This document shows, piece after piece, positions 1-36,415 of a stretch of DNA of 36,415 nucleotides (its first letter is position 1; each line of letters begins with the position of its first letter). The DNA is from Planctomycetaceae bacterium (GTDB taxonomy: Bacteria > Planctomycetota > Planctomycetia > Pirellulales > UBA1268). The DNA lies in NCBI GenBank assembly GCA_011523305.1, contig WTHB01000084.1, forward strand, positions 1 to 36,415, written 5' to 3'. Under the pieces are notes generated by a model. The model made no database searches. It saw nothing but the letters and a program-made list of their open reading frames with translations, and had not been told where the DNA came from. The translations under genes were made by a program, and so were the position numbers.

Positions 1-1
1 C

Positions 2-82
2 GAAGCCAAGGTTCGCATGCTTCCGCTGGTACTCATTGGCGGCATTCTGCCGCCGGGTGGGCCGCGAGCACGAAGGCAGTGA
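2..82 (+). CDS. Possible 3' end of an upstream gene (partial)
   Basis: Frame 2 is open from the window edge to a TGA at 80-82 and gives about 26 residues: a short hydrophobic stretch (MLPLVLIGGILPP) followed by an arginine-rich tail. It could be the C-terminus of a membrane protein cut by the window edge. Nothing identifies a family. The rest of 1-170 shows no other convincing gene. Confidence 0.25.
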   Translation, partial: EAKVRMLPLVLIGGILPPGGPRARRQ

Positions 83-170
83 ACTCTGTGCCTCCTGAAG
101 ACAACCAACAGCCCGCAGCGCGACCAGACCAATAGACGCCACCCCACCACGCGGCGTACATTCTTCCTCT

Positions 171-1103
171 ATGCCCCGCAAGAAGTCCGCCACTGCCGCC
201 CCCCGTCGCCCTGCCGTCAACCGCGTGCGGCGAGGTGACTGCCTGAGTCTGTTGGCCAAGCTTCCCGATGCAAGTGTGCCGCTCGCCTTTGCAGATCCGC
301 CCTTCAACATCGGCTACGACTACGACAGCTATGACGATCACCGCTCCAGCGAAGACTACCTCGACTGGTCAAAACGCTGGATGAGTGAACTCTGTCGGGT
401 GCTGCGGCCTGATGGCACCCTCTGGCTGGCCATCGGTGATGAATATGCTGCCGAACTCAAGGTGCTGGCCACCCGTGAACTCGGCCTCACCTGCCGCAGT
501 TGGGTCATCTGGTACTACACCTTCGGGGTGAACTGCCGGCAGAAGTTCAGCCGCTCACACGCTCATCTGTTTCACTTCGTCCGTGACCCCGACGCCTTTA
601 CGTTCAACACCGATGCCATTCGGGTGCCCTCCGCCCGGGAACTGGTGTACGGCGACCGCCGAGCCAACCCCACTGGCCGACTGCCTGACGACACCTGGAT
701 CCTCCGGCCGCAGGATCTCCCTGAAGGATTTTCTGCCAATGAAGACACCTGGTACTTCCCCCGGGTCTGCGGCACCTTTAAAGAACGCTCCGGCTGGCAT
801 GGCTGCCAGATGCCTGAGCAACTTCTCGGTCGGATCATTCGCGCCTCAAGCAACCCTGGCGATCTTGTGCTCGACCCCTTTGCCGGCAGCGGCACGACCC
901 TGGCGGTTGCCAAGAAACTTGGCCGGACCTTCCTCGGCTTCGAACTGTCAGAGGCGTATGCCGACCAAATCCGCAAACGGCTCGCCGCTATTCAGGTCGG
1001 CCAGCCGCTTGATGGGGCCCCAGAACCGCTCAAGAGCGTCCCGGCAACCGCCCAAGGCCGCCGCCTTCAGCCACGGTCCCGCCGCCCGCGGAAGCCTGCC
1101 TGA
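171..1103 (+). CDS. Site-specific DNA methyltransferase, beta-class (N6-adenine or N4-cytosine)
   Basis: Transfers a methyl group from S-adenosylmethionine to an exocyclic amino group in DNA. The catalytic motif IV, DPPF, is at residues 42-45. The cofactor-binding motif [10 protein letters not shown], is near residue 235. Catalytic motif before cofactor motif is the order of beta-class enzymes, and DPPF rather than SPP favours adenine-N6 methylation. The family is known; the target sequence cannot be read from the protein. The N-terminal 20 residues are Lys/Arg/Ala/Pro-rich and the C-terminal 40 are basic and low in complexity, as often seen in planctomycete DNA-binding proteins. No restriction endonuclease or specificity subunit is adjacent, so it looks like an orphan regulatory or maintenance methylase. 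No clear Shine-Dalgarno precedes the ATG, so the start is less certain than the identity. Confidence 0.9.
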
Positions 1104-1160
1104 GTGACTGCCGCCTGTCAGGGTTGCCTTCTTCGGGCAAGCCGTGTTGAATCACGGGTC

Positions 1161-1188
1161 CAGCGAATACGTCGCTGCAGCGTTTTTT
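1161..1188 (+). terminator. Weak terminator-like palindrome plus T6
   Basis: A perfect 10-bp palindrome (1173-1182, CGCTGCAGCG) is followed directly by six T (1183-1188). An upstream CAGCG at 1161-1165 can pair instead with CGCTG at 1173-1177 across a 7-base loop. The palindrome folds only as a short 3-4 bp stem, so termination after the methyltransferase gene is possible but unproven. Confidence 0.25.
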
Positions 1189-1220
1189 CCACGCAGCACC
1201 TCTGTTGAAAGCCCCTCACC

Positions 1221-2072
1221 ATGAAATACGGCATTAATCTCTTGCTCTGGACCGACCGCATGCACGACGGCCTGATGCCAGTACTGGAGCAGGTGAAAGC
1301 GATGGGCTACGACGGCGTTGAATTGCCGATGTTTGACCCCAACGAACAACTCTTCACCGTCTGGGGAAAAAAACTTGATGACCTCGGCCTGGAACGGACG
1401 GCGGTGACGATTCGTGGCGCGGGTGACAACCCGATCAGCCCCTCGGCAAGCGTTAGAGAAGCCGCCGTCACCGCTATGAAAAAGACGGTCGACTGCTGCC
1501 AGGCAGCTGGCGTCTCGCTGCTGGCGGGCCCCACTCATTCCGCGATTGGGGAGTTCTCCGGGGCCGGTCCCACGGACGATGAGTTCAAGTGGGGTGTCGA
1601 CACCATGCAAAAGGTTGCCGAACACGCAGCGGCCGCTGGCGTGACGATTGTCACAGAATACCTCAATCGGTTTGAAAACTATTTTCTTACCAGTGTCGAG
1701 CAGACGGTTGCCTTCATCACGGCGGTCGATCACCCCAACGTGCAGATGATGTACGACACCTTTCACGCCAACATCGAAGAGAAGGATCTCACGGCCGCCA
1801 TCACGGCAGCGATGCCCTGGACCAAGATCGTGCACATCTCGGAGAACGATCGCAGTACGCCCGGGCAAGGGCATGTCGCCTGGGATGAAACCTTCGACGC
1901 GATCAAGGCCAACGACTGGGACGGTTGGATGGTCGTCGAGGCTTTTGGGCTGGCGTTACCGGCAATCGTTGCCGCCACAAAGATCTGGCGAAAGATGTAC
2001 ACCTCAGAAGAGCAGCTCGCCAGCGATGGTCTCGCCTTTATGAAGGCGAACGTCGCGAAGCGTTGGTCCTGA
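1221..2072 (+). CDS. Sugar epimerase/isomerase, TIM barrel, D-tagatose 3-epimerase family
   Basis: A 283-residue AP-endonuclease-2-type TIM barrel that probably interconverts ketoses or related sugars by proton exchange at C3, with a divalent metal. Four metal-binding or catalytic positions are visible: Glu146 in TEYLNRFENY, Asp179 in YDTFH, His205 in KIVHIS and Glu240 in VVEAFG, plus Arg211. From memory these correspond to Glu152, Asp185, His211, Glu246 and Arg217 of the Pseudomonas cichorii enzyme, with a constant offset of six, so all active-site residues appear intact. Such proteins are often annotated as hydroxypyruvate isomerase-like; the true substrate cannot be told from sequence. No export signal is present, so it is cytoplasmic. 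The neighbours (methylase, ScpB) do not suggest a sugar pathway. Confidence 0.85.
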   Translation: MKYGINLLLWTDRMHDGLMPVLEQVKAMGYDGVELPMFDPNEQLFTVWGKKLDDLGLERTAVTIRGAGDNPISPSASVREAAVTAMKKTVDCCQAAGVSLLAGPTHSAIGEFSGAGPTDDEFKWGVDTMQKVAEHAAAAGVTIVTEYLNRFENYFLTSVEQTVAFITAVDHPNVQMMYDTFHANIEEKDLTAAITAAMPWTKIVHISENDRSTPGQGHVAWDETFDAIKANDWDGWMVVEAFGLALPAIVAATKIWRKMYTSEEQLASDGLAFMKANVAKRWS

Positions 2073-2125
2073 TTTGAGATCGACTGCAGCCGCAGCCAAT
2101 CTGGCTGACTGCTGGGTGACCGCAG

Positions 2126-2908
2126 GTGGGAGACGCAGCAACGATGAGTCCGTCACAGAAGCCCGACGAGCCGTCCGCTGGATTTCAGGCCACACCTGCC
2201 GACGGTGGCATGTCGATCGACCGTTTGGCGCAGGCGTTTGCAGCCATGATGGGCGAGCAGGATCCCTACCAGGCTGCTGCCAGTGAGGCGGCCCCATTGG
2301 CGCAGGTCGACACCTCTCCTGACCTGGATGAAGCCGCCTGTGCTGCTGATAACACTGCCGATGACGCCTGCCGGATTAGCCCCCGATCAATCCTCGAAGC
2401 CCTGCTCTTTGTCGGCCTGCCGGCAGGAGCCCCGCTCTCCAGTCGCCGGGTCGCCGGCCTCATGCGAGGAGTACGTGCTCCGGAAATTGATGCGCTGGCC
2501 GAAGATCTCGCCCGGCAGTACCAGAGCAACAACTGTCCCTACGAGGTGGTCTCGCAGGAGAACGGCTGGGTGATGCGGCTACGGGCCGAGTATCGCCAGT
2601 TCGGGGCTGTGCTCGAGGCGCGGACCCGTCGGGTACGGCTCGATGCTGCTGCCCTCGATGCTCTCGCCCTGGTGGCCTGGAATCAGCCAGTGGCCCGAGA
2701 CCGCCTGGCCGAACTTGGGTGCGATGCCAGCCCGGCGGTACTCCGGCAGTTGGTGCGCCGGGGCCTGCTGGAACTGGTGAAGCTGCCAGCAGACGGCGAC
2801 GACACTGAGGAGGAGGTGCCGCACTTCCGCACGACGCCACGGTTCCTTGATGTGTTCAACCTGCGGACGCTTGCCGACCTGCCCGACCCGCACGAGCCTC
2901 CTCGCTGA
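2126..2908 (+). CDS. scpB: Segregation and condensation protein B
   Basis: ScpB binds the kleisin ScpA and the SMC ATPase in the condensin-like complex that compacts and segregates the chromosome. The recognisable part begins near residue 85 with ILEALLF, the usual first helix of the first winged-helix domain. Next come GWVMRLRAEY and a second winged helix containing LDALALVAWNQPVARDRL, equivalent to the family's 'LAIIAYRQPITR' signature. The first 80 residues are acidic, alanine-rich and probably disordered, making the protein (260 aa) longer than a typical ScpB of about 190-200. The reading frame can start at GTG 2126 or ATG 2144; neither has a clear ribosome site. scpA is not in the window. 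The gene converges on the nucleotidyltransferase gene with a 21-base gap. Confidence 0.85.
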   Translation: MGDAATMSPSQKPDEPSAGFQATPADGGMSIDRLAQAFAAMMGEQDPYQAAASEAAPLAQVDTSPDLDEAACAADNTADDACRISPRSILEALLFVGLPAGAPLSSRRVAGLMRGVRAPEIDALAEDLARQYQSNNCPYEVVSQENGWVMRLRAEYRQFGAVLEARTRRVRLDAAALDALALVAWNQPVARDRLAELGCDASPAVLRQLVRRGLLELVKLPADGDDTEEEVPHFRTTPRFLDVFNLRTLADLPDPHEPPR

Positions 2909-2929
2909 CACTTCCCGCAGCCTGCCGGC

Positions 2930-4192
2930 TTACTCAGCAGCCAGCCAGGCAGCGACAGCCCGCAAGGCTTCCTCACGGCTGGCAATCAGCCCATCCAACT
3001 GACTGCCCCGAAGCTTTTTGAGCACCTGCCCCACCATGGGTCCGGGCGGCACCCCACAGGCAAGCAGATCATTACCGCTAAGCAAGTCTGGTGGAGCGAG
3101 TTCAGCCAGCGGTCGGGCCGCCTGCTGACTGATCCAGGCAGCGGCCTCGCCCCCCGCGCCGACTATGGCAGCGGCTGCTCGCAGCAGATCTGCCAGCTGG
3201 AAACGCCACGAATGACCCAACCACGGCTGCAGGGTCGACCAGGGCCTGCCTTCAAGTTCTGCGACCGAACCGTGAGTACCGATCGCAGCGACAGCCTCTA
3301 CCAGCCAGCCTGCCTGTTTGCGTTCCTGATTGGAAAGCCGCAGCCGCTGGCTGATGCGATCGACTGCAGCCGGATCGCCGTTGCAGAGAACGGCCAGGGC
3401 CAATGGCAGCCCCGGCTCGTCGAGGGCATCAATGGTCGCGGCAGCAGTCTGCCAGAAGGCGACATCGCTAGTACTAAACTCATGGAAGACCGGGCCGACA
3501 AGGCCTGTGTCAACGAGCAGGCTGATTGCTCGTCCCCGGCCGGGGCGGGAGCACATCGTTCGCAGTTCGGCCGCAATTCGCTCTGGGCTCACCGAGTCAA
3601 CCAGATGGGCCATCGACTCAATCGCCCGCCGAGTCTCCCGTTCCAACGGAAAGCCGAAGCCAGCCGAAAACCGCACGGCCCGAAGGATTCGCAGGTGATC
3701 CTCACCAAATCGCATGGTGGCCACCCCGATCGCCCGAACGATGCCTGCAGTCAGGTCGTCCTGCCCGCCGACATAGTCGATCACTTCGCCTGCGAGCGGA
3801 TCAAAAAACAGACCGTTGATGGTGAAGTCGCGCCTGAGCGCATCTTCCCGGGCGCTGCAAAAGGTGACCCCGGCTGGATGCCGACCGTCGGTGTAAGCCG
3901 CATCGGCCCGAAAAGTGGCCACCTCCACCTGCCCGGCAGCCCGCGGCCCGAGCACGGTGATCACCCCGAAGGCTGCTCCCACGGCAAGCGTTCGCCGCTG
4001 GCCAAAGAGTTTTCGCACCTGGGGCGGTGTGGCTGAGGTGGCCACGTCATAGTCAGCGGGAGTGTGGCCCAGCAGTTCGTCCCGCACACAGCCGCCCGCC
4101 CAGACCGCCTCAAAACCGGCCTGCCGCAGGTTCGCCACGACTTCAAAGGCAAACTCCCGAGCAGCGGTGGGATCGGCGGGAAGGGCAGGCAT
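2930..4192 (-). CDS. CCA tRNA nucleotidyltransferase / poly(A) polymerase family
   Basis: Adds CCA, or part of it, to tRNA 3' ends; close relatives polyadenylate RNA, and sequence alone does not settle which. This is a class II nucleotidyltransferase: GGCVRDELLG followed by the metal-binding Asp pair DYD (47-49), then RRDFTING (120-127), and DHLRILRAVRF (165-175) in the neck domain, followed by ERIAAEL. At 420 residues it has the usual length with a helical body and tail and no HD domain. Upstream AAAGG lies about 11 bases before the ATG. It diverges from the rhodanese gene across 91 bases and converges on scpB. The active-site motifs look intact. A single bifunctional enzyme versus a CC- or A-adding specialist cannot be resolved here. 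Confidence 0.9.
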   Translation of the reverse strand: MPALPADPTAAREFAFEVVANLRQAGFEAVWAGGCVRDELLGHTPADYDVATSATPPQVRKLFGQRRTLAVGAAFGVITVLGPRAAGQVEVATFRADAAYTDGRHPAGVTFCSAREDALRRDFTINGLFFDPLAGEVIDYVGGQDDLTAGIVRAIGVATMRFGEDHLRILRAVRFSAGFGFPLERETRRAIESMAHLVDSVSPERIAAELRTMCSRPGRGRAISLLVDTGLVGPVFHEFSTSDVAFWQTAAATIDALDEPGLPLALAVLCNGDPAAVDRISQRLRLSNQERKQAGWLVEAVAAIGTHGSVAELEGRPWSTLQPWLGHSWRFQLADLLRAAAAIVGAGGEAAAWISQQAARPLAELAPPDLLSGNDLLACGVPPGPMVGQVLKKLRGSQLDGLIASREEALRAVAAWLAAE

Positions 4193-4221
4193 GAGCAGAA
4201 AACCTTTGAGGTGAACCGTCT

Positions 4222-4246
4222 ATTGTCCGCGGCAATCCCCGACAAT
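4222..4246. repeat. Small inverted repeat in divergent intergenic region
   Basis: ATTGTC at 4222-4227 and GACAAT at 4241-4246 form a 6-bp inverted repeat with a 13-base centre. It lies between the divergent nucleotidyltransferase and rhodanese genes. It could be an operator or a leader hairpin. No strong promoter was recognised on either strand here. Confidence 0.3.
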
Positions 4247-4283
4247 CAATTCACGGCCTCGCGGACGGGGGTCTGCACCCGGT

Positions 4284-4634
4284 ATGCTGCCGTTCATGCA
4301 GGTACCAAGCGAAATTGATCCGACCGAGGCGGCTGCGGTTCTGGCAGAAGCACCACCCAGTGAGTGCCTGTTGCTCGACTGCCGTACGCCCGAAGAATAT
4401 GCCACCGCCAAGATCGAGCGGGCCGTGCTGATTCCGATGCAGGAACTCCCCGAACGGGTGGGGGAACTTGACGCCTGGCGGGAAAAACGACTGATCGTCC
4501 ACTGTCACCATGGTGTCCGCAGCCTGCGGGTGACCAACTGGCTGCGGGAGCGGGGATTTTCCGCGGCACAGAGCCTGCGGGGCGGCATTGAAGCCTGGAG
4601 CACCGCCATCGACAACGCAGTACCGCGGTATTGA
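4284..4634 (+). CDS. Single-domain rhodanese-like sulfurtransferase
   Basis: A 116-residue protein consisting of one rhodanese domain. These enzymes carry a persulfide on an active-site cysteine and pass sulfur to acceptors such as cyanide, thioredoxin or biosynthetic partners. Visible signatures are LLLDCRTPEEYATAKI (28-44), the active-site loop HCHHGVRS with Cys74, and the terminal LRGGIEAW. The catalytic cysteine and the six-residue active-site loop are complete. No signal peptide is present. Two in-frame ATG codons (4284 and 4296) are possible. The physiological acceptor is unknown and the neighbours do not identify one. Confidence 0.88.
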   Translation: MLPFMQVPSEIDPTEAAAVLAEAPPSECLLLDCRTPEEYATAKIERAVLIPMQELPERVGELDAWREKRLIVHCHHGVRSLRVTNWLRERGFSAAQSLRGGIEAWSTAIDNAVPRY

Positions 4635-4644
4635 CGGCCAGTGC

Positions 4645-4677
4645 TACCGCTTTGGCACGGCGGCAAAGCAGCGGGTA
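4645..4677 (+). other. Stem-loop between rhodanese and oxidoreductase genes
   Basis: GCTTTG (4649-4654) pairs with CAAAGC (4664-4669), and the flanking TACC (4645-4648) can pair with GGTA (4674-4677) with a 4-base bulge. It lies just after the rhodanese stop in a 188-bp gene-free stretch (4635-4822). No long T-run follows, so it is at best a weak or factor-assisted terminator. The rest of the gap shows nothing recognisable apart from a T-rich tract near 4789 and the ribosome site for the next gene. Confidence 0.35.
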
Positions 4678-4822
4678 TCCTTTCGGTGCCGCGAGGCCCG
4701 TAAGCGAATGGGGGAAAGATACATCAGACTCCCGAAAACCGTCGTTCCGTCACATGTTTCCCGCTCGATGCACAAGTAAAATCACCACTTTTTTCCGGCC
4801 CATTTCTACGCAGGAGAATTTC

Positions 4823-6166
4823 ATGACCGACCATGCCACCACTGCCTTCCGCTCCTCCCGACGCAATGCTCTGAAGATGGCAGGCGTTGCCGGCGGCACC
4901 CTGGCGTCGCTCCGCGGCGTGCACGCCCAGTCGCCCTCCACTGAGCAGATTCGGATCGGACTGATTGGCTGTGGCGGCAGAGGCACCGGTGCACTGCAGC
5001 AGGCACTCAGCGTGGATGGCTCGAACGTCAAAGTGACGGCTGTTGCCGACGCCTTCGAACAGAACATCGACCGGACGCTGCGGGCCATCAACAAGATGGA
5101 GGACAAGGTCGATCTGCCCAAGGAGCGCCAGTTCCACGGACTTGATGCCTACCTCAAGGTTCTCGACCACTGCGACATGGTCATCCTGGCGACGCCACCT
5201 GGCTTCCGCCCGACCCACTTTGAAGCGGCAATCAACGCCGGCAAACATGTCTTCATGGAGAAGCCGGTCTGCGTCGATAGCGCTGGCGCCAGGCTGGTAC
5301 TCGAGGTTGCTAAGAAAGCAGACGAGACAAACCGCAAGGTTGTCGTCGGCCTTCAACGGCACTACCAGGATTCCTATCGACAAACTATCAAACGAGTTCG
5401 CGACGGGATGGTTGGGGAAATTATTGGCGGGCAGGTCTATTGGAACGGCAGTGGCATCTGGTACCGCAAGCGTGAGCCAGACATGAACGAGATGCAGTTT
5501 CAGGTGCACAACTGGTATCACTTTAATTGGCTGTGCGGTGACCACATCTGCGAACAGCATGTTCACAACATCGACATCGCCAACTGGTTTCTCGACATGC
5601 TGCCCGAATCAGCTTTTGGCGTCGGGGGACGACAGAATCGAATTCCTGGACAACCAAGTGAAATTTACGATCACCACGCGGTGAATTTCAGTTATCCAAA
5701 TGGTGTTCGTATTGCGAGTCAGTGCCGCCAATTCCCTGGTGGAAAAAATCGTGTCGACGAGGAATTCCAAGGCACCAAGGGATTCGTCAAAATTGGTCAG
5801 ATCACGGACTATTCAGGGAAAGTCCTCTGGCAATACGAAGGCCCCACAAAGTCAAAGAGCAAAGAGGCTGGGGGGTCCACAAATCCTTACCAGGTCGAGC
5901 ACAACGAACTCCAGGCTGCCATCCGAAATGACACGCCACTGAATAATGCCTACTACGGTGCCACATCAAGTTTCTCGGCTGTACTGGCGCGTACGGCTAC
6001 CTACTCTGGCAAACCACAAAACTACCAGGAACTGCTGGCTGCTGACTTCAACCTGATGCCCGACAACCTCACCTGGGAATCGACGCCTCCAGTCGTGCCT
6101 GACAAGGACGGCAACTACGCCATTCCGATGCCAGCCTCGTACAAGATTGGCGGCAAGATGGCCTGA
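4823..6166 (+). CDS. Tat-exported Gfo/Idh/MocA family oxidoreductase
   Basis: An NAD(P)-dependent sugar or polyol dehydrogenase-like protein of 447 residues. The start at 4823 is chosen because AGGAG (4812-4816) precedes it at good spacing and because it places a twin-arginine signal (SRRNALKMAG, residues 12-21) at the N-terminus; the open frame extends further upstream but without a better start. The Rossmann fold begins at IRIGLIGCGGRGTG (43-56), and the family's EKP motif is at 146-148. The long C-terminal half is the bacterial-type C-terminal domain. Members with Tat signals are abundant in Planctomycetes and are thought to act in the periplasm on glycans, where the cofactor must be pre-bound. 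The alanine dehydrogenase gene follows after 29 bases, suggesting co-transcription. Base composition dips inside the gene at about 5330-5800. Confidence 0.9.
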   Translation: MTDHATTAFRSSRRNALKMAGVAGGTLASLRGVHAQSPSTEQIRIGLIGCGGRGTGALQQALSVDGSNVKVTAVADAFEQNIDRTLRAINKMEDKVDLPKERQFHGLDAYLKVLDHCDMVILATPPGFRPTHFEAAINAGKHVFMEKPVCVDSAGARLVLEVAKKADETNRKVVVGLQRHYQDSYRQTIKRVRDGMVGEIIGGQVYWNGSGIWYRKREPDMNEMQFQVHNWYHFNWLCGDHICEQHVHNIDIANWFLDMLPESAFGVGGRQNRIPGQPSEIYDHHAVNFSYPNGVRIASQCRQFPGGKNRVDEEFQGTKGFVKIGQITDYSGKVLWQYEGPTKSKSKEAGGSTNPYQVEHNELQAAIRNDTPLNNAYYGATSSFSAVLARTATYSGKPQNYQELLAADFNLMPDNLTWESTPPVVPDKDGNYAIPMPASYKIGGKMA

Positions 6167-6195
6167 TAGGACGGGCCAAGCGAGAGGCGGTCAGC

Positions 6196-7311
6196 ATGAA
6201 GATCGGCATCCCCAAGGAGACTAAGCGGGACGAGTATCGCGTCTCGCTCCTTCCTGTTGGGGTTGAAGAACTGGTGAGGGCTGGCCATACGGTGCTCGTG
6301 CAGGCATCTGCTGGCAGCGGCTCAGGCCTTCCTGACGATGCCTACGCTGCCTGCGGAGCCCAGCTGGTCGCGACTGCAGAAGAGGTCTTCGCCGCAGCCG
6401 ATCTCATCGTGAAGGTGAAAGAGCCACAGCCCCCGGAACTGGACCTGATCCGGCCGGGGCAGCTGGTCTTCACCTACTTCCACTTTGCGGCTGATCGCTG
6501 CCTGACCGAGGGCTTTCTGGCCACCGGAGCCACGGCCATCGCCTACGAGACTCTCCGTGATGACCGCGGCCGCCTTCCTCTGCTGACTCCGATGAGCGAG
6601 GTGGCGGGACGGATGAGCATTCAGGAAGGGGCCAAGTATCTCGAGAAGCCGCAGATGGGCCGAGGCATCCTGCTGGGTGGTGTCCCCGGCGTCGCTCCGG
6701 CAGACGTGCTCGTCCTTGGAGCTGGCACGGTCGGAGCCAATGCCGCCAAGGTTGCCGCTGGATTCGGAGCCAATATCGGGCTGCTCGACACCAACCTTGA
6801 ACGATTGCGGTATCTCGACGACGTGACGCCGCCGAACGTTGACTGCCTCCACTCCGATCGCCATACGATTCGGGAATGGCTGGCCCGGGCCGATCTCGTC
6901 ATCGGCAGCGTGCTGATCCCGGGGGCCCGGGCACCTCACCTCGTGGAGCGGGAGGACCTCGCCCTGATGAAGCCGGGGGCGGTGATCATCGACGTGGCCA
7001 TCGATCAAGGGGGCTGCGTGGCAACCAGTCGCCCGACGTCCCATGCCGAGCCAACCTTTATTGTTGATGACGTCGTTCACTACTGCGTCACAAACATGCC
7101 TGGGGCGGTGGGCCGCACCAGCACCTATGCCCTCTGCAATGCGACCCTGCCCTACGTGCTGCAACTGGCTGCTGCCGGCCTCGAGCAGGCGGCCACAGCG
7201 AGCCCCGCGATCCGCTCAGCCGTGAACGTCTATCGGGGCGAACTCATCCAGCCAGCCGTCGCGGCGGCCTTTGGACTGTCCTGCGGCCAGAGCCCCTTCG
7301 CCGAAACCTAG
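6196..7311 (+). CDS. ald: Alanine dehydrogenase
   Basis: Converts L-alanine, NAD+ and water to pyruvate, ammonium and NADH, or the reverse. The 371-residue length matches the family. The N-terminus MKIGIPKETKRDEYRVSL is characteristic, with substrate-binding Arg15. Lys75 in VKVKEP and His96 in FTYFHF are the catalytic pair. The NAD-binding glycine motif is VLVLGAGTVGANAA, near residue 177. The C-terminal region (VTNMPGAVGRTSTYALCNATLPY) is also typical. A GAGAGG ribosome site lies just upstream. It follows the oxidoreductase gene closely and is probably in the same transcript. No truncation or missing residue is seen. Confidence 0.95.
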   Translation: MKIGIPKETKRDEYRVSLLPVGVEELVRAGHTVLVQASAGSGSGLPDDAYAACGAQLVATAEEVFAAADLIVKVKEPQPPELDLIRPGQLVFTYFHFAADRCLTEGFLATGATAIAYETLRDDRGRLPLLTPMSEVAGRMSIQEGAKYLEKPQMGRGILLGGVPGVAPADVLVLGAGTVGANAAKVAAGFGANIGLLDTNLERLRYLDDVTPPNVDCLHSDRHTIREWLARADLVIGSVLIPGARAPHLVEREDLALMKPGAVIIDVAIDQGGCVATSRPTSHAEPTFIVDDVVHYCVTNMPGAVGRTSTYALCNATLPYVLQLAAAGLEQAATASPAIRSAVNVYRGELIQPAVAAAFGLSCGQSPFAET

Positions 7312-7357
7312 ACGGTTCTGGCGGCGGTGGTTGCGGCACGCTCCTTTTTCCTCGCCG

Positions 7358-7376
7358 CTGCATCGCTACGATGCAG
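7358..7376 (+). other. Perfect 8-bp hairpin between ald and mtnA
   Basis: CTGCATCG (7358-7365) and CGATGCAG (7369-7376) are perfectly complementary with a 3-base loop. Only three T follow, so it is not a convincing intrinsic terminator. It may instead be an mRNA-processing or stability structure, or part of a promoter (TACGAT at 7367-7372 resembles a -10 box). Confidence 0.4.
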
Positions 7377-7435
7377 GTTTCCCCTGCGGCCCCACTCAGG
7401 GATTTTCTGCCCCGCCCACTTCCGCTGGTCGTTTT

Positions 7436-8509
7436 ATGCCCACTCCTGCCACCTCGATTCCCGCCGCCATCCGCTGGTGCGGTGACACCAGCGGCCACCT
7501 TGAACTGCTCGATCAGACACTCCTGCCGGGCCACACCGAACACCGCAAGTGCAGTGATGTGGCGGCGGTTGTTGAGGCGATCAAGATGCTTCGGGTCCGT
7601 GGGGCACCTGCCATTGGCATTGCCGGTGGCTACGGACTGGTCATTGCCGCTCAGGAAGCCCACAGCCAGGGACTGACTGGGGCGGACGCCCTGGCCCACA
7701 TTCGCGCCCGCGGATCGGAACTGGCCACCGCTCGCCCCACGGCAGTCAACCTCCAGTGGGCGGTCGACAGACTGCTGCGGCAGATTGAGGCTGCCGGTGC
7801 TGCCCCCGACCTTATGAACTTGGCCTCGCACCTCTTGGCCGAGGCCCGCCAGATTCACGAGGAAGACAAGGAGCTCTGCGCTGCCATCGGTCGGCATGGT
7901 GCTGACCTGATCCCTGAGGGTGACATCCTTACGCACTGCAACACCGGCAGCCTCGCCACTGGTGGCGACGGAACGGCGCTCGGCGTGATTGTGACCGCCT
8001 GGGAGGCAGGCCGACGGTTCCGGGTGTTCGCTGATGAGACCCGACCGCTCCTGCAAGGCAGCAGGCTGACCGCCTGGGAACTGGTGCAGCGTCAGATTCC
8101 CGTTACGGTGCTGGTTGACTCCGCCGCAGCCCACCTGCTCAAGACGGGACGGATCGGCTGCTGCATCGTCGGCGCCGATCGCATCACTGCCAATGGCGAT
8201 ACTGCCAACAAGATCGGCACCTATGGCCTGGCGGTCGCCGCCAAGGCACACGGTGTTCCCTTCTTCGTCGCCGCACCGTCCAGCACGTTCGACCTCTCCC
8301 TGGCCACCGGCACCGAGATTCCGATCGAGGAACGGGCTGCCAGCGAGGTGCTCGCTCCACTCGGGGTAAAGGCAGCCCCGGCCGGTGCCGAGGTGTTCAA
8401 TCCTGCCTTTGACGTGACACCAGCTGAGTTGATCACAGCAATCATCACGGAGCGGGGTATTATTCAGAAGCCGACCCCTGCGACCGTCGCAACGGTCCTC
8501 GGCGGTTGA
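7436..8509 (+). CDS. mtnA: S-methyl-5-thioribose-1-phosphate isomerase
   Basis: Isomerises 5-methylthioribose-1-phosphate to 5-methylthioribulose-1-phosphate in the methionine salvage pathway. The open frame runs upstream to 7271 and overlaps ald, but the ATG at 7436 gives a 357-residue protein of normal family length that begins with the usual WCGDTSGHLELLDQTLLP region. Signatures are MLRVRGAPAIGIAGGYG, GDILTHCNTGSLATGGDGTALG containing the catalytic Cys168, and IVGADRITANGDTANKIGT containing Asp248. These are equivalent to Cys160 and Asp240 of the Bacillus subtilis enzyme. Other salvage genes are not in the window. Close relatives include ribose-1,5-bisphosphate isomerases and eIF2B-like proteins, but the motif set fits MtnA best. 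Confidence 0.93.
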   Translation: MPTPATSIPAAIRWCGDTSGHLELLDQTLLPGHTEHRKCSDVAAVVEAIKMLRVRGAPAIGIAGGYGLVIAAQEAHSQGLTGADALAHIRARGSELATARPTAVNLQWAVDRLLRQIEAAGAAPDLMNLASHLLAEARQIHEEDKELCAAIGRHGADLIPEGDILTHCNTGSLATGGDGTALGVIVTAWEAGRRFRVFADETRPLLQGSRLTAWELVQRQIPVTVLVDSAAAHLLKTGRIGCCIVGADRITANGDTANKIGTYGLAVAAKAHGVPFFVAAPSSTFDLSLATGTEIPIEERAASEVLAPLGVKAAPAGAEVFNPAFDVTPAELITAIITERGIIQKPTPATVATVLGG

Positions 8510-8571
8510 GCGATTGCCAGCGGACCGCTCGCACTCCCAACGCTTTCCGGCCTATTTCCCTCGGGTTTTGT

Positions 8572-9906
8572 ATGTCCAGCACCATCCCCCAAGTCGTCAT
8601 CGTCGGCCGACCGAACGTTGGGAAATCGAGCCTGTTCAACTGGCTGTCCCAACGCCGGATCGCAATCGAAGACCCCACGGCAGGTGTCACCCGCGACCGA
8701 CTGGTGCAACGGCTCGACCTTGAGGGCCGGGTGGTCGATCTCGTCGATACCGGCGGCATGGGATTCGACGACCCGGACGGGCTGACCGAACAGATCGACA
8801 TGCAGATCGAAGCCGGTCTGGTCACCGCTGGAGCAGTCGTCTTCGTCGTTGACGTCCGCACTGGACTGGTGCCGGCTGATGAGGAGGTCGCCAGTCGCCT
8901 GCGACAGGCTGGGGCAGATGTCCTGCTGGTCGCGAACAAGGCTGACGATGAAAAATTCGACGTGCTCGCCCACGAGTTTGACAGTCTCGGCTTCGGCCAG
9001 CCACTCGTGACCAGCACCAAACAGAATCGCCATCGGGACCAGTTGATCGAGGCCATCCTGGAACGGCTTCCCGACGGCGGCGAGCAGGCCGAAGAAGCTG
9101 CCCTTCCTGAGATGAAGGTGGCCATCGTCGGCCGCCGCAATGTCGGAAAAAGCACGTTTGTCAACGCACTCGCCAAAGAGGAACGCGTGATTGCCAGCCC
9201 TGTCGCCGGCACCACCCGCGACAGCATCGACGTTCGCTTTGAGGTCGATGGCCACACCTTCCTGGCCATCGACACGCCCGGGCTCCGGCGAACGAAAAGC
9301 CGGACCAGTGACATTGACTTCTACTCCACCCATCGGGCGGAACGCAGCATCCGGCGGGCTGACATCGTGATGATGATGTTTGATGCTTCCGAGCCGATCG
9401 GCAAGGTGGACAAACAACTGATTGAGTCGATTGTCGAGCAACAGAAACCCGTTGTGCTCGTGGTCAACAAGTGGGATCTCTACGCTGGTGATGTCGAGCG
9501 GAGCGAGTGGTCGCAGTATCTGCGGGACACCTTTCGTTCCATGCCCTGGGCGCCCATCGCCTTTGTGACAGCCCAGACAGGTCGAAACGTCAAAGCGGCC
9601 ATCGATACCGCCCAGCGACTGTTCCGGCAGAGTCAGGCCCGGGTCCCGACGGCCGCCCTTAACACGATCATCCATGCCGCCACCCAGGCCAATCATCCCC
9701 CGGCCGATCGCCGTGGCCGACCGGTTCGAATCTATTTTGCCACGCAGATCGCCACGGCCCCGCCGACCATCATGCTGTCGGCCAGCAGCCCCCAAAGCAT
9801 CACCGCTCCCTACAAGCGGTACCTGCTCAGTTCGCTGCGGAAGCAGGCTCCGTTTGCTGAAGTTCCGATCAAGCTGGTCATCCGCGGTCGCAAGACCGGA
9901 GCCTGA
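8572..9906 (+). CDS. der: Ribosome biogenesis GTPase Der (EngA)
   Basis: An essential tandem-GTPase factor for 50S subunit maturation. Two complete G domains are visible. The first has GRPNVGKS (12-19), DTGG (59-62) and NKAD (122-125). The second has GRRNVGKS (187-194), GTTRD, DTPG (234-237) and NKWD (299-302). The C-terminal KH-like domain ends in LVIRGRKTGA. The ATG at 8572 is preferred over upstream in-frame codons because it puts the first P-loop at the usual distance from the N-terminus (444 residues). It is 62 bases after mtnA and may be co-transcribed. Its stop codon is only three bases from the stop of the MnmE-like gene on the other strand. Confidence 0.96.
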   Translation: MSSTIPQVVIVGRPNVGKSSLFNWLSQRRIAIEDPTAGVTRDRLVQRLDLEGRVVDLVDTGGMGFDDPDGLTEQIDMQIEAGLVTAGAVVFVVDVRTGLVPADEEVASRLRQAGADVLLVANKADDEKFDVLAHEFDSLGFGQPLVTSTKQNRHRDQLIEAILERLPDGGEQAEEAALPEMKVAIVGRRNVGKSTFVNALAKEERVIASPVAGTTRDSIDVRFEVDGHTFLAIDTPGLRRTKSRTSDIDFYSTHRAERSIRRADIVMMMFDASEPIGKVDKQLIESIVEQQKPVVLVVNKWDLYAGDVERSEWSQYLRDTFRSMPWAPIAFVTAQTGRNVKAAIDTAQRLFRQSQARVPTAALNTIIHAATQANHPPADRRGRPVRIYFATQIATAPPTIMLSASSPQSITAPYKRYLLSSLRKQAPFAEVPIKLVIRGRKTGA

Positions 9907-9909
9907 CTC

Positions 9910-11136
9910 TTATCGAGGCAGGCATTCAAGGCGTTGGCGGAGGGCAGCAACCTGCTTGACCTGCGCGGGCGTGAGCGGGACGCCGCGGGTCAGGCAATTA
10001 TCGGTCACGCAGTCTTCTCCTGCCTGCGCCTCCGGGACGAGGGCCTCGACAATGCGGTGAGTCAGCAGGTCAATGCCCGCTCCTGTCACCGCTGAGGTCA
10101 GGAGCCAGCCATCGGCGGCCGCAGACGCTGCATCATCTACCAGCAGATCGGCCTTGGTTCCGACAACAAGCTGGTTGGGCCGAGAGGCAGGCGGGGCTGC
10201 ACCGCTGGCAAGTAGGGCACTAGCCGGCTCCACCTGAAGCACCAGATCAGCTGACTCGAGGGCTGCGGCTGCCTTTCCGATGCCGGCCTGCTCGACCCGG
10301 TCGCCACCGCCCCCGGCGGGTTCGGGGTGCAGCCCAGCGGTATCGACCAGATCGACCTCCCAGCCATCCAGCAGCAGCCGGGTTTCCAGCAGGTCTCGGG
10401 TGGTTCCCGCCAGCGATGACACCAGGCTGCGGCTGGAGCCGGCCAGCGCGTTGACCAGGCTGCTCTTGCCAGCATTGACGGCTCCCGTGAGCACCACCCG
10501 CCAGGGCGTGGGTAGCCGCAGACCAACGCGGGCGGCACGTTCCAGCCGGGTGATGGTAGCGGTCGCCTCGGTGATCGCTACCGGCTGTCGCGACTCAAGC
10601 AGACGGGCCACCGCAGCAACATCTTGCTCGAAGGCTCCGGCCAACTGCCGGGCGAGAATCTGCGCCGCCCGCCAGCCACCCGCACGGGCGAGTCGGGCGG
10701 CTGCCGCTGAATCACCCACCTCGCCGGACAGAACAAGTGGCCATTCATTCCACGGCACTTCCGTGGCCCCGGCAGCCACAAGCCCATCCAGCACCGAACG
10801 CATGACGGCCCACCCGCCGTGGGTATGAATCTCCCAGCCCGAATGGGCCGCTCGCACCAGAACAACCGGCTCGCTGGCGGCTCGTCGGGCGGTGTCGAAG
10901 GCCGCAGCATCGCCGTCTTCAGCGAACTGATGCTGCCACACGCCAGCCATCAGGTCCCCAACGCCAAGTGTTTCCAGGCCTTTCCTCCCCCAGCCACGAA
11001 ACTGCTGGCCGAGCACCCGCTGGCTGTCATCCCCGGTCAGGCCGATGACTCCCAGCGCCCCGGCCCCGTCGGGCGTGAGGCGAGCCACGAGCGGATTGGA
11101 GCGTGAACTGTCTTTTTCTGGGGCCTTGTTTGACAT
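9910..11136 (-). CDS. Divergent, C-terminally short MnmE/TrmE-like tRNA modification GTPase
   Basis: Normal MnmE works with MnmG on uridine-34 of certain tRNAs, using GTP hydrolysis, a folate-binding N-domain and a C-terminal CIGK motif. Here the GTPase core is intact: GAVNAGKSS (218-226), GTTRD (244-248), DTAG (265-268), TKAD (327-330) and TSA (347-349). The N-terminal domain is recognisable (ALGVIGLTG, 27-35; HTHGGWAVMR, 104-113) but strongly diverged. The protein is 408 residues against about 450 for the family. It ends in ECLPR: the last helix with FCIGK is missing, although a Cys does sit four residues from the end. No mnmG is in the window. The gene converges on der with a 3-base gap and no good Shine-Dalgarno was seen. 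It may be a functionally altered paralogue rather than true MnmE. Confidence 0.8.
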   Translation of the reverse strand: MSNKAPEKDSSRSNPLVARLTPDGAGALGVIGLTGDDSQRVLGQQFRGWGRKGLETLGVGDLMAGVWQHQFAEDGDAAAFDTARRAASEPVVLVRAAHSGWEIHTHGGWAVMRSVLDGLVAAGATEVPWNEWPLVLSGEVGDSAAAARLARAGGWRAAQILARQLAGAFEQDVAAVARLLESRQPVAITEATATITRLERAARVGLRLPTPWRVVLTGAVNAGKSSLVNALAGSSRSLVSSLAGTTRDLLETRLLLDGWEVDLVDTAGLHPEPAGGGGDRVEQAGIGKAAAALESADLVLQVEPASALLASGAAPPASRPNQLVVGTKADLLVDDAASAAADGWLLTSAVTGAGIDLLTHRIVEALVPEAQAGEDCVTDNCLTRGVPLTPAQVKQVAALRQRLECLPR

Positions 11137-11158
11137 TTGGTATGTGCGGAAGTAGAAC
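11130..11158 (+). promoter_or_regulatory. Sigma70-type promoter for the tandem membrane-protein unit
   Basis: A perfect -35 box TTGACA (11130-11135), a 17-base spacer and a -10 box TAGAAC (11153-11158, four of six consensus bases) point rightward. The -35 box overlaps the start codon of the leftward MnmE-like gene. The predicted transcript would have a leader of roughly 190 bases before the ATG at 11359. Confidence 0.5.
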
Positions 11159-11189
11159 TCGGGCCAGACGGGGAGGAGAAGGCTTGTCG

Positions 11190-11247
11190 GCCCAGGGATT
11201 GGGCTGCGGAATGGATCGCTTAGAGTCTACTCCGGTTGTGGAACCGG
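11190..11247 (+). other. Hairpins in the long leader of the membrane-protein unit
   Basis: Two small stems lie in the predicted leader: GCCCA/TGGGC (11190-11194 with 11200-11204) and CCGGTT/AACCGG (11232-11237 with 11242-11247, four-base loop GTGG). No known riboswitch class was recognised. Nothing else was identified in the 222-bp gap 11137-11358 apart from the promoter and a C-rich tract (11326-11337) before the ribosome site. Confidence 0.35.
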
Positions 11248-11358
11248 GGCGGATTGAGAGCGATAGGTTCCAAACAAAATTGGGGCTTTGCTCGGCACCT
11301 TCCATGTTTTCTCTTCGTTTCATTTCCCTTCCCCCCACGACCAGACAAGGGCTAACCA

Positions 11359-12135
11359 ATGTCAGAAACCGGCACAGGATCTTCGATCGATCCGCAGGAA
11401 CTCTCACGGGCGATCGACCAGATCGAGAAACACCTCGACACGATCAACCGCACGCAGAAAACAGGGCGACTGGTTGTTCTCGGCGGTTCCATTTTGCTCA
11501 TCATCACCATGGCGTCGTTTGGACTGAGTCTGTTCAAGACCCTTCAGACCCAACTCAATGAACAGACCCTGCAGGCGGCCCTCACTGCCAAGGCCGAGGA
11601 ACTTTGGCCGCAACTCAGCGAGAAGCTCACCAAGGCAGCGATGTCAGCCGTTCCCGCCTACCGCGAAGAAGTGACAAAGCGGCTTGAAGTGTTGCAGCCA
11701 AAGCTACAGGCCATGGTCTCCAAAGAAGCCAGCGCCGTGGCTGACCGCCTGCCGGGCATGCTCCAAGAGAAAATTGCTGGCAGCCTCGACCGGGTCACCG
11801 AAAAGGTGGCAGCCGACGTCAAAAGCGAAGTCCCCAGCCTGACACCCGAAAAGGTTCAGCAGATGTCGGACATGCTGATTGAAGGCTTGGCACTGGAAGC
11901 CGACAAGTTGCAGGCGATGCTCAGCAAGGTCAGTGAAAAGGAAACGGCTCGGATCGAGAAGATCCTGCAGAAACTGCCGGTTGCTGAAGCAGCCAAGGAA
12001 TCAGAAGAGCGACTCCAGCAGCGGTTCATGCATCACATGCTGATGATCGTTGACCGAGCCGTCGCTCCGGATGAATCGTTCCTGCGGTCCGATGCAACGA
12101 TGATGCTCGACGCTGACGTCCCCCAACAGAATTGA
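11359..12135 (+). CDS. Single-pass membrane protein with long amphipathic helices (first of a tandem pair)
   Basis: No known family recognised. The 258 residues have three parts. A cytoplasm-type N-terminal helix (about 12-32, SRAIDQIEKHLDTIN) is followed by one hydrophobic membrane segment (about 37-59, GRLVVLGGSILLIITMASFG). Then come about 190 residues of charged amphipathic helix broken at intervals by prolines (WPQL, VPAY, LQPKL, RLPG, VPSL). The pattern of helices punctuated by proline resembles apolipoprotein-like lipid-surface proteins, but that is an analogy, not homology. An AAGGG ribosome site lies 7 bases before the ATG. The next gene encodes a product of the same size and layout, and the two share a promoter and a terminator, so they probably act together at the inner membrane facing the periplasm. 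Coiled-coil scaffold is an alternative role. Confidence 0.8.
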   Translation: MSETGTGSSIDPQELSRAIDQIEKHLDTINRTQKTGRLVVLGGSILLIITMASFGLSLFKTLQTQLNEQTLQAALTAKAEELWPQLSEKLTKAAMSAVPAYREEVTKRLEVLQPKLQAMVSKEASAVADRLPGMLQEKIAGSLDRVTEKVAADVKSEVPSLTPEKVQQMSDMLIEGLALEADKLQAMLSKVSEKETARIEKILQKLPVAEAAKESEERLQQRFMHHMLMIVDRAVAPDESFLRSDATMMLDADVPQQN

Positions 12136-12142
12136 TCCTGAC

Positions 12143-12190
12143 GGCGGCCGGCACGCCCAGCCGCCACATCGTCCTCAGGATGTCCTGAGG
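12143..12190 (+). other. Two adjacent hairpins between the tandem membrane-protein genes
   Basis: GGCGGC (12143-12148) pairs with GCCGCC (12160-12165), and CCTCAGGA (12173-12180) with TCCTGAGG (12183-12190). No T-run follows, so these are more likely mRNA-stability or processing elements than terminators. The downstream ribosome site is GGAG at 12220-12223. Confidence 0.5.
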
Positions 12191-12233
12191 GCTCACATTC
12201 ATTCCCTCCTTTCAAAATTGGAGTCTTAACACC

Positions 12234-13016
12234 ATGTCCTCAGCCCACGACTCAAACGCAGCAGCGGTCGAAACGCGTCTGCAAAACCTACAGAAACGGG
12301 TCGCTGACACCGCCTCACGTTCCAGCCAGCGACTGACGATCACCAGCCTGGTGATGGTGGCCCTGCTTGCCGGCGTGTTCCTCTACCTGCGATTTCTCTC
12401 CAAGACCATCACCGAATTCGCCGATGCTCCGACCCTGGTGCAGTTGGTGTCGGATCAGGTCGAACCCCGGCTCCAGGAAGCACCCGCGCAACTGGCCGAG
12501 TCGCTCAAGGCGCAGGCCCCGGCCGTGATTGGCCAGGCCGAAACCATGCTGCTCGAAGCAATTCCGCAGGTACTCGATGAAGCCGACGCGTTTCTGGTCA
12601 GTTTCTTTGAGACTGAATTCCAAGAAATTGAAGACGAGGCCTACAAGGTCATCCACGATGCCCTTGAAGACACAATCGCCCAGGCCAAAGAGAAGAACAT
12701 CGATCTGGCCAAAGAAGGGGAACTCGAAAAAGCTGTTGCTGGTGCTGCACCTGCCCTGCGGGAAATGGTCCAGACCCTTATTGAGGCCAACTTCAACAAG
12801 TTCTCGGAGGGCACAACTGAAGTTTCCGCCTATATCGACAACCTTGTGTCATCGGACAACCTCACTGACCATGAGCAGGCCCAGAAAGAGGTGCTGATCT
12901 CTGGGCTGGCCCTTCTCCGGAAGATGGAGGAAGATCGTTCACGGGCCCCGATCCAAGGGGTCTTGAATGGCACCATCCCCGCCGACTCGCCACTCCCGCC
13001 ACTCGACAGCAACTAA
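12234..13016 (+). CDS. Single-pass membrane protein with long amphipathic helices (second of a tandem pair)
   Basis: No known family recognised. The 260-residue product mirrors its upstream neighbour. It has an N-terminal helix (about 11-30, VETRLQNLQKRV), one membrane segment (about 34-52, TITSLVMVALLAGVFLYL), then a long proline-punctuated helical region (VEPRL, EAPAQL, QAPAVI, AIPQVL). That region becomes strongly acidic near residues 120-150 (FFETEFQEIEDEAYK). The two proteins differ enough that simple duplication must be old, if it occurred. GGAG sits 10 bases before the ATG. A strong intrinsic terminator follows 28 bases after the stop, so this gene ends the unit. The C-terminus is a short Pro/Ser tail. 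No enzymatic motif is visible; a structural or lipid-contacting role is inference. Confidence 0.8.
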   Translation: MSSAHDSNAAAVETRLQNLQKRVADTASRSSQRLTITSLVMVALLAGVFLYLRFLSKTITEFADAPTLVQLVSDQVEPRLQEAPAQLAESLKAQAPAVIGQAETMLLEAIPQVLDEADAFLVSFFETEFQEIEDEAYKVIHDALEDTIAQAKEKNIDLAKEGELEKAVAGAAPALREMVQTLIEANFNKFSEGTTEVSAYIDNLVSSDNLTDHEQAQKEVLISGLALLRKMEEDRSRAPIQGVLNGTIPADSPLPPLDSN

Positions 13017-13043
13017 AGCGGTAGCGGTATAATTGTGCCCATG

Positions 13044-13082
13044 ATCGTCCGCCGGCCTTACCAGGTCGGCGGACGATTTTTT
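13044..13082 (+). terminator. Strong intrinsic terminator
   Basis: An 11-bp perfect stem (ATCGTCCGCCG at 13044-13054 and its complement at 13067-13077) with a 12-base loop is followed by T6 (13077-13082). It ends the tandem membrane-protein unit. It is the clearest intrinsic terminator in the window. Confidence 0.9.
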
Positions 13083-13163
13083 ATGCTGGCATTCAGTGTT
13101 CGCTCGAAAAGTCAGGGCACACGCACCCGAATCCTCATCTCAAACCGCAAAAAGGCTTTCCCA

Positions 13164-13643
13164 ATGGCCGACTGGCTCGAACCGGGCACCCGTGCCCCCG
13201 ACTTTACGCTCACGGCCGATGACGGCAGCCGGGTCAAACTCTCGTCGCTTCGCGGCCAACCGGTGGTGCTCTATTTCTATCCCCGGGATGACACTCCGGG
13301 CTGCACCCGTGAAGCCTGCGGCTTTCGAGATGCCGCCAAGGACCTCGGCCGCCATCAGGCGACTGTCCTGGGGGTCAGCCCTGATGATGTTGCCAGCCAT
13401 CTGGCATTCCGAAACAAGTACGACCTACCGTTTCGGCTGCTGGCTGACCCCGATCACCGCGTCGCAGAAAAGTATGGCGCCTGGCGGGAGAAGACGCTCT
13501 ACGGCAAGAAACGCCTGGGGATTGCCCGGAGCACCTTCATCATTGATGCCGCTGGCCGGATCGCCAAGGTGTACAAGGCCGTCAAGGTGGACGGCCATGC
13601 CGACCAGGTGCTTCGAGTTCTTGATGCCTTGGAAGAGTCCTGA
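13164..13643 (+). CDS. bcp: Thioredoxin-dependent thiol peroxidase, BCP/PrxQ type
   Basis: Reduces hydrogen peroxide and organic hydroperoxides with electrons from thioredoxin. The ATG at 13164 gives 159 residues, the normal size, starting EPGTRAPDFTL; the upstream extension of the frame passes through the preceding terminator and is discarded. The active site YFYPRDDTPGCTREACGFRD carries the peroxidatic Cys47 and resolving Cys52 five residues later, the atypical 2-Cys arrangement of the BCP family. The C-terminal segment ARSTFIIDAAGRIAKVYKAVKVDGHADQVL is also characteristic. It is cytoplasmic, with no signal peptide. It has no gene of its own strand close by and converges on the cytochrome/WD40 gene with five bases between stops. 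Confidence 0.95.
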   Translation: MADWLEPGTRAPDFTLTADDGSRVKLSSLRGQPVVLYFYPRDDTPGCTREACGFRDAAKDLGRHQATVLGVSPDDVASHLAFRNKYDLPFRLLADPDHRVAEKYGAWREKTLYGKKRLGIARSTFIIDAAGRIAKVYKAVKVDGHADQVLRVLDALEES

Positions 13644-13648
13644 GAGCC

Positions 13649-15676
13649 TCACCGCTGTGCGGCAGCCTGCTCCGCGAAGGCGCGCTCGTCCTGCCACCGC
13701 CTGAGGACCTGCTCAGCAGCGGCACGGGCTGCCTCTGCGTCCGCAGTGGCCTGCGTCTCAGCCTTGATGATGCTGGCGCGAGCCGCAGTTGCTTTCGTGA
13801 CCTCGGCAGCAGCCCTCTGAACCGCCTGCGCGGACCGTTTCGTGGCCTCTGTGGCCTTGCCTAACTGAGCCTTCGCCTGTGTAACCGCCTCTGCATGGTG
13901 CTGCTCCGCCGCCACCGCCTGCTCTCCCCCGGCCTGCTGGGTTTCGGCAGGCTTCTCCGCAACATCACTCTCGTCGCCTGCACGAACGTTGCTCGCAGCC
14001 TGCTTAGCTTTCTCAGTCTGCAGGTTGGCTGCCGCAAGTTGCTGCTTTGCTTTCGAGACCTGCTGACGGGCCTGCTCAAGCTGTGCTTCTGCTTTTGCAC
14101 GTGCTGTCTCAGCAGCCGCATGGGCGGCCTGTGTACGGCTGACCTGCTCGTCCGCAGCGGCCCGCCGCACACGTTCTTTGGTGCGCTGTGCGTCGCAGGC
14201 TTGCCGCGCAGTGGCAAGTTGCCTGTCGGCCTCGGCAATCCGTGTTTCCAGGCTCGGCGGGTTGGCATCAATCACGCCCTGTTGTGAGGCATCCGTGAGG
14301 CTCCAGACGGTGATGGTCCCAGTCCAGTCACTCGCCACAATGCACTTCTGGCTGTCATTGACGGCAACCCTGATACCAATATCCGTCATCGCTCCCAGAT
14401 CACGTTTGAGTTTGCCATCGCCACCCCAGTGCTTCACTCGACGGTCCCGGCCAGTCGAGACGAGGCTGCCGTCCCGCAGCCACCGCACATCAGAAGTTCC
14501 TCCCGCATGTGCTGCCCACGACCGGACCTTTTTGCCCTGGTCGGCATCCCAAAGATGAATCGTGCCGTCTTCAGCAGCACTGGCCACCACCAGGCCATCC
14601 CCGCGCCAGGAGACCGCGGTAATGCCGCCGGTGTGCCCCTTCAGGACCGCCCACTCACGGGCCCCGAACGACTCCCAGAGAAACAGATTGCCCGCCCGGT
14701 CTCCAGTCGCAAGCAGCACACTGTCCGGAGAGAAGGCAACGCTCGTAATCCAGTCGGTGTGCTTGGTGATCGTGCTTTCTTCCTGACCGTTTTCGGTGGT
14801 CACCAACCGAACTACCTTGGCTGCCCCGCCGAGGGCAACCAGTCGCTGATCGGCGGAAAGATCGGCAGCCAGCACCTCGTCATACTCATCTCCCAGAGCC
14901 GCCAACCGTGTGCCACTGGCAACATCCCAGAGCACCACACGACCACGTTTAGCAGCAACGCCTCCTGCGGTAAGCAGGAGTCGCGCATTGCGAGAGAAAC
15001 GCAGCGTTTTGCAGTTCCCCTCGGGAAATGGCAGTACCCCCAGCAATTGCCGGGTTGTCGGACTGACAAGGAGCACCTGCTGCCGACCGCCAACAGCCAG
15101 CAGGTCACCGTGCGGCGAGGCATCCAGCCCCGTCACCGTTGTCGGCCGCAGACCGTGCGTCACCACCTGCAGCGGCAACCGGGGCGGCATCACCGGATCA
15201 CCCTGGGGTGTGACAATGGCCCCAGGGTCGAGGGCCAACTTTGTCACCGGCCCGGCGGCCACTGGCTTAGCTCCATCCCGCTCCACCAGCCCGCCGACAA
15301 TCCAGGCCTTGATGACCGCCAGCATGTCGTCCGAAATCCGATCGGCATTGGGCGGCATGACCGGCTCTGACTCATGGCTGGCCACCTGCCAGAGATACGA
15401 ACCATCGGGATCTCCCGAAGCGACCACCTCCCCAGAGTTTCCACCTGCCTGGAGTTGCTGGTAACTGGTCAGATCAAGTCCACCGGCCCGCTTGCCCGGG
15501 TTGTGGCAGCCGCAGCACTTCTCTCGAAAGATCGGCAACACCTGCTGCTCGTAGGTTGGTGGCTTCTCGGCAGCCAGCCCAGCCGGCACGCCCGTTGCCA
15601 CGGCGATTAGAAGCAGCCCCCCGCGGATCACTCCGCCGCCTCGATTTTTCCGTCCAAGTCGATGTGGCCGCAACAT
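13649..15676 (-). CDS. Exported cytochrome c-domain/WD40-repeat protein with C-terminal coiled coil
   Basis: The start at 15676 gives 675 residues with a Sec signal peptide (GGLLLIAVATGVPAGLAAE). It lies four bases from the upstream gene; the longer frame runs into that gene. A planctomycete-type cytochrome domain follows, with haem motif CCGCH (Cys54/57, His58) and the typical GGLDLTSYQQL and VMPPNADRIS. Then come about seven WD40-type repeats (roughly 165-475: VTSVAFSPDS-like, IHLWDADQGKK, ITVWSL), a beta-propeller. The last 180 residues are Ala/Lys/Gln/Glu-rich heptad-like helix resembling TolA-type stalks. It is the last gene of the four-gene leftward operon. The function is unknown: haem attachment, propeller-mediated binding and a long helical arm suggest an envelope-anchored redox or scaffold component. 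The combination is typical of Planctomycetes. Confidence 0.9.
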   Translation of the reverse strand: MLRPHRLGRKNRGGGVIRGGLLLIAVATGVPAGLAAEKPPTYEQQVLPIFREKCCGCHNPGKRAGGLDLTSYQQLQAGGNSGEVVASGDPDGSYLWQVASHESEPVMPPNADRISDDMLAVIKAWIVGGLVERDGAKPVAAGPVTKLALDPGAIVTPQGDPVMPPRLPLQVVTHGLRPTTVTGLDASPHGDLLAVGGRQQVLLVSPTTRQLLGVLPFPEGNCKTLRFSRNARLLLTAGGVAAKRGRVVLWDVASGTRLAALGDEYDEVLAADLSADQRLVALGGAAKVVRLVTTENGQEESTITKHTDWITSVAFSPDSVLLATGDRAGNLFLWESFGAREWAVLKGHTGGITAVSWRGDGLVVASAAEDGTIHLWDADQGKKVRSWAAHAGGTSDVRWLRDGSLVSTGRDRRVKHWGGDGKLKRDLGAMTDIGIRVAVNDSQKCIVASDWTGTITVWSLTDASQQGVIDANPPSLETRIAEADRQLATARQACDAQRTKERVRRAAADEQVSRTQAAHAAAETARAKAEAQLEQARQQVSKAKQQLAAANLQTEKAKQAASNVRAGDESDVAEKPAETQQAGGEQAVAAEQHHAEAVTQAKAQLGKATEATKRSAQAVQRAAAEVTKATAARASIIKAETQATADAEAARAAAEQVLRRWQDERAFAEQAAAQR

Positions 15677-15680
15677 TGGC

Positions 15681-18173
15681 TCAGTGATTGAAAATAAACT
15701 CAGGTGCATTGAGAAGGGCCCAGAAAATATCCTCGAACTGCTGCTGGCGATTCGACTGCCCTTGCACGCTGGCAAGGAGTTCAATCCGCTCCCGCTCCAG
15801 CGGCTTTCTGCCGTAGCAGCGGAGAATCATCCGATCGATGACCTGACTATCTGTCAGGCCTTCTTTGATCCAGCGACCGACCAGGTTGCCCTTGCGAATC
15901 CGCTCGTTGGCCACCTCGCCATTGAGTAGGTGCAGGGCCTGCGACAGGCTTGGATCCATGCTGATGGCACAAGAGCAGACATCTTCACGGGTCGCCCGAC
16001 CAAACGTCGTCAGGAAGTAATTCGTGGTGCGGCCATCGGCGACCTGCACCGCCCGCGCACCTTCCGGCAGGCCGGGAAACTTATTCGTGGTGTCCGTGAC
16101 CTGGGCGAGGGTGTCGAGCAGCACTTCAGCCCGAATCCGCCGAATCGCTGCATGAGAAAAGTTGGTCGTATCGAGCCGATTGCTGGCATTGGGCTCGCTC
16201 GAACGCTGATAGGTATTCGACCGGACAATCTCCTTGACCAAACCGCGGAAGTCCCAGCCTGACTTAACAAATCGTGCGGCCAGTTCATCAAGCAGCGGGC
16301 CGTTGACTGGCGGGTTACTCACCCGGAAGTCGTCGGGCTCATCGACGATGCCGCGGCCCAGAAAATGGGCCCAGACCAGATTGACGATCCGGCGAGCAAA
16401 GAACGGGTTGTCCGGCGCGACCATCCAGTCGGCCAGGGCCTCACGGCGGTCTTGCACACTCACCTGCGGAGCTTCGCCACCAAGAAACTTCGGCGGCACA
16501 TTTTGACCCGACACCGGATGCTTCATGGCCCCGCCACCTGAGTCGTAGACGATCGTCTCTCGCGGATCTTCGGCACGCTTCCGGCGGATCTGTGAAAAGA
16601 AACTCGCAAACCCGTAGTAGTCGTCCATTGTCCAGCGATCGAACGGGTGGTTATGACACTGGGCGCACTGAATCCGCATGCCGAGGAAGGCCTGAGCGAT
16701 ATTCTCAGTCAGCTTCAGCGTGTCCCGTTCCAACTGAAAATAATTCGTGGGCGGATTCTCAAACGTCCCGCCCGAGGCCACCACAAGGTCGCGAACCATC
16801 TGATCGATCGGCTGGTTGGCTGCAATTCGCCGGTCGAGCCACTTGTGGTAGAGCAAGGCACCCTTTGGGGCGACAAAAACACCCTGCGAGCGAATCTGGA
16901 GGATTTCCGCCCACTTCATTACCCATAGATCGACAAACTCTTTCCGAGCCAACAATTCGTCGATCACACGGGTTCGCTTGTCGGGTGACGTGTCCTCAAG
17001 AAACGCCTGCCGCTGCTCCGTCGTGGGGAGCAGGCCAACACAATCGAGAAACACTCGCCGCAGGAAGGTTTCGTCATCACAGACTGCAGAAGGTGTGATT
17101 CGCAGGCTTCGCAGTTTGGCATCGACCAGATCATCAACCCAAGTGTTGTCGTTGGCCTGAGGAAACTGGAAGGTGAGTCCGGTCGGGATCACCACCGTCG
17201 GCACCCCTTCGGTGATGGTGTCGTACCGGGCCATCAGAAAGGCCTCACCCCGCCGGCCACTCGTCACCTGTCCATCCGCCGAAACTGCAGCAGAACTGGC
17301 ATTCGTCGACGAGTACCAGACCAAGTCGGTCACATCGCGATCGGTGCCGTCTGCAAACCGAGCAACCGCCACCAGTTGCTGCGTTGCAGCCTCGCCCTCT
17401 AGCAGCGACTGTGGTGGATAGAGATCGAGGCCGGTCAACTCCGGTACGTTGGCGAGATCGGGATCGTCCTCGGCGCCGGCGGCGATCCAGTCAATCAGCC
17501 TGCGCGCCAAGTCACTTTCTGCGGCAAATCGTTTGCCGCCGGTGTGGGGCACCGCCCCAATCGCCTTCTGCACCAGCAGGCTGGCGAGCGGTTCACTGAG
17601 GTCGATTCTCCTCCCGGGCATCTCTCTGGTAATTCGCTGGTAGTCTCCAGCCGGATCAAACCCGAACAGCGACAGCCGAAAGCCATCTTTGCCCCGGGCC
17701 GCCCCGTGACAGCTGCCCATGTTGCAGCCGCCGCGGGCGAAAACCGGCATCACATCCAGCCGAAAGGAAAGTGGCGGCTTCGTGGTCGCGGACGCAATTC
17801 GCACAGGGACCTCGCCGGTCAGGCCGCGACACGTCACGGTCAGGCTCGTCACCCCGTCGGCACGCGGATGCAGGACGGGCACCGGACGCCCAGCTGCCGC
17901 ATCGGCAGCCTCCACGTGTACGAGCGTCGCATCCCCGACCGATACTGTTGCCTCGGCCGACAGATCGAGTGTCACGCCATCTGCCCGCTCACCTTGAACC
18001 ACGATCCGCTGGAGGTCTCGGGCTGAATCAAGTTGGACTGCCGGTGGAAACACCCGAAGTGCGACCACTGCCTCCGACGCAGTGTCAGCACGAGCACCAC
18101 TGCCGGCCAGGCAGAGCCCAGCCACGAGCACCAGGTGCCAGAGCCTGCGGCCTCGGTGATCATAACGAACCAT
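15681..18173 (-). CDS. DUF1549/DUF1553 (PSCyt2/PSD1) protein with Big_2-like domains
   Basis: An 830-residue exported protein of a family greatly expanded in Planctomycetes, with unknown biochemical role. Order of parts: Sec signal (1-29); a bacterial Ig-like domain (about 38-127); a region with CNMGSCH (150-156), a haem-like CX4CH variant; a second Ig-like domain (about 258-330); DUF1549 from WVDDLVDAKL (about 345) and containing a classical CAQCH haem motif (503-507) in the conserved CAQCHNHPFDRW context; then DUF1553 (NPFFARRIVNLVWAHFLGRG onward) to FNH at the C-terminus. GGAG lies seven bases before the ATG. One base separates it from the upstream gene and four from the downstream one, so translation is probably coupled. 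A periplasmic multidomain cytochrome-like or hydrolase partner of the DUF1501 protein is the usual guess, unproven. Confidence 0.93.
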   Translation of the reverse strand: MVRYDHRGRRLWHLVLVAGLCLAGSGARADTASEAVVALRVFPPAVQLDSARDLQRIVVQGERADGVTLDLSAEATVSVGDATLVHVEAADAAAGRPVPVLHPRADGVTSLTVTCRGLTGEVPVRIASATTKPPLSFRLDVMPVFARGGCNMGSCHGAARGKDGFRLSLFGFDPAGDYQRITREMPGRRIDLSEPLASLLVQKAIGAVPHTGGKRFAAESDLARRLIDWIAAGAEDDPDLANVPELTGLDLYPPQSLLEGEAATQQLVAVARFADGTDRDVTDLVWYSSTNASSAAVSADGQVTSGRRGEAFLMARYDTITEGVPTVVIPTGLTFQFPQANDNTWVDDLVDAKLRSLRITPSAVCDDETFLRRVFLDCVGLLPTTEQRQAFLEDTSPDKRTRVIDELLARKEFVDLWVMKWAEILQIRSQGVFVAPKGALLYHKWLDRRIAANQPIDQMVRDLVVASGGTFENPPTNYFQLERDTLKLTENIAQAFLGMRIQCAQCHNHPFDRWTMDDYYGFASFFSQIRRKRAEDPRETIVYDSGGGAMKHPVSGQNVPPKFLGGEAPQVSVQDRREALADWMVAPDNPFFARRIVNLVWAHFLGRGIVDEPDDFRVSNPPVNGPLLDELAARFVKSGWDFRGLVKEIVRSNTYQRSSEPNASNRLDTTNFSHAAIRRIRAEVLLDTLAQVTDTTNKFPGLPEGARAVQVADGRTTNYFLTTFGRATREDVCSCAISMDPSLSQALHLLNGEVANERIRKGNLVGRWIKEGLTDSQVIDRMILRCYGRKPLERERIELLASVQGQSNRQQQFEDIFWALLNAPEFIFNH

Positions 18174-18174
18174 G

Positions 18175-20724
18175 TCAGTTCTCCGGCTGTGACGCTACTG
18201 CCTTCTCGTTTGCAGTGACGAGCACCTGGGCCTGCTGCCGCAGCCGCTCCCGACGGCTGAGAGGCTTTGGCTGAGGCGGGCCAGCCGCCGGTTTTTTGAC
18301 CGGCTCGGCTTTCTTTACCGTGGCCGCTGCCGGCAGCGGTTTGTCGATCCGCAGCTCCCCAACCTTGACCGTGTGAATCACCGCGGCGTCACCCTGCGGC
18401 ACATGGAGTTCACAGATAATTGATCCATGCTTTCCTGGTGGCGCATCACCAGCCACGGTCACTGGAAACCGCACCTCCGTGTCGCCCTGAGCCACGGCCA
18501 CCTCCTTGGCCGTGCAATTCGCTGGCAGCCCCAGCAACATGGCCTTGGAAGCCACCGCAGCCGGTGCCGCAAACTTCCCTGTCAGGAGTACCTCCGTCCC
18601 TTGCTCAGCCGCAGCACGGTCAACAGCAAGTTGCAGCATTGGCTCGGTGATATCGAGCGTCACTGGGCGACTGGCCACCTGAAAAAAGGGCCTTGTCTTT
18701 GCACTTTCCCCTTTGGCGAGTACGGTCGCGCTGACTGTGACACCCCAACGACCAATGACCGCCTTTTCACTCGCATTGATTGGGTACACCACCTCGGTGA
18801 CATCGTTCGGAACATTCACCCCTGATGCAGCCCCAACCCCCGGTGGACGAAACGGAAAGGTAAGCCGAACGGCACCTTCAAAGCCTTCCTCCCGCGTCAC
18901 GCGGACCCTCAGGTCGAGTCGCCCCGACTGCACCAGTGGCACGGCAGGCTGCACCAATTCAATCTGGACTGGTACCGCCTCCACCACCGCCACCGGCAGG
19001 CGGTCACTGATACTCTGCCGCCAGCAGGTGCGATTGGGGTTCCCATGGACCAGCTCAGTTGGCTGCCGCACACCGCCGAGTGCATGGCGGGTTTCATCCT
19101 TGATCGCCTCGAGACTGATAGCGGCCATCGCAGCCCCCAACGGTGCATCTGGCTGCGCCTCGAAGACAACCAACGCAGAAGGCGCATTGCGGGGGAGCGG
19201 CGTAGCCGTAGCCTGAACGCCTGCAGGCAGATCGGTGACCTCTGGTAAAACGTCTTCCGACGTGTCTGTCCGCGTTGCATTCAAAAGAAGTGCCACGCGA
19301 TTGCCTCGGGGCACCTGGGCAATCAGGCCCAGCTGCGTCTTGGTTTGGGTCGGTGGCACGGCCACCGTCATCGCGGGCTCCACCTGAGTGACTTCCACCC
19401 ACCAGACGAATGCCTCGCCTCCGCGGCCTTGCTGGTCGTCAATCCGCACCAGAAACGAACCCTCCTTAGGAACCGTGACCGTCATCAGACTATCCGGCCC
19501 TCCACTATCGTCGTTCCCGGTGATCTTCTGCCGCTTGTCGTCATCACGATAGGCATTGAGGATAAGATCAATCGGAGATCCGAGCCGGCGTCCCCAGGCC
19601 CGCACCGAACATTTCGTGCCTGCCGCCGCTTCAAACCGCAGCCAGTCGACATCCCCCGGTTGCTGCAACTGCCCCCAGGCTGCCGTTGGTGTGGGGAGCA
19701 ATTGGCTCTCGTTGGCAATGTTATTGGGCTCGACCTCTCGAGTGACCGGCAGCGTGGTCAGTCGCAGCGGAACAGTCTCGGCGGCGGGGATGCCATCCCG
19801 AATGGCCGTCACGGCGCCCAGGCCTTCCAATGCCGTGGCCCGACGGCCCTCCTGTTTTGGCAGCGTGAGTGATGTTGTCCAGGGCCCATCACTGTCGCCA
19901 AGCCAGGTCAGGTCCAAGGTCGTACCCGCCTGCCCCCCGGGCGGCAGGGCCACCTGCGGCGTGGGAAACCGGCCAACGTGCAACAAGTAGACGCAGTTGT
20001 CATCGCCACGGTAGGCACTCTCCCGCACCCGCAGAAAATAGTCGCCGTCACGGTCAACGCGTGCCGAAAGCATGGCATCCTGCTGCACGAGTGAATGGTC
20101 GTCACACGAGGCAACCACAAAGCCCGCGGCATCAACCAGTTCAACCGCTGGATCAAATGGCGTGTGATTGAGCCGCACCCCGCAGAGGCTCGCAGCGATT
20201 TTCTCACCCTGCTTCAGGTGCACCCGGTAGGTGTCGACATCTTCTCGCCGGATCACGCCGGCAATGGTCTGGGTGTGCCCCCCAGCGAGCTCCACTCCTT
20301 CGGCCGCTTCAGCCGTGTCGTTGCGGGCTTTATTGCCCGTTTCAGTTTCTCCTTCAATCCGAATCGGACTGTCGATCACCGCGAACGTCCGCAGGTCCGA
20401 AAGGCCAGCAGGGCTTCGCAGCCGCACCCGGTGCGCCCCGAGCGGGCAGTCGCTTGGAATCCGCAGCCGCAGCGTGACGGTCTTTGCATCTAGCTGCTCA
20501 ATGGAAAGCTGCTCAATCAAGCCGTCTTCAAAAAACAACTCCTCGACGCTATCGAGCCGACTGCCAGTGATGGTGACCACACACTCGGTCCCTCGCTGGC
20601 CAGCTGGCGGCATGATCCTGCCAATCACAGGAGCCGCCAGGCTTGGTCGTGCCAAAAGCATGACAACAAATACCCACAGGAGCCGCCACCTTCTGTTACT
20701 GCCTTCTACCATGCTGTCGGTCAT
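18175..20724 (-). CDS. Exported protein with IPT/TIG-like and pre-peptidase C-terminal (PPC) domains
   Basis: About 849 residues if translation begins at ATG 20724, chosen because GGAGAG lies nine bases upstream; the frame also has starts at 20742 (GTG), 20733 and 20712. A signal peptide (WRLLWVFVVMLLARPSLAAP) leads into an IPT/TIG-type beta domain (VIGRIMPPAGQRGTECVVTITG). Two PPC-type beta-jelly-roll segments follow (VDTYRVHLKQGEKIAA and GDVDWLRFEAAAGTKCSVRA). The next several hundred residues look like further Ig-like beta structure. The C-terminal 50 residues are Lys/Pro-rich. No catalytic motif is visible: it appears to be a binding or structural envelope protein. It is the second gene of the leftward operon, 42 bases after the DUF1501 stop and one base before the DUF1549/DUF1553 gene. 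Confidence 0.85.
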   Translation of the reverse strand: MTDSMVEGSNRRWRLLWVFVVMLLARPSLAAPVIGRIMPPAGQRGTECVVTITGSRLDSVEELFFEDGLIEQLSIEQLDAKTVTLRLRIPSDCPLGAHRVRLRSPAGLSDLRTFAVIDSPIRIEGETETGNKARNDTAEAAEGVELAGGHTQTIAGVIRREDVDTYRVHLKQGEKIAASLCGVRLNHTPFDPAVELVDAAGFVVASCDDHSLVQQDAMLSARVDRDGDYFLRVRESAYRGDDNCVYLLHVGRFPTPQVALPPGGQAGTTLDLTWLGDSDGPWTTSLTLPKQEGRRATALEGLGAVTAIRDGIPAAETVPLRLTTLPVTREVEPNNIANESQLLPTPTAAWGQLQQPGDVDWLRFEAAAGTKCSVRAWGRRLGSPIDLILNAYRDDDKRQKITGNDDSGGPDSLMTVTVPKEGSFLVRIDDQQGRGGEAFVWWVEVTQVEPAMTVAVPPTQTKTQLGLIAQVPRGNRVALLLNATRTDTSEDVLPEVTDLPAGVQATATPLPRNAPSALVVFEAQPDAPLGAAMAAISLEAIKDETRHALGGVRQPTELVHGNPNRTCWRQSISDRLPVAVVEAVPVQIELVQPAVPLVQSGRLDLRVRVTREEGFEGAVRLTFPFRPPGVGAASGVNVPNDVTEVVYPINASEKAVIGRWGVTVSATVLAKGESAKTRPFFQVASRPVTLDITEPMLQLAVDRAAAEQGTEVLLTGKFAAPAAVASKAMLLGLPANCTAKEVAVAQGDTEVRFPVTVAGDAPPGKHGSIICELHVPQGDAAVIHTVKVGELRIDKPLPAAATVKKAEPVKKPAAGPPQPKPLSRRERLRQQAQVLVTANEKAVASQPEN

Positions 20725-20766
20725 TGTTTTCATCTCTCCCACTGCTGGAGCAACCGCGCGCCGAGC

Positions 20767-22113
20767 TCAGATGAGCAATTCCCGCCGGACCTTGCCACCG
20801 TCGACAATCTCCACGGGTCGGGCCCCCGGGGCCATCAGTTCTTTTTCCGCCACAATTCCCAGACAGTGGTAGACCGTTGCCGCAAGGTCTTCGATCGTCA
20901 CCGGGCTTTCGAACGGTTCGGCGGCAATCGCATCGGATGCCCCATGGATCAGCCCCCGCTTCATACCGCCACCAGCCATGACGACGCTGAAGACCTTGGG
21001 CCAGTGGTCCCGGCCCGAGTCTCGGTTGATTTTGGGTGTGCGGCCAAACTCACTCGAGACCATCACCAGAGTCGAGTCGAGCAGGCCTCGTTGATCGAGA
21101 TCATTGATCAGGGCTGAAAAAGCCTGATCAAATGGTGGAAGTTTCGCGTCGATGCCCTGCCGGATCCGCTGATGCATGTCCCACCCTTTGTTATCAAGGG
21201 TGACGAATCGCACGCCTGCCTCAACAAGTCGGCGAGCAAGTAGCATTCGCTGCCCAGGTTCAGTGCGACCATACGCATCACGAATTTTGTCGGGTTCGGA
21301 AGCGATATCAAATGCCGCCTGAGCTTCGGCTGAACTAACAAGATCGTAAGCTCGCTGATAAAAAGCATCCATTGCGATGAGGTCTTGCGAATCTTCAATT
21401 CGACCGAAATGCCGCCCGACGACTTCCCGCAGATGCTGCCGTGACTGAAAACGACTCGCGTTCACTCCGCCCGGCAGCGACAAATCACGGACCGTAAAGT
21501 TCTTTTTTGCTGGGTCAGCACCGAGCGTGAACGGACCAAAGGCACTTCCAAGGTAGCCGGCGTTTGCATCCGGAGCGGGCAGATTCGGCACGCAGACATA
21601 TGGCGGGAGGTTAGCTCGGGGCCCAAGTTCGTGGGAAACCACACTTCCCAGGCTTGGGTAGGTAATTGCTGGGCTTGGGCGATAGCCGGTAAACATGTTG
21701 TGGGTGCCCCGCTCATGGGCAGCTTCGCCGTGAGTCATGGAGCGGATCACCGTAATCTTGTCTGCGATTTTTGCTGTTCGCTTGAGGTGCTGGTTGAACC
21801 GAATCCCGGGCAAGACGGTGTCAATCGAACTCATCTCACCGCGATATTCCAGCGGTGAGTGTGGCTTCGGATCGAAGGTTTCCTGTTGGGCCCACCCCCC
21901 AGATAGCCAGATATGAATGACACTCTTGGCCGTGCCCTCAAAATGGGCGAACTGCTTTTGATCTGCCAGAGCGGCACGCTGAGTGAAAAAGGAGCCGAGC
22001 GTCAGCCCAAGCCCAGAGAGTGCCCCGACCTGAAGGAATTCCCGCCGGCCGGGCCGTGCCAACTGTCCGTGCCGTTTTTGATTTCGCATCACGACATGAT
22101 CCTCTTGGAACAT
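20767..22113 (-). CDS. Tat-exported DUF1501 protein (alkaline phosphatase/sulfatase-like fold)
   Basis: About 448 residues. ATG 22113 is preferred because GGAG lies seven to eight bases upstream; ATG 22089 is an alternative. Upstream in-frame codons lie in palindromic, clearly non-coding DNA. The N-terminus carries a twin-arginine motif (GRREFLQVG) and hydrophobic stretch. Family signatures are IHIWLSGGWAQQETFDPKP, THGEAAHERGTHNMFTGY, and SSEFGRTPKINRDSGRDHWP followed by VMAGGGMKRG. DUF1501 belongs to the alkaline phosphatase-like superfamily but its substrate is unknown. It heads the four-gene operon, and DUF1501 next to DUF1549/DUF1553 is the recurrent planctomycete arrangement. Base composition dips at about 21180-21500. 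Confidence 0.92.
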   Translation of the reverse strand: MFQEDHVVMRNQKRHGQLARPGRREFLQVGALSGLGLTLGSFFTQRAALADQKQFAHFEGTAKSVIHIWLSGGWAQQETFDPKPHSPLEYRGEMSSIDTVLPGIRFNQHLKRTAKIADKITVIRSMTHGEAAHERGTHNMFTGYRPSPAITYPSLGSVVSHELGPRANLPPYVCVPNLPAPDANAGYLGSAFGPFTLGADPAKKNFTVRDLSLPGGVNASRFQSRQHLREVVGRHFGRIEDSQDLIAMDAFYQRAYDLVSSAEAQAAFDIASEPDKIRDAYGRTEPGQRMLLARRLVEAGVRFVTLDNKGWDMHQRIRQGIDAKLPPFDQAFSALINDLDQRGLLDSTLVMVSSEFGRTPKINRDSGRDHWPKVFSVVMAGGGMKRGLIHGASDAIAAEPFESPVTIEDLAATVYHCLGIVAEKELMAPGARPVEIVDGGKVRRELLI

Positions 22114-22253
22114 CTTGGATCTCCACGCTTCATCCACGATATGCCCTCCATTGTGGCACCCTCGGTCTCCCCTATCAGCAGCTTCGTTTCTCGACACAAA
22201 AATTATCGTCACCTGAGACTCACTTAGTGGCAACAATGTTTCCGAGGCCAGTC

Positions 22254-22284
22254 CCCTTATTACCCCCCCTCTGGGGCATAAGGG
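22254..22284. repeat. Palindromic element in the DUF1501/SpoIIAA-like intergenic region
   Basis: CCCTTAT (22254-22260) and ATAAGGG (22278-22284) form a perfect 7-bp stem, with C-rich and GGGG tracts inside that can pair further. It lies between divergent genes, so it is not a terminator for either. It may be a leader structure or a repetitive extragenic palindrome. Nothing else firm is seen in 22114-22361 except a small palindrome TGAGACTCA (22214-22222) and the ribosome site AGGAGA (22349-22354). Confidence 0.5.
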
Positions 22285-22361
22285 AAGGGAGCCACGCTGG
22301 CACGAGCAGGTACGAAATCTGGCGAAACCCACGACTTTTCCCACGCACAGGAGACGACATC

Positions 22362-22721
22362 ATGGCGGCAACCATCACCCCATCAGAAGACGGCCAGGTG
22401 CTTGAGATTGAGGTCACCGGCACCCTGACCCGGCAAGACTACGACGTCTTTGTGCCGGTTATTGAGACGCAGATGCGGCAGGGCAAAGTCAAACTGCTGG
22501 TGTCGATGCGGGATTTCACCGGCTGGGAAATCGGAGCACTCTGGGAAGACATCAAATTTGACATCAAGCACTTCCGGGACATCGAGCGGCTCGCTTTGGT
22601 TGGCGACAAAAAGTGGGAGGAAGGCATGGCCTGGTTTTGCAAACCGTTTACGACGGCGACAATCGCCTACTTCGACCAAAGCCAGATCGAAACCGCCCGC
22701 TCGTGGATTCGGGGAGCGTAG
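22362..22721 (+). CDS. SpoIIAA-like (STAS/CRAL-TRIO-fold) small protein
   Basis: A 119-residue protein of the SpoIIAA-like family, whose fold resembles anti-sigma-factor antagonists and lipid-binding CRAL-TRIO domains. Members are widespread in bacteria but poorly characterised. Visible signatures are LEIEVTGTLTRQDYDVFVPVIE near the N-terminus, KLLVSMRDFTGWEIGALWEDIKFDIKHF in the middle, and IERLALVGDKKWEEGMAWFCKPF followed by the terminal IETARSWI. The start is fixed by AGGAGA eight to ten bases upstream of the ATG at 22362. It converges on uvrC with four bases between stops. No anti-sigma factor or kinase gene lies nearby, so classic sigma-factor switching is not supported by context. Confidence 0.88.
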   Translation: MAATITPSEDGQVLEIEVTGTLTRQDYDVFVPVIETQMRQGKVKLLVSMRDFTGWEIGALWEDIKFDIKHFRDIERLALVGDKKWEEGMAWFCKPFTTATIAYFDQSQIETARSWIRGA

Positions 22722-22725
22722 CCGT

Positions 22726-24105
22726 TTACTCACCATCGGCGAGGGTTCGCTTGCCGCGGAGCAGATGGTGATAGTGCTGTGCAAACCGGTGGGCTTCGTC
22801 TCGGACGTACTCCAGCAGCCGCAGCGAATAGGCGTCGCGAGACAGCCGCAATGGCTCGGAACGGCCCGGCAGGAAGATCTCTTCTTCCCGCTTGGCTAGC
22901 GAAAGCATGCAGGGTGGCGTAACGCCAAGACTATCAACCGCATCGAGGGCCGCTGAAAGCTGTCCCTTGCCACCGTCAATCAAGAAGATGTCCGGTAACT
23001 CGGCACCTTCCCGTAGTAGTCGTGCAAATCGTCGAGACACGACCTCGTGGATACTCTTGAAGTCATCGATGCCAGCGACGGTCTTAATACGATACCTCTT
23101 ATAGCCAGGCTTGAAGGGCAACCCGTCAATAAATTGGACGAGACTTGCCACCGTCTCATTCCCAGCAAGATGGGCAATATCGACCCCCTCGATCACCCGT
23201 GGTGGTCGAGGAAGGCCCAGCACTTTCTCAAGGCCAGCCAAGCCCTTCTTGGGGTCAACCAGAAAGACCTCAGGCTGCACGTGCTCTTCCAGTTCACCCC
23301 GTTCATGGAGCCGCTCAAGCAACTTTATTTCGTCCCGCAGGCGAGCGGCTTTCTCAAACTCAAGAGCCGCCGAGGCGGCCTGCATCTCTGAGTGCATTTG
23401 CTCAAGTAGTTTCTTTTTGCCTCCTTCGAGGAATGTCTTCAGGCGATTGATGTCCTTGCGATATTCGGCCTTAGTGATCCGCAGGTTGCAGGGGGCGGTG
23501 CATTGGTCAATCGAGGCAAGCAGGCAGGGCCGGAACCACCGCCACTGCGGATCGTCGGCATCGATGTCGAGGGAGCAGGTGCGAAACTTGAAAATCCGCT
23601 GCAGCACCACGATGGCTCCCCGCAGGCTGCCGGCACTGGGAAAGGGCCCGTAGAGTTTCACGCCCTTTTTCGCCGGCGCACGGGTGAACTCCACCCGAGG
23701 AAAATCCTCGTGGGTGGTGATCTGCAGATAAGGAAAGGTCTTGTCGTCTTTCTGTAGCGAATTGAACCGCGGCTGCACATCCTTGATCAACCGGCTTTCC
23801 AGCAGGAGGGCGTCGACCTCGCTGTCGGCCTCGAGGTAATCGATGTCGCGGATCTCCTGGACAAGATCTGCCGTACGGCGGTCGAGGGCTGCGGCTTTCA
23901 GGAAGTAACTGCCGGCCCGGCTTCGCAGGTTCTTGGCTTTGCCGACATAGATCACCCGGCCAGCGGCATCCTTCATCAGGTAGACGCCCGGCGTCTGCGG
24001 AAACTCCCGCACCTTCCGGGCCGCCGCACTCCGCGTGCGGACCTCCACGGCAGCGTCCGTGTCAGCGGGCGAGGTCTCTGAGTCAGCGGCGGGCGATTCG
24101 TCCAT
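22726..24105 (-). CDS. uvrC: UvrC excinuclease subunit, short form without C-terminal helix-hairpin-helix
   Basis: The dual-incision nuclease of nucleotide excision repair. The GIY-YIG domain starts at PGVYLMKDAAGRVIYVGKAKNL (39-60) and makes the 3' incision. Four cysteines (177, 194, 202, 206) match the family's iron-sulfur ligands. A UVR motif for UvrB binding spans about 235-268. The RNase H-like 5' nuclease has Asp309 (GVDIAHL), Asp377 (FLIDGGKGQL) and His439 (RDEAHRFA). The protein stops at 459 residues, soon after this His; the C-terminal tandem helix-hairpin-helix domain of the roughly 600-residue canonical enzyme is absent. An acidic 25-residue N-terminal extension is present. Short UvrC-like proteins exist in some lineages; whether this is normal for this group is unknown to me. 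It converges on the SpoIIAA-like gene. Confidence 0.93.
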   Translation of the reverse strand: MDESPAADSETSPADTDAAVEVRTRSAAARKVREFPQTPGVYLMKDAAGRVIYVGKAKNLRSRAGSYFLKAAALDRRTADLVQEIRDIDYLEADSEVDALLLESRLIKDVQPRFNSLQKDDKTFPYLQITTHEDFPRVEFTRAPAKKGVKLYGPFPSAGSLRGAIVVLQRIFKFRTCSLDIDADDPQWRWFRPCLLASIDQCTAPCNLRITKAEYRKDINRLKTFLEGGKKKLLEQMHSEMQAASAALEFEKAARLRDEIKLLERLHERGELEEHVQPEVFLVDPKKGLAGLEKVLGLPRPPRVIEGVDIAHLAGNETVASLVQFIDGLPFKPGYKRYRIKTVAGIDDFKSIHEVVSRRFARLLREGAELPDIFLIDGGKGQLSAALDAVDSLGVTPPCMLSLAKREEEIFLPGRSEPLRLSRDAYSLRLLEYVRDEAHRFAQHYHHLLRGKRTLADGE

Positions 24106-24186
24106 CGCACCAGTCTAGACCACGGCCAGCGGTGCGTCGCTGCGACGCCCGCCACTGGCACCGGGGGAATCGGCCGCCTAGGTCGA

Positions 24187-24212
24187 TAGGTGCGATCCTA
24201 AGCCCGCACCTA
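24187..24212 (-). terminator. Inverted repeat overlapping the lipoprotein gene stop codon
   Basis: TAGGTGCG (24187-24194) and CGCACCTA (24205-24212) form a perfect 8-bp stem with a 10-base loop. The right arm contains the complement of the stop codon of the leftward lipoprotein gene. No T-run follows on the minus strand, so it is a possible factor-assisted terminator or 3' mRNA protector. A second hairpin (GCGTCG/CGACGC, 24134-24148) lies between it and uvrC. Confidence 0.45.
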
Positions 24213-24680
24213 CTCAGCCACAGGAGAGGTAAACTCCAAGGCAAGCCCACGCGTTGGACCAGTGATTTCCACCTCGTACGGAGTGCCCGACTCTTCCGAA
24301 TGAAGTTCGAGAACCAAAGCCTGTACTTCTGTCATTTTTTGGCCAGGCTCATCCTGGGACCAACTAAAGGTGACGTGATGACGGCCGGGAATGGCACCCC
24401 GAATATCCTTGTTGTACCGCAGTTCAAACTGCCCAGCAGGATCGGTGAATCCCGTGCTTCCCCGCCCTCCTGCGACCGGGTTGAACTGCACTGTCAATCC
24501 AGCCACCGGCTTTCCATCTGCCAAAACTCCACCAGTTACAGGCACGGTCCTGCCGATTGAGCCACCGCACCCTCCATAAGCCAGCAGACCAAGCAGGCAG
24601 ATAGTGAGACAACACTTCTCACTCAGGAATCGCTGTCGCAGCACATGACACCTTCCACCGACCATCTTTGGATTGCCCAT
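24210..24680 (-). CDS. Small lipoprotein with carboxypeptidase-regulatory-like beta domain
   Basis: A 156-residue predicted lipoprotein. The signal region (EKCCLTICLLGLLAYGGC) ends at Cys38, which fits a lipobox. The mature part begins VPVTGGVLADGKPVAGLTVQFNP and continues with GSTGFTDPAGQFEL, the pattern of transthyretin/carboxypeptidase-regulatory-like domains found in many planctomycete surface lipoproteins next to DUF1559 genes. The start is supported by AGGAGGG about nine bases upstream. It follows the DUF1559 gene after 44 bases, so the pair is probably one operon. The function is unknown; a structural or binding role at the outer or inner membrane surface is likely. A palindrome overlaps its stop codon. 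Confidence 0.85.
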   Translation of the reverse strand: MGNPKMVGGRCHVLRQRFLSEKCCLTICLLGLLAYGGCGGSIGRTVPVTGGVLADGKPVAGLTVQFNPVAGGRGSTGFTDPAGQFELRYNKDIRGAIPGRHHVTFSWSQDEPGQKMTEVQALVLELHSEESGTPYEVEITGPTRGLALEFTSPVAE

Positions 24681-24724
24681 CCTGCTATCCCTCCTGCCAC
24701 CGAACTACAAACTGCCTGCCGTTA

Positions 24725-25627
24725 CTAATTACCCGCGATAGCAACTTCCCCACCAGCTCTCGTAAACGTATTTCGGTAAACCGTCAGGTTAATTTCTTCA
24801 TTCAGAAAACGCACGCTTGCATCACACATGACCACCTGCAATCCGTTCGGGTGGTGACTACGGGCGAACCGATGCCGGTTACCGTTTACCAAAGCATTTG
24901 GCAAGTAAAGTCCGGTTGCGTAACCCGACGAGGCATGATTGACAAAAAAGAAGGAATTACTGCCGCGAGTATATGGATTTCCAGCTGCATCGAACCACGA
25001 ATGAGCATCTTCAAGCAACAGATACGTGTTCGAGGTGCCGTCGGTGATATCCTTAAACTTTGTTTTACTGTTTCGGTACATGACACCATTGGAAGAGGCG
25101 CTTCGTTCAGGGCAACAGCTAAATGCTCCTTGGGCGGCGGCTGAGTAATCTTTGTGATTTGCTGTTAGCTTGGGGGCAGAAGCACAACTGAACGTATTTG
25201 GCATTGAATCAGCAGCAGCTTTGTTCGCTGAATCACCCGCAGCGCCACCATGCCAAGAATTTATCCCACCAGTCGATGTGTACGATCGCTTGCTGAAATC
25301 AATTTGGTCATAAACGCCTTGCGCTTCGAGCTGCGGCAAAATGTATGCCGGCCAACCGAACTGGCCACAGTAATGGGTCCTATTTGCTGCATGACACGCA
25401 CCCGGAAACGAAGCCTCACCAACATTGCCCGATGGCAGCCTTTTGTTGGCATCGTAAAAGTTGTGAATCGCAGTCCCCAGCTGCTTCATGTTGTTGCCAC
25501 AGGACGACCGGCGGGCTGCCTCGCGAGCCTGCTGCACTGCTGGCAAAAGTAGCCCCACTAAGACGCCGATGATCGCGATCACCACCAGCAGTTCGATCAG
25601 CGTAAACGCACTTCTGTTCTTGTTCAT
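24725..25627 (-). CDS. DUF1559 protein with type IV prepilin-like N-terminus
   Basis: A 300-residue member of a family hugely expanded in Planctomycetes. ATG 25627 is chosen because GGAGG lies eight bases upstream and it places the prepilin signal right after the start: NKNRSAFTLIELLVVIAIIG, with the conserved Glu five residues after the cleavage point (here after Ala rather than Gly). Then LLLPAVQQAREAARRSSCGNNMKQLGTAIHNF opens the DUF1559 domain, with the terminal H-x9-DG type block (VVMCDASVRFLNEEI). The product is presumably processed by prepilin peptidase and assembled or exposed at the cell surface; function is unknown. It is co-transcribed with the following lipoprotein gene and has a recognisable promoter. 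It differs from the four-gene DUF1559 array at the right end of the window in its short middle section. Confidence 0.93.
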   Translation of the reverse strand: MNKNRSAFTLIELLVVIAIIGVLVGLLLPAVQQAREAARRSSCGNNMKQLGTAIHNFYDANKRLPSGNVGEASFPGACHAANRTHYCGQFGWPAYILPQLEAQGVYDQIDFSKRSYTSTGGINSWHGGAAGDSANKAAADSMPNTFSCASAPKLTANHKDYSAAAQGAFSCCPERSASSNGVMYRNSKTKFKDITDGTSNTYLLLEDAHSWFDAAGNPYTRGSNSFFFVNHASSGYATGLYLPNALVNGNRHRFARSHHPNGLQVVMCDASVRFLNEEINLTVYRNTFTRAGGEVAIAGN

Positions 25628-25686
25628 CAGATCACCCTCCAACCGAGAACGAATTTGGCTTCATGAATTGATCAAAGAGGCGGCCA

Positions 25687-25713
25687 CCGACATTCCGCTC
25701 AACAGAGCGTCGG
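25687..25713 (-). other. Leader hairpin upstream of the DUF1559 gene
   Basis: CGCTC (25696-25700) pairs with GAGCG (25705-25709) around the loop AACA, extended by CCGA (25687-25690) with TCGG (25710-25713) across an internal bulge. It lies within the predicted 5' leader of the leftward DUF1559 gene. The leader also begins near a C8/GGGG tract (25729-25743). Confidence 0.45.
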
Positions 25714-25747
25714 ACTGACACGAGCACGCCCCCCCCAATGGGGTAGC

Positions 25748-25776
25748 ACGATAGCCGATATTAAATCGACTGTCAA
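25748..25776 (-). promoter_or_regulatory. Sigma70-type promoter of the DUF1559-lipoprotein operon
   Basis: On the minus strand, TTGACA (25771-25776) is followed after exactly 17 bases by TATCGT (25748-25753). The -35 is perfect and the -10 matches four of six consensus bases. The local DNA is AT-rich compared with its surroundings. A leader of about 115 bases would precede the ATG at 25627. Confidence 0.65.
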
Positions 25777-25830
25777 GTTTTTCTCAGCTGAAACGCAGGC
25801 CCCTCACTGCCCCGCTTGTTTGCTGCTCGC

Positions 25831-27708
25831 TCAAACACCCGCCAACTCACGCAGGTCGCGTTCGAGGTCGTCGAGCCGCTGCGTCAGGTGAGCCTTTACA
25901 CTCGGCAGTTCCGTGCAGTTGCAGGGGGCAGCGGCCGTGAACAGATAGAATTTGATCTTCGGCTCAGTTCCTGACGGTCGGGCCGCCACCGCGTTGGCCA
26001 ACGGGGGAAAGCCGGCGTCGGGCGGCGGTTCGGCGGGCAGCGTGTCATCCGCCAGATCAAAGATCACCAGGTCGCCCTTTTCTCCGGCAAAGGCTGTCGG
26101 TGAGCCGCCTGCCTCCGTCACCAGCAACTGCCCATAGTCGCGCGTACGGGCAACCGGCAGCCCACCGAGTGTTGCTGGGGGCTGGGCTCGCAGGGTCGCC
26201 ATGATCTCCCGCATGCGGTCCATGCCCGCAGCGCCCGGTAGCGTGATCGCCACCTGTCGCTCCAGATGGCAGCCATGGGTGTAGAAGATGTCATCGAGTT
26301 TTTCATGAAGGGTCTTGCCCGTCGCCTTCAGGCTGACCGCCTGTTCCGACAGCAACAGCGCCGCCACGCTGGCGTCTTTGTCGCGAACATGGGTGCCCGC
26401 CAGATAGCCGTGTGACTCTTCACAGCCGAACACAAAGTGCTCGGGGCCGATGTCGTCGATCGTTCGCCCGATCCACTTAAAGCCCACCTGCAGGCTGTCG
26501 ATCACCCGCACCTGGTGGGCATTGCCAATGCGGCGAATCAGCCCACTGGTCACCAGCGTGGTCACCACTGTGTCGGTCGGCTGGCTGGTACTGTGTGCAG
26601 ACCGGCTCGACAGCACCCAGTCAGCCAGCAGCGCCCCGAGCTGATTGCCAGTGAACGTCTGCCATTCACTGCCCGCTACTGCCGTCAGGGCCGCGGCAGC
26701 CCCCAGCCGATCGCAGTCGGGGTCACTGGCCAGCACGAGGTCGTCGCCCTGCGCTTTTGCCTCGGCAATCGCCCCCGACATGACGGCGGGGTTCTCGGGG
26801 TTGGACACGTGCCCCGGCACATTGGGAAAGTCGCCGCTCGGCTCTGCCTGCGGGCCGTAGAGCCGCACCTGCTCAAACCCAGCCCCCGCCAACACCGGCA
26901 TGACCGCCGTGGCCCCCACGCCGTGCAGCGGCGTGTAGAGCACTGAAAGATCTCGCGAGCCGGCCGAAGCCTGCTTCAGCACGGCCTGAATGAAGGCGGG
27001 ATCAATCTCCTCTTCCACAAACACCACCCGGCCGGCCGCCACCGCGTTGTCGAATGCTTCCCGGCGGATCTCATCGGCCTGCATCACCCGCTCGATAATG
27101 CCCTTGTCATGCGGGGGCAGCACCTGCACACCACCGGCCCAATAGACCTTCACCGCATTGTCACTGGGTGGGTTGTGGCTGGCTGTCACCATGATGCCGC
27201 AGGTGCTGTTGGTGTGTCGCACCGCAAAGGAGAGTTCCGGCGTGCTGCGATACCCCCGCAGGAAGAACACCTTGAAGCCAGCGGCCAGCAGCACCTCGGT
27301 GCAGAGGCGGGCAAAGTGCTCGGAGTGGTGCCGGGTGTCGTAGGCGATCGTGCAGGTTGGGGTACTGCCGGCGGGCAGGCTGGCAGTGACATAGTCGGCC
27401 AGACCTTGGGCGCTCTCCCCGATGGTGCGGTCGTTGATGGCGTTGGAGCCGACCGGATACATCCGCCCCCGGCGGCCCCCCGTTCCAAAGGGAATGACGG
27501 TCCAGTAGGCATCGTCGAGTTCCTTCCAGACAGCCGGTTCACCAGCAGCCCGATCGATGAGCCGGCCCAGTTCCTCAGCAAACTCGGCATACCGAGGTTC
27601 CGACAGCCAGGCCTGCATGGTTGTGGCTGAGTGATCGGTGATGGTGCCGGCGTCCCGGGCAGCAGTGAGGGCGGCAAGGCGGCTGGCAGTGGACGGCGAG
27701 GACGACAT
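25831..27708 (-). CDS. Phosphoglucomutase/phosphomannomutase family enzyme (PGM2-like)
   Basis: An alpha-D-phosphohexomutase of 625 residues that moves a phosphate between C1 and C6 of a sugar, probably glucose; phosphopentomutase activity is possible in this subfamily. All four family motifs are present: the phosphoserine loop TASHNP with Ser177, the metal site SDPDCDR, the sugar-specificity loop GCEESHGY, and the phosphate-binding RPSGTEPKIKFY. The N-terminal WKELDDAYWTVIPFGTGGRRGRMYPVGSNAIN is typical of the long PGM2-like type. The ribosome site GGAG sits inside an inverted-repeat arm shared with the divergent glmM-like gene. No signal peptide is present. The two genes may be co-regulated, channelling hexose phosphates toward glycogen or cell-surface sugars versus amino sugars. 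Confidence 0.92.
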   Translation of the reverse strand: MSSSPSTASRLAALTAARDAGTITDHSATTMQAWLSEPRYAEFAEELGRLIDRAAGEPAVWKELDDAYWTVIPFGTGGRRGRMYPVGSNAINDRTIGESAQGLADYVTASLPAGSTPTCTIAYDTRHHSEHFARLCTEVLLAAGFKVFFLRGYRSTPELSFAVRHTNSTCGIMVTASHNPPSDNAVKVYWAGGVQVLPPHDKGIIERVMQADEIRREAFDNAVAAGRVVFVEEEIDPAFIQAVLKQASAGSRDLSVLYTPLHGVGATAVMPVLAGAGFEQVRLYGPQAEPSGDFPNVPGHVSNPENPAVMSGAIAEAKAQGDDLVLASDPDCDRLGAAAALTAVAGSEWQTFTGNQLGALLADWVLSSRSAHSTSQPTDTVVTTLVTSGLIRRIGNAHQVRVIDSLQVGFKWIGRTIDDIGPEHFVFGCEESHGYLAGTHVRDKDASVAALLLSEQAVSLKATGKTLHEKLDDIFYTHGCHLERQVAITLPGAAGMDRMREIMATLRAQPPATLGGLPVARTRDYGQLLVTEAGGSPTAFAGEKGDLVIFDLADDTLPAEPPPDAGFPPLANAVAARPSGTEPKIKFYLFTAAAPCNCTELPSVKAHLTQRLDDLERDLRELAGV

Positions 27709-27712
27709 GCAG

Positions 27713-27770
27713 GGTCTCCGGAAAACGCGGGTGGGCAGGGAAATTCACTCGGTTTTATACTCCGGAGACC
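27713..27770. promoter_or_regulatory. Bidirectional promoter region flanked by a 10-bp inverted repeat
   Basis: GGTCTCCGGA (27713-27722) and TCCGGAGACC (27761-27770) are perfect inverted copies 38 bases apart. They bracket the AT-rich TTTTATACT (27753-27761), which can supply a -10 box on both strands (TATACT rightward, TATAAA leftward). No good -35 box is seen either way. The left arm also contains the GGAG ribosome site of the leftward mutase. It could be a regulator-binding site or duplicated leader sequence. Confidence 0.5.
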
Positions 27771-27803
27771 AACACTGTGCCGACAGCAGGGAGGCTGTTT
27801 TTG

Positions 27804-29213
27804 ATGACGACCGCCAATGCACCGACCTCACCCACACCAGCACCAACAGAACCGCTGATTGTTAGCGTCTCGGGCCTGCGGGGCGTGGTTGGGGCAACCC
27901 TCAACGGCGATGTGGCGGCGGCCTATGCCCTCGCCTTTGCCGAGACACTTCCCCCCGGGCCGATTGTGCTCGGGCGGGACGGCCGCGAATCGGGCCCCGT
28001 CCTCAAGCAGGCGATCGCTGCAGCCCTGCTGGCGGCCGGGCGGGACGTGCTCGATTGCGACGTGGCCTCCACGCCCACGATCGGCATTGTGGTGGCAACA
28101 GAGGGAGCGGCCGGCGGCATCCAGATTTCTGCCAGCCACAACCCTGCCCGCTACAACGGCCTCAAGCTGTTTTCTACGGAAGGCCGCGTGCTGCCGGTCG
28201 CAGCTGGTGAGGCGGTCAAGCGACGCTTCGAGTCCCTCCGTCGCACGCCCCCTGCCGCTGCGGCACCAGCCACCCCGGGACAGCTTCGCCCTTTGGATGG
28301 CGTGGCCCCGCACCTTGAGCGGGTGCTGCAGATCGTTGATGCCGACGCCATTCGCCGAGTGAAACCTCGGGTCTGGCTCGACTGCGGCCATGGGGCGGGC
28401 AGTCGGCTGGCCCAGCCACTACTGGAAGCCCTTGGCTGTGAACTAACCCTGGTGGGCCTGCCGGCCGACGGCCAGTTTGAGCACGAGCCTGAACCGACGG
28501 CAGCCAACCTTGCCGACTGGCTGCCGCAGATCGCTGCGGCGGGCGCCGACATTGGGTTTTTTCAAGACCCCGACGCCGACCGGCTGGCGATTGCCACCGG
28601 TGACGGCCGCTACCTGGGCGAAGAGCTGACGCTGGCCCTGGCGGTTGATGCCGTGCTGACCAAGACGCCGGGGCCCGTCGTGACAAACTGTTCGACCAGC
28701 GGCCTGTCTGCTCGGCTTGCCGAGCGGCATGGCGTGGCCTGCAGTCTGTCTGCGGTGGGGGAAGCAAACGTCGTTGACGAGATGCTGCGTCGGCAGGCGG
28801 TGCTCGGCGGCGAGGGCAACGGCGGGGTGATCGACCCCCGGGTCGGTCTCGTGCGGGACTCATTTGTGGCGATGGCCCTGGTGCTGGAGCGGATGGCAAC
28901 CGGCGAAAGCCTGACACCGGTGGACACCTTGGTCGAGGCGTTCCCCCAGTTGGCGATCACCAAGCAGAAGGTCACGCTCCCCGCTGGCTGGACTTCAGCC
29001 GATGTGCAGGCAGCATTCGACCGGGTCGCTGCGGCGTTTCCTGAGGCCACCAGCAGCCGCTTGGATGGCATTCGCATCGACTGGCCCGAGGGCTGGCTGT
29101 TGGTGCGGGCGAGCAACACCGAGCCGATTGTGCGAATCGTCGCCGAAGCCACCGATCAGGCTCAGGCCGACGCCGCCGTCGAGCAGGCCCAGGCCGCGTT
29201 GCTGGAGGCGTAA
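27804..29213 (+). CDS. glmM: Phosphoglucosamine mutase-like alpha-D-phosphohexomutase
   Basis: Probably interconverts glucosamine-6-phosphate and glucosamine-1-phosphate on the route to UDP-N-acetylglucosamine; phosphomannomutase activity cannot be excluded. It has 469 residues with ATG 27804, supported by GGGAGG nine bases upstream; a GTG at 27777 is a weaker alternative with GGAG at similar spacing. Motifs are ISASHNP with Ser111, QDPDADR (254-260), GGEGNGG (335-341) and RASNTEPIVRIVAEA near the end. The GGEGNGG specificity loop resembles that of archaeal-type GlmM rather than the GGEQSGH loop of Escherichia coli GlmM, so the symbol is tentative. It diverges from another phosphohexomutase and converges on a metallophosphoesterase-like gene with four bases between stops. 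Confidence 0.85.
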   Translation: MTTANAPTSPTPAPTEPLIVSVSGLRGVVGATLNGDVAAAYALAFAETLPPGPIVLGRDGRESGPVLKQAIAAALLAAGRDVLDCDVASTPTIGIVVATEGAAGGIQISASHNPARYNGLKLFSTEGRVLPVAAGEAVKRRFESLRRTPPAAAAPATPGQLRPLDGVAPHLERVLQIVDADAIRRVKPRVWLDCGHGAGSRLAQPLLEALGCELTLVGLPADGQFEHEPEPTAANLADWLPQIAAAGADIGFFQDPDADRLAIATGDGRYLGEELTLALAVDAVLTKTPGPVVTNCSTSGLSARLAERHGVACSLSAVGEANVVDEMLRRQAVLGGEGNGGVIDPRVGLVRDSFVAMALVLERMATGESLTPVDTLVEAFPQLAITKQKVTLPAGWTSADVQAAFDRVAAAFPEATSSRLDGIRIDWPEGWLLVRASNTEPIVRIVAEATDQAQADAAVEQAQAALLEA

Positions 29214-29217
29214 GAGC

Positions 29218-30516
29218 CTACGCCGCCTCGCCCGTTCGCTGGAGTGGCTGCTGCCACGCGGCCATGGCTTCATCGGGCTGCCAGGCAACCGCTGGGCTGT
29301 GGTGACTGAGGTCGAGCGGCTCGACCCGGCCCGCGTCACCCATCACCGCCAGGCCCCGCGGACTGGCGGGCCGCAGTGCCGGCACCGCCGGCTGAACGAG
29401 TTTGACATCGACGGTCTCGCCGCTCACCAGGCCGACTTCGCTCGTTACAGCGAGTGGTCGGCCTAGGCAGCGGCTGACAACAGCTTCACCCCACGCGGCA
29501 GCCTGCACCGCCTCAGTAGGATGCCCCAGCAGCAGGCCCGCTGGATCGGTGACATCATCCGGGCCAGATGATCTGTCAGCCGTTCCGCAGAGATCAGCGA
29601 GGAGGGCCTCGGCGTGTCCCTCGTCACTCGGGGCCTCCAACGCACCTGCAAACCGGCCCACAAAATCAAACTGGCAGGGCACCTGCACCTGGCTGCAGAC
29701 CGCCTCGCGGTGCCAGGCCTTCACCGCCTTTTTCCACTGCGTGGCCAAGCGCGTCGCCCAATCCTGACTGCCACCGGCTGCCTGCGGCAAGAATCGCTGC
29801 CAAAACAGGTCAGGGACTTCCAGCGGATGACTCTCCGCCAGCAGTCGGAGGCCGTCTGCTGTGACGCCGGCGACCCGGGCGGCCCCATCAAGGACTGCCG
29901 CAGCGAAGCGGGCCAGCAGGCCAACCGTGAGCAACTGCGAAAAGCTGGGGGTGTCTGCCTGGTCGCGTTGGCTGTGGTGCAAGGGCCCGAACCGCTGACC
30001 GTGCTCAATCTGCCAGCCGTATCCCTGCCACTGTTCGGCCCAGTGCACTTGCTGCCATTCCGGCGTCGCCGCCTCCAGAAACCCGTCGCGATCACCCGCC
30101 AGCAGCGTGATGCTGACCGGCACCTTGACCGGCTGTCGCAGGTAGGGCCGGCCCTGGGCCGTCGCGGCGGGCACCACCAGGCCATCGGCCAGCAGCTGCC
30201 GGGCCTGCCGCAGCAAGGGGGCAGCCCGTCGCAGGGCGGCTGCCGCAACCTGACGGCGAATGGTGGCCACGCGGGTGGAACGGTTCCACGGTCGCAGGTC
30301 ATCAGTAACCCACTGCTGGCTACTGAGCAGGTCGCAGGTGTCCCCGGCGAAGACGATATCGAGCCGGTCGATCGGCGCGTAGTGCCCGTCGTGGCGAAAG
30401 CCGGCCCGCAGGGCGGCCCGCTGCACCGCACCCCAGGTGCGGGCGACCAACCCTCGCAGTGGCCGTCGCCACAGGGAGCCGTCTGTGATATTCCAATTCG
30501 CGGTGACCACCAGCAT
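29218..30516 (-). CDS. Metallophosphoesterase-like protein with altered active-site motifs
   Basis: About 432 residues from ATG 30516, preferred because GGAG lies eight to nine bases upstream; the frame extends to a GTG at 30624 without a ribosome site. The pattern resembles calcineurin-type phosphoesterases: an N-terminal strand VVTANWNITDG where the family has a D-x-H motif, RLDIVFAGDTCDLL with GDxxD at 58-62, TLLAGDRDGFLE (138-147) where GNHD/E is expected, and IEHGQRFGPLHH (170-181) where the late HGH motif is expected. The first motif lacks the usual His and the third has GDRD rather than GNHD, so metal binding may be changed or lost. The rest is Ala/Gln/Trp-rich and unrecognised. It is cytoplasmic. 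It abuts the glmM-like gene tail to tail. The assignment is by motif order only; an unrelated protein remains possible. Confidence 0.6.
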   Translation of the reverse strand: MLVVTANWNITDGSLWRRPLRGLVARTWGAVQRAALRAGFRHDGHYAPIDRLDIVFAGDTCDLLSSQQWVTDDLRPWNRSTRVATIRRQVAAAALRRAAPLLRQARQLLADGLVVPAATAQGRPYLRQPVKVPVSITLLAGDRDGFLEAATPEWQQVHWAEQWQGYGWQIEHGQRFGPLHHSQRDQADTPSFSQLLTVGLLARFAAAVLDGAARVAGVTADGLRLLAESHPLEVPDLFWQRFLPQAAGGSQDWATRLATQWKKAVKAWHREAVCSQVQVPCQFDFVGRFAGALEAPSDEGHAEALLADLCGTADRSSGPDDVTDPAGLLLGHPTEAVQAAAWGEAVVSRCLGRPLAVTSEVGLVSGETVDVKLVQPAVPALRPASPRGLAVMGDAGRVEPLDLSHHSPAVAWQPDEAMAAWQQPLQRTGEAA

Positions 30517-30660
30517 GCCGGCTTCTCCAGCGTGACCCACCGTGGGTCGCTCTGGGAAAGTTCGGCAAAGAAAACCGGCTGCCGTGAGCAGGCCACAGAG
30601 CAGGTGAGCCTGTGGCGGTCGCACCGGCTGTGCCGTGGGACCATCACGCCGCTGCCAACG

Positions 30661-32055
30661 CTAGTCAATGACCGGCAGGCTGCCGTTGGCTCGGCCGGCG
30701 AGGGCACGGTGCACGGCGGGGTCGATATCAAAACCAAAGGTTTCGATTCGGCCGTCCCCGAAGGCCATATTGAAGCCACGAGCGTGGGCACTGCCGTAGG
30801 AATTGTTGTGAAACTCCCCGGCCGTGTCTGGCTTCGGTGGTTCACTCCCCCAGCGAATATTGCTGCTGGAATAGCCTGAATAGAGCACGCCGGCGTCACC
30901 TGGGTCTTGGCCCGTCTCATAGTGATCGGCTGCAACATACTTTTCCCCAAGCAGGTAGACGTTCCCCATACCGTCGAGCACCTTGGCCGAGGCGATTCGG
31001 CCCATCCGGGTGATCACTCCATCCTGAAGATCGGGAATGCCCGAGTCGGCCAGCTCGAGCCGCTCCATCGTCGTGCTGGAATACCAGAGGTCACCGTCAG
31101 CGACCGTGCTTGGTGTATAAATACTGCTATCGATGGGGTTTGTGCAGGAGGGCTTGTTGGGGCAACCACCTACCCTGTCGAGATCATGATGCAGGTGCCC
31201 CGCGTGGCCATGGTTACTCGTGAACGCATTCCACGAAATAACAATCTCGGTGCATTTATCAGGATCGTTACCGGGCATGTGACCAATCAGGACTTTCTGT
31301 TGGCTATCGACGTGTCCATACTTCCGTACGACTTTGGGTGAGAAGCAGACGCCATACGAACCACCGTTCGCGGCATAGTCGGTGCGGGTCGCTTCCGACA
31401 ACGACACCTGCAGGTTGACCGCCGTCCGGAAGTAGGTGTTCCCACCGCCACTTCCACCACCATTTCCGCCACCATTTCCGCCACCTGAATTCAGGCCTGC
31501 GAACATAACGTTCGTGCCACTTGAGGTTTCCACCACACTACCACTTGTGCTGCTCTGCAGTGACGTCATGTCGATCGGCAACGGGTTGACATGCCGGCGA
31601 GACGGACAGTTGAACATCGGCACATTCGCGACCGCAAGTGCCTGATAGGCAGACTCGGCCGTCGCCGAGGTCACACCCTCAACTGAGCCATGGAGCCCTA
31701 ACTCCTCAATGTACGGCAGGATGTTATATGTCCAGCCGCCTGGCTGCCGGCCATCGGCGGTACGTTCTGCCACGCCCAGCCAGAGTGGGCTCCAACCACC
31801 TGTGAGGATGTAACCGGTTTTCGATTCATGCTGCAGAATCCCCAGACTCATTTGCCGGAGGTGGTTCTTGCACGAACTGTTGCGGGACGCCTCGCGAATT
31901 GCCTGGACTGCCGGCAATGCAATAGCCATCAACACCGAAATGATGGCGATGCCGACGATCAGTTCGATGAGCGAAAACGCCTTCCGGACCGTGCCACGCT
32001 GACGGTGGGTGCTTGCTGAAGTCGAAACGGGATAGCGTGTGAAGCGGGTCATCAT
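30661..32055 (-). CDS. DUF1559 protein, array member 4 (Gly-rich linker)
   Basis: About 464 residues if started at ATG 32055, which has AAGG about nine bases upstream; the next codon is also ATG. The frame stays open upstream to 32208 without a convincing start. The prepilin-like segment is KAFSLIELIVGIAIISVLMA, preceded by an unusually long polar leader of some 25 residues (RYPVSTSASTHRQRG). DUF1559 follows, with GGWSPLWLG, QPGGWTYNILPYIEE and NVYLLGEKYVAADHYETG blocks that recur in the next two array members. A low-complexity Gly/Asn linker of about 15 residues is encoded by 12-bp tandem repeats (31457-31486). It is presumably a surface pseudopilin-like protein of unknown role and the most downstream gene of the array. 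Confidence 0.88.
   Translation of the reverse strand: MMTRFTRYPVSTSASTHRQRGTVRKAFSLIELIVGIAIISVLMAIALPAVQAIREASRNSSCKNHLRQMSLGILQHESKTGYILTGGWSPLWLGVAERTADGRQPGGWTYNILPYIEELGLHGSVEGVTSATAESAYQALAVANVPMFNCPSRRHVNPLPIDMTSLQSSTSGSVVETSSGTNVMFAGLNSGGGNGGGNGGGSGGGNTYFRTAVNLQVSLSEATRTDYAANGGSYGVCFSPKVVRKYGHVDSQQKVLIGHMPGNDPDKCTEIVISWNAFTSNHGHAGHLHHDLDRVGGCPNKPSCTNPIDSSIYTPSTVADGDLWYSSTTMERLELADSGIPDLQDGVITRMGRIASAKVLDGMGNVYLLGEKYVAADHYETGQDPGDAGVLYSGYSSSNIRWGSEPPKPDTAGEFHNNSYGSAHARGFNMAFGDGRIETFGFDIDPAVHRALAGRANGSLPVID
31457..31486. repeat. 12-bp tandem repeats encoding a Gly-rich linker
   Basis: Two exact copies of CCACCATTTCCG (31457-31468, 31469-31480) are followed by a partial third, with degenerate copies just before (31442-31456). 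The unit is a multiple of three, so copy-number change would lengthen or shorten the Gly/Asn linker of the DUF1559 protein without a frameshift. Confidence 0.7.
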
Positions 32056-32341
32056 TCCACCAGCCTTTCTGCAGTCGGGCGCCTTTGCCTCCACCCGTCC
32101 TTTCAAACTGGGCAAACCGCGCGCCAATGGCATCCGTTGCCTCAAATTGATTCCGAACGTGATTTTTCGGGCACAAGTTGAGGGCCCTGATTTCTGCCGC
32201 TGCGGCAAAATGCCTCATGCAGGGCAATTTGCGACGGCAACGGGTTCGGGGAGCCCAGGAATTGTGCCGCGAACGTTTCGCCCTCCAGTGCATTATTTGC
32301 GTTGCCCGAAGGTCAGTACAGTTTCATGGGCAGTTTTGACC

Positions 32342-32398
32342 TGTCTGGGGAGACACGCCGACAGGACACCTGGGGACAGTTCCACGCATTGACCCCTG
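32342..32398. repeat. Palindromic intergenic sequence with GGGGACAG motif
   Basis: TGTCT/AGACA (32342-32346 with 32351-32355, loop GGGG) makes a small hairpin, and CTGTC (32341-32345) can alternatively pair with GACAG (32360-32364). It is followed by TGGGGACAGTTCC and, 12 bases further, GACCCCTGTGG. From memory, GGGGACAGT-type sequences often border REP-associated transposase elements. No transposase is present here, so this may be a decayed remnant. Confidence 0.35.
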
Positions 32399-32425
32399 TG
32401 GCATTGCGGCACCATCTGCCCACGC

Positions 32426-32506
32426 AAGCCCGAACCGTGAGCCAGGGTAGGGTGCGACGTTTGCACCTCAGCCAATCCGCATTCCCTCACCCTGCGGTTC
32501 GGGCTT
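32426..32506. repeat. Nested inverted repeat / possible structured RNA or REP-like element
   Basis: AAGCCCGAACCG (32426-32437) and CGGTTCGGGCTT (32495-32506) form a perfect 12-bp outer stem. Inside, AGGGT (32444-32448) pairs with ACCCT (32489-32493), and GGTGC (32451-32455) with GCACC (32463-32467). TTTT (32505-32508) follows on the plus strand. The gene on the left strand ends at 32542, so the element lies directly downstream of a DUF1559 gene and could protect or end its mRNA. It resembles paired extragenic palindromes. No function is established. Confidence 0.6.
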
Positions 32507-32541
32507 TTGTGACGACATTGCCAGATCGTCACTTCTCGGCA

Positions 32542-33789
32542 CTAGAAATTACCGAGCACTTCGCCTTCGAAACGGGGTGTCTTTGCGGCAAGGTTCTTAT
32601 GAACCTCTGGGTCAATGTCGTAACTCATTGACCGGACAGAGCCGTCTCCAAAGGCCGCGTTCCAGACTTCGGCATGAGCGCTGCCGAATGCATTCAACCA
32701 CTCCTCGCCGTCTGCATCCGATTGTGGCGGTTCACTCGCCCAACGAACGTTACTCGCCGAGTAGCCGGCATAGAGGATCGAATTATCTCCCCGATCAACG
32801 CCTCCGTCATACCCATCCGCTCGAACATACTTTTCAGCGATGAGGTAGACATTGGAAAGGCCGTCGAGAACAGCTCCGGCCTGCACCTTTCCCATGCGGT
32901 CAACCATTCCGTCTTGCAGATCGGGAACTCCCGACTCACCCAACTGACTGATGCGCTGACTTTTTCGCCACCGTCTTTTTTCATCACCATCATCAAGATC
33001 TGTGGGGGCGTACAGGATTGCATCCATGAACTCGGTACACGGCCCACTCGTGTCACAGCGTCCAATCGTGTCATGTGGGTGATTCGCATGACCGCTCAAT
33101 GCGGACACAGGAACCAGGATTTCGTTGCAGTTACTTGGGTTGCCCGGCGGCCTGTGCGCAAGCCGCACTTTGCCACTACCGCCAGTGCCGACCAAGGCGA
33201 TAAACTTCTTGATTGGCATTTCAATACAGGCGCCCATCGACCCGCCGCTGGCAGCGTAATCGCAGCGAGTGGCCTGGGTGATTGTGACCGTCGCATCATT
33301 GCCTCCAAACGATGTTCGGAAGCGCACTCCGGACTCTTCATTATCAACACCAGCAAGGGCCTCGCCACCACGCCGCGACGGGCAACCAAACGAAGCGACA
33401 GGTGCTTCGCATAATTGCTCATACGCCGTCTGAGCATCCGCTGCAGAAAGCACGCCGTCCTGCAAGACTACCTCTTCGATATATGGCAAGACGGTGAACG
33501 TCCACCCACCTGGCTGGCTTGAGTCGCTCGCTCGATCCGGAGTTCCCAGCCAATTTTCACTCCACCCGCCCGTGGGAAAGTAGCGGTGCTGCGACTCGTG
33601 CTGAATCATGCCCTTGGCCAACTGAGCCAGGTGGTTTCTGCAGGACGTGCGGCGGGCACCCTCCCGGGCTGATTGCAGTGCAGACAGCAGCATGCTGAAC
33701 ATCACGCTGACCACTCCGATGACCACAATCATCTCAAGCAGCGTAAAACCGCTGCGGCGCGGCTGTTGTAGCGTCTTCCATCGACTCAT
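32542..33789 (-). CDS. DUF1559 protein, array member 3
   Basis: About 415 residues from ATG 33789, supported by GGAG eight to nine bases upstream; the frame is open much further (to 34152) but that part overlaps the neighbouring gene. The prepilin-like segment is RRSGFTLLEMIVVIGVVSVM, with the usual Gly before Phe and Glu at +5 but an atypical LLEMIVV core. DUF1559 follows (LQSAREGARRTSCRNHLAQLAKGMIQHESQ). It shares with the two flanking array members the blocks GGWSENWLG, SQPGGWTFTVLPYIEE, NVYLIAEKYVRADGYDGG, SNVRWASEPP and AFGDGSVRSMSYDIDPEVHKNLA, so the three are clear paralogues. It is presumably exported and surface-exposed. An upstream element contains TTGACA and a small inverted repeat. 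Confidence 0.9.
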   Translation of the reverse strand: MSRWKTLQQPRRSGFTLLEMIVVIGVVSVMFSMLLSALQSAREGARRTSCRNHLAQLAKGMIQHESQHRYFPTGGWSENWLGTPDRASDSSQPGGWTFTVLPYIEEVVLQDGVLSAADAQTAYEQLCEAPVASFGCPSRRGGEALAGVDNEESGVRFRTSFGGNDATVTITQATRCDYAASGGSMGACIEMPIKKFIALVGTGGSGKVRLAHRPPGNPSNCNEILVPVSALSGHANHPHDTIGRCDTSGPCTEFMDAILYAPTDLDDGDEKRRWRKSQRISQLGESGVPDLQDGMVDRMGKVQAGAVLDGLSNVYLIAEKYVRADGYDGGVDRGDNSILYAGYSASNVRWASEPPQSDADGEEWLNAFGSAHAEVWNAAFGDGSVRSMSYDIDPEVHKNLAAKTPRFEGEVLGNF

Positions 33790-33845
33790 CCATGCGTCTC
33801 CATAGGTCGCCGGAGGGGCCCCTGCCTCACCAACCCTTTCAATCC

Positions 33846-33876
33846 TAGCCGATCGTTTTGTCAAGCAAAACGCAGG
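33846..33876 (-). promoter_or_regulatory. Upstream element of a DUF1559 gene (TTGACA within an inverted repeat)
   Basis: On the minus strand CTTGACA (33859-33865) lies inside the inverted repeat CGTTTTG/CAAAACG (33854-33860 with 33866-33872). It is flanked by CCTGCGTTT (33868-33876) and ATCGGCTA (33846-33853). The same three blocks occur in the same order upstream of the DUF1559 gene at 24725-25627. A matching -10 box at normal spacing is weak here, so a regulatory site or an unusual promoter is possible. Confidence 0.4.
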
Positions 33877-33961
33877 CGTATCGAGCGTCCACAAAAAACC
33901 AGTGGGCCGCGAGAAAAGGCGTATCCCGATACAAAACGGGCCCGCGGGACACTGTTGACTG

Positions 33962-35125
33962 TCAGAACGCCTCAAGCACTTCGCCGGCATATCGTGGTGC
34001 CCGTACAGCAAGATTCTTATGCGTCTCGAGGTCGATCTCCAACGAAATGGACCTGACCGATCCGTCTCCGAGGGCAACATTAAACACCCCAGGGTGGGAC
34101 GACCCAAAGATATTTGGGTGATCTTCGTCGGTGTCTTGCAGAGGTTCCTCACTGGCCCAGCGGATGCTGCTACTGGAGAACCCGACCATCATCGGCTGGG
34201 TGTCGCCTGGGTCCGTGCCTGTCTCATATTTTGTTTCGTTGATGTACTTCTCGCCAACCAGATAGACGTTGGAGAGTCCATCTAGGACGTTGCCTGCAGT
34301 CACCTGGCTCATGCGACAACCCATGCCGTTCCCGAGAGAGGGCACACCGTAATCGGTAGCGAAGGTTGTGCCTGCCACCGCTTGGTATGCCTGACTCGCC
34401 CATGTTGCGCCCTGATTCATCGTTGTCGGAGACTGCGCTACCGCATCGACCCCGGTGTCTTCCGCGCCGCAAGGCCCAAGAGTGGCGCCGTTGTACGCAC
34501 CCCCACGAACCAGAGCACTTACTGCAACTGTTGACCCGCCTCCTCCGACACAGATTGGGACGCTGCTGGAATGGAGTGCCGCTGGCAATGCCGCGGCGTA
34601 GTCGTTTCCATCACCGCCCCAGGTAATTGAACCGCCGTTGAGGCAATAGTCTGTCCGAGCCGCTGAGGAAATCGTTACGTTGCTTGGCGTTTTGAAAGAC
34701 GTCGTTGAAACCGGCTTAGGTGTCGGCGGCCGCCTAGTTGGGCACGTAAAGATTAAACCTGTTTCTTCGCACAGAGCCACATAGTCTGCGACGCTGGCCG
34801 TCGAGGGCACGGAGTTGTACAGGTTTTTCTGTTCGGTGAACGGAAGAATTGCGTAAATCCATCCACCAGGCTGAGACTTGCCGACTGGACCAGCTGAGCC
34901 AAGCCAATCCTTCCCCCAGCCACCTGAAGGAAACTTTCGATGCTGGCTTTCATACTGGATGATGCCCTTCGCAATTTGTCCAAGTTGGCTCGAACAGTAG
35001 GTTCGCCGCGATGATTCACGAGCCGTTTGGACGGCCGGAATCGACAATGCAGCAACGATGCCAATGATGGCAATCACGACAAGAAGTTCGATCAGGGTGA
35101 AACCACCAAGACTAGGCTTTGGCAT
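33962..35125 (-). CDS. DUF1559 protein, array member 2
   Basis: 387 residues. ATG 35125 puts the prepilin signal at the very N-terminus (MPKPSLGGFTLIELLVVIAI), a canonical form with Gly before Phe and Glu at +5. DUF1559 continues with IPAVQTARESSRRTYCSSQLGQIAKGIIQYESQ, then GGWGKDWLG, SQPGGWIYAILPFTE, NVYLVGEKYINETKYETG, SIRWASEEP and VALGDGSVRSISLEIDLETHKNLA. The C-terminus (PRYAGEVLEAF) closely matches that of array member 3 (PRFEGEVLGNF), supporting tandem duplication. It lies 41 bases after array member 1 and is probably co-transcribed with it. The downstream gap to array member 3 is 172 bases and holds GC-rich palindromes (around 33940-33955) but no clean intrinsic terminator. Confidence 0.92.
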   Translation of the reverse strand: MPKPSLGGFTLIELLVVIAIIGIVAALSIPAVQTARESSRRTYCSSQLGQIAKGIIQYESQHRKFPSGGWGKDWLGSAGPVGKSQPGGWIYAILPFTEQKNLYNSVPSTASVADYVALCEETGLIFTCPTRRPPTPKPVSTTSFKTPSNVTISSAARTDYCLNGGSITWGGDGNDYAAALPAALHSSSVPICVGGGGSTVAVSALVRGGAYNGATLGPCGAEDTGVDAVAQSPTTMNQGATWASQAYQAVAGTTFATDYGVPSLGNGMGCRMSQVTAGNVLDGLSNVYLVGEKYINETKYETGTDPGDTQPMMVGFSSSSIRWASEEPLQDTDEDHPNIFGSSHPGVFNVALGDGSVRSISLEIDLETHKNLAVRAPRYAGEVLEAF

Positions 35126-35166
35126 CGGTGAAGCCCCTTGTCGTGCCGTTTACAAAATCAAGATTC

Positions 35167-36114
35167 TTAATTGAGATCAGATTCATTAAGGAGCCCCGGC
35201 GCCCAAACAGCCCCGACTGAATCTTTTGAAGAGTCTGATGTTACGATCTGCGCGTAAACACTTGCAGCAATATTTTCAGAGAGAAACCGCGTATGCCCGT
35301 CGCAGAAAACGACCTGGGCTCCGCCGTAGTGACCAGATGATGGGTAGAGTGTAAAAGCGGTTGTGTTGTTGATAATGTTGCCAGCTGGCACAGTCGCTCC
35401 GAGCCCGAAAATTGGAGCCGTCGAATAATCATCAAGCAGACGCCCACTCGCCTGAATGCTTGTCACGGGCATCGTGTCATTCCAACTGGCTAGGCTTGTC
35501 ACCGCAGGCCCGCCCCGCTCCGCAATCAAAAGCGTGGTTGGGGTTCCATCAGCCGACGAGATAGCATCAAGACTGAGTGTCCGCGGCTGAACACCCACAG
35601 CACCGACCGCATCAAACATGACACCGTCGCCTGACCACTGTGAACTGCCGCTACAGGCCGTGGTTCCGCCATTGCCTGCATAGGCTAGTTCTGAGCCACC
35701 CTGAGCTGCGGGTGCAGAAGGGCAGCGATAGAACGGCAACTCAACCGACGGTGGTACAAGGGAGTCTGGAATACCATTGCCGCTGCCATCGGCAGTTTTG
35801 CATGCCTCGTAGACATCTTTTCGCTCCATCATCGGAAGGATCGCGATGGCCCATGATCCCTTCGTAATGGCGCTGTCATTCTTAGGGAGATCGATCCGCC
35901 AGCCCGGCAAACCGTTTTTCTTGCCTTCGAAGTTGATGATGCCGTACCCAATCTGTTTCAGGTTATTTTCACAGGCATTCCGACGGCCAGCCTCTCGGGC
36001 ACTCTGCACCGCTGGCAAAAGTAGCCCCATGAGGATGCCGATCACTGCGATGACAACAAGCAGCTCAACAAGGGTGAAGCCTGCGGGCTGTGAATGGGAT
36101 GGTTTTCGTGGCAT
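35167..36114 (-). CDS. DUF1559 protein, array member 1
   Basis: 315 residues from ATG 36114, chosen for the GAGGTGATC ribosome site just upstream and because it places the prepilin segment (PAGFTLVELLVVIAVIGILM) near the N-terminus. DUF1559 follows as PAVQSAREAGRRNACENNLKQIGYGIINFEG, with the terminal block AQVVFCDGHTRFLSENI of the H-x9-DG type. It is shorter than the other three array members and lacks their GGW and NVYLxGEKY blocks. It belongs to the more common DUF1559 subtype, closer to the protein at 24725-25627. It is the first gene of the leftward array after the partial gene at the window edge. The upstream 193-bp gap (36115-36307) has T-rich plus-strand tracts but no clear promoter or terminator. 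Confidence 0.93.
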   Translation of the reverse strand: MPRKPSHSQPAGFTLVELLVVIAVIGILMGLLLPAVQSAREAGRRNACENNLKQIGYGIINFEGKKNGLPGWRIDLPKNDSAITKGSWAIAILPMMERKDVYEACKTADGSGNGIPDSLVPPSVELPFYRCPSAPAAQGGSELAYAGNGGTTACSGSSQWSGDGVMFDAVGAVGVQPRTLSLDAISSADGTPTTLLIAERGGPAVTSLASWNDTMPVTSIQASGRLLDDYSTAPIFGLGATVPAGNIINNTTAFTLYPSSGHYGGAQVVFCDGHTRFLSENIAASVYAQIVTSDSSKDSVGAVWAPGLLNESDLN

Positions 36115-36307
36115 CTGATCACCTCGCTTGATTGAGGATTCCTGGTTGTGGTGAATGGCCCCCACCTGCCCCGTCACTGCCTGTTGCCCCAACGCTTGGT
36201 GAATCATAACGGCAATTCCGGTGGCTGTGTGCGGCCCTGTTGTTTCTTTTTGGTTTGCTTTGATTGGAGCGGCTGTTTTTTTGTCGGCTGGTTTGCTGGT
36301 CTCTGCC

Positions 36308-36415
36308 CTAATGCGGCACAAATGTCTGTCGCACCGTCACCTGCCGCACCTGCCGGCTGGACGGCTCATAGACGCGGATGCGGACCTCAATGCCCCGAAG
36401 CGGGTACGGGTAGGG
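36308..36415 (-). CDS. C-terminal 35 codons of a gene cut by the window edge, possibly pseudopilin-like
   Basis: Reading leftward from the window edge, one frame is open for 35 codons to a TAG at 36308-36310. It includes RGIEVRIRVYEPSSRQVRQ and ends TFVPH. The pattern of a strand followed by 'RVYEPSSRQVRQVTV' near the C-terminus resembles, from memory, the ends of planctomycete GspJ/type II secretion-like pseudopilins. The gap to the next start (193 bases) makes co-transcription with the DUF1559 array possible. The family call is tentative. Confidence 0.55.
   Translation of the reverse strand, partial: PYPYPLRGIEVRIRVYEPSSRQVRQVTVRQTFVPH

Follow-up and report, generated by a model that had tools for sequence, protein, structure and literature searches.

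The A/B locus

The window (the whole stretch of DNA analyzed, 36,415 nucleotides from contig WTHB01000084.1 of a Planctomycetaceae bacterium) contains two complete plus-strand ORFs, here called A and B, with a gap of 98 bases between them (Table 1). The product of A is predicted to have a cytoplasmic N-terminal helix, then one membrane segment, then a helical domain of ~190 residues with 15-residue repeats. B is laid out in the same way, and a hydropathy scan found no second hydrophobic segment of similar strength in either protein. Outside the membrane segment both are helical with periodic prolines in single-protein AlphaFold models, which are poor (pLDDT 58 and 47, built before the deeper alignments) and were used only for their all-helical character. 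Substitutions relative to congener homologues concentrate at third codon positions (first/second/third: 0.27/0.13/0.61 for A and 0.29/0.18/0.65 for B), so both can be taken as real genes under protein-level selection. A first-pass annotation of this DNA had described two neighboring genes of these sizes with a shared layout and a single membrane segment at nearly equal positions, and the ORFs, hydropathy and low-confidence models bear this out.

Table 1. Features of the A/B unit, in order along the window.
Feature	Position	Strand	Details and basis
Promoter-like block, TTGACA-17-TAGAAC	11130..11158	+	Aligned in five congeners; fails consensus scan
Gene A	11359..12135	+	258 aa; ORF, homologues, codon-position test, periodicity
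Transmembrane segment of A	11470..11526	+	Residues 38-56; family-averaged hydropathy 2.06 over 19 residues, N-in charge bias
Nine 15-residue repeat units of A	11563..11967	+	Residues 69-203; P84, P99, P114, P159 in one phase
Likely ribosome-binding site of gene B, GGAG	12220..12223	+	Sequence
Gene B	12234..13016	+	260 aa; layout as A; ORF, homologues, A-B profile comparison, two-clade tree
Transmembrane segment of B	12339..12395	+	Residues 36-54; hydropathy, positive-inside bias
Mixed 15-/11-/19-residue helical repeats of B	12429..12833	+	Residues 66-200; P66, P96, P111 in phase
Intrinsic terminator ending the A/B unit	13043..13083	+	16-pair stem, 4-base loop, T run

The terminator after B is, as had been claimed, the strongest in the window (16 pairs and a T run, compared with nine pairs for the next best), and strong hairpins are also found downstream of B in several relatives. 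The claim that the pair has its own TTGACA promoter fared less well. The TTGACA itself is present (11130–11135) and the block (TTGACA-17-TAgAAc) can be aligned in five congeners, the window included, but the TAGAAC is a poor −10, the block falls below the pass mark in a consensus scan, and it is missing in a sixth congener (G007). The −35 also falls across the initiation codon of a divergent mnmE-like gene. A promoter ahead of A is therefore plausible but unproven. Two strong hairpins lie in the A-B gap (12142–12192; predicted fold −36 kcal/mol for 104 bases); they were considered as a conserved element and rejected, being strong in the window but missing in congeners. No known RNA elements were found within the window.

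Elsewhere in the window, five minus-strand ORFs within 24725–36321 (at 24725, 30661, 32542, 33962, and 35167) resemble prepilins at the N-terminus (FTLIELLVVIAIIG or a near variant), and several of them look like tandem paralogues. Two phosphohexomutase-like genes are arranged head to head, at 25831–27708 (minus strand) and 27777–29213 (plus strand).

Distribution, adjacency, and paralogy

An initial search for relatives reached no further than certain genera of the window's own family, and a scan of named genomes with close profiles gave 13 planctomycete MAG loci. Profiles were widened stepwise from the family to other families of the order, the class, and the phylum. At phylum level B was matched in 30 of 393 genomes and A in 35, several of these matches being short, weak, and in long ORFs; carriage is estimated at ~7% of sampled Planctomycetota genomes, in a patchy pattern. 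Such a distribution speaks against A/B being essential to the planctomycete cell plan: with so few of the sampled genomes carrying the pair, A/B would not be its general basis.

Where the genes occur, they occur together. Among 57 further loci, each from a distinct genome, 56 have exactly one A and one B, adjacent and on the same strand with A upstream; with the window this makes 57 of 58 planctomycete genomes, and the order is never reversed. Twenty phylum-level loci in this count played no part in building the profiles, and the count leaves out weak single matches (for example G712, G724, G798, and G283). At L200–L203 the search detected only one gene, yet both are present in the fetched neighborhoods, while L078 and L216, in each of which a frameshift splits one gene that can still be recognized, were counted as paired. 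The sole exception is G100 (L085), with a B and no detectable A, so that the expectation of a pair always adjacent across Planctomycetes holds at every locus but this one, the single case among the 58 of one gene without the other. The lone B (L085:5474-6184) adjoins a CstA-like carbon-starvation gene. No conserved neighbor of A/B was found in a survey of flanking ORF sequences, which change between lineages. Since adjacency is retained while the neighbors vary, the pair appears to be kept as a unit of its own, in agreement with its first description as self-contained.

Some individual loci show further variation. In G002 an A gene with a frameshift and an in-frame TAA (L078:7305-8176) stands beside an intact B, and in G003 a different contig carries a second A, which is disrupted (L016:1401-2092); decay and assembly error are indistinguishable in both cases. 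In some lineages B ends in a long Pro/Lys/Glu repeat (ETKPV..., EKPADKPEEKK...; L083:2-1006, L086:5890-7152), a kind of tail that recalls periplasm-crossing linkers.

The two families are ancient paralogues. Their profiles align with an hhalign E-value of 1.5e-15 across 209 columns, and in a phylogenetic tree the 52 A sequences and the 53 B sequences form two clean clades (local support 0.96), so that one duplication must be older than the family's spread. Distances in the tree of A correlate with those in the tree of B (r = 0.925; shuffled maximum 0.12); this shows that the two are inherited jointly, although most of it would be expected from the species history that they share. A and B have kept company from a time before the split of the sampled planctomycete classes, or have traveled together since.

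Family searches

Neither A nor B, nor any of the distant relatives scanned, scored over the cut-off of a Pfam or NCBIfam model, and a literature search found no work on the family, consistent with the initial statement that no known family could be recognized. A/B therefore seem to be an undescribed two-gene family, missing from both databases. The best sub-threshold Pfam match of A is DUF445 (PF04286; E = 4.8e-4, 20.6 bits against a cut-off of 33.8), but membership was rejected because none of 39 genomes searched gave a match over the curated cut-off and the layout also differs. Also set aside were the gas-vesicle protein GvpQ, which one member matched far under cut-off (E = 8e-4), and a phage or defense origin, for which there are weak matches only, including an Rz-like spanin (E = 0.009).

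Helical periodicity

The distribution of hydrophobic residues after the membrane segment is strongly periodic in both families. The mean power spectrum of 51 A sequences peaks at 94.75 degrees per residue (power 8.3, shuffled maximum 1.6) and that of 52 B sequences at 94.25 degrees (power 7.1, shuffled maximum 1.8), with the same peaks on a second hydrophobicity scale; a class-level subset of B peaks at 97 degrees. These values correspond to a hydrophobic period of 3.80–3.82 residues. Two controls behaved differently: ATP synthase subunit b from the same genomes peaks at 98.5 degrees, as hendecads should, and a heptad-like region of a neighboring gene at 103.5 degrees. The period agrees with the 15/4 hydrophobic pattern of right-handed 15-residue coiled coils, although at a spectral resolution of about 2 degrees 15/4 and 19/5 are inseparable. 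Repeat lengths give a similar picture. The best length for A is 15 (2.11; null at most 1.13), while for B lengths of 15, 11, and 19 do equally well (1.56). Autocorrelation peaks at lag 15, and 15 is also the commonest Pro-Pro spacing in both families.

Apolipoprotein-type helices have an 11/3 period (about 3.67), an 11/22-residue repeat and a proline every 22 residues, and heptad coils have a 7/2 period. The first-pass description of the helices as apolipoprotein-like does not hold on this comparison, in either period or proline spacing, and power at 11/3 in A is low (2.1, compared with 8.3 at the peak). Hendecad and quindecad repeats are associated with right-handed coiling, quindecads being found in subunit G of the Thermus stalk (PMC6131620), and VASP is a right-handed coil on a 15-residue repeat according to a title cited in PMC8203680. 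By analogy with VASP and the rotary-ATPase stalk subunit G, the 15-residue pattern probably marks right-handed coiled coils here also.

Possible arrangement of A and B

Positive charges flanking the membrane segment are more numerous on its N-terminal than on its C-terminal side (3.4 vs. 2.0 in A, 4.0 vs. 1.4 in B); the bias is N-in for 37 of the 52 A proteins and for 45 of the 53 B proteins. By the positive-inside rule, the C-terminal helical domain would then be in the periplasm. Because the paralogues stay together and share an unusual pitch, the simplest reading is a hetero-oligomeric right-handed stalk, and there is perhaps an even chance that A and B form an inner-membrane-anchored hetero-oligomer of this kind, projecting a right-handed coiled coil into the periplasm as a structural tether or spacer. 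The hetero-oligomer, its rod shape, its place in the periplasm, and its role as a tether are all predicted here. A and B would be two halves of one envelope component, each with a short helix in the cytoplasm, one span, and a helical domain of roughly 190 residues outside the cytoplasm. The two domains, matched in their long hydrophobic period, would intertwine in a heterodimer or a higher-order hetero-oligomer, and the resulting stalk would project from the inner membrane much as the paralogous b/b' stalk of ATP synthase does, but pointing outward.

Several observations sit less easily with such a stalk. A continuous rod could be broken or kinked by prolines that recur every 15 residues; B is able to stand alone, as G100 retains it in the absence of A; and with no conserved neighbor, nothing points to a partner or pathway. 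The periodicity cannot discriminate between homo- and hetero-oligomers, or between parallel and antiparallel arrangements.

If the prolines instead mark helix ends, as they could, each protein might fold alone into a compact helical bundle, such as a module for sensing or ligand binding, and the two together would be a receptor without a long stalk. The fairly constant length of the domain past the membrane segment (about 188–199 residues) would suit this. The 3.8-residue periodicity, however, holds its phase over about 175 residues, which is unexpected for helices joined by loops, and no signaling domain is attached; such bundles are considered unlikely, though they fare better than the other alternatives below.

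A role at lipid surfaces, in which the amphipathic domains would lie flat against a membrane or lipid body like those of apolipoproteins or phasins, is improbable. The domains are indeed helical, charged, and proline-punctuated, and there are weak PDB profile matches to ApoE (E = 0.0055) and ApoA-I (E = 0.04) and a match of one B member to Phasin_2 (E = 6e-4). The PDB matches are mixed with unrelated helical proteins, including saposins, syntaxins, and designed bundles, and no apolipoprotein Pfam model is among the families listed for A, B, and the members scanned. More directly, a period of 3.80–3.82 residues would wind the hydrophobic stripe round the helix and leave no straight face, and the low 11/3 power and the proline spacing count against this role as well. 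Of the original proposal of a hetero-oligomeric, membrane-anchored periplasmic scaffold or lipid-surface protein, the scaffold is still the best idea and fits the N-in bias, while the lipid-surface analogy does not.

Returning to the stalk, a broader and more tentative proposal, which is if anything somewhat doubtful, is that A/B represent an undescribed class of Planctomycetota envelope component: a two-gene, membrane-anchored, hetero-oligomeric rod with a 15-residue right-handed repeat whose boundary is marked by prolines, reaching across part of the periplasm and retained as a unit over the phylum's history. Helical stalks that are long, membrane-anchored, and defined in length would be candidates for organizing the planctomycete envelope, many of whose structural parts are still unknown, and the 15-residue signature gives a sharp and testable structural prediction.

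Comparison with known systems

The VASP tetramerization domain is short, soluble, and eukaryotic, and no sequence match between it and A/B was found. Its likeness to the A/B pattern is in the right-handed 15-residue coil named in the title cited in PMC8203680. The E/G peripheral stalk of A/V-type ATPases is a heterodimer mixing hendecads and quindecads (PMC6131620), like the mix in B, but unlike A/B its subunits have no membrane span, and no significant sequence match to A/B was found. Apolipoproteins A-I and E resemble A/B in their proline-punctuated charged helices and in weak profile similarity; they differ in having 11/22-residue repeats and no membrane anchor. DUF445 (YjiN) differs from A in that each of its ends has a hydrophobic stretch and in its lack of a 15-residue autocorrelation.

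That A and B are true relatives of the F-type b/b' subunits, serving as peripheral-stalk-like parts of a rotary ATPase or related membrane machine, is highly improbable even though subunit b is the top PDB match of the B profile (E = 0.008, not significant): ATP-synt_B (PF00430) is not among the families listed for 61 members scanned, the genome's own PF00430 gene is on another contig (C74), the pair lies outside the atp operon and not beside atp genes in the neighbor survey (judged from ORF sequences), the charge bias predicts a helical domain on the opposite side of the membrane, and the repeat is of 15 rather than 11 residues (94–95 vs. 98.5 degrees). What A/B and b/b' have in common is a matter of design: two paralogous adjacent genes, one N-terminal span in each product, and a long right-handed helical pair, predicted in the case of A/B.

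Follow-up and report, generated by a model that had tools for sequence, protein, structure and literature searches.

A decayed doublet of inverted REP hairpins behind a planctomycete DUF1559 gene, probably a relic of a RAYT-mobilised repeat

Introduction

In a Planctomycetaceae bacterium, the 3' end of a DUF1559 gene is followed by a perfect 12-bp inverted repeat that encloses further helices. The question raised by this locus is whether it represents a mobile repeat, a structured RNA, a terminator or a chance palindrome. An initial annotation read it in the first place as paired extragenic palindromes, with a structured non-coding RNA or a 3' stabiliser of the DUF1559 transcript as alternatives. 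The window, that is the whole stretch of 36,415 nucleotides analysed here, is the entire contig C79 of the host assembly (G000; 3.49 Mb in 195 contigs).

Several described systems are relevant for comparison. REPINs were defined in Pseudomonas fluorescens as REP doublets that form hairpins (PMC3116915). REPs with GTAG or CGTC tags and their head-to-head (HH) dimers have been catalogued, and Rhodopirellula baltica is listed there with several families (PMC3733652). Class 3 TnpA-Y1 proteins occur in Planctomycetes, Acidobacteria and Proteobacteria, carry the motifs NHVH, W[TA] and Y....Q and are flanked by structures with a CnGA foot; the class is described from few sequences, with flanking structures termed 'atypical' (PMC6006769). 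A RAYT enzyme is reported to cut single-stranded REP beside the hairpin (PMC8266576).

Results

Sequence and fold of the element

The arm AAGCCCGAACCG occupies positions 32426-32437 and its exact reverse complement positions 32495-32506, the sole perfect 12-bp inverted repeat with a loop of at most 60 bases in the window. Since at least one such repeat is found in 16.5% of dinucleotide shuffles of the window (n=200, mean 0.19), the 12-bp arms by themselves are weak evidence. That frequency is what a chance inverted repeat without history has in its favour; this reading is refuted by the full-length homologues in the host and in other genomes described below, and we give it practically no weight. 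The minimum-energy fold of the window copy consists of the 12-bp outer stem and inner helices, as the initial annotation had described for the DUF1559 gap. As RNA of the plus strand the 93-nt element folds with -49.3 kcal/mol (z -6.2), and none of 200 shuffles is as good; the RNA of the minus strand reaches z -5.5 and the DNA z -5.7, again with 0/200 shuffles as good as the DNA fold. The further claim that each arm is followed by AGGGT was borne out in both halves, with a gap of 6 bases on the left and 1 base on the right. The features are collected in Table 1.

Table 1. Coordinates of the element, its parts and the adjacent genes in the window.
Feature	Position	Strand	Basis or remark
REP doublet (REPIN-like, head-to-head, tags outside), whole element	32426..32506	.	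R1 model match; related copies in the genome by BLAST
Left half-unit, decayed, 3 mismatches to unit pattern	32428..32449	+	18/24 consensus positions kept
Right half-unit GCCC-GA-ACC-GCAG-GGT-GA-GGGA, 1 mismatch to unit pattern	32483..32504	-	21/24 consensus positions kept
Left arm of perfect 12-bp repeat, CCGA foot at 32430-32433	32426..32437	+	foot from sequence
Right arm of perfect 12-bp repeat, CCGA foot at 32499-32502 on the - strand	32495..32506	-	foot from sequence
Spacer between halves, 5-bp inverted repeat GGTGC 32451-32455 / GCACC 32463-32467	32450..32482	.	sequence
DUF1559 ORF (PF07596 and N_methyl)	32542..34152	-	Pfam; codon score puts the likely start nearer 33732
Next DUF1559 gene, same strand	30661..32055	-	Pfam; start by codon score

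The window copy is much decayed. It keeps 81% of the consensus arm positions, compared with a mean of 92% for nine other host doublets and 99% for ten doublets of the congener G007. The inner stem of its left half-unit reads ACC/GCC and is unpaired, and the CCC of the two halves is preceded by GCAAG and AAAAG. Arm-to-arm copying could explain why the left half, without a stem of its own, is a perfect match to the right half over 12 bp. The element is closely followed on its 3' side, at about 32509-32532, by a short inverted repeat GTGACGA ... TCGTCAC, which bears no significant likeness to the linker of other copies.

The stop codon of the ORF at 32542-34152 is 35 bases from the end of the element. 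Four pseudopilin-like ORFs with DUF1559 and N_methyl domains stand in a row on the minus strand (30661-36321). For the gene at 29218-30624, 3 of 9 congeners carry an orthologue (53% identity), and the contigs end too soon for a comparison of the DUF1559 site.

A dispersed family in the host genome

A 121-bp BLAST query has matches at 12 places of the host genome including the window copy, so that the genome search suggested with the annotation found a sequence that is not unique. The copies read as one element, two inverted 22-base half-units of the form GCCC-GA-NNN-GNRA-NNN-GA-GGG-A, and in ten host doublets, the window copy among them, the unit starts lie 53-55 bp apart (about 54). The arrangement varies: C184 carries two doublets 130 bp apart, and other units are single. 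Allowing at most two mismatches, the half-unit pattern gives 50 matches in the host against 15 for a reversed-pattern control; a longer pattern with at most one mismatch gives 21 against 0. After filtering for at least 10 of 12 core bases, which leaves 226 units over the genomes searched, 33 half-units belong to the host.

A covariance model, R1, was built from 30 other doublets of seven genomes (alignment A2), leaving out the window copy. Its single match in the 36,415 bases is 32426-32506, with 47.1 bits (E 4e-8) on the plus strand and 40.7 bits on the minus strand. The identity of the element is thus settled by its membership in a dispersed family and not by the inverted repeat alone. A larger BIME-type unit including a linker was rejected for this locus. 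Several host copies (C105, C145, C137, C45) share such a linker, but the flanks of the window copy are unlike it (background fraction 0.15 upstream and 0.94 downstream), and therefore no linker is claimed here.

Each half-unit is a small hairpin

Among the 226 units the inner stem is GGC/GCC in 103, AGC/GCT in 67, ACC/GGT in 7 and of other types in further units; 11 have an unpaired GCC/GCC. Conservation of the loop is partly built in, because the search pattern favours a GNRA-type loop. Of the cells that make up the two local hairpins in the doublet alignment, 96.4% are paired, and the covariation score of these hairpins lies above all 500 shuffles, which is modest evidence given the few changes (3 two-sided cells). 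For the long stem joining both halves, covariation shows no excess over shuffles. One long hairpin as the selected form was rejected, since it lacks covariation above shuffles and, at one of its pairs, 28 of the 29 sequences with letters there cannot form the pair. The long hairpin is the most stable fold of the window copy, and R1 was built on it because the long stem holds both halves together. The two halves thus fold separately, each into a small hairpin on a CCGA foot and closed by a GNRA-type loop, and they stand head to head.

Genomic placement of the copies

Gene prediction relied on a simple script that scores codons and had the window, 89% of it coding, as its training set. For the host locus set (n=20), two-mismatch matches that looked like chance, for example those in C7 and C22, were left out. 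None of the 20 loci overlaps a predicted gene. Where both neighbours could be read (n=19), 10 copies lie between convergent genes, 6 between genes of the same direction and 3 between divergent genes. In G007, with 82% coding, 3 of 49 clusters overlap predicted genes.

At C69 of the host genome a single unit stands just behind the stop codon of a gene in a convergent pair; here the unit pattern was used, since the doublet model R1 does not see this single unit. The convergent pair is kept in G004 without the unit (protein 87% identical, next DNA stretch 73% identical), with an intergenic space otherwise too diverged to be called an empty site. The gene is also present in G002, G005 and G009 with no unit nearby, and G007 has a doublet further downstream.

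Spread among relatives

The nearest named relatives of the host assembly among the genomes compared are planctomycetes. R1 matches doublets in 20 of 59 genomes, a patchy distribution among related genomes, and has no match in 7 of the 10 genomes of the host genus; per-genome counts cover no more than the 79 candidates scored in each. The longer pattern is found in 6 of the 59 genomes (G000 21, G004 5, G007 97, G011 2, G018 4, G049 81). A scan of named genomes gave 67 stretches, which come from WB5_5_029, WB6_4_048, Blastopirellula marina DSM 3645, itself a member of the Pirellulales, and three further MAGs. One of these three bears the name Candidatus Kuenenia stuttgartiensis; its Pirellulales-type units (L154, L166, L191, L215; CAMDDA records) suggest that the label is wrong or the bin mixed.

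In G007 the about 97 half-units (L131-L150) are very uniform, and conservation reaches about 20 bases past the doublet on each side. G028 holds at least 79 doublet matches, many of identical score (60.6 bits). These identical scores suggest a recent burst in a genome that has a RAYT gene beside such doublets (L222).

RAYT transposases in related genomes

Genome G049 has two Y1 transposase ORFs that are bracketed by exact units in inverted orientation, with about 600 bp from one unit to the other. A profile of 15 RAYT proteins (A1) matches in 21 of 59 genomes. The host genus gave no match in any of its 10 genomes, whether searched by PF01797, by one RAYT protein or by the 15-row profile, and because of this we infer the enzyme for the host doublets from other genera. 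Over the 59 genomes, RAYT and doublet occur together in 13, RAYT only in 8, doublet only in 7 and neither in 31. The one-sided Fisher test for co-occurrence gives p 0.001, and 0.015 within the family, values that are not strictly valid as the genomes are related. At 9 of the 15 RAYT loci, unit-like hairpins, doublets or inverted units are found beside the gene, and all doublet matches at E<=1e-3 lie within about 210 bp. The other 6 rows of the profile (L219, L220, L225, L227, L234, L237) have neither a doublet match at E<=1e-3 nor a flanking unit pair.

In the alignment of the 15 proteins the second His, the Tyr and the Gln are invariant and the first His is kept in 14; by motif, Y....Q is present in 15/15, H-x-H in 14/15 and NHVH in 6/15, and W[TA] is not clear. 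An AlphaFold model of the RAYT protein has pLDDT 84, and 28 of its 28 fold matches at E<=1e-3 are IS200/IS605-type transposases, including 4er8, a RAYT bound to its REP hairpin. This likeness comes from the fold comparison alone, as the RAYT profile finds no match among PDB sequences. NCBIfam matches of the RAYT ORFs stay below the cut-offs, and the ORF at L112 reaches 22.2 bits, just below the Pfam cut-off of 23 bits, which L111 passes.

The hairpins of 6 out of 8 RAYT loci read have a CnGA foot and two are without it. Four loci, L221 (G025), L222 (G028), L223 (G050) and L226 (G021), each have their own hairpin variant around a GNRA-type loop. In these RAYT-linked families of other genera both sides of the stem differ: L221 reads CCCCC-GGC/GCC-GGGGG, with CC/GG pairs in place of the GA/GA mismatch, and L223 reads CCT/AGG. 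It looks as if hairpin and RAYT change together across loci.

Discussion

Comparison with known systems

Similar to the class 3 TnpA-Y1 REPtron-like systems (PMC6006769), the family has a planctomycete host, a CCGA foot before a short hairpin and multiple intergenic copies, and the associated proteins in relatives carry H-x-H, NHVH and Y....Q at the frequencies given above. Their placing in class 3 is by these motifs only, with W[TA] not clear, and not by the published class HMM. Unlike class 3 systems, the host genus is without such a gene and hairpins at two of the eight RAYT loci have no CnGA foot.

With the REPINs of P. fluorescens (PMC3116915) the family shares two inverted REPs with a spacer, an intergenic position, the link to RAYT in relatives, and the occurrence of singles and tandem clusters. 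In contrast to these REPINs, the host genus shows [N]AAG before CCCGA with no GTAG tag, and the copy number is low. Likewise, the head-to-head dimers with tags outside, the heterodimers of two subtypes and the position mostly near gene 3' ends resemble the GTAG REP families (PMC3733652). In contrast to those, the host genus has no GT[AG]G at the foot, and [CG]TAG before the hairpin is mainly found in G049 and Blastopirellula marina. A literature search by unit sequence strings returned no planctomycete paper by title.

A relic of a mobile REP doublet and the alternatives

We conclude that the element is very probably the decayed remnant of a mobile, non-autonomous repeat in which two inverted REP hairpins form a doublet of the REPIN/BIME type, a relic once mobilised by a class-3-type RAYT. 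The family is a repeated intergenic palindrome that occurs as an inverted pair with conserved spacing. A RAYT gene in the same genome is found in other genera and in neither G000 nor 9 congeners. The proposal of paired extragenic palindromes is supported by the 12 BLAST places, the ten inverted pairs, the 0/20 loci in predicted genes and the relatives that flank RAYT genes. A class-3-type RAYT would recognise each hairpin as folded single-stranded DNA via its foot, cut beside the hairpin and bring copies of the doublet to further sites between genes. The host genus may have lost its RAYT, or the gene may be unassembled, and the window copy would be a relic left to drift where its insertion, past the DUF1559 stop codon, was tolerated. 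REPs without RAYT have already been discussed in terms of gene loss (PMC6006769). Since both the GTAG tag and a RAYT gene in the genome are missing, we file the element as a RAYT-less relic and not as a functioning REPtron. Against the REPIN reading speak the absence of RAYT matches in the host genus, the 7 of 20 doublet-positive genomes that have no RAYT match and the 8 of 21 RAYT-positive genomes without doublets; moreover, in the window copy the left hairpin is broken and the flanks are unlike the linker at other copies, and the C69 comparison gives no clean empty site. An unlikely variant is that the host genus keeps its REPIN population without a Y1 transposase, in which case the young-looking copies of G007 (about 97 half-units) would be copied by an unrelated enzyme or kept uniform by the host for a function.

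A conserved structured RNA of DUF1559 genes, either a 3' UTR stabiliser or a small RNA repeated by happenstance, could account for the distance to the stop codon and for a fold that is strong on both strands, and other REP elements are reported to make mRNAs more stable (PMC6006769). We consider it improbable, given that Rfam gives no match up to E 1 in 32000-32800, that covariation fits short local hairpins and not one long RNA stem, and that R1 finds nothing in 7 of the 10 genomes of the genus. Furthermore, convergent genes stand on either side of 10 of the 19 copies for which both neighbours were read, with a DUF1559 context examined at a minority of these. The position near a gene end and between convergent genes, together with a strong GC-rich stem, would also suit an intrinsic or bidirectional transcription terminator. 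This is a very unlikely reading: the scan has no terminator-like site at the element, no run of at least 5 T follows the stem on either strand, and the two-hairpin architecture with relatives flanking RAYT genes is not a feature of terminators. The same scan has no promoter-like site at the element. As a short, non-autonomous sequence with terminal inverted repeats that is dispersed between genes, the element also resembles a MITE of a classical DDE insertion sequence with 12-bp terminal inverted repeats. Here, however, the ends are hairpins with a foot that are found as singles and as tandem doublets, and the gene between two copies encodes a Y1 HUH transposase, so that we rate a MITE as low as a terminator.

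Implications for the family

A dispersed REP doublet, of the kind that a domesticated transposase spreads within bacterial genomes, is a known type of element, and a single copy such as that of the window is ordinary; its setting, a planctomycete genus without detectable RAYT in a little-studied group, is mildly new. Beyond the single locus, one planctomycete order offers a series: RAYT genes are flanked by matching hairpins, doublets reach high copy number, the hairpin type differs by compensation between RAYT loci, and in one genus the doublets seem to outlive the gene. With this series, direct tests become possible of how class 3 enzymes recognise foot and loop and of what happens to doublets once the RAYT is lost.
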